Source: an uncultured Flavobacteriales bacterium
GTDB lineage: Bacteria > Bacteroidota > Bacteroidia > Flavobacteriales_G > Salibacteraceae
Direction of reading: 5' to 3'
Assembly: GCA_905479105.1 (NCBI GenBank)
Contig: CAJQLE010000001.1
Location: forward strand, 62,001 to 126,000
DNA: 64,000 nt
In this document: positions 1-64,000 of the stretch, piece by piece
How positions within the stretch are numbered: position 1 is the stretch's first letter
How the letters are laid out: each line of letters opens with the position of its first letter
Made by a program: the position numbers and the translations under genes
The notes under the pieces: model-generated
Database searches by the model: none
What the model saw: only the letters and a program-made list of their open reading frames with translations
What the model was told of the DNA's origin: nothing

Positions 1-936
1 AGTTATGAGAAGGTTAAAGTAACTCCTTTAAGGAGGTTCTTTAATATTCTATGGTTTATGATGGCATCGTTATTTTTTGGTGGACTTTTCTACGTTGGAT
101 TTAATTTAGTGTATGATTCTCCAAAGGAAAAGCAATTGATTGCTGAAAAAGAGGAGCTCTTGCTGCAATATGAACTTCTTAACAACAAGCTCGATCAGAC
201 AAGTGTTATCCTTGCGGACTTAGAAAACAGAGATGACAATATATACAGAACTATATTCGAAGCCGAACCCATACCAGACAACTTAAGGAAAGCGGGTATT
301 GGCGGTGTGAATCGCTATAAAAATCTTGAAAAATTCAAAGGTGATGCTGACATCGTGATTAGTACCACGAAGAAGTTAGATCGACTTTCCAAGCAACTCT
401 ATATACAATCAAAATCATTTGATGAGATATATGAATTAGCAAAACAGAAGGAAGAACTATTAGCCAGTATTCCGGCTATTCAGCCTGTTTCTAACAAAAA
501 TTTGACTAGAATGGCAAGTGGATATGGGATGAGAATAGATCCTCACTATAAAACACCTGCATTTCATGAAGGAATGGATTTTACAGCGCCAACAGGAACT
601 CCAATTTACGCGACAGGTAATGGAACAGTGACACGCTCAGATAATGGCTCTAGAGGATATGGAAACCATGTGAGAATTGACCATGGTTTTGGATATCTAA
701 CCCTGTATGGTCACATGAGCGAAATTGCCGTTAAGCAAGGACAAAATGTAATTAGAGGTGAAATCATTGGATATGTTGGTAATACTGGAAAGTCCAGTGG
801 TCCTCATTTGCACTATGAGGTCCATAAAAATGACAGACCGATTAATCCAATAAACTTTTACTTTAGTGACTTAAGTCCTGAAGAGTATGATTTGATGATC
901 CAGCTTTCTTCTCAGGAAAATCAATCATTTGACTAA
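1..936 (+). CDS. M23 family metallopeptidase (LytM-type murein endopeptidase), 5' end outside window
   Basis: The reading frame is open from base 1, so the start codon lies upstream; an internal ATG pair at 58 falls inside a hydrophobic stretch and is not a convincing start. Numbering from the codon at base 1, a membrane anchor lies around residues 14-36, a coiled-coil-like region follows to about 155, and the M23 domain fills the C-terminal half. Zinc ligands are visible: H189 and D193 (HEGMD), and H271 of the HLH motif, with H238 in YGHM. The family cleaves peptidoglycan cross-links in the periplasm. The protein is probably an inner-membrane-anchored division or elongation hydrolase. Eleven bases separate it from the MerR gene, suggesting co-transcription. 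The family call is secure; the exact substrate is not. Confidence 0.9.
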   Translation, partial: SYEKVKVTPLRRFFNILWFMMASLFFGGLFYVGFNLVYDSPKEKQLIAEKEELLLQYELLNNKLDQTSVILADLENRDDNIYRTIFEAEPIPDNLRKAGIGGVNRYKNLEKFKGDADIVISTTKKLDRLSKQLYIQSKSFDEIYELAKQKEELLASIPAIQPVSNKNLTRMASGYGMRIDPHYKTPAFHEGMDFTAPTGTPIYATGNGTVTRSDNGSRGYGNHVRIDHGFGYLTLYGHMSEIAVKQGQNVIRGEIIGYVGNTGKSSGPHLHYEVHKNDRPINPINFYFSDLSPEEYDLMIQLSSQENQSFD

Positions 937-947
937 ATTACTGCACT

Positions 948-1283
948 ATGCCTGTTAAAGAAAGAGAGTCTTTTAAGTTGTATTATTCTATTGGTGAAGT
1001 TGCTGAAATGCTTGATGTAAACGCCTCTCTATTGCGTTTTTGGGAAAAAGAATTTGATATCATCAAACCTCAAAAAAACGCAAAGGGAAATCGTATTTAC
1101 AAAGATCAGGATGTCAAAAATTTAAAATTGATTCACCATTTGGTTAAGCAAAGAGGCTTTACTCTTGATGGTGCAAAAAAGAAGATCAAGGATCAACATA
1201 AGGCACTCCTAGAAAAATCAGAAATGATTGAATCTTTGAATCATGTCAAAGACATGCTTCTAGAATTGAAGGATTCGCTCTAG
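948..1283 (+). CDS. MerR family transcriptional regulator, short form
   Basis: This 111-residue protein carries a MerR winged-helix DNA-binding domain from about residue 12 to 82: the YSIGEVAEML helix-turn-helix, then LRFWEKEF and the wing with NRIY. A short coiled helix at the C-terminus (about 83-111) would form the antiparallel dimer seen in MerR proteins. There is no effector-binding domain and no cysteine cluster, so a metal or redox sensing role is unlikely. Proteins of this size and sequence are widespread next to M23 peptidase genes in Bacteroidota, and the same arrangement is seen here. Its 3' end overlaps the convergent hldD gene by 4 bases. The target genes cannot be told from the sequence. 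Confidence 0.85.
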   Translation: MPVKERESFKLYYSIGEVAEMLDVNASLLRFWEKEFDIIKPQKNAKGNRIYKDQDVKNLKLIHHLVKQRGFTLDGAKKKIKDQHKALLEKSEMIESLNHVKDMLLELKDSL

Positions 1284-2242
1284 AAGTTCTTTCTTCCCAA
1301 AAGGTAGTTCTGAACATAATCAGACACACCATCCTCCAAGGCTGTGAATGGTTTTGAGTATCCTACGGATATTAGTTTGGCCATATTCGCTTCCGTAAAA
1401 TATTGATACTTATCTCTGATATCCTCTGGAGTATCCATAAAGGAGATTTTCTCTTCTTTATCCAATGACCTGAAAACGCTTTTGGTCAAATCTAAAAAGG
1501 TTCGCGCAGTGCCTGAACCCAGATTATAAAGTCCATTCTTTGGCTTTCTGTCAAATAAAAACTGAATCACGCTAACCACATCTTTCACATATACAAAGTC
1601 TCTCAGCTGCTCACCGTTTCTGTAATTAGGATTATGAGATCTAAATAAGCGCATTTCACCTTTGTCTTGAATCTGATTGAAGGCATGAAAAATCACAGAA
1701 GCCATTCTAGCTTTATGAAACTCATTCGGTCCATAAACATTGAAAAACTTCAGTCCATACCAGTGTTGTGGTGACTTATCTTGTTTCAATGCCCAGATAT
1801 CAAACTCGTTTTTCGAAACGCCATAGGGGTTTAATGGTTGAAGGCGCTCAACCACCTCATGGTTATCGTCATATCCAAAGTCACCATTACCATAAGTCGC
1901 TGCAGATGAGGCATAAATTAATACTGTATCATTTTTGGCACAATAGCTCCACACCTTCTTTGTGTAGTCCAAGTTAAGTTCTTCTAGAATAGAATAATCA
2001 AACTCTGTAGTATCCGTTCGAGCGCCAATATGAAAAATAGCGTCAATGCTTTGACCTTCACTCAGCCATTCAAAAAACATATTTCGATCCAATTGCATCA
2101 TTCCTTGCAATGCTTGGAGGTTTGATTCCTTTTCTGGTCTAGAAAAATCATCAACTAAAACAATTTCCCCATTGTATAAAGACTTCATGGTTTTAGCTAG
2201 TACACTTCCGATAAAGCCTGCTGCGCCTGTTATTACAATCAT
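1280..2242 (-). CDS. hldD: ADP-L-glycero-D-manno-heptose-6-epimerase
   Basis: This extended short-chain dehydrogenase (320 residues) has the NAD(P)-binding GAAGFIG motif at residues 6-12 and the catalytic pair Y140 and K144 in YGVSK. The signature ARMASVIFHAFNQ, the RDFVYV strand and the overall length match HldD, which epimerises ADP-D-glycero-D-manno-heptose to the L-glycero form used in the LPS inner core. The enzyme acts in the cytoplasm. The gene diverges from the PTPS-folE-fabD operon, and a minus-strand -7 box (TACATTTG) sits 21 bases before its ATG. waaA, another LPS core gene, lies about 21 kb away in the same window, consistent with a heptose- and KDO-containing core. A general UDP-sugar epimerase is less likely because of the HldD-specific motifs. 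Confidence 0.9.
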   Translation of the reverse strand: MIVITGAAGFIGSVLAKTMKSLYNGEIVLVDDFSRPEKESNLQALQGMMQLDRNMFFEWLSEGQSIDAIFHIGARTDTTEFDYSILEELNLDYTKKVWSYCAKNDTVLIYASSAATYGNGDFGYDDNHEVVERLQPLNPYGVSKNEFDIWALKQDKSPQHWYGLKFFNVYGPNEFHKARMASVIFHAFNQIQDKGEMRLFRSHNPNYRNGEQLRDFVYVKDVVSVIQFLFDRKPKNGLYNLGSGTARTFLDLTKSVFRSLDKEEKISFMDTPEDIRDKYQYFTEANMAKLISVGYSKPFTALEDGVSDYVQNYLLGRKNF

Positions 2243-2262
2243 TTTAATTTTCGATTAATCAA

Positions 2263-2270
2263 CAAATGTA
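2263..2270 (-). promoter_or_regulatory. -7 promoter box for hldD
   Basis: The minus strand reads TACATTTG, a full match to the Bacteroidota -7 consensus TAnnTTTG. It lies 20 bases upstream of the hldD start. No clear -33 TTG at the usual distance was found, so the call rests on the -7 box and its position. The same octamer precedes ribF and the CpsB-like gene in this window. Confidence 0.5.
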
Positions 2271-2289
2271 CTCAATCACCTTTGCGACT

Positions 2290-2297
2290 TATCTTTG
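2290..2297 (+). promoter_or_regulatory. -7 promoter box for the PTPS-folE-fabD operon
   Basis: TATCTTTG matches TAnnTTTG and ends 16 bases before the PTPS start codon, giving a short leader. No good -33 TTG is present at 17-23 bases upstream. It forms a divergent pair with the hldD box in a 71-base gap. Confidence 0.5.
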
Positions 2298-2313
2298 CCG
2301 CCAATTTTGAAAG

Positions 2314-2733
2314 ATGTCAAAACTGATTTACATAACGCGCAGGGAAAGATTTTCTGCAGCTCACAAATTATCGAAGAGCGACTGGAGCGAAGAAAAGAAC
2401 TACGAAGTCTTCGGGAAATGCGCAAATCCGAATTGGCATGGTCATAATTACGACCTATACGTAACCGTAAAAGGAGAAGTAAAACCAGAAACTGGCTTTG
2501 TTATGGACCTGAAGGTTTTAAGTGACTTGATCAATGAACTTGTGATAGATCACCTAGATCATAAGAACGTCAATCTCGATACACCATTCATGAAAGATGT
2601 CATGGCTTCTACAGAAAACATCTGTATTGCCATATGGGAACAACTCGCTGATGCCATTGAAAAGCATGGTGCGACCTTGCATTATCTGAAACTTCAAGAA
2701 ACCGAAAACAACTTCGTAGAATATTATGGATGA
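2314..2733 (+). CDS. 6-pyruvoyl-tetrahydropterin synthase family protein
   Basis: This 139-residue protein has the zinc triad H17 (FSAAH), H42 and H44 (WHGHNY), the candidate nucleophile C36 in FGKC, the catalytic pair D82-H83 (LDHKN) and the substrate-anchoring E129 (QETENN). The layout of cysteine and histidines (FGKC, a few residues, then HGHNY) resembles animal PTPS more than the E. coli QueD arrangement. The gene overlaps folE by 8 bases, so it should use the 7,8-dihydroneopterin triphosphate made by FolE. Products could be 6-pyruvoyl-tetrahydropterin (biopterin route) or 6-carboxy-tetrahydropterin (queuosine route). No sepiapterin reductase, queC, queE or queF is in the window to decide. 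Confidence 0.85.
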
Positions 2734-3346
2734 TCATTCAAACGATACTTTAGGGTTCGAGCGAAAAGACACTTACAACGAAGCTGACTTGAAGGCCTTG
2801 GAGGAAAGCTTTGAAGGAATTATTAAGCATGTCGGTGAAGACGTTTCGAGAGAAGGATTGCTTAAAACTCCAGAAAGAGCAGCTAAAGCCATGCAATTCA
2901 TTACTCAAGGGTATGAGCAAGATGGTTCAGCAATTTTAAAATCTGCCCTATTTGAAGAAGAGCATCAACAAATGGTTCTCGTAAAGGATATTGAGATGTA
3001 TTCACTTTGTGAGCATCATATGCTTCCCTTTTTCGGAAAGGCACATATTGCATATATACCGAATGGCAAAATTGTGGGATTGAGTAAACTACCAAGAGTA
3101 GTAGATGTATTTGCACGCAGACTTCAAGTGCAAGAGCGTCTTACTCATCAGATAAGAGATTGTATTCAAGAAGCACTTAATCCATCTGGTGTTGCTGTTG
3201 TAATCGAAGCTCGACACATGTGTATGCAAATGCGCGGAGTACAAAAACAAAACTCAGTAACCACGACATCGGCATTCACTGGTGAGTTTCTAAAAGATTC
3301 AACTCGTAAAGAATTCATCAGTTTAATTTCAGTAAAACTTAGCTAA
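2726..3346 (+). CDS. folE: GTP cyclohydrolase I
   Basis: FolE converts GTP to 7,8-dihydroneopterin triphosphate, the entry step to folate and other pterins, in the cytoplasm as a decamer. The zinc ligands are visible as C95 and H98 in CEHHMLPF and C166 in HMCMQMRG. The GLLKTPERA motif near residue 44, SKLPRVVD near 120 and the conserved [10 protein letters not shown] block complete the family signature. Length (206 residues) is normal. The start ATG lies inside the end of the PTPS gene (8-base overlap), which suggests translational coupling. folK, a later folate gene, is encoded 13 kb away. The next gene, fabD, follows after 2 bases. Confidence 0.96.
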
Positions 3347-3348
3347 AA

Positions 3349-4224
3349 ATGAAAACCGCATACTTATTTCCAGGACAAGGAGCCCAATTTTCAGGTATGG
3401 GTAAAGAGTTATATGAAACTAATAGTGAAGCGAAGAAGCTTTTTGATAAAGCCAATGAAATATTAGGTTTCGAGATCACAAAAATCATGTTCGAAGGGAC
3501 AGATGAAGAACTAAAGCAAACAAAGGTTACTCAGCCAGCTGTGTTTTTGCATTCAGTAGTATTAGCGAGCACGATTGAAAACTTCAAACCTGACATGGTT
3601 GCTGGCCATAGTTTAGGAGAACTTTCAGCCTTGGTCGCGAACAAAACGTTGAGCTTTGAAGATGGATTGAACTTAGTCCATAAGCGAGCACTAGCCATGC
3701 AAAAAGCATGCGAAATGAATCCATCTACAATGGCCGCCATTCTTGGTCTTGAAGATAGTATTGTAGAAGAAAATTGCTCATCGATAAATGGCGTAGTCGT
3801 TGCAGCGAATTATAACTGCCCTGGTCAATTAGTGATCAGTGGAAGCAATGAAGCCGTAGAAGCTGCATGCGAAGCATTGAAAGAAAAAGGCGCGAAACGA
3901 GCATTATTATTACCTGTAGGAGGTGCTTTTCATTCACCGCTAATGGAACCAGCAAGAGCTGAACTTCAAGCAGCCATAGAAAATACTGAATTCAGCACAC
4001 CAACCTGCCCCGTGTATCAAAATGTAACAGCGAGGGCAGTTTCAAACCCATCAGAGATCAAACAGAATCTAATCGCACAGCTTACGGCACCGGTTCGATG
4101 GACTCAAAGTGTAGAGCAAATGGTGAAAGACGGAGGCACGCATTTCATTGAAGTTGGCCCAGGAAAAGTACTGTCAGGATTAGTGAAGAAAATTCACCGA
4201 GAAGCTGAGGTTAATCAAGCTTAA
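3349..4224 (+). CDS. fabD: Malonyl-CoA:ACP transacylase
   Basis: FabD moves the malonyl group from CoA to acyl carrier protein for fatty acid elongation. The nucleophile S88 sits in GHSLGE, and the partner H195 in the AFHSPLM motif. An N-terminal FPGQGAQ motif (residues 7-13) and the late GPGKVL block are also typical. Length (291 residues) is normal. The gene starts 2 bases after folE and is probably the last gene of the PTPS-folE-fabD operon; it is not with other fab genes here. Its stop overlaps the convergent CpsB-like gene by 4 bases, with no terminator hairpin between them. Confidence 0.95.
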   Translation: MKTAYLFPGQGAQFSGMGKELYETNSEAKKLFDKANEILGFEITKIMFEGTDEELKQTKVTQPAVFLHSVVLASTIENFKPDMVAGHSLGELSALVANKTLSFEDGLNLVHKRALAMQKACEMNPSTMAAILGLEDSIVEENCSSINGVVVAANYNCPGQLVISGSNEAVEAACEALKEKGAKRALLLPVGGAFHSPLMEPARAELQAAIENTEFSTPTCPVYQNVTARAVSNPSEIKQNLIAQLTAPVRWTQSVEQMVKDGGTHFIEVGPGKVLSGLVKKIHREAEVNQA

Positions 4225-4973
4225 AGCTTAGCATTTAATAACTGACCCGAATGAATCAATTGATGAAGTAGCTGGTGTTTACACGCCTGCTTCATTAATC
4301 CAACATGTCTGATGTGGTGACAGTCAGAACCTAACAAACCGATCAGTTGCGCATCAATCAGTTTTTTTGATATTGCTTTTACCTCTGGGGAATAATGGCC
4401 AGTAACCGAATTAATATTTAATTGAAGGATCACTCCTTTGTCAAATATTTGCTGGTATTTATCAAACTGCATATGCCAAAATGCATATCGCTCAGGATGA
4501 GCAAGTACTGGTTTATATCCCGCCAATTGCATTTCAAAAACCACCTCCGCCAAATTTGGTGGCTCACTTAAAAATGGCAATTCGAAAAGCACATAATTAT
4601 CACCAAAAGTAAGTAGCTCTTTGGCTTTAATTTTACCCATTAGGTCAGCATCTAAATAATACTCTGCCGCGCAATCAATTTCAATTTCTATGCCTTCTGC
4701 TTCTGCGGCTTTTCGCAAACCATCTCGGCCAGAAATAATTATTTCAGGAGTATTGCGATAATAATCACTCATCACGTGAGGAGTGGTAATGACCTTACTA
4801 AAGCCTAAAGCTTTCATCTCACGCAGTAATTCCAATGATTCTTCCATGTTTTGCGCACCGTCATCGATTCCCGGTATAAAATGAGAATGAATGTCTACTC
4901 GCAGCACCGACAGATCAACAGGATCTATCAGTTTTTCTGACTTTCTAAATATCTGAGCTATCTTTCCGATCAT
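4221..4973 (-). CDS. CpsB/CapC-type PHP-family tyrosine-protein phosphatase
   Basis: The protein belongs to the PHP metallophosphoesterases of the CpsB/YwqE type, which dephosphorylate bacterial tyrosine kinases that control capsule export. Metal-binding motifs include DIHSHFIPGID near the N-terminus, TTPHVM, HPERY and SDCHH near the C-terminus. The ATG at 4973 is chosen over one 21 bases upstream because it gives the normal spacing (about 27 residues) before the DIHSH motif and because a TACATTTG promoter box (4980-4987) covers the upstream alternative. That would make the mRNA nearly leaderless. No partner tyrosine kinase (Wzc type) is in this window, although a sugar-nucleotide operon lies at 25-31 kb. 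Confidence 0.85.
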   Translation of the reverse strand: MIGKIAQIFRKSEKLIDPVDLSVLRVDIHSHFIPGIDDGAQNMEESLELLREMKALGFSKVITTPHVMSDYYRNTPEIIISGRDGLRKAAEAEGIEIEIDCAAEYYLDADLMGKIKAKELLTFGDNYVLFELPFLSEPPNLAEVVFEMQLAGYKPVLAHPERYAFWHMQFDKYQQIFDKGVILQLNINSVTGHYSPEVKAISKKLIDAQLIGLLGSDCHHIRHVGLMKQACKHQLLHQLIHSGQLLNAKL

Positions 4974-4979
4974 TGCATG

Positions 4980-4987
4980 CAAATGTA
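4980..4987 (-). promoter_or_regulatory. -7 promoter box for the CpsB-like gene
   Basis: The minus strand reads TACATTTG, identical to the boxes before hldD and ribF. It ends only 6 bases before the ATG at 4973, so transcription would begin at or next to that codon. A 33-TTG at normal spacing was not found. Confidence 0.4.
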
Positions 4988-5015
4988 TGCTCATAAATCA
5001 ACGATTTACGGACAA

Positions 5016-5804
5016 ATGAAAACTGTTCTTGGCTTTTTAACTATCCTTCACATCCTATTGTTGGCCGCTTGTTCCCAAGGCACTCCTCCAAATCATCAAA
5101 ATCCAATCGAGCGCCCAAGTTCAAAAGAGGTAGAGGAGAAAACAATTATCAAAAAAGAAAAAAGGCTAAAAAAGCCTAACACTGAGAATGTAAAGCAGTT
5201 CTTCTTGGAATATGCAGAGAATAATCCATCGAGCACCGTACGTTTAAAAACTCGCTTAGGCGATATTGAAATCAAGCTTTATGATGACACTCCCATTCAC
5301 AAAGGAAACTTCCTCTATAATATCAATGAGGAATTGTACCATCAGACAATCTTTTATCGTGTGGTTCCAGATTTCATGATTCAAGGTGGCAACTCGGATA
5401 ATGATCAAACCTTGGAGAAAAGAGAAAAAGAAGCGGCATATTATATACCTAATGAATGTAAACTTGAGCATATTCATAAAAGAGGTGCGGTATCTATGGC
5501 AATGAGTTATGATGACAACCCTGAAAAAAAATCAGCACAATACAGTTATTATATCGTGCTCGGGACGCCTCTCAATGAAGGCGGATTGGATGCTGTGGAG
5601 GAGGAATATGGAATCGAAATTTCGGAAAATAGTCGTGAAATCTATTCAAGTATTGGGGGAACGCCTCATCTTGATGGCGTACATACAGTATTTGGAGAAG
5701 TAATTAAAGGACTGGATATCGTTGAGGCCATTTCAAATGAAAAACGTGACTCCGGTGATTGGCCTATCAATGATGTTGTGATCGAATGCGAAGTTCTAGA
5801 CTAA
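5016..5804 (+). CDS. Cyclophilin-type peptidyl-prolyl cis-trans isomerase, lipoprotein
   Basis: The ATG at 5016 gives a clean lipoprotein signal: a hydrophobic stretch ending in LLAAC with the lipidated cysteine at residue 19; an ATG 39 bases upstream would add a charged extension before the signal. After a charged linker (to about residue 65) comes the cyclophilin domain. The active-site residues R115, F120 and Q123 (RVVPDFMIQGG) are present with canonical spacing. A later TVFGEV motif is also typical. The enzyme should catalyse proline isomerisation in periplasmic or outer-membrane protein folding. The gene diverges from the CpsB-like gene and converges with a tiny lipoprotein gene 3 bases downstream. 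Confidence 0.9.
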   Translation: MKTVLGFLTILHILLLAACSQGTPPNHQNPIERPSSKEVEEKTIIKKEKRLKKPNTENVKQFFLEYAENNPSSTVRLKTRLGDIEIKLYDDTPIHKGNFLYNINEELYHQTIFYRVVPDFMIQGGNSDNDQTLEKREKEAAYYIPNECKLEHIHKRGAVSMAMSYDDNPEKKSAQYSYYIVLGTPLNEGGLDAVEEEYGIEISENSREIYSSIGGTPHLDGVHTVFGEVIKGLDIVEAISNEKRDSGDWPINDVVIECEVLD

Positions 5805-5807
5805 GCC

Positions 5808-5945
5808 TTACTTGCACTTAAACTTGCCTGCAGGTGGTCTTTTGTGATAACCCGAAGAGGACGCGCAACTCGCGATTAAAAATGAGAGTAGCATTAGCAT
5901 TGCTCCCATTTTGAGGCACCTCTTAATATTAAACTGGACGTTCAT
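5808..5945 (-). CDS. Small lipoprotein (45 residues)
   Basis: A 45-codon frame runs from ATG at 5945 to TAA at 5808. It encodes a basic start (KRCLK), a hydrophobic segment and a lipobox LIASC with the cysteine at residue 27, or at residue 15 if the second ATG (MGAML) is used. The mature peptide would be only about 19 residues, rich in Ser, Lys and Pro (SSSGYHKRPPAG) and ending in KFKCK. It fits exactly between the cyclophilin gene and the leucine-rich-repeat gene on the same strand as the latter. The signal structure is strong evidence that it is translated. I do not recognise a named family and assign no function. Confidence 0.7.
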   Translation of the reverse strand: MNVQFNIKRCLKMGAMLMLLSFLIASCASSSGYHKRPPAGKFKCK

Positions 5946-5976
5946 TACTTCAAAATTAATTCTTTCGCAACTTATG

Positions 5977-6555
5977 CTAATCGCAATTACAACTTATAGA
6001 TAATCGAATTTTCACACTAGGTCCAAACAAAGCTTTGATGGTATGTTGGTGAACTTCATTCATTTGAATACCACGCAAATCTATTTCATTCAAGTGCTCT
6101 AAATTAGAGATTCGAGAAGGCAAATAATAAATATTGTTACTCCAAAGCTCTAAATTAGTCAGGTATTCCAAATCACCTATACGCTCAGTTACATGATAAA
6201 TTTCATTATTTCCCAACATCAACTTTTTTAACGATAGAAGGTCACCAATAGAGCTTTGAAGAGAATCAAGATTGTTACCTGTGAGGTCCAATTCTTCCAA
6301 ATTTGCCAAAGCACTTAAATTTTTTGGCAGGCTTTCAATCTTATTATGACTTAAGTCCAGTACTCTTAAGTTTCGAAACATCATAAGTTCATTCGGCCAC
6401 TCCTTATACTTTTCTCTTTTCAGGATGAGAATTTCCACATCATCAGGGCTTAACAGTGCTTCTTCTAGGTCATCAAAATTCACTTTCACTTCTTGAGCAT
6501 CCACAATCACAATGGACATGGTTAAAGTCATTGCAATTAGAATAACTCTAAGCAT
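5977..6555 (-). CDS. Secreted leucine-rich repeat protein
   Basis: The 192-residue product has a signal peptide (cleavage after VDAQ, about residue 21) and about six leucine-rich repeats from residue 40 to 165 with the pattern LxxLxLxxNxIxxLPxxIxxLxx. These are of the bacterial/Ras-suppressor type, spaced by 23 residues. The C-terminus (SISCNCD) holds two cysteines and could cap the solenoid. No sorting domain or membrane anchor is visible, so it is probably periplasmic. The start overlaps the end of ribF by 8 bases, so it is likely co-transcribed with ribF. Such repeats bind proteins; the partner is unknown. Confidence 0.8.
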   Translation of the reverse strand: MLRVILIAMTLTMSIVIVDAQEVKVNFDDLEEALLSPDDVEILILKREKYKEWPNELMMFRNLRVLDLSHNKIESLPKNLSALANLEELDLTGNNLDSLQSSIGDLLSLKKLMLGNNEIYHVTERIGDLEYLTNLELWSNNIYYLPSRISNLEHLNEIDLRGIQMNEVHQHTIKALFGPSVKIRLSISCNCD

Positions 6556-7471
6556 TGAGCGCTTGTATTTTATCTACCTCCATCTGACTTATTAATTCAC
6601 TCACATCACTAAAACGCCTCTCTGCCCTTAAATATTTTAAAATGGAAACCCTAACTTGTTGACCATAGATATCACCACTAAAATCGAAAATGTAAATTTC
6701 GATGGTTTTGGCAGCGTCTCCTTCAAATGTTGGATTATGACCAATATTCATCATCGCCTTGTATCTAACCCCGTTAAGTTTCACTTCAACAGCATACACT
6801 CCATTGCAAGGAATAAGCTTCGTATCATCAAAGTTGGACAGGTTTGCCGTTGGAAAACCTAATCCCTTTCCTCTCTTCTTGCCGTGAATCACCTCACCTT
6901 CAAAAGAATATTGATATCCTAAAAATGATGTCGCCAATTCAATATCACCCTGATCTAAAGCCATTCTCACTTTGGTTGAGCTCACATTAACGTCATCAAT
7001 ATCTTTTGCTGAAATCTCTGTTACTTTAAAATCATATAAAGGAGCCATTTCTCTCAATTGATCAATACCCCCCACCCTATTTCGACCAAAATGATGATCG
7101 TAGCCAATCACCATGTGTTTCATATTCAATCCATTCACCAGTAAATCGCGTATATATTCAACTGCATTGTATCGAGAGAATTCCTTTGAGAAAGGATGAA
7201 TTATTACATCATCTATACCTGCCCTCTCGAACAGTTCAAGTTTTTCATCCATGGTCGTTAAGAGTCGCAGACCGTGATCGTCAGGAAAAAGAACTTTTCT
7301 AGGGTGCGGATAAAATGTAAGCATCGCACTTTTTCGCTCTTCTTCTCTAGCAATGGAATTGAGTCGATCTATGATTTTTATATGCCCAACATGCACACCA
7401 TCAAACGTACCTGTTGTTAAACACGTTTCTGTAGCACTATCATAAGACTCAATACCTCTAAATACTCTCAA
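6548..7471 (-). CDS. ribF: Bifunctional riboflavin kinase / FAD synthetase
   Basis: RibF phosphorylates riboflavin to FMN and adenylates it to FAD in the cytoplasm. The N-terminal nucleotidyltransferase domain shows GTFDGVHVGH near residue 22 and FYPHPR near 53. The C-terminal flavokinase domain shows GKGLGFPTAN around residue 200 and NGVYAV followed by GHNPTF. Length (307 residues) is normal. The start is a TTG, chosen because it gives the family's usual distance (about 20 residues) to the GTFDG motif and no ATG or GTG lies nearby upstream. A TACATTTG box 68 bases upstream probably drives it. The LRR gene overlaps its 3' end. Confidence 0.93.
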   Translation of the reverse strand: MRVFRGIESYDSATETCLTTGTFDGVHVGHIKIIDRLNSIAREEERKSAMLTFYPHPRKVLFPDDHGLRLLTTMDEKLELFERAGIDDVIIHPFSKEFSRYNAVEYIRDLLVNGLNMKHMVIGYDHHFGRNRVGGIDQLREMAPLYDFKVTEISAKDIDDVNVSSTKVRMALDQGDIELATSFLGYQYSFEGEVIHGKKRGKGLGFPTANLSNFDDTKLIPCNGVYAVEVKLNGVRYKAMMNIGHNPTFEGDAAKTIEIYIFDFSGDIYGQQVRVSILKYLRAERRFSDVSELISQMEVDKIQALNA

Positions 7472-7539
7472 TTTATTAACGCGTATATATTTCCTAACTA
7501 TTTGATTTACTGATACTTAATTCAGTTCTTAACGATCTA

Positions 7540-7547
7540 CAAATGTA
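7540..7547 (-). promoter_or_regulatory. -7 promoter box for ribF
   Basis: Minus-strand TACATTTG, a full TAnnTTTG match, lies 68 bases before the ribF TTG start. It is back to back with the atpD promoter in a 187-base gap. A -33 TTG at the usual distance is not evident. Confidence 0.5.
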
Positions 7548-7575
7548 TACAATTAAAAAAATGAATATAGGGGTC

Positions 7576-7603
7576 TTGATACAAATTGAAATACATAAAT
7601 TTG
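7576..7603 (+). promoter_or_regulatory. Bacteroidota-type promoter for atpD-atpC
   Basis: TTG (7576-7578), 17 bases, then TAAATTTG (7596-7603) is a complete -33/-7 promoter. It leaves a leader of roughly 50 bases before the atpD ATG. The 17-base spacing is the same as in the miaB promoter of this window. Confidence 0.7.
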
Positions 7604-7658
7604 CACCCGTTTTAAGGACGACAAGAAACTTTACGTAACTATCTAAAATTCAGCATAA

Positions 7659-9170
<1,512 letters not shown>

Positions 9171-9172
9171 GA

Positions 9173-9406
9173 ATGACACTAGAAATTCTATCTCCAGAAA
9201 AACTAATTTTTAAAGGGGTTGCTGAATCAATTCAGCTTCCTGGTAAAGACGGTTCGTTTGGTATTCTAGAAAACCACGCGCCTATAATCGCCACTCTTAA
9301 AAAGGGGGTAGTGAAGGTATCCAATGAAGGGCAAGAAACTGAATTTGAAATCAAGGGTGGTGTTGTAGAAGTTGTGAAAAATAAAGTGATTGTTCTTTCA
9401 GATTAA
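9173..9406 (+). CDS. atpC: ATP synthase F1 subunit epsilon, short form
   Basis: At 77 residues this epsilon subunit contains only the N-terminal beta-sandwich (LPGKDGSFGILENHAP is the typical core). The C-terminal two-helix region that inhibits ATP hydrolysis in E. coli and Bacillus is absent. Short epsilon subunits are common in Bacteroidota, so this is a lineage trait, not a truncation: the frame ends cleanly and a terminator follows 20 bases later. The start lies 2 bases after the atpD stop. The beta-sandwich should still couple the gamma shaft to the c-ring. Confidence 0.93.
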   Translation: MTLEILSPEKLIFKGVAESIQLPGKDGSFGILENHAPIIATLKKGVVKVSNEGQETEFEIKGGVVEVVKNKVIVLSD

Positions 9407-9426
9407 TCAAACACTTCTCAGAAATA

Positions 9427-9455
9427 AAAAAAGGCTTCCATTAGGAGGCCTTTTT
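9427..9455 (+). terminator. Rho-independent terminator after atpC
   Basis: AAGGCTTCC, loop ATTA, GGAGGCCTT forms a 9-bp stem with one G-U pair followed by a run of T. It begins about 20 bases after the atpC stop. Confidence 0.85.
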
Positions 9456-9474
9456 CATTTATAAAAAATATCGT

Positions 9475-9499
9475 AAAAAAAGACCTCAAAAGAGGTCTT
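9475..9499 (-). terminator. Rho-independent terminator for the deoxynucleoside kinase gene
   Basis: AAGACCTC, loop of four A, GAGGTCTT forms a perfect 8-bp stem. On the minus strand it is followed by a run of seven T, so it ends transcription of the kinase gene whose stop is at 9524. Confidence 0.85.
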
Positions 9500-9523
9500 A
9501 AGTTTTGTTTTGGCACTGTTTAA

Positions 9524-10159
9524 TTAAAATAATCCGTGTAATTCAGCGTCAATCTTTTGAATAATCTCCCCAAGATCTTCTGGACTATCAATAAAGTTAT
9601 TGTTATCTACATCAATAATCAAAAGCTTCCCTTTGTCATACGTTGAGATCCAAGCTTCATATCGTTCATTCAATCTCTTTAGGTAATCCAACCTGATAGC
9701 TTCTTCGTATTCACGTCCTCTGCTTTGGATTTGACTCACCAAACGTGGAACACTTGCTCGCAAGTATATCAACAAGTCAGGAGCTTGAACAAATTTGTCT
9801 AGAAGATTGAAAAGCGAAAAGTAAGTTTCAAAATCTCGCGTAGTCATCAAACCCATTGAGTGCAGGTTTGGAGCGAAGATGTAAGCATCTTCATATATTG
9901 TGCGGTCTTGAATCACATTCTTCTTTCCTTGTCTTATATCCATTACTTGATTGAAGCGATTATTCACATAATAGATCTGCATATTAAATGACCATCGTTG
10001 CATTTCAGCATAGAAGTCATTGATATATGGATTTCCATCAACATCTTCATAATGCATCTCCCAATTATAGTGCTTGCCTAACAAGCCCGTTAACGTGGTT
10101 TTACCAGAACCAATATTACCCGAAACGGCAACGTGTAAATTACTTTTCTTATCCTCCAT
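9524..10159 (-). CDS. Deoxynucleoside kinase (first of two)
   Basis: This 211-residue protein has the P-loop GNIGSGKTT at residues 14-22, the DRTIYED segment (the family's DR[ST] motif) near residue 88 and an arginine-rich lid SRGREYE near 148. These place it in the dGK/dCK/dAK family, which phosphorylates deoxynucleosides for nucleotide salvage. It is a distant paralogue of the kinase at 16714. Substrate (purine or pyrimidine) cannot be read from sequence with confidence. It is monocistronic by appearance, with its own terminator. Confidence 0.88.
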   Translation of the reverse strand: MEDKKSNLHVAVSGNIGSGKTTLTGLLGKHYNWEMHYEDVDGNPYINDFYAEMQRWSFNMQIYYVNNRFNQVMDIRQGKKNVIQDRTIYEDAYIFAPNLHSMGLMTTRDFETYFSLFNLLDKFVQAPDLLIYLRASVPRLVSQIQSRGREYEEAIRLDYLKRLNERYEAWISTYDKGKLLIIDVDNNNFIDSPEDLGEIIQKIDAELHGLF

Positions 10160-10249
10160 ATTTTCTAACGATAACTTCGTTTTCCCTGATCTTCAATGAA
10201 ATCTCTTTGGGGTTACGAATTAAGATAAACCCAATGAAAATAAAAAGCC

Positions 10250-11053
10250 TTATTCCTTCGACTTATAAATAATTATGCCTTTTGACGTAGCGAAACAAAT
10301 CATATTCCGATTCATTGCAAAAGGAGAAGTGATAGAACGCTCCAATTGAACTGTTTCTTCTGCCTGATCAATCAGGTTAAATCCGAACAATTTTCCACCT
10401 CGTTCGAAAAATAATCTTTGATCACTAATATGCAGTTCGCTGATTTCCTTTATTGGGATACGCTTGATATAATTACCATAAACATCAAACACATAAATCC
10501 CATTTCTTGGATCGGTAAGGTACACTTTGTTATCTACTTCGAGCATATCTGTTGGGTAAAACTCTACTCGTAATAATTGAGCAATATTAAGGGATTCACG
10601 TTCCTTTTTAAAATATTGATCAAAGCGTATTAGCTTGAAATTAATAGGGTCGTAAAGCCAAAAACCATTGCTGTGCGATGTAGCCGCTAAACTTATCTGC
10701 TCATACCCTTCATTGAAAAGATTAATCTCTTGCCTTAACTCCCCCAACCTAGAATCTAAAAAAATCAACCGCATTTGATCTTCTGAAAACAAAATCAATT
10801 TCATTGGGTTGGTAACATCCAACTTCACCTCTTCACCGATAAGTTTATTGCTATATCGAGTCAGAAGCTTACCCTGAGAATCATACTTAACTATTTCACC
10901 ATTCCTTATACCGTAAATACTATTAAGCTGATCAACTTTGACCTTAGAAACTGGATTCTCTAATAGCTTGGTTTGCTGCCAGCTTGCCTCCTGAGCATTG
11001 GAAATACCAATGAATAGGAAGACCAAAATGAAGAACAAGCCGATTTTATGCAT
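10250..11053 (-). CDS. Secreted protein with probable beta-propeller-like fold
   Basis: A 267-residue protein with a signal peptide (cleaved after SNAQ, about residue 20). The rest is rich in short beta-strand repeats of the type 'NGEIVKYDSQGKLL' and 'NGIYVFDVYGNYIKRI', suggesting a WD40/NHL-like propeller or an incomplete one. No catalytic motif, lipobox or sorting domain is visible. It overlaps the end of the GH3-family gene by 8 bases on the same strand, so the two are probably co-transcribed. I do not recognise a named family. A role as a periplasmic scaffold is only an inference. Confidence 0.72.
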   Translation of the reverse strand: MHKIGLFFILVFLFIGISNAQEASWQQTKLLENPVSKVKVDQLNSIYGIRNGEIVKYDSQGKLLTRYSNKLIGEEVKLDVTNPMKLILFSEDQMRLIFLDSRLGELRQEINLFNEGYEQISLAATSHSNGFWLYDPINFKLIRFDQYFKKERESLNIAQLLRVEFYPTDMLEVDNKVYLTDPRNGIYVFDVYGNYIKRIPIKEISELHISDQRLFFERGGKLFGFNLIDQAEETVQLERSITSPFAMNRNMICFATSKGIIIYKSKE

Positions 11054-12563
11054 GCTTAAATTTTATTATTTCATCGATATACTCACGATCATTGGACAGC
11101 CTCGGAACCTTATGCTGCCCCCCTAGCTTCCCTTTATCCTTCATCCAACGATAAAATGTTCCGCTTGGTACTGTATTAATAACTGGCAATCTTAGCACCT
11201 TGTCGTGATATCGCTTTGCCTCATAATCACTATTAACATTCTTGAGCGCGTTATCTAACATTTCGGCAAAATAACCAAGATCATTCGGTTCCTTATCAAA
11301 CTCAACTAGCCATTCATGCGCTCCAGCTCCGTTTTCATCCATGTATCTGGGAGCCGCAGAATATTCCTTGACAATAGCGCCAGATTTATGACTTGCAATG
11401 CTTATTGCTTGCTCAGCATTCTCAACTATCAACTCTTCACCAAAAGCATTGATGTAATGCTTAGTGCGGCCGCTTACTCTAATTCGATATGGACTTAAGG
11501 TTGTAAACTGAACTGTGTCACCGATTAAATACCTCCACAAACCACCATTGGTAGATATTACGAGGGCATAGTTCACCCCGAGTTCAACCTGATCAAGTTG
11601 CAACGTCCTTGGTCGCTCCTTCCCGCTTTCACTTAATGGCATGAATTCGTAAAAAATTCCATAATCAAGCATCAAAAGAAGATCATCTCTCGAAGTATCA
11701 TCTTGGATTCCAAAAAATCCTTCAGACGCATTGTACGTTTCAGAATAATTCAATTTTCGTTGGTCTCCAATGATTTGCTTAAATCGATCTTTATAAGGTG
11801 CGAAATTCACACCGCCATGCACATACCACTCCAAATTAGGCCAAACATCCATGATGTTTTGCTTCCCTGTTTTTTCTAAAACCCGTTCAAGTAAAACAAT
11901 CATCCAACTTGGCACGCCAGAAATATTGGTAATATCTTGCGGAATAGTAATCTCCACAATTTGCTCAATCTTCTCTTCCCACGAAGGGTTCAATGCGACA
12001 TCAACGTCAGGTGTCCGATGCAACTGCGCCCAAAAAGGGAGGTTTTTAATGATTATCGCAGATAAATCACCATAATAAATCTCATCATTCAAGGGAACAA
12101 AATTTGAGCTACCGCCCATTACGAGTCCTTTTCCTGCCATCAATCTTGATTCAGGAAACTCATTGTAATAGAGTGAAATCAGATCTTTCCCTCCTTTATA
12201 ATGACACTCCTCAAGGGACTCTTCACTTACGGGTATAAACTTACTTTTTGAATTTGTTGTACCACTTGACTTAGCAAACATCTTGATCGGAGTTGGCCAA
12301 AGGATTCCTTGTTCACCTTTTAATGTTCGATCAATATCCTTTTCAATGCTCTCATATGTGCTGATGGGAACACGTTCTTTGAATAAGTCAAGACTATCGA
12401 TTTCCCCGTAACCATATCTTTTCCCCCATTCTGTATCCTTCGCAGTCGCGAGAAGTTTATTCAACCATTCGCTTTGCACATCATGCGGGTATTTCATAAA
12501 GAGATCAATCTGGTGAATCCTCTTTTTAATGTACCAGCTGAATATTGAATTGATGATGCTCAA
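11046..12563 (-). CDS. GH3 family acyl-adenylating enzyme (auxin-responsive promoter family)
   Basis: The 505-residue product matches the GH3 fold, members of the ANL adenylating superfamily. Visible motifs are the nucleotide-binding loop KSSGTTNSKSK near residue 93, VHGGVNFAPYK around 248, the YNASEGFFGIQ motif around 277 and the late IGDTVQF / SGRTKHYINAFGEE segment. Plant GH3 enzymes conjugate amino acids to hormones; bacterial relatives are common in Bacteroidota but their substrates are largely unknown. The start is TTG; upstream there is no ATG in frame, and the next internal ATG would remove a conserved N-terminal helix. It overlaps the propeller-like secreted protein gene downstream. 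Confidence 0.88.
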   Translation of the reverse strand: MSIINSIFSWYIKKRIHQIDLFMKYPHDVQSEWLNKLLATAKDTEWGKRYGYGEIDSLDLFKERVPISTYESIEKDIDRTLKGEQGILWPTPIKMFAKSSGTTNSKSKFIPVSEESLEECHYKGGKDLISLYYNEFPESRLMAGKGLVMGGSSNFVPLNDEIYYGDLSAIIIKNLPFWAQLHRTPDVDVALNPSWEEKIEQIVEITIPQDITNISGVPSWMIVLLERVLEKTGKQNIMDVWPNLEWYVHGGVNFAPYKDRFKQIIGDQRKLNYSETYNASEGFFGIQDDTSRDDLLLMLDYGIFYEFMPLSESGKERPRTLQLDQVELGVNYALVISTNGGLWRYLIGDTVQFTTLSPYRIRVSGRTKHYINAFGEELIVENAEQAISIASHKSGAIVKEYSAAPRYMDENGAGAHEWLVEFDKEPNDLGYFAEMLDNALKNVNSDYEAKRYHDKVLRLPVINTVPSGTFYRWMKDKGKLGGQHKVPRLSNDREYIDEIIKFKHA

Positions 12564-12593
12564 ACGAACGAGGATTAAGGGTTAGATCTGATC

Positions 12594-14144
12594 TTAAGAT
12601 TTCGAACGAAAATAGCTTTCTATGTTCTTTAACCCTAGCGCATTTAAAGTCATGTCTTTTGTAAGCCCTCCTTTCCGAGCAGCCATCACTCCATAACGCA
12701 TATGATGAAAGCCTTCTTTTCTATGTGCGTCAGGGTTTATGGATATCATCACTTCCTTTTCCATGCAGTAAGGAATCCAAGTATAATCGACATCTAAACG
12801 CATAGGATTCGCATTGAGCTCTATCACAACATTATTGGTAGCGCAAGCATCAATCACCTTTTTATGATCAATTGGATAGGCTGGACGAGATAATAATAGT
12901 CTTCCCGTTGGATGACCCAATATGCTCGTAAAAGGATTTTCTATTGCACGAATCAAACGATTAGTAGCAGTTTCTTTATCCATTCGTAATACAGAATGCA
13001 CCGAAGCAACAATAAAATCGAAAGATGATAATACATTACTTGGATAATCAAGGGACCCGTCCATTAGAATATCACTTTCAATCCCTTTTAGAATCTTAAA
13101 TGGATTAAGCGTTTCATTTAACGCATCTATTTCCTTATGCTGCTGAATTATCCGATCCTCTTTTAAACCATTCGCATAAAAAGCAGACTTAGAATGATCG
13201 CACACTCCAAAATATTCATAACCCAAACTTTTCAAATAAGTCGCCATTTCCTCCAATGAATGCATACCATCACTATAGGTAGTATGATTATGCAAAGACC
13301 CAAGCAAATCATCATTATTTATGAGATCCGAAGCAGTGTGCTTTTTCGCCCATTCAATTGACCATGTATTATCACGCATTTCAGGTACAATTAAATCAAC
13401 TTCAGCTGCTTGAAAAGCTCGAAGATGTTCCTTTGTGCACGACATTTCAAAGACAGCCTTTTCAAATTCAGTTTTAGCCACGCGATGAAAGACAATCTTC
13501 ACGTTATTCTGCGATGTATCGGGTAATTCAAGAACATCATCACTAACAATAATCTGTACCTCCTCAATGATTAAATCTCGCCTCAATGCGGACCCGGTTT
13601 CTGAAACCATTGCTTCAGGATAATGGCTTTTAACCCAAGTTTTAATATCCTCAACAAGCGGCTCTATGGATGCATAAAGAAACTTGTCTTGATTCTCCAT
13701 CATGAATTCAATGGAATGCTTCACTTGGGCTTGTGTTTTCTCGCCAAAGCCTTTCAAATCAACCAAGCGGTTTTCATTGCATGCATATAGCAATTCCCCC
13801 ACCGTTTCTATTTCCATCTCCTGCCAAATCAACCTAACCTTACTCGGGCCAATTCCTTTGATTGCTAATATCTCTAAAAGTCCTTTTGGTGTTTTCTCAA
13901 GCCATTGGGATAAATAAGTCATATCACCTGAATCAATCAACTCGCGGACTTTAGGAACTAGATTTTTTCCGATTCCTGGAACTTTCAATAGCTCATCGTC
14001 CGACAATCCTTTTATAGGGTCAGGATATTTACCTATTTGAAAAGCTGCATTCGTATAAGAGCGTATTTTGAACTTATCTTGATTATGCAACTCCATCAGC
14101 TGCCCGACCATTTTCAATACTGAGGCTATCTCCTTATTTTCCAT
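12594..14144 (-). CDS. PolX-like protein: HhH and degenerate polymerase X domain fused to PHP phosphoesterase
   Basis: The 516-residue protein has the PolX order: an N-terminal 8-kDa-like region with helix-hairpin-helix motifs (VPGIGKNL near 55-62, IKGIGPSK near 95-102, LKGFGEKT near 130-137), a polymerase X nucleotidyltransferase region and a C-terminal PHP domain. The pol beta motif G184-S185 is present, but the metal-binding Asp-x-Asp pair is replaced by E195-V196-Q197; the third aspartate (D250, VDLIVP) remains. The PHP domain looks intact: H285, H287 (HNHTTYSDG), DHSKS, HSV, GHP and PDAH. So nuclease activity is likely but DNA synthesis doubtful. It would act in DNA repair in the cytoplasm. 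The length is somewhat below typical PolX (about 570). Confidence 0.87.
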   Translation of the reverse strand: MENKEIASVLKMVGQLMELHNQDKFKIRSYTNAAFQIGKYPDPIKGLSDDELLKVPGIGKNLVPKVRELIDSGDMTYLSQWLEKTPKGLLEILAIKGIGPSKVRLIWQEMEIETVGELLYACNENRLVDLKGFGEKTQAQVKHSIEFMMENQDKFLYASIEPLVEDIKTWVKSHYPEAMVSETGSALRRDLIIEEVQIIVSDDVLELPDTSQNNVKIVFHRVAKTEFEKAVFEMSCTKEHLRAFQAAEVDLIVPEMRDNTWSIEWAKKHTASDLINNDDLLGSLHNHTTYSDGMHSLEEMATYLKSLGYEYFGVCDHSKSAFYANGLKEDRIIQQHKEIDALNETLNPFKILKGIESDILMDGSLDYPSNVLSSFDFIVASVHSVLRMDKETATNRLIRAIENPFTSILGHPTGRLLLSRPAYPIDHKKVIDACATNNVVIELNANPMRLDVDYTWIPYCMEKEVMISINPDAHRKEGFHHMRYGVMAARKGGLTKDMTLNALGLKNIESYFRSKS

Positions 14145-14213
14145 AATGCTTATTTGTAATTACCGCCTTAATTCCTCTTCGAAAATAGCCTTCTATAAGA
14201 GAGTAGATTTAAC

Positions 14214-14250
14214 GAAAAAGGGCTCAAAAGAATATAAATTCCTTCGAGCC
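14214..14250 (-). terminator. Terminator after sppA
   Basis: On the minus strand a 13-bp stem (GGCTCGAAGGAAT with ATTCTTTTGAGCC, two G-U pairs) and a 4-base loop are followed by a T run. It lies 65 bases after the sppA stop. Confidence 0.7.
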
Positions 14251-14314
14251 ATTTAATCAATTATTCTAGTTCTAACCAGCGATCATCGAATCGCTCGTCA
14301 CAGTGAGGTTTCTA

Positions 14315-16129
14315 TTAATAAACACGGATATCATAGAGCATTCTAGATTGAATTCCTTCCATTTTTTTGATTTCATCAATTTTCTTCAACCATTTAACTT
14401 CATCACCAAGCACCCATTCAACAACTTGCGCTTTCATAGACCCACCAAAGTCTTTCATAAACTTTTCAAATGGATCAGACTTCTTAGGCAGCTCAAGAAT
14501 ATCGTAATCGCTAAGCTCAGCCATCTCGGCAGCATAAGCAATAGCATCTTCAAGTCCGCCAATTTCATCTACCAATCCATTTTCCAAAGCATCACCTCCA
14601 GTCCAAACCCTGCCACGACCAATTGAATCAATCATTTCATAGCTAGTACCTCGTCCATCAGCAACTTTCTGCACAAATTCAGTATAAATCTGCTCTAAAT
14701 AGCCATTTAGTAATGAAATTTCAGCCTCATCAAAATCGCGGGCCAATGAACCGAAGTCAGCGTGTTTATTTGTCTTAACGCCATCAAACGTCATCCCGAG
14801 TTTATCATTAAAGAATCCTCTCAGGTTTGGTATGATCCCAAAAGCACCAATGGATCCTGTAATTGTATTCGGCATGGCGAATATTCTATCAGCATTTGTA
14901 CTGATGTAATAACCTCCTGAAGCAGCAACATCGCCAAACGAAACCACAAAAGGCTTTGCTTCTCCAGCCAAAACTGTTTCTCTCCAAATCACGTCACTTG
15001 CTAAAGCACTTCCACCAGGAGAGTTTACGCGCAATACGATCGCCTTAACATCTTCATCTAAACGGGCTTCCCGAATAGCTTTTGCCAGTGTTTCTGAACC
15101 AATATTCTCTTCGTCACCTTCTCCGCTATTGATCCCTCCTATGGCATAAATAACAGCCACTTCATCTTTCAACTCCCAACTCTTATCGTCATTCTTCTTG
15201 ATGTTCCTACGAGCAACTTTTGAATACTTGGCAATACTAATTGCTTCTATATCGTCATCTTCCTCTATTCCCAACTTGCCTCTAAGGTTTGATTGAATTT
15301 GGTCATAATAAACTAAGTCATCAATGAGCCCTAAACTCTTTGCGTCCTCTGGTTTCTTGATAGCCATTTCATCGGCAATACGATTAAACTCATCCACAGA
15401 AATCCCGCGAGAAGCACCTATATCAGATAGCATTTCACCCCAAACATTATCAATAATTCTTTGGATTTGAAGCTTATTGGGTTCGCTCATGTTTTCTCTA
15501 TAAAAAGGCTCGACAGCACTTTTATAGATATTATCTGGTCCTTTAATAATAGTTGCATCAATTCCCAACTTATCCATTGTCCCTTTCAAAAAAGCAATTT
15601 CTGTTCTCAATCCTCTAAAATCAAGTGCACCTTCTTGAAACATATAAACCTCATCAGAAGCCGAGGCCACGTAATAAGCACCTTGCGTATATGCTTCCTC
15701 ATATGCTATCACAAACTTGTTTGAGGAATCTTTGAATTGAACAATATGATCCCTTACAGTTTGCATGGTTGCCATTCCACCACTGAAATAGGCACCTCTT
15801 ATCAATATTCCTTTGATATTAGAGTCCTTCGCTGCAGCATCTAAAGCCATGATAAAATCACTTAACTCTAATCCATTGCTCCCGCCCAGTCCTTCAATCT
15901 GTATATTTTCAAAAGGATTTTCGGGAGTACGCTCAACAATTGTTTTAGATAAATCAATAACTAAAACGCTATTGGATTTAACTTTAACTTCACTATCACT
16001 CTTTCCGGCCATTATTGCAGAACCTATTATACCTGCGAGTATTAACCCAGACAAGAAAATTATTAGCACAAAGCCAACCACTGTTCCAAGGGTTGATGCA
16101 AAAAAGTATTTTAGAAATTGCTTCATCAT
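14315..16129 (-). CDS. sppA: Signal peptide peptidase SppA, 67-kDa type
   Basis: The ATG at 16129 starts a 604-residue protein with one N-terminal membrane segment (about residues 13-42) and two tandem ClpP/crotonase-like S49 domains. The general-base lysine K203 is in IYKSAVEPF of the first domain and the nucleophile S404 in VAASGGYY of the second, the arrangement of E. coli SppA. The family degrades cleaved signal peptides in the inner membrane. The reading frame is open upstream only from a TTG seven codons earlier, which is not needed. A 66-base gap holds the divergent junction with folK, and a terminator follows the stop. Confidence 0.94.
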   Translation of the reverse strand: MMKQFLKYFFASTLGTVVGFVLIIFLSGLILAGIIGSAIMAGKSDSEVKVKSNSVLVIDLSKTIVERTPENPFENIQIEGLGGSNGLELSDFIMALDAAAKDSNIKGILIRGAYFSGGMATMQTVRDHIVQFKDSSNKFVIAYEEAYTQGAYYVASASDEVYMFQEGALDFRGLRTEIAFLKGTMDKLGIDATIIKGPDNIYKSAVEPFYRENMSEPNKLQIQRIIDNVWGEMLSDIGASRGISVDEFNRIADEMAIKKPEDAKSLGLIDDLVYYDQIQSNLRGKLGIEEDDDIEAISIAKYSKVARRNIKKNDDKSWELKDEVAVIYAIGGINSGEGDEENIGSETLAKAIREARLDEDVKAIVLRVNSPGGSALASDVIWRETVLAGEAKPFVVSFGDVAASGGYYISTNADRIFAMPNTITGSIGAFGIIPNLRGFFNDKLGMTFDGVKTNKHADFGSLARDFDEAEISLLNGYLEQIYTEFVQKVADGRGTSYEMIDSIGRGRVWTGGDALENGLVDEIGGLEDAIAYAAEMAELSDYDILELPKKSDPFEKFMKDFGGSMKAQVVEWVLGDEVKWLKKIDEIKKMEGIQSRMLYDIRVY

Positions 16130-16222
16130 ATTTGATTTTAATATTCGCAACGAATTTATTGAGGCGTTGAGATAAATACTTCGATAATTGACAAGTGGTT
16201 TAAATTCGATTTTAAAAGGAAA

Positions 16223-16717
16223 ATGCAGTATTCGGTTTATCTTCTTCTTGGTTCCAATCTTGGAGATAGTATTTCAATTCTTGATTCGGCAACCGGCTTC
16301 ATTCAAAATAGTATTGGTAAATTATCAAAAGCTTCTTCTATTTACAGAACCGAGCCTTGGAAAATGAAAACGAACCAATGGTTCTTCAATCAAGTCCTTG
16401 AAATATCGAGCTCATTAGGCCCTGAAGAATTGTTAACGGAAATTTTAAGCATAGAAAAACAATTAGGCAGAACAAGACGTAGTGGCAAGAATTCCACATA
16501 CGAATCAAGAACAATAGATATTGACATCTTATATTTTGATAGTTTAGTGTTCAATAGCGACATGCTCACCATTCCTCACCCAAGGATTCAAGAAAGAAAA
16601 TTTGTTTTAGCCCCGATGTGCGAAATCGCTCCATTATTTGAGCATCCGTTTCTTTTGCAAAATCAAAAATCATTACTTGCTAATTGCAAAGACACCTCCA
16701 ATATCGAGCGTTTATGA
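16223..16717 (+). CDS. folK: 6-hydroxymethyl-7,8-dihydropterin pyrophosphokinase
   Basis: FolK transfers pyrophosphate from ATP to 6-hydroxymethyl-7,8-dihydropterin in folate synthesis. The family motifs are all present: LLLGSNLGD at the N-terminus, YRTEPW near residue 36, FFNQVLEI near 53, and the metal-binding SRTIDIDILYF near residue 95. The IPHPRIQERKFVLAPM block completes it. Length 164 residues is normal. Its stop overlaps the start of the second deoxynucleoside kinase by 4 bases (ATGA), so the two are translationally coupled; this pairing is common in Bacteroidota. Confidence 0.95.
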   Translation: MQYSVYLLLGSNLGDSISILDSATGFIQNSIGKLSKASSIYRTEPWKMKTNQWFFNQVLEISSSLGPEELLTEILSIEKQLGRTRRSGKNSTYESRTIDIDILYFDSLVFNSDMLTIPHPRIQERKFVLAPMCEIAPLFEHPFLLQNQKSLLANCKDTSNIERL

Positions 16718-17364
16718 CTTCAACTCTCTACAACAACATAAGCATAGAAGGCAATATAGGCGCTGGAAAAACCACTCTTTCTAAAGCTCTGGCATCAAAA
16801 CTTGATGGTCGATTGATTCTTGAGTCCTTTGAAAACAATCCCTTTCTTGACCTCTTTTATCAAGATAAAGAACGATATGCTTTTCAAGTGGAAATGTTTT
16901 TTCTTGCTGAGCGGTATCATCAATTATCTAGAAACTTGCTTGGTGATATTTTTCAATCTCACACCGTCTCTGATTATGTTTTTGCAAAAAGCGCCATATT
17001 CAGTGGGATCAACCTTTCTAATTCAGAGCACGAGCTTTTTCTGACCCTTTACAGAATCATGGAAAGATTTATGCCCAAGCCAGATATTTTGATTTACTTG
17101 CATATACCGTTGGACAAAGTTGTTAAGCAAATTAGCCAAAGAGGCCGCAGCTATGAACAAAATATCCCTTTAGAATACCTTTCAAGTATTGAAAAAGCAT
17201 ATATCAATTATCTTAAAGAAGAGAATAGATTTCCTGTAATTCTTCTTGATGAAGATCCCTCGCGAGAACGCTCCTTAGATCAAAGCCTTGCTGCCGTTGA
17301 AAACATCCTCAAAAAAGAGTGGCCGAACGGCTTAAGTCAGTTTTCTCTTCAAAATGAAAAATGA
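16714..17364 (+). CDS. Deoxynucleoside kinase (second of two)
   Basis: The start is the ATG at 16714 inside ATGA shared with the folK stop; an ATG 30 bases earlier within folK would add an unusual extension. The 216-residue product has the P-loop GNIGAGKTT near residues 13-21, SDYVFAKS (the family's DR-like segment is replaced by DY here) near residue 89 and the RGRSYEQ lid near 145. It belongs to the dGK/dAK/dCK family for nucleotide salvage. It differs clearly from the kinase at 9524, so the cell may have two complementary activities, as Bacillus and Dictyostelium do. Substrate is not assigned. Confidence 0.87.
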   Translation: MTSTLYNNISIEGNIGAGKTTLSKALASKLDGRLILESFENNPFLDLFYQDKERYAFQVEMFFLAERYHQLSRNLLGDIFQSHTVSDYVFAKSAIFSGINLSNSEHELFLTLYRIMERFMPKPDILIYLHIPLDKVVKQISQRGRSYEQNIPLEYLSSIEKAYINYLKEENRFPVILLDEDPSRERSLDQSLAAVENILKKEWPNGLSQFSLQNEK

Positions 17365-17436
17365 TTGTATTTCTAAGTCGCGCTAAACTTGTATAAAATA
17401 CTTAATATTGCACCCTGCAAAACGCATAGATCAGTT

Positions 17437-19185
17437 ATGATTAAACGAAAACCAATTAAGATGAGATCAACCTACTCAGGAATTGCGATTATAGGCGCAT
17501 TAACCCTACTAGCAGTTACGGGCTGTAACCCGCTAAACAAGATGAATAAGAAGCATGGGATTGTTAAGTATACACTTGACCCTAACCCATTAGAGCTACA
17601 TGGCGATTCTCTTGCTATTAAGGTTAGTGGCCGCTATCCTGCAAAATTCTTTCATAAAAAAGCTGTTGCTAACGTAAAACCAGTGATGGTTGATATGAAT
17701 GGCAATATTGTCAAGGAATTCGAAAACATCAAACTTGTCGGTGAAGCCGCTGAAGGTGAAGGAACAAAAATCATGAAGGCTGGCGGTAGCTTTAGTGTTT
17801 CTAATAAAGTTCCTTATGAATCTTCGATGGAAAATGTAAAACTAGAAGTACGTGTTACTGCTGGTTTCAAAACAAAGACTAAAGAATTTGATCCTGTTGC
17901 TTTAGGTAACGGAACGGTTACAACTCCACTTTGGGTTCAAAGTGATGAGATGCCAATTCTAGGTAAGGATAAGTTTACTAAAGTTTCTCCTCGTTCAATC
18001 TCAGCTGAGTTGAACTACGATATTCAGTCTAGCAATTTAAAGCCAGCAGAATTGAAGCAGGATGACATTAAGGCTGTAGAGGCTTTTATTGCAAAAGGAA
18101 TTACTTACGAATACACTTGGAAGAGCGTAGAAATTACTTCATACGCTTCACCAGACGGTGAAACGGCATTGAATGAGAACTTAGCTAGCGACAGAGCTAA
18201 TACAGCAGCTAAAGCGATTACTTCATTGTTTTCTAAGAAGAAGATCAAAGCCACTGAAGATTGGTACAAAAAATCTCCAAAAGGAGAAGATTGGATGGGA
18301 TTCAAAACAAAAATGGAAGCCTCATCAATTGCTGATAAAGACATGATCCTTCGAATTTTAGGAATGTACAGCGATGACACTAAGCGTGAAGAAGAGATTA
18401 AGAATCTTGCTGCTACGTACACTGTTATTGCAGAAGAAATTCTTCCTCCATTGAGAAGATCTGTTATCAAAATCAATGCTGAAGAAGAAGCTAAAACAGA
18501 TGATGAGTTGAAGCAGTTAGTTAAAGAGAATCCTTCTGAGCTTACTGCAGAAGAAATTCTTTACACGGCTACTCTTTACAACGACTTAAACGAGAAGTTG
18601 GAAGTTTACAAGGCTTGCGCTCAAGTTCACGCTGATGATTGGAGAGGTCACAATAACGTAGGTTATGTTCTTGTTCTTCAAAACAAAGTGTCAGAAGCTA
18701 AAGCTCAATTTGAGAAGGCTGGAAAGGCGAATGCTGGAGAAAAGATTGTAATGAACAATATGGGAGCTGTTACTCGATTGATGGGAGACCGCAAAGGAGC
18801 TGAAGAGTACTACGAAAAAGCAAAAGGTGCTGGATCTGAAGTAAACTACAACATCGGCATTCTTAACATCATGGATGGTAATTACGAAGATGCCGTTAGC
18901 AATATGGGAAGCTTCAACACTTTCAATGCTGCTTTAGCTAAAACTTTGAATGGTTCAACTGAAGATGCCATCAATACACTTGAGGCTTCTGAAGCAAAAG
19001 CTAACGCTGAAGGTTACTATTTGAAGGCAATAATTGGAGCGAGAACGAGCAACCAAGAAATGGTAGTTCAAAATCTTAAGGCTGCTATTGAAAAGGATAA
19101 CTCACTTAAAGCAAAAGCTAAAGGTGATGCAGAATTTTTAAATTATAGAGAAGTTGCTGAGTTCACTGCATTAGTGGGTATGTAA
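17437..19185 (+). CDS. OmpA-like / TPR outer-membrane lipoprotein
   Basis: The frame is open from a TTG at 17389, but the ATG at 17437 (or 17461) begins a proper lipoprotein signal ending LLAVTGC, so 17437 is chosen (582 residues). The N-terminal half is beta-rich. A segment around residues 235-265 (TSYASPDGETALNENLASDRA) resembles the peptidoglycan-binding OmpA C-terminal motif. The last third (from about residue 390) contains tetratricopeptide-like repeats (NNVGYVLVLQNKVSEAKAQF, NNMGAVTRLMGD). It is probably an abundant periplasmic-side lipoprotein joining outer membrane and peptidoglycan. A strong terminator follows. PorE-like type IX secretion accessory proteins combine similar parts, but the match is too weak to name it. 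Confidence 0.78.
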   Translation: MIKRKPIKMRSTYSGIAIIGALTLLAVTGCNPLNKMNKKHGIVKYTLDPNPLELHGDSLAIKVSGRYPAKFFHKKAVANVKPVMVDMNGNIVKEFENIKLVGEAAEGEGTKIMKAGGSFSVSNKVPYESSMENVKLEVRVTAGFKTKTKEFDPVALGNGTVTTPLWVQSDEMPILGKDKFTKVSPRSISAELNYDIQSSNLKPAELKQDDIKAVEAFIAKGITYEYTWKSVEITSYASPDGETALNENLASDRANTAAKAITSLFSKKKIKATEDWYKKSPKGEDWMGFKTKMEASSIADKDMILRILGMYSDDTKREEEIKNLAATYTVIAEEILPPLRRSVIKINAEEEAKTDDELKQLVKENPSELTAEEILYTATLYNDLNEKLEVYKACAQVHADDWRGHNNVGYVLVLQNKVSEAKAQFEKAGKANAGEKIVMNNMGAVTRLMGDRKGAEEYYEKAKGAGSEVNYNIGILNIMDGNYEDAVSNMGSFNTFNAALAKTLNGSTEDAINTLEASEAKANAEGYYLKAIIGARTSNQEMVVQNLKAAIEKDNSLKAKAKGDAEFLNYREVAEFTALVGM

Positions 19186-19202
19186 TTTCCAAAAAGGTTT
19201 TC

Positions 19203-19237
19203 GAAAAAAGGGGCGTGATGATCACGCCCCTTTTTTT
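19203..19237 (+). terminator. Strong terminator after the OmpA/TPR lipoprotein gene
   Basis: A near-perfect palindrome (GGGGCGTGAT, one base, ATCACGCCCC) is flanked by runs of A and T, so it can act in either direction. It starts about 18 bases after the stop. Confidence 0.92.
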
Positions 19238-19282
19238 ATTTACCGTTTCCTCATTTGAGGGTTCATCACATTTATTAACCAT

Positions 19283-19290
19283 TATATTTG
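19283..19290 (+). promoter_or_regulatory. -7 promoter box for the Cys-rich lipoprotein gene
   Basis: TATATTTG matches TAnnTTTG and ends 21 bases before the ATG at 19312. The nearest TTG (19255-19257) is 25 bases upstream, slightly too far. Confidence 0.45.
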
Positions 19291-19311
19291 TTTCATTACA
19301 TAATCGGTATC

Positions 19312-19521
19312 ATGAATAAACTATACACTTTAACGCTTTGCATATTTTCAGTAATTGCATTTTCATCTTGCGAAAAATGTTCAACATGCACAACTACATC
19401 TGAAGATCCGGAAACATTCGGAACAGTTATTACCGATGAAGTTTGCGGCAGCGGAAGAGACTATGACGACCAAATTGAAATCTACAATACCGCCAACTGG
19501 GATTGCGTGGAGAATGACTAA
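19312..19521 (+). CDS. Small cysteine-rich lipoprotein
   Basis: The ATG at 19312 starts a 69-residue protein with a hydrophobic signal and lipobox FSSC, cysteine at residue 20. The mature peptide has five cysteines (CEKC, STC, EVCG, WDC) and is acidic (EDPE, DYDDQIE). Small lipoproteins with a leading CEKC(S/T)TC pattern are frequent in Bacteroidota, but their role is unknown. The Cys pattern suggests disulphides or a metal site; this is inference. It has its own likely promoter and converges with the SpoU gene, overlapping by 4 bases. Confidence 0.75.
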   Translation: MNKLYTLTLCIFSVIAFSSCEKCSTCTTTSEDPETFGTVITDEVCGSGRDYDDQIEIYNTANWDCVEND

Positions 19522-20060
19522 ACCTGGAAAGACAGGTACCTTTTATAAATTTCCCACATTGCTATGCCGCCAGCGATAGTGACATTTAGGCTGTGTTTAG
19601 TTCCAAGCTGAGGTATTTCCAATACCTCATCGGAAAGATCAATAATACGTTGATGAACTCCCTCGACCTCATTTCCTAGCACCAGGCATATTTTTTCCTC
19701 CGGAGATAATTTTAAATTTCGAGGATCTGTGCTGATTTCACATTGTTCAAGTGAAAGAATGCGATAGCCATCTAACTTTAACAACTTAACCGTTTCCTCC
19801 GCGTTCTCTGAATATCTCCAGACAACGCTTTCTGTGGCTCCTAGAGCTGTTTTCTGAATATCACGATGGGGCGGCTTAGCTGTAATGCCACAAAGCAATA
19901 ATTCTTCCACGTTAAAGGAATCTGCAGTACGAAAAATAGATCCTACATTAGCCATGCTTCTGATGTCATTTAAAAGCACTTTCAAAGGAAATTTGTTTTG
20001 CTTTTTAAACTCATCGATAGAAGGTCTATTGAGTGTCTCGTTAGCTAGCTTTCTGTTCAT
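19518..20060 (-). CDS. TrmH/SpoU family RNA 2'-O-methyltransferase
   Basis: This 180-residue protein is the catalytic SPOUT domain alone. Motif 1 is NVGSIFRTADSF (near residue 38), motif 2 LVLGNEVEGV (near 127) and motif 3 IPQLGTKHSLNVTIAGGIAMWEI (about 148-170), which build the knotted S-adenosylmethionine site. It methylates a ribose in tRNA or rRNA; the absence of an extra RNA-binding domain prevents distinguishing TrmH-like from TrmL-like function. The length fits TrmH of Bacteroidota. It diverges from mutS with a 73-base gap and ends over the small lipoprotein gene. Confidence 0.9.
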   Translation of the reverse strand: MNRKLANETLNRPSIDEFKKQNKFPLKVLLNDIRSMANVGSIFRTADSFNVEELLLCGITAKPPHRDIQKTALGATESVVWRYSENAEETVKLLKLDGYRILSLEQCEISTDPRNLKLSPEEKICLVLGNEVEGVHQRIIDLSDEVLEIPQLGTKHSLNVTIAGGIAMWEIYKRYLSFQV

Positions 20061-20133
20061 AACTATTCAAAAGATAAAGTGCTGATTTATTAGTACTCCG
20101 AAGAGCGGTTCTAAATTTACTGCTTCACAAAAA

Positions 20134-22743
20134 ATGGCTACCAAAGAAAAAAAAGACCCCAAGGAAACTCCTTTAATGAAGCAGTATTATGCTATTAAAG
20201 CGAAGCATCCTAATGCTTTACTTCTCTTTCGCGTAGGCGATTTTTATGAAACGTTCAGCGAAGATGCAATTAAGACCTCGAAAATACTCGGCATTGTGCT
20301 TACTCAGCGAAGAAATGGTTCTTCGGCAAGCATCGAACTAGCAGGATTTCCATACCACAGTTTAGATGTCTATTTACCAAAGCTTGTAAGAGCTGGATTA
20401 CGTGTGGCGATATGCGATCAATTAGAAGATGCCAAACAAACAAAATCTATAGTTAAGCGAGGTGTTACTGAAATGGTAACGCCTGGAGTCAGTTTCAATT
20501 CCCAGATATTAGACAGCAATCAAAACAATTTTCTAGCGGCCATCCACTTTTCTAAAGATAATCTCGGGGCGGCCTTTCTGGATGTTTCTACTGGTGAATT
20601 CTTTGTCGCTGAAGGCCCTAAATACTACATAGAAAAACTTGTTGCTGGATTTAATCCAAGTGAAATACTATTTGAGCGCAGTCAAAAAAATCATTTCAAA
20701 GAAGTCTTTGGCAACAAGTACCATACATATCATTTAGAAAATTGGGCATTTCAACATGAATTTGGCTATGAGTCATTAACCCGTCATTTTAAAACTCAAT
20801 CGCTCAAGGGATTTGGTATCGAAGATCACACTCTAGCCGTAATAGCTGCTGGTGCGGCCCTGCAATACGTCAGTGACACACAGCATGACCGAATTCATCA
20901 TATTTCGCAACTATCACGAATCGATGGAAACGATCACGTGTGGCTTGATCGTTTTACTCAAAGAAACCTTGAATTGTTTGGGACTTCCAATGAAGGAGGA
21001 AAATCATTGCTCAACGTTCTCGATAGCACCATAACCCCAATGGGATCGAGATTAATGAAGCAGTGGCTTGCTTTTCCGTTGAATAATATCGAAGCAATAA
21101 ACCAGAGATTAAATTCCGTAGAGGCGTTTTATCTCGATGAGGAGCTAAGACTATCTCTAATCGACCAATTAAAGAAAATCGGTGATCTTGAAAGAATGGT
21201 TTCAAGGCTTGCTATTGGCAAACTTGGCCCCAAAGAAGCAATACAGCTCGCTCGATCACTTTCGGAATCCAAGCCTATTGAGAGCCTGTTAAAGAAAAAC
21301 AAAACCGTTAAAGCGTTATCAAAAGGCTTAGATAATACAGATGCGGTAGTCAGTTTAATTCAGCGGCACCTTCAACCTAATCCACCAGCCATCCTTACGA
21401 AAGGCAACGTAATTGCAAATGGCATTGATCAGGAACTTGATGACCTGAGAAAACTGGCCTTTTCTGGAAAGGATTATTTGGTTCAAATTCAAGAACGAGA
21501 ATCCGAATTAACCGGTATTTCATCCTTAAAGATTGGCTTCAACAACGTTTTCGGATACTACCTTGAAGTTACTAATGTTCATAAATCCAAGGTTCCTCCA
21601 GAATGGATGAGAAAGCAAACGCTTACCAATGCCGAGCGATATATTACGGAGGAGCTAAAGGAATACGAAGAAAAAATTCTAGGCGCAGAAGAAAAAATCA
21701 TGGGCCTTGAGATTAAGATCTATGAACAATTGCTTGATCAACTTCAACCGTTCATTTCTGCAATTCAAAGCACAGCAAAAAAACTTGCAGAAATAGATTG
21801 TTTAACGACTTTCTCTCTGAATGCAATTAACTGGGGTTATTCTAAACCTGTCTTAAATCAATCCCATTGCATCAACATCAAAGAAGGACGCCATCCAGTA
21901 ATTGAGCAAGAAATGTCATTGGGAGAAAGCTACATTGCCAATGATGTGATTTTGGACAATGAGACACAGCAAATAATCATGCTCACTGGCCCAAATATGG
22001 CTGGCAAGAGTGCACTTTTAAGACAAACAGCACTTATTTCATTAATGGCCCAAATAGGGAGCTATGTTCCTGCCAAATCCGCAGATCTTGGGATCATTGA
22101 TAAGCTTTTTACCCGAGTTGGAGCAAGTGATAATATCTCACAAGGTGAATCAACCTTCATGGTTGAGATGAATGAAACCGCAAGCATCTTGAACAATCTT
22201 TCTAATCGCAGTCTTATCCTTTTGGATGAAATCGGAAGAGGAACAAGCACCTATGACGGCATCTCCATTGCTTGGTCTATAGCGGAGTATCTACACGCTC
22301 ATTCAGGGAAGCCATTAACGCTCTTCGCGACTCACTATCATGAGCTTAATGAAATGGCAAAGAGCTTGGAACGCATTAAAAACTATACCATTTCAATAAA
22401 AGAAACGAAAGACAAAATTGTGTTTTTACGCAAATTGATTCCTGGAGGAAGTGAACACAGCTTTGGTATTCACGTGGCCAAAATGGCTGGTATGCCAAAT
22501 TCATTGATCAAACGCGCACACCTTATTTTAAATGAACTAGAGAACTCCAATAGGAGCGAACTTTCAAAAGACGCACTAAAAAGTGCCAAAGAAGAAATGC
22601 AATTGAGCTTTTTTCAACTAGATGATCCAGTTCTATCCCAAATAAGGGATGAAATTTCAAATATTGACATTAACTCACTTACCCCTGTTGAAGCCCTCTT
22701 CAAGCTAAATGAAATCAAGAAAGTGATCGGAAAACGATCCTAA
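20134..22743 (+). CDS. mutS: DNA mismatch repair protein MutS
   Basis: The 869-residue protein is a full-length MutS1. The mismatch-wedge motif F37-Y38-E39 (GDFYETF) is present in domain I. Walker A TGPNMAGKS lies near residue 617, Walker B LLDEIGRGTSTYDG around 696-709 and the FATHYHEL motif follows, then the helix-turn-helix dimerisation region (GIHVAKMAGMP). It binds mismatched bases and starts repair with MutL. A C-terminal tail (about residues 815-869) follows, as in other Bacteroidota. Two tRNA genes follow 60 bases downstream on the same strand with their own promoter. Confidence 0.98.
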   Translation: MATKEKKDPKETPLMKQYYAIKAKHPNALLLFRVGDFYETFSEDAIKTSKILGIVLTQRRNGSSASIELAGFPYHSLDVYLPKLVRAGLRVAICDQLEDAKQTKSIVKRGVTEMVTPGVSFNSQILDSNQNNFLAAIHFSKDNLGAAFLDVSTGEFFVAEGPKYYIEKLVAGFNPSEILFERSQKNHFKEVFGNKYHTYHLENWAFQHEFGYESLTRHFKTQSLKGFGIEDHTLAVIAAGAALQYVSDTQHDRIHHISQLSRIDGNDHVWLDRFTQRNLELFGTSNEGGKSLLNVLDSTITPMGSRLMKQWLAFPLNNIEAINQRLNSVEAFYLDEELRLSLIDQLKKIGDLERMVSRLAIGKLGPKEAIQLARSLSESKPIESLLKKNKTVKALSKGLDNTDAVVSLIQRHLQPNPPAILTKGNVIANGIDQELDDLRKLAFSGKDYLVQIQERESELTGISSLKIGFNNVFGYYLEVTNVHKSKVPPEWMRKQTLTNAERYITEELKEYEEKILGAEEKIMGLEIKIYEQLLDQLQPFISAIQSTAKKLAEIDCLTTFSLNAINWGYSKPVLNQSHCINIKEGRHPVIEQEMSLGESYIANDVILDNETQQIIMLTGPNMAGKSALLRQTALISLMAQIGSYVPAKSADLGIIDKLFTRVGASDNISQGESTFMVEMNETASILNNLSNRSLILLDEIGRGTSTYDGISIAWSIAEYLHAHSGKPLTLFATHYHELNEMAKSLERIKNYTISIKETKDKIVFLRKLIPGGSEHSFGIHVAKMAGMPNSLIKRAHLILNELENSNRSELSKDALKSAKEEMQLSFFQLDDPVLSQIRDEISNIDINSLTPVEALFKLNEIKKVIGKRS

Positions 22744-22787
22744 TTGAGATTTTTTTTAAAGAGGGTTTACATTAAGGCAGAAACAAT

Positions 22788-22795
22788 TATTTTTG
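22788..22795 (+). promoter_or_regulatory. -7 promoter box for tRNA-Gly
   Basis: TATTTTTG fits TAnnTTTG and lies 10 bases before the mature tRNA 5' end, as expected for a Bacteroidota tRNA promoter. The upstream -33 TTG is not clear. Confidence 0.45.
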
Positions 22796-22805
22796 CCGTC
22801 CTTTT

Positions 22806-22878
<73 letters not shown>

Positions 22879-22888
22879 CAAAGTCCCT

Positions 22889-22919
22889 TAAAGACCTCCC
22901 TCAAGGGAGGTCTTTTTTT
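22889..22919 (+). terminator. Terminator between tRNA-Gly and tRNA-Leu
   Basis: A perfect 10-bp stem AAGACCTCCC / GGGAGGTCTT around loop TCAA is followed by a T run. Confidence 0.9.
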
Positions 22920-22931
22920 GACAATACTTCT

Positions 22932-23016
22932 GCCCGGGTGGTGGAATTGGTAGACACGCAGGACTTAAAATCCTGTGACTATTGCGGTCGTGCGGGTTCA
23001 AGTCCCGCCCCGGGTA
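22932..23016 (+). tRNA. tRNA-Leu (UAA anticodon)
   Basis: An 85-base class II tRNA: acceptor GCCCGGG with CCCGGGT, anticodon stem CAGGA/TCCTG with loop CTTAAAA (anticodon TAA), a long variable arm, and T-stem GCGGG/CCCGC around TTCAAGT. Discriminator A is as expected for leucine. CCA is not encoded. It lies just after the terminator of tRNA-Gly, so its promoter must be within about 13 bases upstream or it relies on read-through. Confidence 0.97.
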
Positions 23017-23019
23017 CTG

Positions 23020-23055
23020 AATAAGCCTCTTCATGTGAAGAGGCTTATTTGTTTT
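23020..23055 (+). terminator. Terminator after tRNA-Leu, overlapping the waaA stop codon
   Basis: A perfect 13-bp stem (AATAAGCCTCTTC, loop ATGT, GAAGAGGCTTATT) is followed by TTGTTTTT. Its right arm holds the waaA stop codon (23045-23047, minus strand), so one element serves two genes. Confidence 0.85.
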
Positions 23056-24280
23056 TAAGCACCTGATGCACCCAATCAACGATTTTATCACTTGCTCCCC
23101 TCTGGTTCTCAAAAAATGACGAGGTTGAGTCTTTAACATGTAATCGATAAGAAGCATCTCCGAATGCTTTGTCAATGGCCGCTGATAATTGAAGTCCATT
23201 CTTCACTTCAATACCAACTCCCAATCTTTTCAATTCTTGAATTTCCTGAAAACGTTTGTTTTCAGGACCAAAAATCACAGGAATACCATAAACTGCTGCT
23301 TCTAATGTGTTATGAACTGCTTTCCCGAAACCTCCCCCAATATATGCAGCAGTGCCAAAACGGTACAATTTTGAAAGCATGCCGATTTGATCAACATAAA
23401 GAACTCGTTGATTTTTTTGATCGCTTGAATCGAGGTCACCAATTAAGACAAACTGATCATTAAACTCTTTTTCCCAATTCATCTTTTGATCGTCATGTAA
23501 TTCATGAGGAGCTACAATTACTTTAAGTTGCGGATGATTCTGAATTACTGAAAATAAATACTTGTCATCCGCTACCCAATTGCTGCCAACTACCAAAACA
23601 TAAGATCCGCCATCGACAAACTTCGTAATTGAAGGGAAACTCCATTCCTCTTCAGCTCCTTCCATAACTCTATCAATTCTAGTATCACCAATTTGATCAG
23701 TATTGTTAATCATAACACTTGAAAGAACATCACAGCTCATGGCATCCTGAGTAAAGATCACATCAAATTGGGCCAAACGCCAACCGAATAAAATCCCTGG
23801 CCATTCAACGGTCCAATGCTTGACTGGAAAATAAGCACTTATCAAAGCCATAGGAATTTTGCGAGAATTTAAGCCCTCCATGAAGTTGAACCAAAACTCA
23901 TACTTCACAAAAATGGCAACATCGGGTTGCAGTGACTCTAAAAACCAATCTACATTCTCTGGAAAATCAGTAGGTAAATAAGTGATTAAATCACCATGCC
24001 TATAATTCGATTTGGCCTCATACCCAGAAGGTGAGAAAAAAGTGATCGCAATTTGATATTCATCAGAAACGACAAGTCTCTCGATTACCGGTCTAGCTTG
24101 TTCAAATTCACCTATGGAAGCACAGTGAAACCAAATTAATTTTTTACTTTTCTTGAATCCCTTCAAGTCAGATTTCCATTGACCTCTGGCATCAAGCCAC
24201 TTTTTAGCTTTTAAATTGCGCGCAAAAAGCGGGGATAATTTCAGACCGACTCTAAGAAGAAGCGTGTATATCCAAAGCAT
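23045..24280 (-). CDS. waaA: 3-deoxy-D-manno-octulosonic acid transferase
   Basis: WaaA (KdtA) adds KDO from CMP-KDO to lipid IV-A at the inner membrane, starting the LPS core. The 411-residue protein has an N-terminal membrane anchor region, then the family motif WFHCASIGEFEQARP (about residues 50-64) with its catalytic glutamate, the YLPTDFPENVDWF segment and a C-terminal GT-B domain with the donor-site motif GGGFGKAVHNTLEAA and FGPENKRFQEIQE. Length is normal. The outer-membrane protein gene upstream is only 8 bases away, so they are likely co-transcribed. Confidence 0.94.
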   Translation of the reverse strand: MLWIYTLLLRVGLKLSPLFARNLKAKKWLDARGQWKSDLKGFKKSKKLIWFHCASIGEFEQARPVIERLVVSDEYQIAITFFSPSGYEAKSNYRHGDLITYLPTDFPENVDWFLESLQPDVAIFVKYEFWFNFMEGLNSRKIPMALISAYFPVKHWTVEWPGILFGWRLAQFDVIFTQDAMSCDVLSSVMINNTDQIGDTRIDRVMEGAEEEWSFPSITKFVDGGSYVLVVGSNWVADDKYLFSVIQNHPQLKVIVAPHELHDDQKMNWEKEFNDQFVLIGDLDSSDQKNQRVLYVDQIGMLSKLYRFGTAAYIGGGFGKAVHNTLEAAVYGIPVIFGPENKRFQEIQELKRLGVGIEVKNGLQLSAAIDKAFGDASYRLHVKDSTSSFFENQRGASDKIVDWVHQVLKNK

Positions 24281-24288
24281 AGTTCGAA

Positions 24289-25041
24289 CTAATAGAAATA
24301 ATAATCACTTGCTTGACGTCTGTATAATGGGAAATACCATCGAATCACCAAGTTAGCCAAAATGTCTATTCGTTGGGCCGGATCTGCTGCTTTTGTATCG
24401 AAGTTTATACTTCTTCTATTTTGAGTAAATCCCTCATAAACCTCAGCACCAACATAAAAATTCAGTAATCTATAATTACTAAAATGCTGGTATCCGATAG
24501 ATTGAGACAATGTAAATCCGTATGTCAAACGATCATATCCTTTTTTATACTCTCCAAAAAGCTGAGGAACTTGCTCGGCCACTTCGATAATTTTGATTTT
24601 ATGCTGCATTATTCCTCCACCTATCGCCAGATGAATACCAGAATTTGGATTAGGTCCAATTATCGGAAATATTTTACCAATTCTAGCCGTAGCAACAAAT
24701 CCTCGTTGGTATAAAAAAATATCAGCAGGACCTCCATCTCTGCCAATAATATCGCCATTCTCTGTCCTTAAACTAGCTAGTACTGAATCTTCCTTGACAA
24801 TATTACCGAAGAAAAAACCATAATTGGCCTCCATTGTAATATTGCCTGCCGATTTATACAAAAATGATCCCCCAGCAATACCGCCATATCCAAAGCGTTC
24901 ACCGAGATCGGCAAAACCATTTTGCAAACCTATTTCTCCTGAAATTGCAAAGAAGCGGATAGCAGTATCTTGAATGCTCTTTTGCGCTAACCCTGCATGA
25001 CCTGCAAGAACAATTGAGAGCATAAAAACTAGTCTAATCAT
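24289..25041 (-). CDS. Outer-membrane beta-barrel-like protein
   Basis: The ATG at 25041 begins a signal peptide (MIRLVFMLSIVL...GLAQ); an open TTG extension upstream is ignored. The 250-residue product is made of alternating aromatic/glycine strands (GGSFLYKSAG, MEANYGFFFGN, GIHLAIGGGIMQHK, LLNFYVGAEVYEG, NLVIRWYFPLY), typical of a small outer-membrane beta-barrel. It ends in aromatic YYFY, though a strict C-terminal F with alternating pattern is approximate. No named family is recognised. It is followed by waaA with 8 bases between, so envelope assembly is the natural context. Confidence 0.75.
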   Translation of the reverse strand: MIRLVFMLSIVLAGHAGLAQKSIQDTAIRFFAISGEIGLQNGFADLGERFGYGGIAGGSFLYKSAGNITMEANYGFFFGNIVKEDSVLASLRTENGDIIGRDGGPADIFLYQRGFVATARIGKIFPIIGPNPNSGIHLAIGGGIMQHKIKIIEVAEQVPQLFGEYKKGYDRLTYGFTLSQSIGYQHFSNYRLLNFYVGAEVYEGFTQNRRSINFDTKAADPAQRIDILANLVIRWYFPLYRRQASDYYFY

Positions 25042-25108
25042 TATGCGAAAATAGCAAAGCTTTAGGGCCAATAATAAAACGGAATATACATTCGAAAATA
25101 CGGAGTTA

Positions 25109-25142
25109 TTGTAAAAACCAGAGGCTTAAAACAATATCTTTG
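25109..25142 (+). promoter_or_regulatory. Promoter of the nucleotide-sugar operon
   Basis: TTG (25109-25111), 23 bases, then TATCTTTG (25135-25142) fits the -33/-7 pattern. The start codon of the first gene is 20 bases downstream. Confidence 0.6.
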
Positions 25143-25162
25143 CGCCTCATTTTTAGGACCGA

Positions 25163-26293
25163 ATGAATCCAATTCAATTAGTAGATCTGCGCACGCAGTA
25201 TCTCAAAATCAAAGACGAAGTTGATGCCGCTGTGCTTAATGTAATGGAAAGCACTGCATTTATCAATGGACCAGAAGTGCAATCATTTGCCTCTGAATTA
25301 TCCACCTACCTCAATGTGAAACATGTGATTCCATGCGCGAATGGAACAGATGCACTTCAAATAGCTCTGATGGCCATTGGCGCCAAACCTGGTGATGAAA
25401 TACTAACCCCAAGTTTTACCTATATAGCTACGGCTGAAGTCATAGCGTTATTGCAACTGACACCTGTTTTTGTTGAAGTAGACACCAATACGTTCACTAT
25501 TGATATTGATGATGCCAAGGCTAAAATAACTTCTAAGACCAAAGCAATCATTCCAGTTCACCTCTATGGCCAATGTGCGAATATGGATGAAGTCATGGCG
25601 CTTGCTAGCAAGGCAGATATTTATGTGATCGAGGATACCGCGCAAGCTATTGGAAGTGATTTCACGTCAAAGACCGGCAAAAAGCAAAAAGCTGGATGCA
25701 TAGGACACATTGGCACAACTTCATTCTTCCCATCAAAAAATCTGGGCTGCTACGGTGATGGTGGGGCTATGATGACCAATGATGATGATCTTGCTAATCA
25801 GTTAAAAATGATTGCAAATCATGGCCAAAGAATTAAATACCATCACGACATTATTGGGTGTAACTCTCGCCTAGACTCAATTCAAGCAGCAGTGCTTCGA
25901 ATCAAATTGAAGCATTTAGAAGAATACACCAAAGCCAGAAATGAGGCTGCGACATTCTACAATGACGCCTTCAAAGAAATAGAGGAGATTACAACACCAT
26001 TTATTGCAGCATACTCTAACCATGGCTATCATCAATACACTATTAAGTTAACCGGTGTAAATCGCGATGAAATGCAGTCCTATTTAAATGAAAATGGAGT
26101 CCCCGCGAATATCTATTACCCTGTGCCTGTGCACCTGCAGAAGGGTTACACTGAATATGGTTCAAAGGCTGGTGATATGCCGAAAACTGAAGGATTAACT
26201 TCTCAAGTTTTAAGTTTGCCTATGCATACAGAGCTAAGCAAAGAGCAATTGGAATATATAGTAGAACATGTTATTAGATTTATAAAAGGATGA
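25163..26293 (+). CDS. DegT/DnrJ/EryC1/StrS aminotransferase, WbpE-like
   Basis: A PLP-dependent sugar aminotransferase of 376 residues. The Schiff-base lysine K192 is in SFFPSKNLGCYGDGG, with an upstream ANGTDALQIA and VIEDTAQAIGS. Sequence around GQCAN, FFPSK and RLDSIQAA matches WbpE, which makes the 3-amino group on UDP-2-acetamido-2-deoxy-3-keto-glucuronate. This assignment fits the WbpD-like acetyltransferase and WbpA/TviB-like dehydrogenase in the same operon, but the matching WbpB oxidoreductase is not in the window. Its stop overlaps the next gene by 4 bases (ATGA). Confidence 0.85.
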   Translation: MNPIQLVDLRTQYLKIKDEVDAAVLNVMESTAFINGPEVQSFASELSTYLNVKHVIPCANGTDALQIALMAIGAKPGDEILTPSFTYIATAEVIALLQLTPVFVEVDTNTFTIDIDDAKAKITSKTKAIIPVHLYGQCANMDEVMALASKADIYVIEDTAQAIGSDFTSKTGKKQKAGCIGHIGTTSFFPSKNLGCYGDGGAMMTNDDDLANQLKMIANHGQRIKYHHDIIGCNSRLDSIQAAVLRIKLKHLEEYTKARNEAATFYNDAFKEIEEITTPFIAAYSNHGYHQYTIKLTGVNRDEMQSYLNENGVPANIYYPVPVHLQKGYTEYGSKAGDMPKTEGLTSQVLSLPMHTELSKEQLEYIVEHVIRFIKG

Positions 26294-27606
26294 ATATAGC
26301 TGTAGTAGGAACGGGTTATGTTGGGTTAGTTACTGGAACATGTCTTGCCGAAACCGGAAACCATGTCGTTTGCGTTGATATTGACGAAGAGAAAGTTCAT
26401 AAAATGAAGAATGGCGTTATTCCAATTTATGAACCTCATTTAGACAATCTATTTGAAAGAAACATTAAGCAAAAACGTCTAGAATTCACTACCAATCTCG
26501 AAGACGCAGTAAAGCATACCAACGTAATTTTCTTGGCTCTTCCAACCCCTCCAGGTGCTGATGGTTCAGCTGACTTACAGTACATTCTGAAGGTTGCTGA
26601 CGATCTTGGTAAAATCCTTTCTGAATATTCTATTATAATTGATAAGAGCACCGTTCCAGTAGGAACAGCCGATAAGGTTCATGCCGCCATAGCTGCCAAT
26701 TACAAAGGCGATTTTGATGTCGTCTCCAACCCTGAATTTTTAAGAGAAGGCTTCGCTGTTGATGATTTCATGAAGCCTGACCGAGTTGTCATCGGGACAG
26801 ATTCTTCTAGAGCTCAAGAGATATTAGAAGAGCTATTTAAGCCCTTCGTTAGACAAGGGAATCCTATAATTTTCATGGATGAGAAATCAGCTGAAATGAC
26901 CAAGTATGCTGCAAATGCGTTCTTGGCTACTAAGATTTCCTTCATGAATGAAATTGCTAATCTCTGTGAGATTATTGGAGCTGATGTGGATAAAGTTCGA
27001 GTTGGGATTGGCTCAGACTCTAGAATTGGTAATCGCTTCCTTTTCCCGGGAATTGGCTATGGCGGAAGTTGCTTTCCAAAAGACGTTCAAGCAATTGTAA
27101 AAACGGCACAAGACAATAATTACAACTTAGAAATCTTAGAATCAGTAATGAAAGTGAACGAGTCGCAAAAGACGATTTTACTTCCTTCAATTCTAAATGC
27201 ATACAATGGAGATCTTAAAGGAAAGCATTTTGCTATTTGGGGCTTAGCATTTAAGCCCGATACTGATGACATTCGCGAAGCACCTGCGTTATACATTATT
27301 GACAAACTCATTGAACAAGGAGCTACCGTAAAGGCCTATGACCCTGAGGCCATGAGCAACGTAAGAAAGCAAATAGAGGATAAAATTGACTATGCCTTGA
27401 ATGAATATGATGCATTGGACAACGCAGACGCACTTATCATTTGCACAGAATGGTCTGTTTTCAGAACACCAGATTTCAAAGAGTTAGATTCTAGGCTGAA
27501 ATCAAAGACTATTTTTGACGGAAGGAATCTCTATGAAGTCAAAAAGATGCGAGAAAGAGGCTATTTCTACAGAAGCATCGGAAGAGAAACTGTAAATAAT
27601 AAATAA
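26290..27606 (+). CDS. ugd: UDP-glucose 6-dehydrogenase
   Basis: The 438-residue protein has the NAD-binding GTGYVG (7-12) and the catalytic cysteine C261 in GYGGSCFPKD, as in UDP-glucose dehydrogenases. DKSTVPVGTA and NPEFLREG are further family motifs. It oxidises UDP-glucose twice to UDP-glucuronate, the substrate for the next enzyme in the operon (Uxs-like). Overlap of 4 bases with the upstream gene and a stop joined directly to the next GTG start show tight operon organisation. The catalytic Cys context (GGSCFPKD) separates it from the TviB-like dehydrogenase at 29171 (GGHCIGVD). Confidence 0.92.
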   Translation: MNIAVVGTGYVGLVTGTCLAETGNHVVCVDIDEEKVHKMKNGVIPIYEPHLDNLFERNIKQKRLEFTTNLEDAVKHTNVIFLALPTPPGADGSADLQYILKVADDLGKILSEYSIIIDKSTVPVGTADKVHAAIAANYKGDFDVVSNPEFLREGFAVDDFMKPDRVVIGTDSSRAQEILEELFKPFVRQGNPIIFMDEKSAEMTKYAANAFLATKISFMNEIANLCEIIGADVDKVRVGIGSDSRIGNRFLFPGIGYGGSCFPKDVQAIVKTAQDNNYNLEILESVMKVNESQKTILLPSILNAYNGDLKGKHFAIWGLAFKPDTDDIREAPALYIIDKLIEQGATVKAYDPEAMSNVRKQIEDKIDYALNEYDALDNADALIICTEWSVFRTPDFKELDSRLKSKTIFDGRNLYEVKKMRERGYFYRSIGRETVNNK

Positions 27607-28590
27607 GTGAAAAGCGTATTAATAACTGGTGCAGCTGGATTCTTAGGATCTCATCTTTGTGATAGATTTATTCATGAGGGTTATCGCGTTGTTGGCATGG
27701 ACAATCTGATCACAGGTGATCTTAAAAATATTGAGCACTTATTCGCGAACGAACACTTTTCATTTTATAATCATGATGTGAGTTCGTTTATTCATGTTCC
27801 GGGCAAGCTTGACTATATTTTACATTTCGCATCACCTGCTAGTCCAATAGATTACTTAAAAATTCCGATACAAACACTCAAGGTTAGTTCATTAGGAACT
27901 CATAACCTTCTTGGCTTAGCACGTGCCAAGAATGCTAGGATTTTAGTAGCCTCCACTTCCGAAGTTTACGGAAACCCCCTAGAACATCCACAGACAGAAG
28001 AATATTGGGGAAATGTCAATCCAGTTGGGCCAAGAGGAGTTTATGACGAGGCAAAACGATTTCAAGAAGCAATGACCATGGCTTATAACCGTATTCATAA
28101 CCTTGAAACTAGAATTGTGCGGATTTTCAATACATATGGTCCTCGCATGAGACTAAATGATGGCCGAGTTCTCCCAGCGTTTATTGGACAAGCGCTTAGA
28201 GGGGAAGACTTAACAATATTTGGAGATGGCAGTCAAACGCGTTCTTTCTGTTTTATGGATGACCTTGTTGAAGGCATCTATCGACTGCTACTAAGCGACT
28301 ATTCACTTCCAATGAACATTGGAAATCCAGATGAAATTTCAATTAAAGATTTTGCTGAAGAGATCATTAATTTGACCGGAACAAGTCAAAAAATTGTTTT
28401 CAAGGAATTACCTGAAGGTGATCCTGAGAAAAGAAGACCCGATATTTCTAAAGCCAAAGAAATTTTAGGATGGGAGCCGAAAATTCATCGAAGTGAAGGA
28501 CTTAAAATAACTTACGACTACTTCAAACAGCTCTCTCAAGAAGAATTGCATAAAAACGAACACAAGAATTTCGATGCCTACTTCAGATAG
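27607..28590 (+). CDS. uxs: UDP-glucuronate decarboxylase (UDP-xylose synthase) family epimerase
   Basis: This extended SDR (327 residues) has GAAGFLG (8-14) and the YDEAK catalytic pair Y146/K150. [11 protein letters not shown] and [17 protein letters not shown] are characteristic of UDP-glucuronate decarboxylase, which turns UDP-glucuronate into UDP-xylose. The substrate is supplied by ugd immediately upstream. The start is GTG directly after the ugd stop. The last 17 bases overlap the next gene. A more general UDP-sugar epimerase role cannot be excluded, but the motifs and gene order favour Uxs. Confidence 0.87.
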
Positions 28591-29161
28591 TTTGAAATAC
28601 TTCGCCCACGCGTCTGCCTTTATAGATGAAGGATGCACAATTGGTTCTGGAACCAAAATATGGCACTTTAGTCACATAATGCCAAATTGTAACATCGGAG
28701 AAAATTGTAACATCGGCCAAAACTGTGTGATTTCACCTGAAGTAATTTTAGGCAATAATGTCAAAATTCAGAATAACGTTTCCGTATACACGGGAGTCAT
28801 ATGCGAAGATGACGTCTTCTTAGGTCCTAGCATGGTGTTTACCAATGTTGTAAATCCGAGGAGTGGCGTTAATCGCAGAGGTCAATACACAAAGACAATT
28901 GTAAAAAGGGGTGTCTCTATAGGTGCAAACGCAACAATAGTGTGTGGTCACGATATTGGTGAATATGCCTTTATTGGAGCAGGTGCAGTTGTAACAAAAG
29001 AAATTCCAGCATATGCTCTTGTTGTCGGAAATCCAGCAAAACAAATGGGTTGGATAAGCGAATACGGACATCGACTAAATTTTAATTCAGATGGCACAGC
29101 AACATGCACAGAATCATCATCAACATATAGACTTGAAAACGGAAAGGTCTCTAAACTGTAA
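28574..29161 (+). CDS. UDP-sugar N-acetyltransferase, WbpD-like (left-handed beta-helix)
   Basis: The 195-residue protein is made of hexapeptide repeats (about residues 15-150: [61 protein letters not shown]), a trimeric left-handed beta-helix. The C-terminal [10 protein letters not shown] and cysteine-containing tail match WbpD, which N-acetylates UDP-2-acetamido-3-amino-2,3-dideoxy-glucuronate. This agrees with the WbpE-like aminotransferase that opens the operon. It starts within the end of uxs (17-base overlap). The next gene starts 9 bases later. Confidence 0.86.
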
Positions 29162-29170
29162 TTATTGGAT

Positions 29171-30472
29171 ATGAGTAATTTATACGATCAAATTTTAAAA
29201 AAAGAAGCGAAAATCGGAATTATCGGTTTGGGTTATGTTGGACTTCCAATTGCCCTAGCATTCGCTAAAAAAGCATCAGTTGTTGGTTTCGACATCAACG
29301 CTGAGCGTGTTGAGTTAATGAAGAAAAATATTGACCCTAGTGCTGAATTAGAGTCCAGTGATTTTGAAAACAGTGACATCACCTTTACTGCTAATACAGA
29401 CGACTTAAAGGATGTGAAATTTTTCATCGTTGCTGTGCCAACGCCAATTGATGATTATAACAAACCAGATCTTAGACCACTTCTTGGAGCATCTAAAACT
29501 GTAGGCAGTGTGCTTAAAAAAGGGGATTACGTTGTCTTCGAATCAACCGTTTACCCAGGTTGCACAGAAGATGATTGTGTGCCAGTATTGGAAGAACATT
29601 CTGGGTTGACTTATATCAAGGACTTTAAAGTAGGCTATTCTCCTGAACGCATAAATCCAGGAGATAAAGAGCATACGATTACTAAGATTCTGAAAGTTGT
29701 TTCTGGATGTGATGAAGAATCATCAGAAATAATTGCAGATACATACAAAATCATCGTTGAACCAGGAGTGCATAAAGCCTCAAGTATTAAGGTTGCAGAA
29801 GCAGCTAAGATCATTGAGAACACGCAGCGCGATGTCAATATTGCTTTGATGAATGAATTATCCATCATTTTCAATAGAATTGGCATTAATACATACGAAG
29901 TGCTTGAAGCAGCTGGAACTAAATGGAATTTCCTAAAGTTTTCTCCAGGATTAGTTGGAGGCCACTGCATTGGAGTAGATCCTTATTACCTGACCTACAA
30001 GGCTGAAAAGCTAGGTTACCATGCTCGCATTATCAACTCAGGCCGTTTTGTGAATGACAGCATGGGTAATTACATAGCTAAAACTACCGTGAAGAAAATT
30101 CTTGCACAAGGAAAGAATGTAGCTGGAGCTAAAGTTTTAGTAATGGGCGCGACATTCAAAGAGAATGTAAGTGATATTAGAAACTCCAAGGTTGCTGATG
30201 TGGTTAAAGAATTGCGCTCCTTTATGGTAGATGTGGCTGTTGCCGATCCGCATGCCGATAGTGATGAACTTAAGCACGAATATGGTTTTAGCTTATCTGA
30301 TATCACAGCTAAAACGTATGATGCTATCATAGTGGCCGTTAACCATGATGATTACATGAAAATGGAAGAAGTAGATTTCAAAAACCTTATGGCTGATGAA
30401 AATGGAATCTTTGTTGATGTAAAAGGAGTTTTTAAATCAAAAGTAAAGTCCCTTCATTATTGGAGTTTATAA
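29171..30472 (+). CDS. UDP-N-acetyl-hexosamine 6-dehydrogenase (WbpA/TviB-like)
   Basis: The ATG at 29171 gives 433 residues; an in-frame TTG two codons earlier is not needed. The N-terminal GLGYVGLP is a NAD site. ESTVYPG, GYSPERINPGDKEH and the catalytic C266 in GGHCIGVDPYYL are features of the TviB/WbpA group, which oxidise UDP-GlcNAc or UDP-GalNAc to the uronic acid. With the WbpE- and WbpD-like enzymes it would supply the UDP-GlcNAcA needed for a 2,3-diacetamido-uronic acid. Substrate choice between GlcNAc and GalNAc is not decided. Confidence 0.87.
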   Translation: MSNLYDQILKKEAKIGIIGLGYVGLPIALAFAKKASVVGFDINAERVELMKKNIDPSAELESSDFENSDITFTANTDDLKDVKFFIVAVPTPIDDYNKPDLRPLLGASKTVGSVLKKGDYVVFESTVYPGCTEDDCVPVLEEHSGLTYIKDFKVGYSPERINPGDKEHTITKILKVVSGCDEESSEIIADTYKIIVEPGVHKASSIKVAEAAKIIENTQRDVNIALMNELSIIFNRIGINTYEVLEAAGTKWNFLKFSPGLVGGHCIGVDPYYLTYKAEKLGYHARIINSGRFVNDSMGNYIAKTTVKKILAQGKNVAGAKVLVMGATFKENVSDIRNSKVADVVKELRSFMVDVAVADPHADSDELKHEYGFSLSDITAKTYDAIIVAVNHDDYMKMEEVDFKNLMADENGIFVDVKGVFKSKVKSLHYWSL

Positions 30473-30484
30473 GACGGCCGGGAA

Positions 30485-31546
30485 ATGAGCTTTGAAAAAA
30501 GAATAGTTGTAACTGGAGGAGCAGGATTTATAGGATCTCATGTAGTGAGAAAACTTGTCTTGAACTATCCGAATTACCAAATCATCAACGTTGACGTTTT
30601 GACCTACGCAGGTAATCTTGAAAACTTAGTTGACATCGATCAGAAAGCAAACTACGTCTTTGAAAAAGTTGACATCTGCGATCAAGAAGGTATTTCTAAC
30701 GTTTTTGCGAAATATAATGTCAATGGCATTATCCACTTGGCTGCAGAATCACATGTTGATCGTTCGATTTCAGACCCTCTTGCCTTCATTCAAACGAATA
30801 TAGTTGGCACGGCAAACCTTCTTAACTGTGCAGTGGCCTTTTGGAGAAATGATTTCACGGATAAACGATTTTACCATGTCTCTACGGACGAAGTTTATGG
30901 TTCTCTAGGCGATGAAGGTTTTTTCTTAGAAAGCACTCCATATGATCCTAAAAGCCCTTACTCAGCATCCAAAGCAAGCTCCGACCATCTTGTTAGAGCG
31001 TTTGGACATACCTATGGACTTCCAATTGTCATATCGAACTGCAGTAATAATTATGGTCCAAATCAATTTCCTGAAAAATTAATCCCATTATTCATCAGCA
31101 ACATTGTTGCTAAAAAGGATCTTCCTGTGTATGGAAAAGGTGAAAATGTAAGGGACTGGCTTTACGTTGAAGATCACGCGGAAGCTATTGATCTTATCTA
31201 TCACAATGGTGAAAACCAAGAAACATACAACATTGGTGGTGAAAATGAATGGAGTAACATCAATTTGATCAAGTTGCTTTGTACCGAAATGGATTCCGTA
31301 CTAAACAGAGAGTCTGGTGAGAATGAAGAACTCATTTCTTACGTTAAAGACAGAGCAGGCCATGACTTTCGCTATGCTATTGATTGCTCTAAAATCAAAC
31401 ACGAATTAGGATGGTCTCCAAAAACAAGGTTTGAAGAAGGTCTTATTAAGACTATCAAATGGTATTTAAGCAACTCAGAGTGGGTAGAAAACATTAAATC
31501 TGGTGAATATCAAGCCTATTACAAGGCTCAATACGAAAGCCGCTAA
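30485..31546 (+). CDS. rfbB: dTDP-glucose 4,6-dehydratase
   Basis: The 353-residue extended SDR has GGAGFIGSH (11-19) and catalytic Y159/K163 in SPYSASKASSDH. HLAAESHVDRSI, the DEVYGSL segment and NNYGPNQFPEKLIPLFI define RmlB/RfbB, making dTDP-4-keto-6-deoxyglucose, the precursor of rhamnose and other deoxysugars. It is the last gene of the operon. The rmlA, rmlC and rmlD partners are not in the window, so the final sugar is unknown. An A+T-rich gap and a bidirectional terminator (31677-31704) follow. Confidence 0.93.
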   Translation: MSFEKRIVVTGGAGFIGSHVVRKLVLNYPNYQIINVDVLTYAGNLENLVDIDQKANYVFEKVDICDQEGISNVFAKYNVNGIIHLAAESHVDRSISDPLAFIQTNIVGTANLLNCAVAFWRNDFTDKRFYHVSTDEVYGSLGDEGFFLESTPYDPKSPYSASKASSDHLVRAFGHTYGLPIVISNCSNNYGPNQFPEKLIPLFISNIVAKKDLPVYGKGENVRDWLYVEDHAEAIDLIYHNGENQETYNIGGENEWSNINLIKLLCTEMDSVLNRESGENEELISYVKDRAGHDFRYAIDCSKIKHELGWSPKTRFEEGLIKTIKWYLSNSEWVENIKSGEYQAYYKAQYESR

Positions 31547-31676
31547 TTCTTCCCCAGTCAAGTTCATCTTCTCCTTTTAATTGCATCTTTTAAAATATTC
31601 GCAGATTATGCAATCTTTTGTTCAAAGCATTTGCAAAAAAGCAATTGGAATAAATAATAAAGTCAAATTTGACGCA

Positions 31677-31704
31677 TAAAAAAAGGGGCAAAGGCCCCTT
31701 TTCA
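31677..31704 (-). terminator. Bidirectional terminator between rfbB and gldN
   Basis: AAAAGGGGC, loop AAAG, GCCCCTTTT gives a 9-bp stem. On the minus strand a run of seven T follows, so it mainly ends the gldKLMN transcript; on the plus strand the T run is shorter. Confidence 0.85.
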
Positions 31705-31722
31705 AATTTCAATCTTTAAGTC

Positions 31723-32574
31723 TTAATAACTCCACAGGTCATGTTCCATATTGGTAATCTTAGACTTAATAGCTTCTGCTTCTATAAGAGCATTTAAACC
31801 CGTTTTGAACTGCCCAATACCTCGATCATAAACGTTAGACGTCTTGATAATAAAGCTACCAAACTGTCTTTTCCAAAAGATATCCTCATAGGTTCTTCTT
31901 TCTACGTCATTCCCCCTATTGAATACTTCAGACTTAACAAAAACATATCTGGCCTCAGGATAATAAATCCAAAACAATGGCTGTAAACCACGATAATCAC
32001 CAGCTTCATCCTGCTTGGCTTTCATAGGACAAATACCAATAATTCTTACATCCATTACCGATCTTTGGCGATCAAAGAACCACTCTTCTTTGATTTCATA
32101 CCACTTTACATCAGTACTTTTAACATCAATATTCACGATGATAGGCTCCATTTCTCCGGTCATCAAATTTTCAGTGTAACTAGTGTCTTTGCTTGATAAG
32201 AGATTTCGAACTTCGTCAGTTGTCATCCTCTTGGTAAACATATCGTCATCCCCTAGTGCTCCTGGATCGTATGCCGTTAAGGTGCCATCATTAAGAATAG
32301 CATCTTTAATCACATCAAAAAGTGATTTCCTGCCTTGAGCAGGCTTCTCTGGAAAATACATTGGATGATTGATCTTTTCACGCAAATCAACCCTACGCCA
32401 CACGCGCTGCAGCCACATTATATCTGCTTCTCTCAACGGGGCGTAAGAAATAACTTTTCTTTCAAGCGTGTGCTCGGGTCTATAGATGCCGTCAAGAACA
32501 TCCTGTGCCGAAACAACGTTTGATGAAAACAGTATAGCCGAAAAGGCAACTAAAGAAAAAATCAATCTTTTCAT
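31723..32574 (-). CDS. gldN: Type IX secretion / gliding protein GldN
   Basis: The 283-residue protein has a signal peptide (cleaved after VSAQ, about residue 24) and the GldN/PorN features: VWRRVDLREKINHP after residue 55, the EWFFDRQRSVMDVRI segment near 170 and the FWIYYPEARYVFV strand near 205. GldN is a periplasmic partner of GldK, forming the rings below the outer membrane in the type IX secretion machine. It is the last gene of the operon, 16 bases after gldM. F. johnsoniae encodes a second copy (gldO); none is here. Confidence 0.94.
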   Translation of the reverse strand: MKRLIFSLVAFSAILFSSNVVSAQDVLDGIYRPEHTLERKVISYAPLREADIMWLQRVWRRVDLREKINHPMYFPEKPAQGRKSLFDVIKDAILNDGTLTAYDPGALGDDDMFTKRMTTDEVRNLLSSKDTSYTENLMTGEMEPIIVNIDVKSTDVKWYEIKEEWFFDRQRSVMDVRIIGICPMKAKQDEAGDYRGLQPLFWIYYPEARYVFVKSEVFNRGNDVERRTYEDIFWKRQFGSFIIKTSNVYDRGIGQFKTGLNALIEAEAIKSKITNMEHDLWSY

Positions 32575-32590
32575 AACTTAAATTTTAAGC

Positions 32591-34237
32591 TTATATCACT
32601 TTTAAGGAAAGTGTACCAAGGTCTCTTTGAGTACCATCTGGCCCACGTGCCTTAATCTTCTCAAGGTAAATCTTTTGTCCAGACTTCATCGCAGCTCTAA
32701 TTTTCTTAGCATCCGATGACAAATAAGGACCTTTACATTCACTTTCAACAATTTTTCCTTTAATTGTTGCGGAGACAACATAACTAACAATTTCAAACCT
32801 TAAATCAAATTCAAAATTCTCCATTTTAGCTATAACTCCTGGGGCCGCTAAGAAATCCTTAAACTTTATATTATCAGTACCTATAGTCGCCCCACCAAAA
32901 TATGGCTTTGGATCTGGGACATTCTTTACACGGAACTCCTTTTTACCAAAATTCTGCTTCTTCCCATTGATTTCAGCACTCACTGAAACTTCACATGTCT
33001 GACCTTTTCCTGGCTTCACCATAAAGTTTCCATTGGAGCCACTCTTACCAGCGTTTGAGATCGAAATCTCCAGCTTATCAGTAGGAACTCCTGGAACTGA
33101 AACTTCTACAGGATTCTCAAGACCTCGATAAAATACATTCATCGCTGTAGGTGAAACAACCAAGGCTGGTTTTGCAACCGTGTAAGATTGCCTAGGGATC
33201 TTATAAGATCTATAAGTCCCATCTGGGCCTTTGATCTGTATAACTCCTCCCCATTCTTTAACCCCTTCTGAAGAGGCTGCCACTGCGTACCTAGCAGCAC
33301 CATTTACAACAGTTATGTTAGAACTATCCAAGTTATCAAAACTGTCATAAATGGGCAAATCATTCGTGTCGTTGAACTCACTAGCCAACCTCATTCGCGG
33401 AGGCTGTGTCGTGCTAAAAGCAGCAACAATTACGTCAGCTACGAAGCTATCCCCTTGAATTACATATGTAGATCGAGGGATAACCTTTGCGGCAAGCGTA
33501 TCGAATTTGAAGTCATCTGCACTAATATTTCGATACAAGGCTTTAATAATATCCGCCTCTGCATTTCTAATATCTGCCTGCATTTTAGTCAGATTCGTCA
33601 CAACTGCAGCCAAAGGAAGGTGGTAGAAATTTGCAGTAACCCATGTTTGAGGCACTCCATCTTCTTTTCCAAAATCACCCTCTGTTGCCAAGCCCAATGC
33701 CAAAGCATTTTTCTCTTCTTCGTCATTAAAAAGATAAAGCAATTCAGATTTGAAATTCTCAATTTTACTTTTTAATTCTAAAGCTGACCATTCGCCTTCC
33801 TTTGGTGCATGAGGGTCTGAACCCACTAACCAAAGAGTTGGTATATCATAGTTATCCTTGGAATCAACATTTCTTAAATTAAAAAGAGAATCATCCTCCA
33901 CCTCTTCAATAGATGAATTTCCTGCTGTAACAGCTATGAGATACTTTTTTAATTCTTCGATATGGAGATAAATCTCATCGGATAATCCTTTTGCTCTAAA
34001 AGCCTTATTGTAGAACTCCGCAACCTTCGCTGGGTCATTCGCTTTAGCTTTTTCAAATTGCGCATAAGTGAACTCATTCTTCGCCATGAAGTTTTCATTC
34101 GTAACCTGCAAACCTTCATTAATGATTACAAATGCATTAAGAATATCCTTTGATACGTTCATCGCCAGAAGAGCTGTGAGTACTAAATACATCATACCAA
34201 TCATCTTCTGCCTCGGGGTTTCTTTTCCACCACTCAT
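32591..34237 (-). CDS. gldM: Type IX secretion / gliding motor protein GldM
   Basis: The 548-residue protein begins GGKETPRQKM, has one transmembrane helix (about residues 12-32) and a long periplasmic part of beta-rich domains. Arginine R9 at the cytoplasmic edge of the helix is the residue known to pair with the GldL glutamate in the proton-driven motor. The N-terminal TM, the asparagine-rich coiled segment to about residue 230 and four periplasmic beta domains fit GldM/PorM. It sits between gldL and gldN as in all type IX systems. Role: transmit motor movement through the periplasm. Confidence 0.95.
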   Translation of the reverse strand: MSGGKETPRQKMIGMMYLVLTALLAMNVSKDILNAFVIINEGLQVTNENFMAKNEFTYAQFEKAKANDPAKVAEFYNKAFRAKGLSDEIYLHIEELKKYLIAVTAGNSSIEEVEDDSLFNLRNVDSKDNYDIPTLWLVGSDPHAPKEGEWSALELKSKIENFKSELLYLFNDEEEKNALALGLATEGDFGKEDGVPQTWVTANFYHLPLAAVVTNLTKMQADIRNAEADIIKALYRNISADDFKFDTLAAKVIPRSTYVIQGDSFVADVIVAAFSTTQPPRMRLASEFNDTNDLPIYDSFDNLDSSNITVVNGAARYAVAASSEGVKEWGGVIQIKGPDGTYRSYKIPRQSYTVAKPALVVSPTAMNVFYRGLENPVEVSVPGVPTDKLEISISNAGKSGSNGNFMVKPGKGQTCEVSVSAEINGKKQNFGKKEFRVKNVPDPKPYFGGATIGTDNIKFKDFLAAPGVIAKMENFEFDLRFEIVSYVVSATIKGKIVESECKGPYLSSDAKKIRAAMKSGQKIYLEKIKARGPDGTQRDLGTLSLKVI

Positions 34238-34279
34238 AGTTGCTTATACTTTTTTCGTTCTAGAAATTTGATAAACGGA

Positions 34280-35137
34280 TTATCCGTTGTTGTTTGAACC
34301 TCCAACATTCATGGCAGCAAGCATATTTCCATACACTCTATTCAGGGCAGTTAAATTATTTGAAAGCTCAGATATACTCTCTTTGTATCGCTTTGTATCC
34401 TCAACAGAAGACTGCAGGTTAGACATCAATTCTGTAATACCATTGTAGAATTGATTAGTCGACTCCATTTGTTCTTTACTTCCTTGAAGTTGTGCATCAT
34501 ATACACCACCTAGCTCTTGAAGCTTAGAAGTAACTGACCTTAAACTATCCGCATAATCATTGCCATCACCAGAAGACATGCTGATACTAGCTAAACTCTC
34601 AGACGCTTTTGAGTATGTCTGAGAAAGAGCAGTTACACTAGAAGCAGCACTTCTAACGCTATCAACATATTCAGACGTAGCAACAGACGCATCAGACATG
34701 TTACTCAACTTACCTGCATTATCAGAGAGAGAGCGAAGACCTACACCTAGACTTTCAATAAGCTCTGGACCAATTTTTGCTTCTTCGAGCATATTATCCA
34801 ATTGCTCAGTGATAGGTAACTCTTCCTTAGAATCCCTGTCTGAAGACTCTTCAATTGCCTCGTGATCTTCATCTTCATGCTCATCAGAATGAACAGCTAA
34901 TTCTGGGTAAACTAACTCCCATTTTGGCTCTTCATGCATTGGTTCAAACGCTGAGAAGAAAAATATAACCGCTTCTGTAGACAGACCTACAACTAATAAC
35001 GGACCTGAAAATGGCCAGTGCATAATTTTAAAAAGAGCTCCCACGATTACTACGGCTGCTCCTATTCCATAAAGCTTAGCCATGAAGTCCTTCCAACTTT
35101 TACTTCCGGGTCTGAATCCTTTAACTTCTTGAGACAT
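34280..35137 (-). CDS. gldL: Type IX secretion / gliding motor protein GldL
   Basis: GldL (285 residues) has two transmembrane helices near residues 22-40 and 45-64. The conserved membrane glutamate E55 (LSTEAVIFF) lies in the second, the position known to be needed for the proton motive force motor. After the membrane region comes an acidic stretch (about 80-110) and a long serine-rich coiled-coil cytoplasmic domain (SVTALSQTYSKASESLASIS). GldL and GldM form the inner-membrane rotary motor. The gap to gldM is 42 bases. Confidence 0.95.
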   Translation of the reverse strand: MSQEVKGFRPGSKSWKDFMAKLYGIGAAVVIVGALFKIMHWPFSGPLLVVGLSTEAVIFFFSAFEPMHEEPKWELVYPELAVHSDEHEDEDHEAIEESSDRDSKEELPITEQLDNMLEEAKIGPELIESLGVGLRSLSDNAGKLSNMSDASVATSEYVDSVRSAASSVTALSQTYSKASESLASISMSSGDGNDYADSLRSVTSKLQELGGVYDAQLQGSKEQMESTNQFYNGITELMSNLQSSVEDTKRYKESISELSNNLTALNRVYGNMLAAMNVGGSNNNG

Positions 35138-35182
35138 AATTGAATTTATTAGGTATTAATGATTAAGTTAAAATTATTAAGG

Positions 35183-36508
35183 TTATATATCATCTCCTTT
35201 GGCTCGGCCAAGGAATGTCATTACGTTTCTAAAACCGATATAGCTCTTCGCAGTATCCTGATATTCATAAGTTCTTGTTCCTGTTTGGAGGTAGTAACCA
35301 ATATCCTTCCAACTTCCACCTCTTAGAACTTTTCTCTTTAGAACGGGTGGATCATCGTCCTTAGCCTCATATACATAGTCCATGTTCAAGTCATGCGCAA
35401 AGTCAAATGATGACTCATCGAAGGCATTACTCGTCCATTCAGCAACATTCCCGGACATGCAATACAAACCATAATCGTTAGGCGAGTATGATGTAACAGG
35501 CACCGTATGGAATCCACCGTCATCTACATAATTACCTCTCATAGGCTTGAAATTAGCTAGAAAACAACCTCTTGTATTTCGAATGTAAGGACCACCCCAT
35601 GGATAAGGATCCAAATCCAGTCCACCTCGAGCAGCATACTCCCATTCAGATTCCGTTGGAAGTCTAAAATCTTGAACTACTCCGCCACCAATCTCTCTTA
35701 GGAAGCCATTTAATAATTCAGTTCTCCAAATTCCAAAAGCTCTTGCTTGTTTCCAAGTAACTCCAACAACCGGATAATCATCATATGCTGGATGACTAAA
35801 GTACATCTTGGTCATGGGCTCATTAAACGAGTAGGTAAAATCATGCACCCAACATAAAGTATCAGGATAAACATTAATAACATCACGCTTAATAAAGATC
35901 GAACGATCTGTCATACCTCGCTGTCTCAATGGCGCTCCAGGACCACCCTTTCTTGCCGCATCACGGTAATCAATCCAGAAATATTCATAATCCAATTTTC
36001 TAGAGTCAATCTCTCTTCTACCTCTGAAACGTTCAAATTCAGGATAATACATCACTTCAAGAGCCTCCCTCTGGTCTGGATCCGCCCAATCAATTCTAGA
36101 ATTCCAATTAATATGAGGCGGGTCTATATCCTCATCATATGAGTTTATAGTAAAAAGATACTCTTCTTCATCAATCTCTTCACCAAGTATTCTTCTAGCA
36201 ATACTGTCTCTTACCCAAAACACAAATTGACGGTATTCGTTATTTGTGATTTCAGTTTCATCCATGTAAAATGCCTGAACAGAAACTGTTTTCGATTTTG
36301 CTGTAGAAGCATATGGAACATCCTGATCGCTTGGTCCCATATTATATGAGCCCATAGGAAGATAGAGCATGCCGTATGGATCTGGCTGATACCATGCAAT
36401 CCTATTTTGAACGCCTATCAGCTGTCCATTCCCAGAGCTGCCGCAACTGCTCAGGAAAATCGGCAATGCTGCTAGCACTACCATTGCGTATTTGAGCGAG
36501 TTTTTCAT
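35183..36508 (-). CDS. gldK: Type IX secretion / gliding lipoprotein GldK
   Basis: GldK (441 residues) starts with a lipoprotein signal, lipobox FLSSC with lipidated C22. The body is a formylglycine-generating-enzyme (FGE/sulfatase-modifying) fold: MGPSDQD, YMDETEITNNEYRQFV, RLPTESEWEYAARGG, CMSGNVAEWTS, VLRGGSWKD and GFRNVM. Catalytic cysteines of true FGE are not evident, as expected for a structural GldK. It forms the outer-membrane-side ring with GldN. An AAAGGAG stretch precedes the ATG, one of the few Shine-Dalgarno-like sites in the window. Confidence 0.95.
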   Translation of the reverse strand: MKNSLKYAMVVLAALPIFLSSCGSSGNGQLIGVQNRIAWYQPDPYGMLYLPMGSYNMGPSDQDVPYASTAKSKTVSVQAFYMDETEITNNEYRQFVFWVRDSIARRILGEEIDEEEYLFTINSYDEDIDPPHINWNSRIDWADPDQREALEVMYYPEFERFRGRREIDSRKLDYEYFWIDYRDAARKGGPGAPLRQRGMTDRSIFIKRDVINVYPDTLCWVHDFTYSFNEPMTKMYFSHPAYDDYPVVGVTWKQARAFGIWRTELLNGFLREIGGGVVQDFRLPTESEWEYAARGGLDLDPYPWGGPYIRNTRGCFLANFKPMRGNYVDDGGFHTVPVTSYSPNDYGLYCMSGNVAEWTSNAFDESSFDFAHDLNMDYVYEAKDDDPPVLKRKVLRGGSWKDIGYYLQTGTRTYEYQDTAKSYIGFRNVMTFLGRAKGDDI

Positions 36509-36561
36509 TTTATCTCCTTTATTAGTTAATATCTTTTTAGGGATGCTTTTTGGAAAAGTTA

Positions 36562-36569
36562 CAAAAGTA
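36562..36569 (-). promoter_or_regulatory. Possible internal -7 box upstream of gldK
   Basis: Minus-strand TACTTTTG fits TAnnTTTG and lies 54 bases before gldK, in the 70-base gap after porP. No -33 TTG was found. It could give extra gldKLMN expression apart from porP. Confidence 0.3.
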
Positions 36570-36578
36570 ATCTATTTA

Positions 36579-37601
36579 CTATAAGAATCTTACGCTCTTA
36601 TGTCTTGAAACAGGGGATTTCTGTTTTAGCTTCAAACAATATTGGACAAAGATTTCATGAGAACCATTGCTACCTGAAGCTAACTTGTTTGTTGTCACGT
36701 CATACGCGTAGCCTGTTCTCAGGGTTCCAGGAATTGTTCCGGGCTCCCAATTTACTCCAGCCATCAATACAACTGCATCAACGTATCTATATGTTAACCC
36801 TCCCCAGATGAAATTATTGTATTCAACGAGTGCATTCACATCCACCTGAGCCGAAACAAGGTCAGACTTCACGAAAATTGAAGGCTTCAAAACAAATAAT
36901 GGATTTGGTAATGGAAAATCATACCCTCCCATTACGAACAAATGCGATTTCATCGAGAAACTAGTATTGTAATTAACAACATCTGGGTTGGTTCCAAATC
37001 CTCCTCCTAAACCCTCGCCCTCAGCGTTAAAAGTAGCACCGGTCAAGTGAGTCAAAGATGCTCCAATAAACATTCTATTGGTTTTGTAATAAAGCCCTAA
37101 GTCCAAATCAAGTTTACTAGATTGAAAACCCTCATCGGGAATTGCGGGATCTGAATAGTATGGATTCGTACTTCTCCAATTATTTCCCAACCCAAACTGA
37201 AGCCATCCTGCGCTTATGCCTATTCCTAAATGACCTGGATCACTTCCGGTAATATTTAAAGGAATATGAGCACTATAAGAACCTTTGATAGAAGTAAAGT
37301 GCATTTGACCTAAAGCATCTCCAGTAATTACAAGACCACCACCACTTCTCAGATTGATCCCAGGAATAACGAATGTACCGTGGGCGCCCAACAAATATGT
37401 TTCTGGACGACCTTCAAAGCCAACCCACTGCTGACGAGCAATGGTATAAACACAAATCCCATCATTCATACCTGCATAAGCTGGATTAAAAAACAGCTTA
37501 TTATGCATGTTCTGACTGAACTGCGGATCTTGCTGTGCATCAGCCTTGAAGACCAACGACAACACAAATAGTAAAGAAATTACTCCAACTTTTAATTTCA
37601 T
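36579..37601 (-). CDS. PorP/SprF family type IX secretion outer-membrane protein
   Basis: The 340-residue protein has a signal peptide (cleaved after ADAQ) then the family motif QDPQFSQNMHNKLFFNPAYAGMN, and repeats of beta-barrel strands (ITGSDPGHLGIGISAGWLQF, SFSMKSHLFVMGGYDFPL, IWGGLTYRYVDAVVLMAGVNW). PorP/SprF proteins help export or anchor large type IX substrates on the cell surface. It heads the porP-gldKLMN operon, as in F. johnsoniae and P. gingivalis. Its substrate may be one of the SprB-like proteins, such as the giant protein in this window. Confidence 0.9.
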   Translation of the reverse strand: MKLKVGVISLLFVLSLVFKADAQQDPQFSQNMHNKLFFNPAYAGMNDGICVYTIARQQWVGFEGRPETYLLGAHGTFVIPGINLRSGGGLVITGDALGQMHFTSIKGSYSAHIPLNITGSDPGHLGIGISAGWLQFGLGNNWRSTNPYYSDPAIPDEGFQSSKLDLDLGLYYKTNRMFIGASLTHLTGATFNAEGEGLGGGFGTNPDVVNYNTSFSMKSHLFVMGGYDFPLPNPLFVLKPSIFVKSDLVSAQVDVNALVEYNNFIWGGLTYRYVDAVVLMAGVNWEPGTIPGTLRTGYAYDVTTNKLASGSNGSHEIFVQYCLKLKQKSPVSRHKSVRFL

Positions 37602-37634
37602 AAATAGGACAGTAGATCTAATTGTTCAGACTTG

Positions 37635-37664
37635 CTAAATTACTTAAATTTCAAATCGAGTCAA
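37635..37664 (-). promoter_or_regulatory. Candidate promoter for porP-gldKLMN
   Basis: On the minus strand TTG (37664-37662), 19 bases, then TAATTTAG (one mismatch from TAnnTTTG). The ATG of porP is 34 bases downstream. Confidence 0.45.
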
Positions 37665-37728
37665 GAAATTTCCACGAACGTAGGTGTTTTTCAAGCTCAA
37701 TGGGAGAACAAACTCGACCAATTAATAT

Positions 37729-38865
37729 TTAAAGCATCTTTTTATAGGCCTTCCACCATCTTTCTGGCAGGTCGTCCCTTGTTGCGATCAAATAATCATC
37801 GTATCCACAGGGAATCAAATGGTGCTTGCGATACTTGTTCGCAAATTGCGGAGGCACAGGCACTTCCATCCACCAACGATCAGTAAAAACACTCTTATAA
37901 AAAACCAATTGAAACTCATCATTCCGAAGGGGTACGCGGTACTTTAAAAATCCGTCTTTATTTCCTGAAGGAATTTCCGACTTCCTGCTGTAAAAGCCAT
38001 CCACATGACACCAAATCATCTCGGCAATTAAAGTAACATCACTCTGATAAACCTTAGAAAGGTTTAGATCGGTGATAATAACGACTCTATTTTTTTCCGC
38101 TAAGCCAGCATAACGGATCATTTGGCACACTTCTTCGGCATAAAAACCATTAGGCTGAGGATTCATAGAACTTCTAAAGTCGCTAGACTTTAAAACCTCT
38201 AGTGAACACGAAATAATTTCTGCACTGCGAATAACAGGTTCGACACTTTGAACATCTCCTCTAACAGACCCCAGTCTAAAAAAGTCAAAAAAGAGTTCAT
38301 CGGCTAATTCTATTTCCTCGGGTGATACAAAATAAGTTTGAAAACCTATGTTAGAATAGTTGAACAAATAATTAGGTTGTTCTTTAATTATCCTGCCAAC
38401 ATAGTTAAAGGTACTGTCCTCGTCAAGGTTGAGATAATTATCAATAGAAGTAAGATTGACGATCTGTTCCTCTTTTTCAAATGCCTTATAAGCGGTGTAT
38501 GTAAGATTTCTTCCACCACCAATTATGATAGGAACAATCTTTTGTCTCACTAAATACTGAATAAGGTCGGAAAGTCCTGCCTCAGTATCAGATATTTTAC
38601 TGCCAATTTTAAAAATACCAAGGTTTAAAATCTTTGGCTCAAAATCATGGACATAAAGCTTTCCAAGTGAAATATTGATCTGATTAAATATTTCATTTAC
38701 ATCACTTGTACCATGATCAACCCAACGATTTTCTGGCACATAGATAATAGCAAGATCAAAGTCTTTGACTTCTACAGAATCAGAATACATGATTATTTGA
38801 GAAGAAAGCGATGTTCCTTCAGATTCAAATTCAGCTAAACTTTCAAAGTAACTGGCAATCTCCAT
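37729..38865 (-). CDS. Arginase-fold protein lacking metal ligands (probable pseudoenzyme)
   Basis: The 378-residue protein has the arginase/ureohydrolase layout: IIIGGGRN (113-120), VNLTSIDNYLNLD (136-148) and ISCSLEVLKSSD (219-229), followed by NPQPNGFYAEE. In active enzymes these carry the manganese ligands (GGxH, DAHxD, SxDxDxxDP). Here they read GGGRN, IDNYLN and SLEVLKSSD, so the histidines and nearly all aspartates are gone. An arginase-like gene beside the gldKLMN block and topA is, as I recall, a recurring arrangement in flavobacteria. It is 4 bases from topA on the same strand. A structural or regulatory role in type IX secretion is inference. Confidence 0.8.
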   Translation of the reverse strand: MEIASYFESLAEFESEGTSLSSQIIMYSDSVEVKDFDLAIIYVPENRWVDHGTSDVNEIFNQINISLGKLYVHDFEPKILNLGIFKIGSKISDTEAGLSDLIQYLVRQKIVPIIIGGGRNLTYTAYKAFEKEEQIVNLTSIDNYLNLDEDSTFNYVGRIIKEQPNYLFNYSNIGFQTYFVSPEEIELADELFFDFFRLGSVRGDVQSVEPVIRSAEIISCSLEVLKSSDFRSSMNPQPNGFYAEEVCQMIRYAGLAEKNRVVIITDLNLSKVYQSDVTLIAEMIWCHVDGFYSRKSEIPSGNKDGFLKYRVPLRNDEFQLVFYKSVFTDRWWMEVPVPPQFANKYRKHHLIPCGYDDYLIATRDDLPERWWKAYKKML

Positions 38866-38869
38866 AAAA

Positions 38870-41176
38870 CTACTTTTTAGAAGTCTTTCTCTTTTTTCCT
38901 TTGTTGGTCGGACTTGAGGTATTCATGATTTCCAAGCATTTTTCCAAGGTCAAAGCCTCAGGATCCTCGGTCTTTGGAAGCTTGTAATTATCCTTACCAA
39001 CTGCCATATAGGGACCGTAGCGTCCTTTCAATATTTTAATTTCTGGGTCGTGATCGAAAACGTGGATGATAGCTTTTAATGCTTCTTCTTTTTTCTTTTT
39101 AATCACCTCAATTGCCTGATCCATTGTAACCTCCAATGGATCTAAATCTCCCAGATTATAAAAACCTCCATCATATCGCACGAAAGGCCCGAAACGTCCA
39201 GCAGAGGCAATGACTTCGTTTCCTTCCCATTCACCCAGATTTCGAGGAAGCTTGAACAACTCCATGGCCTCTTCATAGTTTATAGTCTGAATACTTTGTC
39301 CTTCTCTAAGCTTCGCAAACTGCGGTTTTTCCTCATCAGAAACATCACCAATCTGCACCATTGGTCCGTATCTACCCAAACGTGCAACGACTGGTTTACC
39401 CGTTTTTGGATCCGTTCCTAAAATTCTTTCGCCCGTGGCTCGCTCTGAATTCTCCAATGTATCCTCCACCGTATCATGGAAAGGTTTGTAGAACTTCGCA
39501 AGCATGTTGGTCCAAACCAACTCACCTCGAGATATATGATCAAATTCTTCTTCCACAGAAGCTGTGAAGTGATAATCGAGGATTGAACTAAAATGTTCCT
39601 GCAAAAAATCATTAACAACCACTCCAATGTCCGTTGGAAATAATTTATTACGCTCAACACCTGTATTTTCCGTTTTAGTTTCTTGTTTGACATCGGAGCC
39701 ATCTAGAGAGAATACTTTGTAATCTCTCGATTGACCATCTCTATCTTCCTTCACTACGTATCCTCTTTTTTGAACCGTACTGATTGTTGGAGCGTAAGTT
39801 GACGGTCTTCCGATCCCAAGCTCTTCAAGTTTCTTTACCAAACTTGCCTCACTATATCGCGGAGGATGCTGAGTAAACTTCTGTGTCGCTTCTAAACCTA
39901 TTTGATTCAGTTGATCACCTTCAGCAACATTCGGAAGATTGTCATTACTTTCTTCGTCTTGTTCATCATCCGTGCCTTCGAGGTAAACTTTCAAGAATCC
40001 TTCGAAAGTGATGATTTCTCCTTTTACTTCAAATTTTTCAGTTAATCCGGCCGCGCCAATTTTAATAGTGGTTCGCATCAATTTGGCATCACTCATTTGG
40101 GAGGCAATTGCTCGCTTCCAAATCAACTCATAGAGCTTTTGTTCACGTGGATCAGATGAACCAATTTTTTCATTGAAGTACGTAGGACGAATTGCCTCGT
40201 GTGCTTCTTGAGCATTAGCTGTTTTGGTAGCATACTTTCTCGGATTCAGATAATCTTCTCCATACTGTCCTAAAATTTCAGCTGTGGCTCCTTCTATTGC
40301 TGTGCCACTCAAGTTCACACTGTCCGTTCTCATGTAAGTAATCTTACCAGCTTCATATAAGCTTTGAGCCAGTCTCATGGTTTGAGCAACAGAATTACCC
40401 AACTTTCTTGCGGCTTCTTGTTGAAGCGTTGATGTAGTAAATGGAGCAGAAGGAGTTTTCTTACCTGGCTTTTTATCAACGGACTCGACTGAAAATTCAG
40501 CGCCTGAGCACGTTTTTAGAAATGCATTTACTTCTTCATCAGATTTCAATCGCTTATTCAAATCCGCTGAAAAGCTTTTACCCTCAGCCTCGAAGACAGC
40601 CTTAACTCTGTAGTAAGGCTCCGCATTAAAAGCACCAATTTCCTTTTCACGCTCAACAATGAGCCTGACAGTAACACTCTGCACTCGTCCCGCAGAAAGA
40701 GATGGCTTCACCTTTTTCCAAAGAACAGGGCTTAACTCAAAACCAACAATTCTGTCAAGAACTCTTCTAGCCTGCTGAGCATCCACTAAATTCTTGTCAA
40801 TTGTTCTTGGATTTTCAATTGCTTTGAGAATAGCTGGCTTAGTAATTTCATGAAAAACAATTCGTTTGGTCTTGTTTTCTTTCAACCCAAGTGCTTCAAA
40901 TAAGTGCCAACTTATAGCTTCTCCTTCGCGATCCTCATCCGTTGCTAACCAGACAATATCAGCGTCCTTACTTAGTTTTTTAAGTTCAGTAATGACCTTT
41001 TTCTTATCAGGCATTACCACATAGTCCGGCTTAAAATGATTCTCTAAATCAACCGAAAGCCCTTTCGTTGGAAGGTCTCGGACGTGACCGTAACTAGATT
41101 TAACAATGTAATCTTTTCCAAGATAACCTTCAATTGTTTTTGCCTTTGCAGGAGACTCTACTATCACCAAATTCAT
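38870..41176 (-). CDS. topA: DNA topoisomerase I
   Basis: The ATG at 41176 gives 768 residues starting NLVIVESPAKAKTI; a TTG two codons earlier is not needed. The Toprim acidic motif DEDREGEAI lies near residue 110 and the active-site tyrosine Y281 in TYMRTDS. GRVQSVTVRLIVERE is also typical. The C-terminal third carries repeated glycine-rich modules (LGRYGPMVQIGD, AGRFGPFVRYDGG, KGRYGPYMAVG), degenerate of the zinc ribbons, without cysteines. It relaxes negative supercoils. Confidence 0.97.
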   Translation of the reverse strand: MNLVIVESPAKAKTIEGYLGKDYIVKSSYGHVRDLPTKGLSVDLENHFKPDYVVMPDKKKVITELKKLSKDADIVWLATDEDREGEAISWHLFEALGLKENKTKRIVFHEITKPAILKAIENPRTIDKNLVDAQQARRVLDRIVGFELSPVLWKKVKPSLSAGRVQSVTVRLIVEREKEIGAFNAEPYYRVKAVFEAEGKSFSADLNKRLKSDEEVNAFLKTCSGAEFSVESVDKKPGKKTPSAPFTTSTLQQEAARKLGNSVAQTMRLAQSLYEAGKITYMRTDSVNLSGTAIEGATAEILGQYGEDYLNPRKYATKTANAQEAHEAIRPTYFNEKIGSSDPREQKLYELIWKRAIASQMSDAKLMRTTIKIGAAGLTEKFEVKGEIITFEGFLKVYLEGTDDEQDEESNDNLPNVAEGDQLNQIGLEATQKFTQHPPRYSEASLVKKLEELGIGRPSTYAPTISTVQKRGYVVKEDRDGQSRDYKVFSLDGSDVKQETKTENTGVERNKLFPTDIGVVVNDFLQEHFSSILDYHFTASVEEEFDHISRGELVWTNMLAKFYKPFHDTVEDTLENSERATGERILGTDPKTGKPVVARLGRYGPMVQIGDVSDEEKPQFAKLREGQSIQTINYEEAMELFKLPRNLGEWEGNEVIASAGRFGPFVRYDGGFYNLGDLDPLEVTMDQAIEVIKKKKEEALKAIIHVFDHDPEIKILKGRYGPYMAVGKDNYKLPKTEDPEALTLEKCLEIMNTSSPTNKGKKRKTSKK

Positions 41177-41285
41177 AATCAACAGCGCTTTTCAATGACT
41201 GCAAATAAAACGCAAAATAATGTGGTCTGCACGAAACCTTGTTTTTGATGTCAATAATAAATGCACAAATCATCACCTGACATTT

Positions 41286-41313
41286 TTGCAGACGACCCTA
41301 TTCCATACCTTTG
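41286..41313 (+). promoter_or_regulatory. Promoter of the miaB operon
   Basis: TTG (41286-41288), 17 bases, then TACCTTTG (41306-41313): full -33/-7 match with the same spacing as the atpD promoter. The miaB ATG is 24 bases downstream. This operon likely runs to secG. Confidence 0.7.
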
Positions 41314-41337
41314 ACACCCTCTTATATTTAAGGCCAA

Positions 41338-42762
41338 ATGGAAGATAAATTGTTAGAAGAAGAACGTCAAGGTGAAGCAGTGATCACTGAGCAAGAGATT
41401 AATTTCTTGAATGGCAAGAAGCTTTATTTGGAGAGCTATGGCTGTCAAATGAATTTTTCGGACAGTGAAATTGTAGCCTCCATAATGGGGAAAGCAGGTT
41501 ATGAAACAACTAAAAATGCTGATGAGGCTGACGTTGTTTTAATCAATACATGTTCTATACGAGACAATGCTGAACAACGGGTAAGAAATCGTTTAAAGCA
41601 GTTTCAAAAAATTAAAAAAGATAATCCTGAAAAGGTCATTGGAATCCTAGGTTGCATGGCCGAGAGATTGAAGTCAGAGCTTTTAGAGGAAGAAAAGCTC
41701 GTTGACCTTGTAGCTGGACCTGATGCATACCGAGAATTACCTGGACTTGTATCTGAAGTAGAGTCAGGTCAAAAAGCAGTGAACGTGCTTCTTTCAAGGG
41801 AAGAGACCTACGCTGAAATAACACCTGTCAGATTAGACTCAAACGGTGTGAGTGCATTTATTTCTATTATGCGTGGATGTGACAATATGTGCAGTTTCTG
41901 TGTTGTTCCTTTCACGAGAGGTAGAGAAAGAAGCAGAGATCCGAAAAGCATAGTAGCTGAAGCTGGAGACTTGTTTGATAGAGGTTACAGAGAAGTCACT
42001 CTTTTGGGACAGAACGTAGACAGCTACCGATGGAACTTATCCAAAAAAGGTGAAGTTATTAACCTTGATGAAGAAACCGTAAACTTCGCTCAGCTTTTAG
42101 AGAAAGTAGCTTTAGTGAATCCAGGTTTACGAATCCGCTTTTCAACATCGCATCCAAAAGATATGACTGACGATGTGCTTTATGCCATGGCAAAGCATGA
42201 GAATATATGCGAGTACATTCACCTTCCTGTTCAATCGGGTAATAGTGAGGTTCTCAAAAGAATGAATCGCGGCTATTCGAGAGAATGGTATTTCAATCGT
42301 ATTGACGCTATCAAGCGCATTATGCCAGATAGCGGAATTTCGACCGATGTGATTGCTGGATTTTGTGGAGAAACCGAAGAACAGCATCAAGAAACACTAA
42401 GTTTAATGCAAGCGGTTAAGTATGACTTTGCCTACATGTTTTATTACTCCGAACGTCCTAAAACTCTTGCTGAGAGAAAATATGAAGACGATGTTCCTTT
42501 AGAGGTGAAGAAAAGAAGGTTGAACGAAATTATCGATCTTCAAATGCAACATTCTCTTGAGAGCAATAAAAAAGCTGTAGGAAAAACTTTTAAGGTTCTT
42601 GTTGAAGGACATTCAAAGCGAAGTAAAGAACACCTCTGTGGAAGAAACACTCAAAACGTGATGTGCGTTTTCCCAGCAGGCAACCTAAAGTCAGGTGACT
42701 ATGCAAACGTGAAAATCACGGAATGCACCGCTGCTACATTAAAAGGGGAAATTGTAGAATAA
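41338..42762 (+). CDS. miaB: tRNA-2-methylthio-N6-dimethylallyladenosine synthase MiaB
   Basis: MiaB adds a methylthio group to i6A37 of tRNAs using two iron-sulfur clusters. The N-terminal cluster cysteines are C36 (GCQMN), C72 (NTCSI) and C106 (GCMAE). The radical-SAM cluster motif is C181, C185, C188 in [21 protein letters not shown] and a C-terminal TRAM-like domain (ending about residue 470) finish the family pattern. Length 474 is normal. It is followed after 2 bases by the sigma-54 activator gene. Confidence 0.97.
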
Positions 42763-42764
42763 AC

Positions 42765-44000
42765 ATGACTATTCAACAAGCAAAACAAAGATTTGGAATA
42801 ATAGGCATCAGTCCTATTTTAGATCGTGCTATCGAAACTGCACTTCGTGTGGCTCCAACGGATCTCTCCGTTCTTATAACAGGAGAAAGTGGAGTTGGTA
42901 AAGAGCGCATGCCTCAAATTATTCATCACAACTCTACGAGAAAGCACAATGGCTATATTGCCGTGAACTGCGGAGCAATTCCAGAGGGAACGATTGATTC
43001 AGAGCTTTTTGGTCACGAAAAAGGATCATTCACAGGTGCCCATGAAACGCGGAAAGGTTACTTTGAAGTGGCTGATGGCGGAACAATTTTTTTGGATGAG
43101 GTGGCTGAATTGCCTGTTTCTACGCAAGTGCGATTATTACGGGTTCTTGAAAGCGGTGAATTTTTAAAGGTTGGATCTAGTAAAGCTCAGAAAACTGATG
43201 TTAGAATTGTTGCCGCAACCAATATCAATATACTGGAAGCCATTAAAAAAGGTAAGTTCAGAGAAGATCTTTATTACCGCTTAAATACTGTTCCGATTCA
43301 TCTTCCATCCCTGCGAGAACGTAAAGAAGATGTGCATCTTTTGTTTAGAAAGTTCGCAGCAGATTTTGGGGAAAAATATAGAATGCCACCTGTTCGATTG
43401 TCACCAGATGCCGTTGCAATGCTGGAAAGTTACAGATGGCCCGGTAATATTCGACAACTCAAAAATATTACCGAGCAAGTTTCCGTAATTGAAACTGAAA
43501 GAGATATCAATGGCCCTAAGTTGGCGCCATATTTGCCCGATTCGCAAACGAGCAAGTTACCAATGATCATTGAAAAAGAGAATCAATCAGACATGTCTGA
43601 GCGAGAAATCCTCTTCAAAATCATCTTCGAAATGAGAAACGAGGTTCATGATCTTAAAAAATTGGTTTCGGGAATGATCAGAAATGATGATGATTCTTTT
43701 GATGAGGACGCATATAAAAGGCTTTATCCAGTCATCAAGCCTTCAAATGACTCAGCACAAACTGCGGGTAAAGATTCTTTTGACTATGAGATTTCTAGGG
43801 CCGAGCCTGTTTATCATCAAGATGATTCAATTTACGATCCTGAAGTAGTGGAAGAATCTCTTAGCATAGAGGAAAAAGAAAAGGAATTAATCAAAAAAGC
43901 ATTGGAAAAGCATCGCGGTAGAAGAAAGAATGCCGCGCAAGAATTGGGTATTTCGGAGCGCACTCTCTATAGAAAAATCAAGGAATATGAGCTCAACTAA
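42765..44000 (+). CDS. Sigma-54-dependent transcriptional activator without receiver domain
   Basis: The ATG at 42765, 2 bases after the miaB stop, gives 411 residues. There is no response-regulator domain: the AAA+ domain begins at once, with Walker A GESGVGKE (40-47), the sigma-54 contact loop GSFTGA (87-92, GAFTGA in most members), Walker B TIFLDE (107-112) and the PGNIRQL motif near 226. A Fis-type helix-turn-helix ends the protein (GRRKNAAQELGISERTLYRK, about 386-406). It is expected to activate RpoN promoters. The linker (about 265-370) is acidic and low-complexity. Target genes cannot be told; lptE overlaps its 3' end by 14 bases. Confidence 0.92.
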   Translation: MTIQQAKQRFGIIGISPILDRAIETALRVAPTDLSVLITGESGVGKERMPQIIHHNSTRKHNGYIAVNCGAIPEGTIDSELFGHEKGSFTGAHETRKGYFEVADGGTIFLDEVAELPVSTQVRLLRVLESGEFLKVGSSKAQKTDVRIVAATNINILEAIKKGKFREDLYYRLNTVPIHLPSLRERKEDVHLLFRKFAADFGEKYRMPPVRLSPDAVAMLESYRWPGNIRQLKNITEQVSVIETERDINGPKLAPYLPDSQTSKLPMIIEKENQSDMSEREILFKIIFEMRNEVHDLKKLVSGMIRNDDDSFDEDAYKRLYPVIKPSNDSAQTAGKDSFDYEISRAEPVYHQDDSIYDPEVVEESLSIEEKEKELIKKALEKHRGRRKNAAQELGISERTLYRKIKEYELN

Positions 44001-44502
44001 ACTCATCTCTTTCGTGCTGTTTTCAGCGCTGCTTCTTGCAGTTGGCTGTAAAGTGAGTTATTCATTTACAGGAGCCAGTGTGTCGCCTGAAACCAAAACC
44101 ATTTCTATCGCAACCTTTCCCTCCTATCAAGCACCACTAGCACCTCCGTCATTGAGTCAAACCTTTTCAGAATCTTTGAAGGACATCTTTTTAAGACAAA
44201 CCAGTTTGACTTTGGTGAAAAACAATGGCGATATAATTATTGAAGGTGATATCACGAGCTACAGACAAACTGATGAAGCTGTCACTGGCAATGATGTTTC
44301 ATCTTTAAGCAGATTGACAGTTACAGTTAAGGTTCGCTATACCGATACGAAAAATGAAGAAAACAGCTATGAACAATCGTTTTCAAACTTTGCCCAGTTT
44401 AGTTCTCAGCAAACCTTAGCTGATCAAGAAACTCAGTTGATAGATGAGATTAACGAAAAGTTAGCTCAAGATATTTTCAATAAATCTCTTGGTAATTGGT
44501 GA
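43987..44502 (+). CDS. lptE: LPS-assembly lipoprotein LptE-like
   Basis: The ATG at 43987 lies inside the end of the activator gene and gives a lipoprotein signal ending LLAVGC (C21). The 171-residue protein then shows the LptE-like fold pattern of a beta-alpha-beta sandwich: VSYSFTGASVSPETKTISIATF, an amphipathic helix LSQTFSESLKDIFLRQT, and a strand pair IIIEGDITSY / LTVTVKVRYTD. LptE plugs LptD for LPS insertion in the outer membrane. The family varies strongly in sequence, so the name rests on fold pattern and gene order (miaB, activator, lptE, secG), which is recurrent in Bacteroidota. Confidence 0.83.
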   Translation: MSSTKLISFVLFSALLLAVGCKVSYSFTGASVSPETKTISIATFPSYQAPLAPPSLSQTFSESLKDIFLRQTSLTLVKNNGDIIIEGDITSYRQTDEAVTGNDVSSLSRLTVTVKVRYTDTKNEENSYEQSFSNFAQFSSQQTLADQETQLIDEINEKLAQDIFNKSLGNW

Positions 44503-45449
44503 TGCAAAGTGCGATAGAAGAAATATTAGTTGGAGAGAGATTGAGCAATGAAAGCTTAGAAAGTTTGGTGAATTCATTCAATGAGCATCCCTACTCTTCT
44601 ACCATGGCAATTTTGCTTGCCAAGGCTTATTCAATCAATGATGACATTCGGTTTGAGTCACATATTCGCAAAACAGCTGTGCTTACAAATGACCGAAAGC
44701 ATCTGCATGATTTTCTTTTTAGTGAAAAAGCCACTTCACCGATTGAAACTAATACAGCTGAAGACAGTGAGTCGGCAACCATTAACATCCAAGAAAGCGG
44801 AATTGAAATAACGGCTGAGAAGAAGAGCCAAGTTGATCTAACTGGCGATGAGACCAAAACGCCCATCAAAGAAACTAAAGAAGAAAAAGATCCGTTTCTA
44901 AATCAATTTATTACCGAAGCATTAATTGCTGGAGCGGCAATTGACCTCTTAGAAGAAAATCTTGAAGATGAAATTATAAAAGAGGGAGACCTAAAGGTTC
45001 ATCCAGAGAAACCAGTTGACAAACCAATAGATACTAGTTCTAAACCAGAAACGCCCTCAAAACAGAGTTTTTCTCATTGGATGGACTTTTTGTCGGATGA
45101 AGACAATAGCTCTACAATTAGCAAATCAGCAAAAAATCCAGAGCAAACTATTTTCCCCCGGAACGCAAACGAAAAGAAAAAAGTCATTTCAATCATTGAT
45201 AATTTTATTCAAAAGGAAGATAGTTTAGTGCCAAAACGCGCTGAATTCTTCTCTCCGAGCAAGGCAGCTAAAGCCAGTTTGCAGGATAATGATTCGGTTG
45301 TAAGTGAAACATTAGCCACTATTTACGCGGCTCAGGGCAACATTAACAAGGCAATTTCGACTTATAATAAACTCAGTTTGCTGCATCCTGAAAAAAGCAG
45401 TTATTTTGCCGCCCTTATTGAAAAATTGAAATCAGAGAAAAAAAGATAA
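44502..45449 (+). CDS. Hypothetical protein with C-terminal TPR, between lptE and secG
   Basis: The ATG at 44502 overlaps the lptE stop by 1 base (TGATG); the frame is open from a TTG 6 bases earlier. The 315-residue protein has a helical N-terminal part (about 1-70), a long acidic low-complexity linker with many Glu/Lys/Ser (about 75-220), and a single TPR-like unit near the C-terminus (ETLATIYAAQGNINKAISTYNKLSLLHP). There is no signal peptide, so it is probably cytoplasmic. Genes of this type sit in this position in many Bacteroidota, with no known function. A role in LPS transport or Sec function is only suggested by position. Confidence 0.75.
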   Translation: MQSAIEEILVGERLSNESLESLVNSFNEHPYSSTMAILLAKAYSINDDIRFESHIRKTAVLTNDRKHLHDFLFSEKATSPIETNTAEDSESATINIQESGIEITAEKKSQVDLTGDETKTPIKETKEEKDPFLNQFITEALIAGAAIDLLEENLEDEIIKEGDLKVHPEKPVDKPIDTSSKPETPSKQSFSHWMDFLSDEDNSSTISKSAKNPEQTIFPRNANEKKKVISIIDNFIQKEDSLVPKRAEFFSPSKAAKASLQDNDSVVSETLATIYAAQGNINKAISTYNKLSLLHPEKSSYFAALIEKLKSEKKR

Positions 45450-45455
45450 TAAATC

Positions 45456-45779
45456 ATGGTCATCATTTCTATCCTCATATTACTTGTTAGCTTATTGTTG
45501 ATGGGTATTGTATTGATCCAAAACTCTAAAGGTGGCGGATTAGCATCAGGTTTTTCTTCAACCAACCAAATTGCTGGTGTGCAGAGAACAACTGACTTTT
45601 TAGAAAAAGGTACTTGGATATTGGCGGTTTCACTGCTTGTACTTTGTTTAGTTTCTACAGCCTTCATAGGTGGCGAGACTGTTGAAGATGCTTCCAGCCA
45701 ACTTGAAAGTGTGATTGATCAAGAAGCTATTGCTCCTGTTCAAGGATTGGATGAAAACACCGTTCCTTTGCCAGAATAG
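45456..45779 (+). CDS. secG: Preprotein translocase subunit SecG
   Basis: SecG (107 residues) has two transmembrane helices (about 1-22 and 50-70) with the conserved [16 protein letters not shown] loop between. The sequence GGLASGF is the family signature. It assists SecYE in protein export at the inner membrane. A C-terminal acidic tail of about 35 residues follows the second helix, a common feature in Bacteroidota. It lies 6 bases after the TPR-like gene and ends the operon; a terminator is found 31 bases later. Confidence 0.93.
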
Positions 45780-45809
45780 TTGGTGCAGTAAGCACAACAT
45801 AAACGACTT

Positions 45810-45846
45810 AATGTCAGCTTGTCACTTGCAGGCTGACATTTTTTTT
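45810..45846 (+). terminator. Terminator after secG
   Basis: AATGTCAGC and GCTGACATT form a 9-bp stem with a 13-base loop, followed by a T run. Confidence 0.8.
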
Positions 45847-45874
45847 GCCACTAACTGACAAAACATTCCCAAAA

Positions 45875-45899
45875 TAGTCATTGGCATAATAAATGACTA
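45875..45899 (+). promoter_or_regulatory. Perfect inverted repeat upstream of groES (CIRCE-like geometry)
   Basis: TAGTCATT, nine bases, AATGACTA: an 8-bp perfect inverted repeat, 30 bases before the groES ATG. CIRCE, the HrcA operator, is a 9-bp repeat with exactly a 9-base spacer, but its sequence (TTAGCACTC / GAGTGCTAA) differs. A candidate promoter region (TTG at 45881 and TACATATT at 45906) overlaps it. Repressor identity is unknown. Confidence 0.5.
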
Positions 45900-45929
45900 A
45901 CAGCCTACATATTATCAAACATTCTAAAA

Positions 45930-46211
45930 ATGGCAGAAGTGAATTTTAAACCAAACGAAGATCGAGTGCTTGTTGAAGCTGCTCGAGCAGAAGAGAAGAC
46001 TGCAGGGGGAATTATTATTCCTGACACTGCAAAAGAAAAACCTCAAAGAGGAACTGTAGTTGCGGTTGGTCCTGGTAAAAAAGATGAGCCAATCACCCTA
46101 AACGTTGGTGACGCGGTGTTCTATGGAAAATACTCTGGAACAGAGTTAAGCATCGAAGGAAAGGACTATTTGATTATGAAAACATCCGACATTCTAGGAA
46201 GCTTAAGTTAA
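45930..46211 (+). CDS. groES: Co-chaperonin GroES
   Basis: The 93-residue protein is the GroES cap. The mobile loop ([18 protein letters not shown], about 21-38) and [13 protein letters not shown] follow, then [14 protein letters not shown] and the C-terminal [10 protein letters not shown]. It binds GroEL rings during folding. Length is normal. groEL starts 33 bases later, a standard groESL operon with the inverted repeat upstream. Confidence 0.98.
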
Positions 46212-46226
46212 AAAACTGATTATTAA

Positions 46227-47879
<1,653 letters not shown>

Positions 47880-47903
47880 ATCAACCCTCTCCAATGACTA
47901 TAA

Positions 47904-47941
47904 AAAAGCGCCTGTATCAATTGATGCAGGCGCTTTTCTTT
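47904..47941 (+). terminator. Terminator between groEL and yqeY
   Basis: AAAAGCGCCTG and CAGGCGCTTTT form a stem whose centre (ATCAATTGAT) is also palindromic; T runs on both strands suggest it serves both convergent genes. Confidence 0.85.
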
Positions 47942-47956
47942 TGTATAAATTTCTTA

Positions 47957-48409
47957 TTAGAGTTTCCCTAACTCTTCTTTCACCAATTGCGATATAATCT
48001 TACCATCAGCCTTTCCTTTCAATTGACCTGATAATGGCCCCATAACCTTTCCCATATCCTGCGGGCCAGAAGCTCCTGAAGCTGCAATTTTTTCAACAAC
48101 CAATTTTCTAATTTCATCTTCACCCATCATTTCAGGTAAGTACTCCCCAATAACTGAAGCTTGAAATTCTTCATCTTCAGCCATATCAGCGCGGTCTTGC
48201 TCATGATAAATGGCGGCAGCATCGTTACGTTGCTTAACGAGCTTTTGCATTGCCGTGATGGCATCTTCATCGCTCACTTCACTGCCAGCCTTTTCACTTG
48301 CAATTAGAAGAATAGCACTTTTAATAGCCCTAAGAGATTCTAGCCTTTTCTTATCCTTGGCCAGCATCGCTTTCTTTATATCATCATTGATTTGTTGTGA
48401 AACACTCAT
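47957..48409 (-). CDS. GatB/YqeY domain protein
   Basis: The 150-residue protein is a free-standing YqeY domain: an N-terminal helical part (MLAKDKKRLESLRAIKSAIL) and a C-terminal part with the GEYLPEMM and GPQDMGKVMGPLSGQLKGKADGK motifs typical of the tRNA-binding tail of GatB. It is cytoplasmic and may bind tRNA; its exact role is unknown. In many Bacteroidota it follows ftsZ directly; here 5.7 kb of the giant protein gene lies between. Confidence 0.92.
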   Translation of the reverse strand: MSVSQQINDDIKKAMLAKDKKRLESLRAIKSAILLIASEKAGSEVSDEDAITAMQKLVKQRNDAAAIYHEQDRADMAEDEEFQASVIGEYLPEMMGEDEIRKLVVEKIAASGASGPQDMGKVMGPLSGQLKGKADGKIISQLVKEELGKL

Positions 48410-48480
48410 AATCTATTTTTTTCAATGACGCGAAATTACGGTAACCCAATAGATCAAAAGGAGTCCAATTTGATCATTTC

Positions 48481-51400
48481 TTATCTACCAACGACAAACC
48501 TCTTTGTAATGAAACGTCCATCAGATTCAATATCCAATAAATAAATTCCTACTGCTACATCATTTATATCCAATTGGATTTCGCTCTGATCGATTTTAAA
48601 CCACTGCGATTGATCAAACTCTTTAACAAATTGGCCCGTGGAGTTTAAAAGATTGACTTTTAAGCCTTCATCAATTTTCCAATTTCCAAAATTTACATTG
48701 AGCCTATCTGAAGCTGGATTTGGGAAAACAGAAAGCTCATTGATCGCAAATGACTCCTTGATACCAATAGTAGCAGTATCGCAATCAAGAAGAGTAATAC
48801 TGATAGAATCAAATGTCTGGCAACCATTAATATCGCTGATGCTCACAAAGTAGACACCCGCACCAATTCCAATCAATGAATCGTTGGTAGACCCGTTGTT
48901 CCATAGAAAACTGTACGGAGCGGTGTTACCTTCTACCAACGCTGTAATAAATGCTGAACTGTCATCAGCACAAACAGAATCACTGGAAGCGCTTAGCAAA
49001 GTTGCATATGGTTCGGGTTCAGATATACTGATTGAGTCATTTACTGAGCATCCAGCTGCGGATGTAGCTGTTACGAAATAACTTCCTGGTCCTAGATTCG
49101 TGATTTGAGCAGCCGTATCGCCCGTATTCCAAAAATATTCATATAATCCATTCATTCCGGAAGATAATGCTGAAATAACTCCCGAACTATCACCTTGGCA
49201 TAAAATCTCAACGTCCTGAACGATTTCTAATTGACTTAGACTATCAAAGATCAAGACTGAGAAAAATGATGAATCGATATTTCCAGAACTATCTATGGCA
49301 TACAGTAAAACACTATTAAGTCCGATTTCATTGCATGTGAAATCTGTTTGACTCAACCAAATTGAATCTAAATCACAGTCAACTGTAGCACTGTCAGCTT
49401 GAGCTGATGATAGAGAAGCTGTTCCGTTGGCATCTAACCCTAAAGCTATCAGCTGAAAAGGATACACTGTTGGAGAAAAGGTGTCAAGAACAGTAACATT
49501 AATCTGAGTTGAGGACTGATTTCCTGAAATATCTATAGCGTTAAACGTCACCGTGTTTGTCCCAATATGTGAACAATAAAAGCTTTCTTGACTCAGCCAA
49601 ATACTATCAACACTGCAATTATCGAAGGTTCCTGCATTCGCTGAATCAACAGATATTGAGACATTTCCAGTTCCATCTAAGAAAACCGTAAGATTATTAG
49701 TAATAATAACCGGAGCTATCGTATCAAACACACTCACGGTAAAATCAGTTTGGCCGATATTTCCATTAATATCAATCGCAAATAGTGTTACCACATTGGT
49801 ACCCGTGTCGCTGCATTGGAAATCAATTTGATTGAGGTAAAGTGAGTCGATTCCACAAGCGTCAAACGACCCTCCATCAACAGAAGCCGGAGTAATTGAA
49901 GCTAAGCCAGAAAAATCTAAAAACAACTGAACATTGTTTGCAACTACGTTTGGAGAGATCGTGTCAAACACTGACACAAAATTGGCTGAAGAATCAATGT
50001 TTCCATTTACGTCAACAGCATAAAGCATCACTGGCTGAGGCACACCTATGTCGCTGCAATCAAAGTTATATCTGCTAAGGTACATCGTATCAATTCCGCA
50101 ATTATCAGAACTAGCCACATTGATGAACGCAGTGTCTATTGTAAATGATCCACTTGCATCTAAATAAATTGAAGTATCGGCAGATTGAATCAATGGCCCA
50201 ATGGTATCTGAGTTGGTTATTGAAATTGATGTTGTATCCGAACATCCATTACTGCTATTCACAGTTACGGTGTATGAACCAATTGACAAACCAGAAATGG
50301 CCTCTGTATTGGCAAGGTTACTCCAAGCATAAGTATAAGGTGCTGTACCTCCTACCACCGAAACTTGAGCAGACCCATCATTTGAGGACAGACAAGTGGC
50401 ATTAGAAAAAGATGAAATACTGGCTACCGCAGCTGTTGTAGCTGGAATAATATCTACTTGAGTAATATCGAAACATCCATTGATGTCTGTCACTGTTACT
50501 TCATACGTACCGATTACTAAGCCAATGATAGAAGATGTGCTCGCACCGTTGCTCCATGCATAGGAATATCCCGGAGTTCCTCCAGATGCTGATACCGATG
50601 CATCTCCATTATTACTTCCAACACAAATGGCATTGGTTGAACTCACGATAGACGCTGATACTGAGCTCGCTGGCTCAGAAATGGTAATTGATTGGGATGT
50701 TTGACATCCATTCGCATCCGATAGCGTTAATGAATAATTTCCTGCAGATAATCCGTTGACTGAATTGTTGGTTGAACCATTGTTCCAATTGAAAGCATAA
50801 GGAGCTGTTCCACCAGAACCAGAGGCTGCAGCAGACCCATCACTGCCACCGAAACAAGAAACATCAAAGGATGCACTAACTGAAGCCGCCAAAGGAGAAA
50901 CAGGTCCTGAAATCGTCAATGCGTCAATTATAGAACAACCATTACCATCCGTTGTCGTTACAGAATAACTTCCAACAGCTAATCCAGATATGCTTGCATT
51001 TGTGCTTCCGTTGCTCCACAAAAAAGAATAGCTTGGAGTTCCTCCCAAAACCGAGACTGAAGCCGACCCATCATTTCCTCCAAAACAATCAACATCTGCA
51101 GAAACAACTGAGGTTGAAAATAGTGTAGGTTCAGTTATCAAAACTGTTTCAACTATACTGCATCCATTAGCATCCGTAATTGTAACACTGTAAGTCCCGA
51201 CTGAAAGCCCAGTTACAGCAGCAGTAGTCTGTCCATCACTCCATAAATAAGAGTACGCAGGCACTCCTCCTGAGACTATAACTATAGCTGTGCCATCATT
51301 ACCAGCGTTGCATGTGACATTAGTTGATGATAATGCAGCTGACAATGCTGGTGGTTCGGCTATTGAAAAACTCGATGAGTCTGAACAGCCGTTGGCATCA

Positions 51401-54135
51401 GAAACGGTAACAGAATAATTTCCTACAGACAATCCAATTATTGATGGACCATTAGCGGAATTGCTCCAAGAATACGTATAGGGAGGCAATCCAGAAGAGG
51501 ATGATGCAACAGCCGAACCATTGTTTAAACCATTGCAGCTAACATCTGAAGACACTGCAGATATAGTTGGATTGCCATTTACGCTAATTACTGTTAAAGC
51601 TGAGTCGCTGCCGCAAGTATTTGAATATAAATATTGAATAGTATAGCTTCCTGTTCCCACAGAAACAGGGTCAAAAATTGAATCATTAGTTATTCCAGTT
51701 CCTGAAAACACTCCTCCACTTGGCGATGCATAATTAGCAAGAGAGATAGACGCGTCTCCTTCGCAAAGATTTGGGAAAGCGGAAAACGAAACATTCAGAA
51801 TTGGATCTACAACTAATTGAAATGTATCATATCCGTTGCAACCACTCGCAATGACAGAGTAAATAATTTGATGGGTACCTGGGCCCGCTATGGCTGGATA
51901 GAAAAAATTCAAAGAAACCCCAGGACCACTAAAGGTTCCACCAAAAGGCGAACCGTAAGGAGCTAATGGAAGGAACAATGTTGAAATACACTGCTTTGGA
52001 ATTGGAGTAATATTAACCAATGGGACCGCTGTCACAATAGCTGTGATGGAATCATCAGCCAAGCAACCCGCAACAGAATAATAAATAATATGCGTCCCAA
52101 CACCAGCTGCAGAAGGATCAAACACCGAGCCGATGACACCAGGTCCAATGTGCGTTCCGTTTTGAGGAAAACCATATCCAGCTCCAGATAAAGATATTGA
52201 CCCACCATTTTCACAAGCTGATATATTATTAATGAAGATGGTTGGGTTTTGATTTACTACAACAGTTTTAGTCACACTATCTGAACACGAATTCCCATCG
52301 GTATAAGTATATGTAACCAAATTGGTTCCCAAATTAGCAAGTGAAGGATCAAATATGCTGCCAGATATAACGGCAGAACCAGAGTATACTCCACCTAATG
52401 GACTTCCACCTTGAAGTGAAAATGCTACTTCGGTTTGACAAACTGCACTCAAATTTGAATGTGAAACGTTTGGCAAAGAATAAACCGAAATTGGGAGTAC
52501 GTTGCTAGTATCTTTACATCCTGCACTATCGACTATTACCGAATACGATCCAGAACTTAAAGCTGTGAAATTCGAAAATATCTCTCCTGGCATTGAGGCA
52601 CCATTAAAAAGCCATTGATAAGAGTAAAGACTATTGGTATCCGCCACAAGAAGAGCGCTTTCACTTTGACAAAAATTCACTTGACCATTAAAAGAATAAG
52701 CTTCTGCTTTTAACCTCGAACAATTTGCCAAACGCATTACAAAACCTTCTTGATTTGGACCGGCTGCGGTATTATTTCCAAAATCCATAACAGCATTAAA
52801 GTTTCCAACAACTAACATATTATCTAGATCAGAAGCAGCAGTGGCTCGAGCAACCTCTAAATCATTAGGAGCGCTCTCAGGAGCCCAAATAAAGCTCAAT
52901 GAATCTCCCTCATAATTATACCTCATGGCATATGGATTAAGATCACCAAATGGAGTGAGAGACAATCCCTGAAAAGACAATATATCGTTAAACGAAGACG
53001 CCATCAAGAAATTCCCAAAACCATCTACTGAAATTCCCATAGAATTGTTAATGCTCGAGTTTGTATTTACAAGCCATGCATCGTTTACATTTCCAGAGGT
53101 GTCACACTCAATTATCCAATCATTTACACCTCCTCCGAAAAGACTTTGAGCACCAAAAGCGATAATTCCCTCGCCATGTCCACAAATTAAAACTTTCTGG
53201 TTCTGATCAATGGCTATATCGGCTCCAACATCGGAGTTAACACCTCCACCTTTATTCAACCAAATCGGACTCCCTGTTAATCCATTAAGTTTTGCATAAA
53301 AGACGTCCTGCGCACCAAAAGAAGTGGTTGTAAACAAATCAATTTGAACACTTGTAGTAAAATTGCCAGTGACATAAACATTATTGTGATTATCAACTGC
53401 CAAACCTCCTAAGCCACTGCTAACCTGAAAGAAATTGAAATTACCATAAGAACCATTGGTAACGATTTGTTTAGCCCAAATAAGCGAACCAGATGAATCA
53501 TATTTAGTGACTAAATACTCGCTCCCGAGGTTTGAGGGAGCAAACTGCAGTGAATCAACATATAATGTATCCGCGAACTGTGTTAAAGCGTAAACAAAAC
53601 CTAACTGATCCGTTTTCACATCTAAAACCGTAACTAATGACTTACATAAATGAGGAACACCCCAAACTGCATTTCCTAAGTAATCATACTTTACTATAAA
53701 AGCATTATTTTGAAAAAAAGCTGGTGTACCTACAAATGGGGGTAAAACGACCGATCCAAATGTTGCTGAGCCTGAATAATTTCCTGTTACATATATATCG
53801 TCATAAGGACTGATGGCTACTGAATTTGCGCCATCGGTTCCTACTCCTCCTCCGGAAACTGCCCAAATGGGATCTCCTTGAGAGTTATATTTGACCAAAA
53901 ACATATCAAAGTTTCCAAATATTGAAGGAGTGCCTAAAACACTCAAAGGAGCGAAAGATACGCTATCAATAAAACTACCTGTAACGATGTAGCCCCCATC
54001 GGAGGTAAACTCCACATCATTCGAATACTCAACTGAAGCCCCAGATTGAACATTAACATCGATATCAAATTGAGAAAATACTTTCGTAACTGTAAACAGA
54101 AGCAATATAAAAACGACAAAAATCCTACAATTCAT
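48481..54135 (-). CDS. Giant modular type IX-secreted protein with SprB and HYR-like repeats
   Basis: The ATG at 54135 gives 1884 residues (the frame is open from a TTG 48 bases earlier). Signal peptide to about residue 22 (FSQ). Residues 25-480 are a propeller-like region with repeated GGxGxDxxxxxxxxxxDxxYVTGxF motifs (SBBP/beta-propeller type). Residues 570-850 have four repeats like PxGGxYSGxGVxxxxFDPxxAGxGTHxIxY. Residues 855-1309 hold six SprB repeats of about 76 residues (CxGxNDGSA, YxWSNG, GLSxGxYSVTVTDANGC). Then four HYR-like modules of about 80 (1310-1630), two more SprB repeats (1631-1782), and a C-terminal type A sorting domain (VFPNPASDRLNV, GIYLLDIE). It should reach the cell surface through the Gld/Por system, as an adhesin or gliding protein. 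Confidence 0.9.
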   Translation of the reverse strand: MNCRIFVVFILLLFTVTKVFSQFDIDVNVQSGASVEYSNDVEFTSDGGYIVTGSFIDSVSFAPLSVLGTPSIFGNFDMFLVKYNSQGDPIWAVSGGGVGTDGANSVAISPYDDIYVTGNYSGSATFGSVVLPPFVGTPAFFQNNAFIVKYDYLGNAVWGVPHLCKSLVTVLDVKTDQLGFVYALTQFADTLYVDSLQFAPSNLGSEYLVTKYDSSGSLIWAKQIVTNGSYGNFNFFQVSSGLGGLAVDNHNNVYVTGNFTTSVQIDLFTTTSFGAQDVFYAKLNGLTGSPIWLNKGGGVNSDVGADIAIDQNQKVLICGHGEGIIAFGAQSLFGGGVNDWIIECDTSGNVNDAWLVNTNSSINNSMGISVDGFGNFLMASSFNDILSFQGLSLTPFGDLNPYAMRYNYEGDSLSFIWAPESAPNDLEVARATAASDLDNMLVVGNFNAVMDFGNNTAAGPNQEGFVMRLANCSRLKAEAYSFNGQVNFCQSESALLVADTNSLYSYQWLFNGASMPGEIFSNFTALSSGSYSVIVDSAGCKDTSNVLPISVYSLPNVSHSNLSAVCQTEVAFSLQGGSPLGGVYSGSAVISGSIFDPSLANLGTNLVTYTYTDGNSCSDSVTKTVVVNQNPTIFINNISACENGGSISLSGAGYGFPQNGTHIGPGVIGSVFDPSAAGVGTHIIYYSVAGCLADDSITAIVTAVPLVNITPIPKQCISTLFLPLAPYGSPFGGTFSGPGVSLNFFYPAIAGPGTHQIIYSVIASGCNGYDTFQLVVDPILNVSFSAFPNLCEGDASISLANYASPSGGVFSGTGITNDSIFDPVSVGTGSYTIQYLYSNTCGSDSALTVISVNGNPTISAVSSDVSCNGLNNGSAVASSSSGLPPYTYSWSNSANGPSIIGLSVGNYSVTVSDANGCSDSSSFSIAEPPALSAALSSTNVTCNAGNDGTAIVIVSGGVPAYSYLWSDGQTTAAVTGLSVGTYSVTITDANGCSIVETVLITEPTLFSTSVVSADVDCFGGNDGSASVSVLGGTPSYSFLWSNGSTNASISGLAVGSYSVTTTDGNGCSIIDALTISGPVSPLAASVSASFDVSCFGGSDGSAAASGSGGTAPYAFNWNNGSTNNSVNGLSAGNYSLTLSDANGCQTSQSITISEPASSVSASIVSSTNAICVGSNNGDASVSASGGTPGYSYAWSNGASTSSIIGLVIGTYEVTVTDINGCFDITQVDIIPATTAAVASISSFSNATCLSSNDGSAQVSVVGGTAPYTYAWSNLANTEAISGLSIGSYTVTVNSSNGCSDTTSISITNSDTIGPLIQSADTSIYLDASGSFTIDTAFINVASSDNCGIDTMYLSRYNFDCSDIGVPQPVMLYAVDVNGNIDSSANFVSVFDTISPNVVANNVQLFLDFSGLASITPASVDGGSFDACGIDSLYLNQIDFQCSDTGTNVVTLFAIDINGNIGQTDFTVSVFDTIAPVIITNNLTVFLDGTGNVSISVDSANAGTFDNCSVDSIWLSQESFYCSHIGTNTVTFNAIDISGNQSSTQINVTVLDTFSPTVYPFQLIALGLDANGTASLSSAQADSATVDCDLDSIWLSQTDFTCNEIGLNSVLLYAIDSSGNIDSSFFSVLIFDSLSQLEIVQDVEILCQGDSSGVISALSSGMNGLYEYFWNTGDTAAQITNLGPGSYFVTATSAAGCSVNDSISISEPEPYATLLSASSDSVCADDSSAFITALVEGNTAPYSFLWNNGSTNDSLIGIGAGVYFVSISDINGCQTFDSISITLLDCDTATIGIKESFAINELSVFPNPASDRLNVNFGNWKIDEGLKVNLLNSTGQFVKEFDQSQWFKIDQSEIQLDINDVAVGIYLLDIESDGRFITKRFVVGR
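48780..49245 (-). repeat. SprB-type repeats 7-8
   Basis: Two repeats of about 77 residues (QGDSSGVISAL and ADDSSAFITAL types) with YFWNTGDT and FLWNNGST cores, separated from repeats 1-6 by the HYR-like block. They end just before the sorting domain. Confidence 0.8.
49246..50208 (-). repeat. Four HYR-like modules (about 80 residues each)
   Basis: Each begins DT(I/F)(G/S/A)P and contains a Leu-Asp-x-x-G segment, DxCxID/VDS, (Y/W)LSQ or YLxR, and ends AIDxxGN followed by VxVF/L. The fourth is shifted at its start. 963 bases / 4 = 241 bases per module. Confidence 0.8.
50209..51573 (-). repeat. SprB-type repeats 1-6 (about 76 residues each)
   Basis: 1365 bases / 6 = about 228 bases per repeat. 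Each holds C-x-G-x-(N/S)-(D/N)-G, an aromatic Y-x-(W/F) pair with WSNG or WNNG, GL(S/A)xGxYxVTxxDxNGC and ends near ITEP/SEP. Repeats are diverged, so slippage between them is less likely than in recent arrays. Confidence 0.85.
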
Positions 54136-54194
54136 AGATGAGTTATTAAAAAAGTGTCCACTTTTTAAAATTGCAGCTTTCAAATCAATTTGGT

Positions 54195-54202
54195 CAAAGA
54201 TA
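54195..54202 (-). promoter_or_regulatory. -7 box for the giant secreted protein gene
   Basis: Minus-strand TATCTTTG matches TAnnTTTG, 59 bases before the ATG at 54135. A TTG at -33 was not found. The rest of the 266-base gap to ftsZ (54136-54401) holds only AT-rich sequence and the ftsZ terminator. Confidence 0.45.
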
Positions 54203-54351
54203 GTGTGAAAATTAAGTTAGCGTTTGGATAAAATAATTTTTTCTGTGTTGATTATCCTCAATAAATAGTAGGCTCATTTGATGTCTTAATTGCTTTCAGA
54301 AAAAAAATTCTGGAAGGAAACATTAAAAATATTAATTGCTTTAGTATAAAA

Positions 54352-54390
54352 TAAAAAATGGGCTTAGCGCCCATTTTTTATTTTATTTCT
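54352..54390 (-). terminator. Terminator after ftsZ
   Basis: AAAAAATGGGC, a short loop, GCCCATTTTTT gives a stem with A/T runs on both sides. It is 12 bases from the ftsZ stop and closes the dcw transcript. Confidence 0.85.
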
Positions 54391-54401
54391 AATTGTCCTT
54401 T

Positions 54402-56144
54402 TTAATCTACATTATCATGCAGGAACCCATTGTTAGGTCTTAATTTTCCACGTTTCTCACCATCCTCTGCTTCCTCTTCACCTAATGTAAATCGGCTGGT
54501 TGAAGACTCTGAAGAATGGAGCACATCATCCAAATTAATTTGCTTGCGTTTAAATGCTGGCTCATTTTCTAAATCTGACATCCCAGATGGCGTGCGCAAT
54601 CTCATGCTCAATTCTCTTAATCGAGATAATCTCGTATTAGCTCTTTCAGCTTGTTCCTCTCTAGAAGGACGATCACCACCACTTGGCTCCGAGCTATTGG
54701 AAGGTGTTGTAGTCTTGAAAATTGGCTTCTTCTCAACAATTGGCTCTTTATCCTTTTCCTTCTGCTCAGATTCACTTCGAATAAAGGGCTCCCATTCTGG
54801 ACGTTCCTCTTCTTCAGATTCCGCTGGTTCTTGAGTCTGATCAGAGGTAGCTGAGGAATCAACTTCTTCTGTTTCTTCTTGATCATTTACCGATTCAATA
54901 GTGCTTCCAACTTCGAATTCAAAAATTCGTTGTTTTTGCTCCCTCTCTTCTTCTTGATCGTCTTCATCACCGTCCTCAGTAAGTGTGAAAATATTCCGCT
55001 CATTTGACACAGTTTCCTTTTTGTCCTCTTGAACAATATCTTCTGTTTCACTTGTTTTCAAGAAAGGTTCAGCTACATCCTGCTTCTCCTCCACAATTGG
55101 AGCAACAGCCGCTTGTTCCTCTTCCTCTTCTTCAAGATTAATTCTTCTCTTCTCAGGCTTCTTCTCGAAGTTTGTAGAAGCTGAAGCGTTTTGGTGAAAG
55201 CCCGTTGCAATGATAGTGACTGAAAGAGAATCTCCTAAACTCTCATCCATTCCATATCCCCAGATAACATCTGCACTAGCTCCAGCCTCTTCTTGGATAT
55301 AATCAGTAATATCACTAATCTCATCCATGAGCACTTCTTGGTTTCCGAATGTGATGTTGAGCAACACATAGCGAGCTCCTTGAATATTGTTGTCATTCAA
55401 CAATGGAGATGACAAGGCTTTTTCAACCGCTTTGGTTGCTCTATCCTCTCCTTCAGCAGCAGCAGAACCCATAATCGCAACACCAGAGTCGCACATTACT
55501 GTTCTCACATCTTCAAAGTCAACGTTGATGTATCCTGTTCTCGTGATAATCTCCGCTATTCCCTTAGCAGCCGTTGTCAAAACATCATCGGCCATTGCGA
55601 ATGCTTGAGCAATTGGCAAATTGCCGCACATTTCGCGCAGTTTTTCATTATTGATAATCAAGAGTGTATCTACTTGTTCTCTTATTTCTTCAATTCCTGC
55701 TTCAGCTTGTTGGCGTCTTTTGCGACCCTCAAAGAAGAAGGGCATTGTAACGATACCAACTGTCAACACGCCCATTTCTCTTGCAGCTTTAGCGATAACT
55801 GGCGCAGCACCAGTTCCAGTGCCACCGCCCATTCCTGCAGTGATGAAAATCATCTTGGTGTTTTTATTGATGATTTCTTTGATATCATCAATATTTTCAA
55901 TGGCAGCATTTTTACCCACTTCAGGCAATGAGCCAGCTCCTCGCCCTTCGGTAAGTGTAGCTCCTAATTGAACCTTGAAAGGAATTGGACTGATATCCAA
56001 TGCTTGTTGATCAGTATTGCATACAAGGAAATCTACTCCCTTGATTCCTTGGCGGTACATGTGATTGACAGCATTACTGCCACCACCACCTACACCAAGT
56101 ACTTTGATTATGCTTGAATTTTCTTTTGGTAAATCGAATTTCAT
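54402..56144 (-). CDS. ftsZ: Cell division protein FtsZ
   Basis: FtsZ (580 residues) polymerises at mid-cell and recruits the septal machine. The GTPase domain (to about 316) has GGGGSNAV (18-25), the tubulin signature GGGTGTGAA near 104-112 and the T7 loop segment NVDFEDVRTVM. The long C-terminal part (about 320-580) is acidic and low-complexity, well beyond the roughly 60-residue linker of E. coli, then a conserved short segment EPAFKRKQINLDDVL near 525-540, likely the FtsA-binding peptide of Bacteroidota, followed by a further tail. Gap to ftsA is 33 bases. Confidence 0.98.
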   Translation of the reverse strand: MKFDLPKENSSIIKVLGVGGGGSNAVNHMYRQGIKGVDFLVCNTDQQALDISPIPFKVQLGATLTEGRGAGSLPEVGKNAAIENIDDIKEIINKNTKMIFITAGMGGGTGTGAAPVIAKAAREMGVLTVGIVTMPFFFEGRKRRQQAEAGIEEIREQVDTLLIINNEKLREMCGNLPIAQAFAMADDVLTTAAKGIAEIITRTGYINVDFEDVRTVMCDSGVAIMGSAAAEGEDRATKAVEKALSSPLLNDNNIQGARYVLLNITFGNQEVLMDEISDITDYIQEEAGASADVIWGYGMDESLGDSLSVTIIATGFHQNASASTNFEKKPEKRRINLEEEEEEQAAVAPIVEEKQDVAEPFLKTSETEDIVQEDKKETVSNERNIFTLTEDGDEDDQEEEREQKQRIFEFEVGSTIESVNDQEETEEVDSSATSDQTQEPAESEEEERPEWEPFIRSESEQKEKDKEPIVEKKPIFKTTTPSNSSEPSGGDRPSREEQAERANTRLSRLRELSMRLRTPSGMSDLENEPAFKRKQINLDDVLHSSESSTSRFTLGEEEAEDGEKRGKLRPNNGFLHDNVD

Positions 56145-56177
56145 ATCAGATTGTTTTCAGCGATTGATATTCCTTAA

Positions 56178-57455
56178 TTATAAATTGTCATCTTCTTCAA
56201 ACCATTCTTTCCCTTTGTTGAGGAGCTTATCGAATAAGCCCGAAGTGGCTTTTTTCTTAGGCTTACGTGCGGAGACAGATGATTCTTTGCGGTTATTTCT
56301 TTCAGCGTATTCAAATCCTTTTAACACAAGACCTACGCCTGTTGCGTACATCGGACTTGCGACCTTATCGTTTCCAGAAGCCAAATGCTCAGTAGGATAG
56401 CCAATACGTGTATCCATTCCTGTTAAGTATTCAAAAAGTTGAGGTAAGTGTTTCAATTGAGCACCACCACCTGTGATTACGATCCCTGCGATCAACTTGC
56501 GTTCAAATCCTGAGTTACGTATTTCAAAGTAGACTTGCTCGATAATTTCTTCCATTCTAGCCTGAATGATGTGAGCCAAGTTCTTTACACTGATTTCTTT
56601 GGGTTCACGTCCGCTCAAACCAGGAATGACTACGATATCATTCGCTTGATTCTCACTTGCCAATGCAGAACCAAACTTCACTTTTAGTAATTCAGCTTGC
56701 TTGCGAATAATCGTGCATCCTTCTTTAATATCATCGGTGATAATATTACCTCCAAAAGGAATGACAGATGTATGACGAATGATTCCATCTTGGAAAATAG
56801 CAACATCCGTGGTGCCGCCCCCAATATCCACGAGTACAACTCCTGCTTCTCTTTCTTCATCGCTCAATACGGATGCAGCAGAAGCCAAAGGCTCAAGCGT
56901 AAGATCAGCAATTTCTAAGTCAGACTTCTGAACACACTTAAAGATATTCTGAATGGCTGTTACTAATCCTGTAATGATGTGAAAGTTCGCCTCGAGACGG
57001 ATACCACTCATTCCAATTGGATCTTTGATTCCAGATTCGTTATCTACAATAAAGTCTTGTGGTAATACATGAATGATAGATTCACCAGGAGGCAATACTA
57101 GTTTATGCATGTCTTGAATCAAGGCATCCACATCTTTCATTGAAATCTCATCCTCCAAGTTATCTAGGGTAATAACTCCACGATGCTGTAAGCTCTTAAT
57201 GTGCTGACCGGCTATACCCACATTGACTACTTTGATTTCACATCCAGAGTTAAGGCCTGCCTTTTCAACGGCCTTTCTAATAGCTTCAACAGCTGGAGTT
57301 ATATGAGATACAACACCTCTTCTTACTCCTACTGACTCGGCTTTACCCATTCCGAACAACTCTAGCTTACCATACTCGTTCTTCTTTCCTAAGAGGCAGG
57401 CTATTTTAGTTGTTCCAATGTCTAAACCAACAATGATTTGCTCGTTAGATTCCAT
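56178..57455 (-). CDS. ftsA: Cell division protein FtsA
   Basis: FtsA (425 residues) anchors FtsZ to the membrane. ATPase signatures are visible: VGLDIGTTK near residue 9 (phosphate 1), VLVDIGGGTTDVAIF near 202 (phosphate 2) and VITGGGAQLKHLPQL near 326 (adenosine). A C-terminal basic and then amphipathic stretch (GKEWFEEDDNL) could be the membrane-targeting end. Starts 3 bases after ftsQ stop; standard dcw order. Confidence 0.97.
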   Translation of the reverse strand: MESNEQIIVGLDIGTTKIACLLGKKNEYGKLELFGMGKAESVGVRRGVVSHITPAVEAIRKAVEKAGLNSGCEIKVVNVGIAGQHIKSLQHRGVITLDNLEDEISMKDVDALIQDMHKLVLPPGESIIHVLPQDFIVDNESGIKDPIGMSGIRLEANFHIITGLVTAIQNIFKCVQKSDLEIADLTLEPLASAASVLSDEEREAGVVLVDIGGGTTDVAIFQDGIIRHTSVIPFGGNIITDDIKEGCTIIRKQAELLKVKFGSALASENQANDIVVIPGLSGREPKEISVKNLAHIIQARMEEIIEQVYFEIRNSGFERKLIAGIVITGGGAQLKHLPQLFEYLTGMDTRIGYPTEHLASGNDKVASPMYATGVGLVLKGFEYAERNNRKESSVSARKPKKKATSGLFDKLLNKGKEWFEEDDNL

Positions 57456-57458
57456 AGA

Positions 57459-58256
57459 TTAACTTTTAGTGCAAACCACTTGGTTCGCATACTTTAGATT
57501 TATTACTTTATACTCGTTCCAGCCAGTTTTGTCAAGTCCTTCTGCATAGAAATACTTTAACTTATTCAGCTTTTTATCAAGGTCATTTGAATGTCCTATT
57601 AGGATGTGGTGATCACCTACTCTTGGAATTAATTCAATTTCTTTATCTCTATTCACATAAAGTTGGTTGATCTGAGAAGACCAAAACTTACTCTTACTGC
57701 AGGTTTGGGCCACAGTATATATATCAACCAAAACTTCCACATCAGGATGATCGGTCAACTTAGCCAATTCACTAATATTCTTGCCGATATATTGATGAAG
57801 CATTAATGTGATGTTTCCGTTAGCTACTGGCACACGTGCTGTGAACTTTGAAGACAATGGCATTATTGATCCTTCATGGTCGATATAAACGCTAATCCCT
57901 AAATCGTTGAACACACGAACAACAGGTTTGCGCGCCTTAACATCCAAATGCAAATCACCATTCAACTCCGCATAAACTTCCGCCTCTTGAATAAATGCAT
58001 TGTTCTCAAGCAAATGTTCAAGGTTTCCAGGATTGATATCTCGTAAAAGGGTAGAGTCAATGGAGTATCCAAGATCAAAAATTGTTTCCTCAATTTGATC
58101 TTCGTCAATGAAAAAGTTCTCACCTGCATAGTCAATCTTGACCACTACATGCTTCAAACGAATTTCATTAGAGGCAGAGACAGCTGCTACCAATAGCACG
58201 AATAAGGCTACTACGGCCAAAACTGCTCCTGATATTTTTATAAGCTTACTCCACAT
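57459..58256 (-). CDS. ftsQ: Cell division protein FtsQ
   Basis: The 265-residue protein has one N-terminal membrane helix (about residues 8-28) and a periplasmic part with a POTRA-like region (LKHVVVKIDYAGENFFIDEDQI) and a beta domain. Sequence conservation in FtsQ is low; position between murC and ftsA, size and topology support the name. It links the divisome to FtsL and FtsB-type partners. Its start overlaps the murC end by 11 bases. Confidence 0.88.
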   Translation of the reverse strand: MWSKLIKISGAVLAVVALFVLLVAAVSASNEIRLKHVVVKIDYAGENFFIDEDQIEETIFDLGYSIDSTLLRDINPGNLEHLLENNAFIQEAEVYAELNGDLHLDVKARKPVVRVFNDLGISVYIDHEGSIMPLSSKFTARVPVANGNITLMLHQYIGKNISELAKLTDHPDVEVLVDIYTVAQTCSKSKFWSSQINQLYVNRDKEIELIPRVGDHHILIGHSNDLDKKLNKLKYFYAEGLDKTGWNEYKVINLKYANQVVCTKS

Positions 58257-59589
58257 TTGATTTATTCTTTATCGCATTTGCAATAGGTTTGACGAAGCGA
58301 TCGATATCTCCCGCTCCTAAAACCAATACTACATCTGCATTTAACGATATTACGGCATTTAACAAGTCTGATTTTTGTACCAATTGCTTAGTTTTCAACG
58401 TGAGTTTATTCAAAAGATTCTCACTAGAAACGCCATCAATGGGTCTTTCACGGGCGGGATAAATCGGCAGTAAAATCACTTCATCAGCTTCTGATAAACT
58501 CTCTACAAAACCCTCTTCCAAATCTCTTGTCCGTGAGAATAAATGAGGTTGAAAAATGACAGCGACTTTCCTTCCAACGTATAACGTGCGAGCTGCCGTA
58601 AGCGCAGCCTTAATTTCTTCTGGATGATGCGCATAGTCGTCTATCACCACTTTTGTTGGTGTTTCTAAAATGCGCTCGAACCTGCGCTTAATACCCTCGA
58701 ATGATTCTATAGCCTTTGCAGCTTTATCTGCCTTAACATTCAGTTCCATTGCTAAAGAAATGGCAGCCGTAGCGTTCTCTACATTATGCTCACCCGCAAG
58801 CTTCAAAACATAGTGATCGCTTTCATTTACTGTAAAAGCAAAAGCTCCATTCACTACTTCAACATTCCCGTATTTCACTTCAGCCGTTGGCCCCTTTCCG
58901 TAAATACGCTTGTTTGGATGATCGAATATGTCTGCGATGTCTTCATGAACGATCAGAAGCTCAGCGCGACTAGCGAAGGTTTTGTAATCCTTCTTCATTT
59001 CTTCGAACGTCCCATAAATATCTAGGTGATCTGGATCTAAACTTGTTATCACGGCAATATTAGGATGCAATCTTAAAAAAGACCGGTCGTATTCGTCAGC
59101 TTCTACGACAACATAATTCGGTTTTCTGGTAGTGATTAAGTTTGAATCATATCCAGTCATTACACCACCAATAAAGGCTGCAATATCCCCTCGTGTTTCG
59201 TGTAATAGGTGAGCTGTTATGCCTGTAGTGGTAGTTTTACCATGGGTTCCAGCAATAGCAATGGTTTTTGTCTCTTTGGTGATCCACTCTAGCACTTCTG
59301 AACGTTTATACCATTGATTTCCCGTTGCTTCAACATATCCAAAAGCTATGTGATCAATAGGAACTGCAGGAGTATAAATGAACAAATCCGCGTCATCTAA
59401 TCCCTCTGAACTTTCGTCAAACCTCACATCGATTCCTTCCTCAATCAATTTATCAGTTAAAGAACTTGACGTTTTATCAAATCCTGAAACTTTAGCCCCC
59501 TTACCCTTGAAGTATCGCGCCAATGCGCTCATACCGATCCCTCCAATCCCGAGTAAATAAACCTTCTTAATATCCTTTAAATCCTTCAT
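58246..59589 (-). CDS. murC: UDP-N-acetylmuramate:L-alanine ligase
   Basis: The 447-residue ligase adds L-Ala to UDP-MurNAc. Visible motifs: LLGIGGIGMSALAR (Rossmann-like UDP domain, 12-26), the ATP loop AGTHGKTTTTGI (about 113-124), EADEYDRSFLR and DPDHLDIY, and DDYAHHPEEI in the C-terminal domain. All Mur ligase catalytic features are present. It overlaps murG by 4 bases and ftsQ by 11. Confidence 0.97.
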   Translation of the reverse strand: MKDLKDIKKVYLLGIGGIGMSALARYFKGKGAKVSGFDKTSSSLTDKLIEEGIDVRFDESSEGLDDADLFIYTPAVPIDHIAFGYVEATGNQWYKRSEVLEWITKETKTIAIAGTHGKTTTTGITAHLLHETRGDIAAFIGGVMTGYDSNLITTRKPNYVVVEADEYDRSFLRLHPNIAVITSLDPDHLDIYGTFEEMKKDYKTFASRAELLIVHEDIADIFDHPNKRIYGKGPTAEVKYGNVEVVNGAFAFTVNESDHYVLKLAGEHNVENATAAISLAMELNVKADKAAKAIESFEGIKRRFERILETPTKVVIDDYAHHPEEIKAALTAARTLYVGRKVAVIFQPHLFSRTRDLEEGFVESLSEADEVILLPIYPARERPIDGVSSENLLNKLTLKTKQLVQKSDLLNAVISLNADVVLVLGAGDIDRFVKPIANAIKNKSNVE

Positions 59590-60683
59590 TGAGCCAGGTT
59601 TATTATGTGTTGAGCTATATCTGATGCAGCGCTCGGAAGAGCGTGCTTTTTAATGTTTTCAGATAATAATGAACGCTTAGAAACATCTGTAACTAAGCTC
59701 AATATTTCTGGAACTAGATCTTTTGACGCATTCTTATCAGCTACCATAATGGCCGCTTGAGTTTGCACTAAGGCTTCTGCGTTTTTTGTTTGATGATCTT
59801 CAGCTGCGAAAGGGTAAGGAACTAAAACAGCGGGCTTACCTATGATACAAAGCTCGCTGACAGCAATTGCTCCAGCTCTAGAAATCACAATATCGGCAGC
59901 CGCATAAGCCATATCCATATCATAGATGAAATCCGTTATAACAAGAGGCTTGTCCTTACGAGTAACTAGTATTTGCTTTGATTCTTCTGCGAATAGGTTT
60001 CCTGTCTGCCAAATGACTTGAATACCGGCTCCAAGCAATTCGTCAATGCCATCTTTCAATGCTAGATTAATAGACCTTGCTCCGAGACTTCCGCCCACGG
60101 TTAGAAGTACAGGCTTAGTAGAATCGAAGCCATAATTCTTAAATGCCTCTTCCCGCTTCCCCTCGATTTCTACTACGTTTTTTCTAACCGGATTTCCTGT
60201 TTTCTCGATGCGAGCTTTTGGGAAAAATTTCTCCATTCCATCATAAGCAACACACACCTTGCTAACAGATGATGCTACCCATCGATTGGTTATTCCTGCG
60301 AAGGAATTTTGTTCTTGTATTAATGTGGGAATACCCATCCATGTAGCCATTCTCAATACCGGACCACTCGCAAAACCTCCTACGCCAACAACTACATCAG
60401 GTTTAAAATCCTTAATGACTGTCCTTGCCTTGACTAAACTTAATAGCAATTTGAAAGGAAACATGAGATTACTGATTGTCAGCTTCCGTTGAATTCCTGT
60501 GATATTTAATCCAATGATTTTGTATCCAGCGGCTGGAACCTTTTCCATCTCCATTTTACCTTTGGCTCCAACGAATAAGAACTCCGTATCAGGCAGACGT
60601 TCCTTAATTGTATTGGCAATTGCTATTGCAGGGAAAATATGTCCTCCTGTGCCTCCTCCGCTGATCATTACTTTAAGAGACAT
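59586..60683 (-). CDS. murG: Undecaprenyl-PP-MurNAc-pentapeptide GlcNAc transferase
   Basis: MurG (365 residues) adds GlcNAc to lipid I to make lipid II on the cytoplasmic side. The glycine-rich loops SGGGTGGHIFPA (8-19) and VGVGGFASGP (about 97) fit GT28, with LLTVGGSLGARSIN, the donor-site RAGAIAVSE and VPYPFAAEDHQ. Start ATG overlaps the ftsW end by 11 bases. Normal size. Confidence 0.97.
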   Translation of the reverse strand: MSLKVMISGGGTGGHIFPAIAIANTIKERLPDTEFLFVGAKGKMEMEKVPAAGYKIIGLNITGIQRKLTISNLMFPFKLLLSLVKARTVIKDFKPDVVVGVGGFASGPVLRMATWMGIPTLIQEQNSFAGITNRWVASSVSKVCVAYDGMEKFFPKARIEKTGNPVRKNVVEIEGKREEAFKNYGFDSTKPVLLTVGGSLGARSINLALKDGIDELLGAGIQVIWQTGNLFAEESKQILVTRKDKPLVITDFIYDMDMAYAAADIVISRAGAIAVSELCIIGKPAVLVPYPFAAEDHQTKNAEALVQTQAAIMVADKNASKDLVPEILSLVTDVSKRSLLSENIKKHALPSAASDIAQHIINLAQ

Positions 60684-61848
60684 GAGCCATTGGTTTATTG
60701 GTGAAACTCTTGTCTTCTTTATCAGCTCCTACGCTTACACTCAATATTATCCCAACAGCAAAGCAGGTAAACCAAATCGATGTTCCACCCATAGAAACCA
60801 TAGGAAGAGACTGACCTGTTACTGGAACCAAATTAACGGCAACAGCCATATTTATCATTGCTTGAAATACGAGACTAAACCCAATTCCAATAGAGAGCAA
60901 TGATCCGAATGTTCGTGGACAATCAAGGCCAATTTTTATTGCACGGAAGAGCAGAACCAAGTATAAAATGAGGATGAATATTCCACCAATCAATCCGTAT
61001 TCTTCCAATACAATGGAATAAATAAAGTCAGAATATGGGTGAGGCAAAAAATTTCTTTGTGTGCTCTTTCCAGGCATTTTACCGACTATTCCACCAGTAG
61101 CAATGGCAATTTTAGATTGATCACTTTGGTAACTCTGATTCATGCTAGATTCATCAGGAGAAACAAATGATTCTACGCGACTAATCCAAGTGTCCAGCCG
61201 ATTAAATGATCCAGGCAATGCTTTTCCAGTCATATATACCATGCCCAAAGCAAAAACGCCTGAAAGCATTAATAGGCCTAAGTGTTTCAATTGAACCCTG
61301 CCAATGAACATCAAGACCAAACAATTGATAAACAACATAGCAGCAGTAGACAAATCCGCAGGAAGTATGAGTCCACAGACAATAAAAACGGGTATAAGTA
61401 AGGGTAAAAATCCTCGCTTGAAATCCTTGATTTCATCTTGCCTGACCGCTAAAAAGCGCGCTACAAAAATGATCAGGGCTACTTTAGCCAAGTCGGATGT
61501 TTGAAAAGTTTGATTTATAACTGGAATGGTAAGCCAGCGATTTGCGCTATTAATACTCGTACCCATCAATAAAGTGACTAGTAAAAGTGGAATACTCACA
61601 TAAAGAGCCAATTGTGCAATCTTGGAGTAATAGGTGTATTTGATTCTATGTGCCAGGTACATTAACCCAAGCCCTGCCACAAGAATAAATCCATGTCGAA
61701 ACAAGTAGTAAAACGTATTGCCATCATGGTGACGATAAGCCAAGGTGACAATACTACTATACACCAACAACAAGCTCAGCACTGAAAGCAGCAGCATGAT
61801 CAGCCAAACTGGTCGATCTCCTTTTATATATTTAAGTAATGCTTCCAA
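60673..61848 (-). CDS. ftsW: Septal peptidoglycan glycosyltransferase FtsW
   Basis: The 391-residue SEDS protein has about ten membrane segments with family motifs GSINSANRWL-like (GTSINSANRWL), the LPADLSTAAMLFINC segment and EEYGLIGGIF. FtsW polymerises glycan strands from lipid II at the septum. The start is TTG, immediately after the stop of the MurD-C-like gene with no spacing; the next ATG is 17 residues downstream and would remove the conserved KGD(R/K) segment, so TTG is preferred. It overlaps murG by 11 bases. Confidence 0.93.
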   Translation of the reverse strand: MEALLKYIKGDRPVWLIMLLLSVLSLLLVYSSIVTLAYRHHDGNTFYYLFRHGFILVAGLGLMYLAHRIKYTYYSKIAQLALYVSIPLLLVTLLMGTSINSANRWLTIPVINQTFQTSDLAKVALIIFVARFLAVRQDEIKDFKRGFLPLLIPVFIVCGLILPADLSTAAMLFINCLVLMFIGRVQLKHLGLLMLSGVFALGMVYMTGKALPGSFNRLDTWISRVESFVSPDESSMNQSYQSDQSKIAIATGGIVGKMPGKSTQRNFLPHPYSDFIYSIVLEEYGLIGGIFILILYLVLLFRAIKIGLDCPRTFGSLLSIGIGFSLVFQAMINMAVAVNLVPVTGQSLPMVSMGGTSIWFTCFAVGIILSVSVGADKEDKSFTNKPMAHVS

Positions 61849-62364
61849 TTATTTTAAGCGCATTTCGCGAACAGCCTTTCTAAATGACTGTCCATTTTCT
61901 TTATAATGAGTGAAGTTTTCCAAATCATTGACTCCAGGTGAGAATAAAACAACATCACCACTTTCAGCAAGATCTCGAGCTGCAATTGCTGCATTCATAA
62001 TAGAGTCAACCTTAACGATTGGTTTATGCACCGCACGCATTGACGCTAAAACCTTATCATGATGCTGACCAGTAATCACGAATGCCTTGATGTTGCTGAT
62101 TTTTATCTCATTCATCAGTGCATAGTCATCTTCATCTGCTGATGAGCTCATGACCCATACCACCGGCATATCCATGCATTCTAAAGAGTACCATGTTGAA
62201 TTGAGGTCAGTAGCCTTTGCATCATTCACATATTCCACTCCATCAACAACATCAACAAACTCTAAGCGATGTTCGATATCGCCCATTCTACGCATACTTT
62301 GCTTTCTCGCATCAATGAGTCGTTCATTAACCTTTGCTTCCAGTATAGATGTTTGTGACTTCAT
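61849..62364 (-). CDS. Free-standing MurD C-terminal-domain-like protein
   Basis: This 171-residue protein aligns with the C-terminal domain of the MurD next to it. Over the segment beginning IEHRLE, I count about 26 identities in 44 positions, including the EHRLE, NDxKAT and NSTWYxLE motifs. It keeps K50 and T52 of the NDAKAT motif. It has lost the GGxDKG loop (here SSSADEDD, residues 73-80) and the SPACASFD motif (here SPGVNDLE, 142-149), which in MurD bind D-glutamate. It has no ATP-binding central domain. It is a duplicated and shrunken relative, between murD (11 bases away) and ftsW (adjacent). Catalysis is unlikely; a binding or regulatory role is inference. Confidence 0.8.
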   Translation of the reverse strand: MKSQTSILEAKVNERLIDARKQSMRRMGDIEHRLEFVDVVDGVEYVNDAKATDLNSTWYSLECMDMPVVWVMSSSADEDDYALMNEIKISNIKAFVITGQHHDKVLASMRAVHKPIVKVDSIMNAAIAARDLAESGDVVLFSPGVNDLENFTHYKENGQSFRKAVREMRLK

Positions 62365-62375
62365 GGAGTGATTGA

Positions 62376-63716
62376 TTACAGGTTTCTTACAGCTTCTTTA
62401 AATTGACGTCCACGATCTTCATAATCATCGAATAAATCAAAACTTGCGCAAGCAGGGCTTAGCAATACAGCATCACCTTTAACGCCAGCTTTATAGGCTT
62501 TGTAAACAGCCTCGCGCATAGTATCTACTTCGATAATTTGCTCAACATACGGTCCAAAAGCTTCAATCAACTTGGCGTTGTCCTTTCCTAGACAAACGAG
62601 TGTTTTTACTTTGGCCTTCACCATAGCGTCAAGCTGAGTATAATCATTGCCTTTATCTACACCTCCAGCAATCCAAACTACAGGCTGATTCATACTTTCT
62701 AATGCATACCAAGTAGAGTTTACGTTGGTTGCTTTTGAATCATTGATAAAAGAAATTCCATAAACATCATTCACAAGTTCAAGTCTGTGTTCAATGTTTT
62801 GAAAATCTGATAAACACTCTCTTATCAAATCTTTTCTTACCTCTAGTATTCTAGCTGCGATGCCTGATGCCATCGAGTTGTAGAGGTTGTGTTTGCCCTG
62901 AAGGGCGAGTTCTTGCATCGTCATAGTAAATTGGTTTTTATTTGGGTTAATGGTTATTTTATTGTCGTTTGCGAAGGCTGCTAAACCTTCATGATTCTGT
63001 TTTATTGAAAAAGGCGCTTTTTTTGCTTTTGATTCTATAGTTTTCATCACTTCACGCGTCACTGGATCATCTTCGTTATAGATGAACCAATCATCGCTGG
63101 ATTGATTTTGAGTGATTCGCATCTTAGCTCTAGCATACTTCATAAGGTCATATTCATACCTATCAAGATGATCTTCAGTAATATTCAATAGCATGGCGAT
63201 ATCACATTTGAAATCATACATACCATCCAACTGAAAACTGCTAATCTCAAGAACTACCCATTCGTATTTATCTCCTTCGGCAACTATTGCCGCAAGACTC
63301 TTACCGATATTTCCTGCCAGTCCAACGTTGATTCCTGCGCGTTGAAGAATATGATGCATTAGAAGTGCCGTAGTTGTTTTACCGTTACTACCTGTGATTC
63401 CAATGAACTTGGCTTTGGAATAACGTCCAGCAAATTCAAGCTCATTGATCACCGGAATACCTTTTTCTCTCAACTTCACTATCAATGATGCTGAATCAGG
63501 AATTCCAGGGCTTTTCACCACTTCATCTGCAGCTAGAATTTGATCAACAGAATGACCTTTTTCTTCAAACAGAATGTCATTATTTAAAAGAACGTTCTTA
63601 TACTTTTCCTTAAGTGCACCTGCGTCACTCACAAATACATCCCAGTCTTTTTGCTTCGCCAATAGCGCTGCTCCTACTCCACTTTCTCCGCCTCCAAGCA
63701 CGATCAACTTCTTCAC
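62376..63716 (-). CDS. murD: UDP-N-acetylmuramoyl-L-alanine:D-glutamate ligase
   Basis: MurD adds D-Glu to UDP-MurNAc-L-Ala. The GTG at 63716, which shares one base with the mraY stop (TAGTG), gives 446 residues starting KKLIVLGGGESGVG; a longer open frame from a TTG at 63773 lies inside mraY and is rejected. The ATP loop GITGSNGKTTTALL is around residue 105, the C-terminal EHRLE, NDSKATN, GGVDKG and LSPACASFDLF motifs are all intact. This is the functional copy compared with the 171-residue paralogue downstream. Confidence 0.97.
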   Translation of the reverse strand: MKKLIVLGGGESGVGAALLAKQKDWDVFVSDAGALKEKYKNVLLNNDILFEEKGHSVDQILAADEVVKSPGIPDSASLIVKLREKGIPVINELEFAGRYSKAKFIGITGSNGKTTTALLMHHILQRAGINVGLAGNIGKSLAAIVAEGDKYEWVVLEISSFQLDGMYDFKCDIAMLLNITEDHLDRYEYDLMKYARAKMRITQNQSSDDWFIYNEDDPVTREVMKTIESKAKKAPFSIKQNHEGLAAFANDNKITINPNKNQFTMTMQELALQGKHNLYNSMASGIAARILEVRKDLIRECLSDFQNIEHRLELVNDVYGISFINDSKATNVNSTWYALESMNQPVVWIAGGVDKGNDYTQLDAMVKAKVKTLVCLGKDNAKLIEAFGPYVEQIIEVDTMREAVYKAYKAGVKGDAVLLSPACASFDLFDDYEDRGRQFKEAVRNL

Positions 63717-64000
63717 TATCTCAGCTTTAATGTGATAATGCTGATCACAGCTAGCATAACTCCAATGATCCAAAAGCGAGAGACAATTTTGCTCTCATGC
63801 ATACCCTTCATTTGATAATGATGATGAAGAGGCGCCATGAGAAAAACTCTCCTTCCTTCACCGTACTTATTTTTAGTGTATTTGAAATATGCTACCTGCA
63901 AAACCACGGATAGATTCTCCACTAAAAAGACACCGCAAAAAATTGGAATGAGAAGTTCTTTCTTAATAGCAAGAGCAAATACGGCTATGATTCCACCAAT
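63716..64000 (-). CDS. mraY: Phospho-MurNAc-pentapeptide transferase MraY, C-terminal part
   Basis: The reading frame is open from the window edge (64000) to a TAG at 63716-63718, giving the last 94 residues. [25 protein letters not shown] and [25 protein letters not shown] are late MraY motifs, including the conserved HHH. MraY makes lipid I at the inner membrane. The gene continues beyond the window. It precedes murD in the normal dcw order. Confidence 0.96.

Follow-up and report, generated by a model that had tools for sequence, protein, structure and literature searches.

The window analysed here is a stretch of 64,000 nucleotides from an uncultured Flavobacteriales bacterium. An ORF at positions 37729–38865 of its reverse strand (i.e. 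ATG start, stop codon included) encodes a protein of 378 amino acids, which was assigned to the arginase fold from its relatives and its predicted structure. The topA gene (38870–41182, reverse strand) lies 4 bp upstream of this ORF and the two are likely co-transcribed. Downstream on the same strand are a gap of 127 bp (37602–37728), a porP/sprF-type gene (36579–37601) and the gldK, gldL, gldM and gldN genes (31723–36508), the last five genes being identified by profile matches. The extent of the ORF and its placement between topA and a type IX secretion (T9SS) block were both as proposed in a first-pass annotation of the window. The frame was uninterrupted in the window's own genome and in 40 of 40 relatives (i.e. 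41/41), demonstrating that this is not a chance ORF. No obvious signal peptide was detected in the protein on inspection by eye.

The proposal that this protein has a ureohydrolase layout was borne out by the predicted fold and by the profile matches of its relatives. The window copy itself was sub-threshold for both Pfam Arginase (17.2 bits against a cut-off of 22) and the TIGR01227 hutG model (21.5 bits against a curated cut-off of 229). In a profile search of its relatives, the hutG model was matched by 66 of 66 and Pfam Arginase (PF00491) by 65 of 66 with E-values of 0.01 or better, and a profile built from 66 sequences matched Bacillus subtilis HutG (PDB 3m1r) with an E-value of 1.4e-15. 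The predicted structure (pLDDT 90.8, pTM 0.91) exhibited the three-layer alpha/beta/alpha arginase fold in Foldseek and VIA matches. The top PDB matches were formimidoylglutamases, i.e. 3m1r with a TM-score of 0.74–0.76 on the target and the Trypanosoma cruzi HutG 4myn with a Z-score of 32.7 and an rmsd of 2.2 over 268 residues, and the formimidoylglutamase match spanned residues 12–296. By descent, as judged from fold and profiles, the protein is a member of the ureohydrolase (arginase) superfamily and its nearest ureohydrolase is formimidoylglutamase (HutG). It falls outside HutG as formally defined, being below the TIGR01227 cut-off and not beside hut or FtcD genes; none of these adjoin the gene in the window, where its neighbours are topA and porP-gldKLMN. 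Two of four fetched outgroup loci were checked and have HutG-type neighbourhoods, as one (L142) is beside a glutamate formimidoyltransferase gene and the other (L144) is beside hutI (imidazolonepropionase). Two canonical arginase loci gave no match and were dropped.

In arginase structures, the first metal is bound by H101, D124, D128 and D232 and the second by D124, H126, D232 and D234. The first-pass annotation had stated that each metal-binding motif of the window protein is replaced. The three motifs in question were indeed present and in register with their canonical counterparts, and the register was reproduced when the protein was independently aligned, pairwise, with PDB 3lhl. In the alignments, GGGRN (residues 116–120, 38506–38520, reverse strand; canonical GGDHS) carries Arg119 at the H101 position. 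In IDNYLN (residues 141–146, 38428–38445, reverse strand; canonical xDAHxD), Tyr144 and Asn146 replace H126 and D128 but Asp142, the equivalent of D124, is kept. In SLEVLKSSD (residues 221–229, 38179–38205, reverse strand), Ser221 and Glu223 replace D232 and D234, and Asp229 is conserved in alignment A1. The six ligands H101, D124, H126, D128, D232 and D234 are hence R, D, Y, N, S and E in the window protein, which does not carry the six-ligand set of an active binuclear ureohydrolase. Asp142 was found in each of the 148 aligned relatives. A further block, QPNYLFNYSNIGFQTY (residues 163–178, 38332–38379, reverse strand), is highly conserved in alignments of the family and appears to stand where the substrate loop normally lies.

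The six ligand positions were tabulated in 159 relatives. Outgroup proteins from other classes had sites that were intact or nearly so (i.e. HDHDDD, HDHNDD and NDHDDD). For the Bacteroidia, 14 listed window-clade rows were set aside together with seven very divergent rows, the latter being excluded from some of the counts, leaving 134 rows among which two window-clade members (L062 and L063) are still present. H126 and D234 occurred together in none of these 134 rows, and either one in seven; both positions are free to vary, with positional entropy ranks of 367 and 248, respectively, out of 377. The first-metal set, in the form Q/H/N-D-D-D, was kept in 122 of the 134 rows, with D128 and D232 retained and the H101 position mostly Gln in the wider family. 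Thus, across the relatives, the loss seen in the window protein is class-wide for H126 and D234 but not for the first-metal ligands. The 14 window-clade rows read R or K, D, any residue, N or S, S, and E, D or S at the six positions. This clade has a support of 100 and a long stem branch of 1.23. Only eight clade-specific switches were found at 108 conserved positions, and two of these fall on residual ligands (Asp146 to Asn and Asp221 to Ser; chance 0.005). Elsewhere, full or partial loss of the half-site required eight state changes on a tree without the longest branches. The half-site majority, the stripping of the window's clade and these additional changes argue for ligand loss that is staged and repeated rather than a single joint event, and the earlier suggestion that all ligands were lost together is refuted by this pattern and by the retention of Asp142. 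Four very divergent proteins (L149, L150 and L151 of family f17 and L152 of family f4) differed at nearly all ligand positions and are further independent candidates for full site loss.

Retention of the first-metal set, often with an equivalent of E277 (both being kept in 95 of the 134 rows), means that one-metal catalysis may persist in the family at large. A possible explanation, to which we assign a minority of the weight, is therefore that family members are one-metal enzymes that carry out a new reaction, and that only the window's clade, along with a few others, has lost the metal. The freedom to vary at H126 and D234 fits with this explanation, as does the constancy of the first-metal site in 23 of 23 genomes of family f13. 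Set against these observations, the repeated loss of the site while the rest of the protein was kept suggests that the site is dispensable, and a conserved Asp can be structural.

Residues 297–378 (37732–37977, reverse strand) form a Trp-rich C-terminal module, delimited by the extent of the structure match and by domain and fold searches. This module of approximately 80 residues is absent from known ureohydrolases. No Pfam domain was found in the module of the window protein and its relatives gave only scattered weak matches, PDB sequence matches had E-values of 0.087 or worse, and no fold match with an E-value under 2 was obtained when the module was searched alone (model pLDDT 79.5). Within the window's clade, it is the best-conserved part of the protein with 72–76% identity as compared to 29–69% elsewhere.

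The gene was detected at an E-value of 1e-18 in 351 of 376 sampled genomes of the class, a threshold at which very divergent copies could be missed. For a genus pair with proteins that are 93% identical, dN was 0.033 and dS was 1.32, giving a dN/dS of about 0.025; most of the other pairwise dS values were saturated and were left out of use. These substitution rates point to strong purifying selection on the protein and it is no relic. The alternative of a decaying remnant without function could draw on the lost catalytic residues and the long stem branch, and is highly improbable, as there is no internal stop in 41 of 41 relatives, the dN/dS is the opposite of the near-unity ratio or broken copies of a decaying gene, and the C-terminal module is strongly conserved in the clade. 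For the window's clade, the view of the first-pass annotation that the protein has taken on a non-catalytic role and is not decaying at random is hence supported by the intact frames, the prevalence in the class and the low dN/dS, and further by the presence of both residual ligands among so few clade-specific switches.

The neighbours of the gene were compared across several sets of loci, with five loci being dropped from the neighbour clustering. Where enough sequence was available among 30 loci of relatives, topA adjoined the gene in 29 of 29 and porP or gldK in 26 of 26. Adjacency of topA and porP/gldK was 21/29 for each in a phylum search of 29 loci, 56/75 and 36/69 (the latter for T9SS genes), respectively, in 80 named loci, and 5/20 for each in 20 hand-picked loci. 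Among loci readable on both sides, topA was present without T9SS genes in 18 and T9SS genes without topA in one. The gap between topA and the gene had a median of 12 bp and was 40 bp or less in 71 of 113 loci. For the gaps from the gene to porP (median 132 bp) and to gldK (median 159 bp), lengths of 40 bp or less were seen in 0/72 and 0/21, respectively. The likely operon, as inferred from this spacing, is topA plus the arginase-fold gene; the pairing is a lead and not a proof. The gap between the gene and porP in the window contains a promoter-like site ending at 37635 (reverse strand) with one mismatch to TTG-N19-TAATTTAG, which we take to be the Bacteroidota-type promoter motif. This site is weak evidence. 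The full motif occurred in five of 94 gene-porP gaps as compared to a mean of 0.76 and a maximum of four in shuffled sequences. The -7 part alone did not stand out from shuffled sequences, with 15 occurrences against a shuffle mean of 9.5 and maximum of 18, and a sigma-70 and terminator scan was uninformative.

The first-pass annotation had suggested a possible role in secretion or gliding. A T9SS factor of this kind, whose gene would head the porP-gldKLMN block, could for example bind the tail of GldL in the cytosol. The frequent adjacency to porP or gldK is in keeping with this role, as is a presence that broadly tracks that of GldL. Among the 376 class genomes, 351 had the gene and 362 had GldL, with both in 345 and neither in eight, the latter including family f23 and two reduced genomes. 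There are exceptions in both directions, with GldL only in 17 genomes and the gene only in six. This co-occurrence was set aside as support for a T9SS role; viewed by itself it resembles linkage, but most of it may reflect shared ancestry. All of the 17 GldL-positive genomes without a detectable gene (17/362) possess SprA. Of the genomes with the gene only, G462 is devoid of GldL, GldM and SprA, and a single sorting tail was counted in it. In another, G324, there are at least 150 T9SS sorting tails, and the missing GldL is probably an assembly gap.

Separation of the gene from the T9SS was observed in family f13, where seven of 131 genomes, G462 among them, are without GldM. A full-length gene was found in all seven of these genomes, likewise in 16 of 16 sisters examined, and the seven require five state changes on the protein tree. 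In another of the seven, G697, which is a single contig, gldKLMN is cleanly missing and the arginase-fold gene is kept at 84% identity; genes located on either side of gldKLMN in the related genome G636 adjoin each other here (1194342 and 1195666). Comparison of loci L195–L200 of G697 with L186–L188 of G636 showed that gldK, gldL, gldM and gldN, the T9SS core, were lost as a whole block from within otherwise syntenic genes. A GldM-negative pair (G669 and G703) had a dN of 0.0048 and a dS of 0.584, i.e. a ratio of 0.008, which is close to the 0.010 of a GldM-positive pair. The gene is hence not consistently lost with the T9SS, nor is it detected whenever the T9SS is present. Family f13, in which this independence was observed, does not have the gene beside gldKLMN; linkage to gldKLMN is a feature of the window and many relatives and is absent at the f13, f14, f20 and f21 loci looked at. 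A secretion or gliding role is not supported by these results, nor by the wide porP gaps, the lack of an obvious signal peptide and the identity of the tight partner, which is topA. As the T9SS is intact in the window's own lineage and adjacent to the gene, a T9SS role there retains some probability, and we consider it unlikely.

Another f13 genome in a single contig (G042, genus g27, locus L041) has GldL and GldM with no SprA match and one sorting-tail match, and its T9SS looks partly dismantled. In the window, a protein of 1900 amino acids encoded near groEL (48481–54183, reverse strand) contains numerous SprB-like repeats and ends, as judged by eye, in a T9SS-type sorting tail, and is a candidate large cell-surface T9SS substrate. 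One record whose title names a Bifidobacterium breve MAG (L114) carries a Bacteroidota arginase-fold gene together with topA and gldKLMN, and is mislabelled or a mixed bin.

The explanation that we favour, and regard as probable, is that the protein is a staged descendant of HutG and that the window member is a non-hydrolysing, T9SS-independent cytosolic binding or scaffold protein made with topA. The gene belongs to a Bacteroidia-wide family that derives from HutG and has acquired the conserved C-terminal module. In a first step, the ligands specific to the second metal (H126 and D234) were lost. In a second step, seen in the window's clade and in some further lineages, H101, D128 and D232 followed, leaving Asp142 alone. 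The fold, this staged replacement, the selection, the close spacing to topA and, in one family, the independence from gldM were all observed; that catalysis is gone, that the gene is transcribed with topA and that the protein binds a partner are deductions. Hydrolysis by the window member has, judging from its sequence, most likely gone. The refilled pocket and the C-terminal module may instead hold a partner, and the protein would be produced with topA and perform housekeeping work that is independent of type IX secretion. A more far-reaching and speculative version is that a living series has been preserved, with two metals in HutG, one in most Bacteroidia and none in the window's clade. The end point of this series would be a core protein of nearly the whole class, produced together with topoisomerase I, that now has a general regulatory or scaffolding role in the cytosol, perhaps as a sensor of a guanidino or amidino metabolite, and that is named an enzyme by its sequence though it is not one.

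A gene that is near-universal in the class (351/376 sampled genomes) resembles an enzyme whose site it does not have, and annotating its products as formimidoylglutamase would lead metabolic models astray. Gene neighbourhood alone would wrongly have placed the protein in type IX secretion. With both half-site relatives and a fully stripped clade in the family, metal content (i.e. two, one or none) becomes a direct test of the transition from enzyme to non-enzyme.

No published description or assigned role for this gene was found in the open-access literature, and comparisons were made with three known systems. The protein resembles HutG in fold, motif register and nearest sequence family, and differs in lacking the binuclear site and adjacent histidine-breakdown genes, in having an extra C-terminal module and in scoring below the HutG model cut-off. 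Trypanosoma brucei TbARG (PDB 4rhl, 4rhm and 4rhq; Z-scores of 24.4–24.7) likewise has a ureohydrolase fold without a native binuclear site, and is described in a review as inactive with key residues missing (PMC10820115). TbARG is a single trypanosome protein, whereas the window's family is bacterial and near-universal, includes a one-metal intermediate and has the C-terminal module. The third system is MetCb/MfmB, a bacterial ureohydrolase pseudoenzyme which, according to PMC11271267, is without five of the six ligands and binds the active subunit. By analogy with the place of MetCb in metformin hydrolase, the window protein could be a subunit that has no metal and assembles with a catalytic ureohydrolase. 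The close fold relation to metformin hydrolase subunits would favour such a pairing, as would the presence in the window's own genome (2.79 Mb) of two further ureohydrolases with intact motifs, namely an arginase and an agmatinase, the latter encoded in a polyamine locus. The MetCa and MetCb genes lie side by side, whereas no ureohydrolase gene adjoins the arginase-fold gene among the neighbouring window ORFs listed, and we view a partner subunit of this kind as quite improbable. MetCb/MfmB also differs in being found in other phyla and in lacking the C-terminal module, residues 300–378 of the window model being uncovered in the structure match. For the favoured explanation of a HutG descendant turned binding protein, TbARG and MetCb are the precedents.

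Follow-up and report, generated by a model that had tools for sequence, protein, structure and literature searches.

The window analysed here, a stretch of 64,000 nucleotides, carries between murD and ftsW an intact gene whose 171-residue product corresponds to the C-terminal domain of MurD and to nothing else. We show that this stand-alone gene encodes a conserved functional protein and is no debris, and it is very probably a selected, non-catalytic and separable module. Its product can be described as a pseudo-enzyme of Mur-ligase descent, and the family to which it belongs is real. As anticipated in a preliminary description of this DNA that had been made from the letters alone, no published account of the family was found; the freely readable journal papers searched contained no description of a stand-alone Mur ligase C-terminal domain, of a Mur pseudoenzyme or of a duplication in the dcw cluster of Bacteroidetes.

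The end of the window is occupied by a minus-strand dcw cluster in the order mraY, murD, the 171-residue gene, ftsW, murG, murC, an ftsQ-like gene, ftsA and ftsZ, the names being taken from the translations (Table 1). The small frame runs from ATG to TAA with no internal stops. An interval of 11 bp separates it from the murD stop, the TTG start of ftsW (61848) follows directly after its TAA, and the GTG start of murD at 63714-63716 overlaps the stop of mraY, so that the earlier placement of the gene inside the operon, on the same strand and tightly spaced, was confirmed. Adjoining ftsZ, positions 48481-54183 of the minus strand hold a 1900-residue open reading frame whose translation reads as having repeats of the SprB type and a type IX secretion-like tail at the C-terminus.

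Table 1. Features of the stand-alone gene and its neighbours (positions are those of the window)
Feature	Position	Strand	Basis
Stand-alone MurD C-terminal-domain gene, 171 aa	61849..62364	-	ORF, BLASTP against own MurD, Pfam/NCBIfam, AF2, Foldseek
N-terminal helix, residues 2-30	62275..62361	-	DSSP on AF2 model (confidence lower, 55-78) and alignment
EHRLE, residues 31-35, holds R302 equivalent, retained	62260..62274	-	Alignment
NDAKAT, residues 47-52, D317/K319/T321 equivalents, retained in window gene	62209..62226	-	Alignment
SSSADEDDY, residues 73-81, in place of MurD GGVDKGNDY; K348 to D	62122..62148	-	Alignment
SPGVND, residues 142-147, in place of MurD SPACAS; S415 to D, Ser-Pro retained	61924..61941	-	Alignment
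murD, complete canonical ligase, 446 aa	62376..63716	-	TIGR01087 407 bits, profile positions 2-440; translation
ftsW, downstream neighbour in linked loci	60673..61848	-	ORF and gene order
mraY, 3' part, cut by window end	63716..64000	-	ORF; complete in homologous loci
murG	59586..60683	-	ORF; homologous loci

Compared by BLASTP with the MurD of the same window, the small protein showed 55 of 166 identical residues (33%, E 7e-34) in a match spanning MurD residues 284-449 only, and a recount of the segment EHRLE...PVVW in this alignment reproduced the 26 of 44 identities given previously. Mur_ligase_C (PF02875) was its sole Pfam match (30.5 bits at a gathering cut-off of 28.4, positions 1-125 of 127); the scores of some distant stand-alone members fall just under that cut-off. 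The murD equivalog TIGR01087 scored 99.2 bits at profile positions 295-440 only and its cut-off of 211.95 was not reached. Neither MurD_N nor Mur_ligase_M (PF08245) was detected in the protein by Pfam, in agreement with the reported lack of an ATP domain, while the neighbouring full MurD has the ATP-binding middle domain, which in MurD is marked by the P-loop GxxGKS/T and a carbamylated Lys. The AF2 model (pLDDT 87.6, pTM 0.77) consists of a helix followed by the MurD C-domain fold; the helix is the counterpart of the linker helices at the boundary between the middle and C-terminal domains of MurD, where it is four residues longer. When the model was searched with Foldseek against solved structures, the best 33 matches were all MurD (E about 1e-10, TM 0.66-0.75).

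The window protein is accordingly a Mur_ligase_C domain protein by Pfam that lies outside MurD by score, by the ATP domain and by the D-Glu contacts. With the C-terminal domain of MurD (PF02875; TIGR01087; PDB 1UAG, 4BUC, 7SY9) it shares the fold, the sequence identity and the HRxE and ND(S/A)KAT motifs, but it is a separate protein without N-terminal and ATP domains, has K348 and S415 replaced and stays far under the family cut-off. MurT of the MurT-GatD complex (PDB 6GS2, 6H5E, 7Q8E) is likewise derived from a Mur ligase, acts in a complex and was matched by the model in the fold search; however, MurT retains the Mur ligase middle domain and the ATP site and is not a free C-domain. Pfam and NCBIfam detected neither Mur_ligase_M nor the MurT C-terminal domain in the 171-residue protein, and its gene is flanked by murD and ftsW, whereas gatD would be expected beside a murT. 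A weak Foldseek match (E 1.4e-4) was obtained to chain 8qma_O from the RNA polymerase complex of plant plastids. This chain may be the MurE-like subunit PAP11, in which case it would set a precedent for a scaffold of the Mur type. PAP11 is a MurE-like relative of the Mur ligases that serves as a structural subunit outside cell-wall synthesis; unlike the window protein it is MurE-derived, larger and found in an unrelated context.

E. coli MurD, whose sequence was checked against PDB chains, served as ruler for individual residues; its T321, K348, S415 and F422 touch a glutamate-like ligand (PMC3527612). Aligned to it, the window gene has Asp at the positions of both K348 and S415 and retains R302, D317, K319 and T321, together with the motifs EHRLE, NDAKAT and STWYSLE that had been noted as kept (as EHRLE, NDxKAT and STWYxLE). 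The previously proposed loss of the K348 and S415 contacts thus holds for the window gene, but unevenly for the family, most members of which have lost K348, a few retaining it, while many still have S415. After weighting for relatedness, 128 stand-alone domains gave kept fractions at catalytic or ligand residues of 0.35 for K319, 0.49 for T321, 0.52 for R302 and 0.54 for S415, all of which are 1.0 in MurD, while core positions were conserved (P411 1.0, S410 0.94, D317 0.92, F429 0.88). Judged from this pattern of variable catalytic residues and conserved core positions, the stand-alone family is one in which the fold has been retained and the chemistry lost. With the ATP domain missing and the D-Glu site degenerate, the protein cannot be a ligase on its own.

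The retention of D317 (0.92) and N316 (0.79) while other catalytic residues go would fit a ligand sensor, in which the leftover pocket binds nucleotide, UDP-MurNAc-peptide or Glu and reports the supply of precursor to the membrane step. The new residues in the close clade of the window gene are uniform and non-random, all 12 members having Asp for S415 and Ser in place of the second Gly of GG, which would fit as well. On the other hand, R302, K319, T321, K348 and S415 differ between families, so that no common ligand site is evident, and in MurD it is mainly the middle domain, absent from the stand-alone protein, that binds the nucleotide. We consider a sensor improbable.

The stand-alone copies of family f13 retain all of R302, D317, K319, T321, K348 and S415, and constraint in this family is reversed, with a dN/dS of 0.012-0.025 (about 0.015) in the stand-alone gene compared to 0.12-0.14 (about 0.13) in the C-domain of its own MurD. 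Both features would suit a catalytic C-domain that complements MurD in trans by swapping into it for a variant reaction, for example with another amino acid. However, most of the family, the window gene included, does not carry this full set of residues, the MurD of the linked genomes is complete and has a C-domain of its own, and the copies of family f93 (see below) are degenerate, which makes such a domain swap very improbable. The slowly evolving f13 copies that retain K348 and S415 are found at loci L151, L153, L154, L157, L161 and L163-L165.

Orthologues with 43-75% identity occupy the same slot in every genome of the same genus for which the contig was available, which excludes a chance occurrence. 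Stand-alone matches, which the preliminary description had proposed to look for beside murD and ftsW, were found in about 20 families of Bacteroidia, with a separate short copy in at least 80 of 396 near-complete, evenly drawn genomes of the class and in at least 58 of 247 in a smaller even draw; almost all of these copies occupy the slot between murD and ftsW. Both figures were counted by hand from tables after contig breaks and matches inside other Mur ligases had been removed, and they are lower bounds because genomes with a single match were left unopened. Among the carriers are the metagenome-assembled genomes Salibacteraceae M30B54 and Flavobacteriales UBA1993/UBA6057. None of 89 genomes from the phylum's other classes had a stand-alone copy, nor did the remaining Bacteroidia of the same phylum sample, many of which are complete or nearly closed, and absence from these Bacteroidia may be part of the reason why the gene has gone undescribed. 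The gene is missing from approximately 80% of Bacteroidia, and there are genera in which some species have it and others do not, indicating that it is not essential to the MraY/FtsW system as such.

Patchy presence in some genera is also what a functionless, decaying partial duplication would show, and the protein evolves faster than MurD in most lineages, the dN of the stand-alone domain usually being 2-5 times that of the MurD C-domain. Occurrence in one genome only, or relaxed selection, had been named beforehand as the signs of such decay, and neither was seen: apart from the distribution given above, dN/dS was 0.01-0.28 in all pairs with unsaturated dS, far under 1 and indicative of purifying selection, the frames are intact, a single old clade extends over about 20 families, and 60 of the 61 genomes of f93 retain the gene. 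Decay has a negligible probability, and we regard both decay and chance as ruled out by dN/dS, intact frames and distribution.

The tree with MurD C-domains that had been suggested separated 77 stand-alone domains from 93 MurDs with two label changes, and a second tree likewise gave two. With a longer alignment, the 29 sampled copies from outside f93 formed one clade (support 99/84) that was present in 98% of the bootstrap trees. As these copies group together and separately from every MurD, a single old partial tandem duplication of murD in Bacteroidia is likely and, followed by losses, is the simplest history, and the trees support the partial-duplication origin from the murD C-domain first proposed from the window. 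Several independent duplications were also considered for this main set and are not supported, the copies forming one clade. The f93 copies fall outside the stand-alone clade in the best tree, and an AU test does not reject a single clade (p 0.247). At their N-termini (MTIxLLAKQG...YTNLAGR) they are similar to a segment from inside MurD (MTMQELALQGKHNLYNSMASG), which suggests that these copies may have arisen by truncation of murD in place; a SMAE...RK stretch in some of them resembles the f13 copies. The f93 copies may have a separate origin and hence a function different from that of the window gene.

Family f93, found via the odd genome G375, carries the stand-alone domain across 12 genera. 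In none of the 40 loci read is there a murD between mraY and ftsW; the stand-alone gene holds the slot, with flanking gaps measurable on both sides in 38 of the 40. The MurD of this family is encoded away from the cluster and is about 30% identical to canonical MurD, and all 14 of the f93 MurDs aligned have E182 and R348, the pair that sets L-Glu specificity in Xanthomonas MurD2 (PMC8788868). Several of these MurD2-type enzymes are fused behind MurL, and murL is the neighbouring gene in L265 and L270. From these sequences, f93 appears to have swapped the D-Glu route for MurD2/MurL, i.e., L-Glu ligation followed by epimerisation, a pathway that a 2021 review places only in some Proteobacteria and Actinobacteria (PMC8788868). 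MurD2, the MurD type of f93, is like the window product in having an altered K348 position, but it is a complete and active three-domain L-Glu ligase (PMC8788868), whereas the window product consists of one domain and lacks an ATP site. In the f93 genomes of loci L194/L195 and L257-L271 the route often takes the form of a MurL-MurD2 fusion of about 890-1140 residues with E182/R348. The stand-alone gene of f93 is under purifying selection (dN/dS 0.04-0.25). Since f93 retains it after replacing the canonical enzyme, gene content shows the stand-alone domain to be independent of an adjacent canonical murD, and whichever origin applies, a MurD C-domain is retained in this family without its enzyme.

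The linked loci that were read have mraY, murD, the stand-alone gene, ftsW and murG in this order; the median gap is 13 bp on one side of the stand-alone gene and 14.5 bp on the other, and some frames overlap. Where the gene is absent, murD adjoins ftsW with a median gap of 15.5 bp, and in E. coli these two genes overlap by 1 bp. The slot directly before ftsW is held by the stand-alone gene in linked and in f93 loci alike. In G076 (L158, L159) the dcw cluster is broken on both sides, with mraY and murD on one contig and the stand-alone gene and ftsW on another, and murG is not downstream of ftsW.

Derivation of the domain from MurD and its adjacency to murD in the linked loci outside f93 would suit a trans-acting partner or regulator of MurD, the free C-domain docking on the middle domain of MurD or dimerising with its C-domain so that closure, stability or feedback is tuned, with the f93 copy adapted to MurD2. 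Mirror-tree analysis speaks on both sides of this proposal. In partial Mantel tests against MurD, FtsW, MraY and MurG, all 59 loci together gave MurG and MraY as the best correlates and a negative partial correlation with MurD, whereas MurD came out best, with a partial correlation of 0.15-0.26, when f10 and f13, the two fast families, were left out together with two divergent loci; the ranking is unstable. When MurD and the stand-alone protein of L034 were folded by AF2 as one chain, the stop codon being read through solely as a modelling linker, each part folded with no confident relative placement (pTM 0.66), and thus no confident interface was obtained. Moreover, f93 retains the gene although murD has gone from the cluster and the MurD2-type enzyme is unlinked and distant in sequence, and in G076 the stand-alone gene stays with ftsW and not with murD. 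We therefore hold a MurD partner to be rather unlikely. Of the two functions offered in the preliminary description, the MurD regulator is weakened by f93, and a scaffold near FtsW appears to fit the gene order better.

Our best explanation as a whole, which we judge to have an even chance of being right, is that the stand-alone protein serves the MraY/MurG/FtsW step as an adaptor or regulatory subunit without catalytic activity. Binding is the most plausible mode of action for a lone non-catalytic domain conserved over such a range, and we infer that this pseudo-ligase, a single domain that goes back to the Rossmann-like C-terminal domain of MurD, may bind other proteins in an adaptor or regulatory capacity. 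The ancestral surface of the MurD C-domain would be presented to MraY, MurG and FtsW, the membrane-step proteins whose genes lie around the stand-alone gene, and the synthesis or hand-over of lipid I/II would thereby be organised or regulated. Because the place beside mraY and ftsW persists when murD leaves, the MraY/MurG/FtsW module is the candidate partner, an assignment we make with slightly less than even confidence; the kept position may in part reflect operon inertia. A Mur-domain adaptor at MurG would have a precedent, since MurG has been reported as a docking partner of the Mur ligases MurE-MurF (PMC6420597). In the Bordetella MurE-MurF fusion with its MurG scaffold, Mur proteins likewise dock on MurG and the cytoplasmic and membrane steps are coupled, but both halves of the fusion are active enzymes and no stand-alone pseudo-domain is involved (PMC6420597).

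Taken at its broadest, the sequence evidence suggests that the end piece of MurD probably has a second, non-enzymatic role in cell-wall assembly. We speculate, with some doubt, that this could be a non-catalytic docking role of the MurD C-domain toward MraY, MurG and FtsW that was split out in Bacteroidia, possibly twice, the second split possibly being an in-place truncation of murD after catalysis had passed to MurD2-MurL. If this is true, the ordinary MurD of other bacteria, an essential enzyme and drug target that is viewed as a simple cytoplasmic ligase, may share the docking role. A catalytically dead MurD end domain that is maintained by selection through much of one bacterial class and retained when the enzyme is replaced by an L-Glu type amounts to a natural separation-of-function experiment, and a soluble protein of 171 residues offers a handle on whether Mur enzymes form complexes with the membrane machinery.

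A few further variants were observed. G400 carries two diverged stand-alone copies in tandem between murD and ftsW (L193:3564-4641). Among full-length MurDs, those of L025 and L155 (f10) and of L049, L051 and L075 (Ignavibacteria/Kapabacteria) have His or Asp in place of K348 and Lys at A414, reading SPACKSFD or TPACKSFD, so that the Lys has possibly been relocated. Unlinked and more divergent additional stand-alone copies lie outside the dcw cluster at L166, L167 and L168 (f6), L169 (f46), L160 (f42) and L196 (f10), and the one at L166 adjoins an aldehyde dehydrogenase gene.
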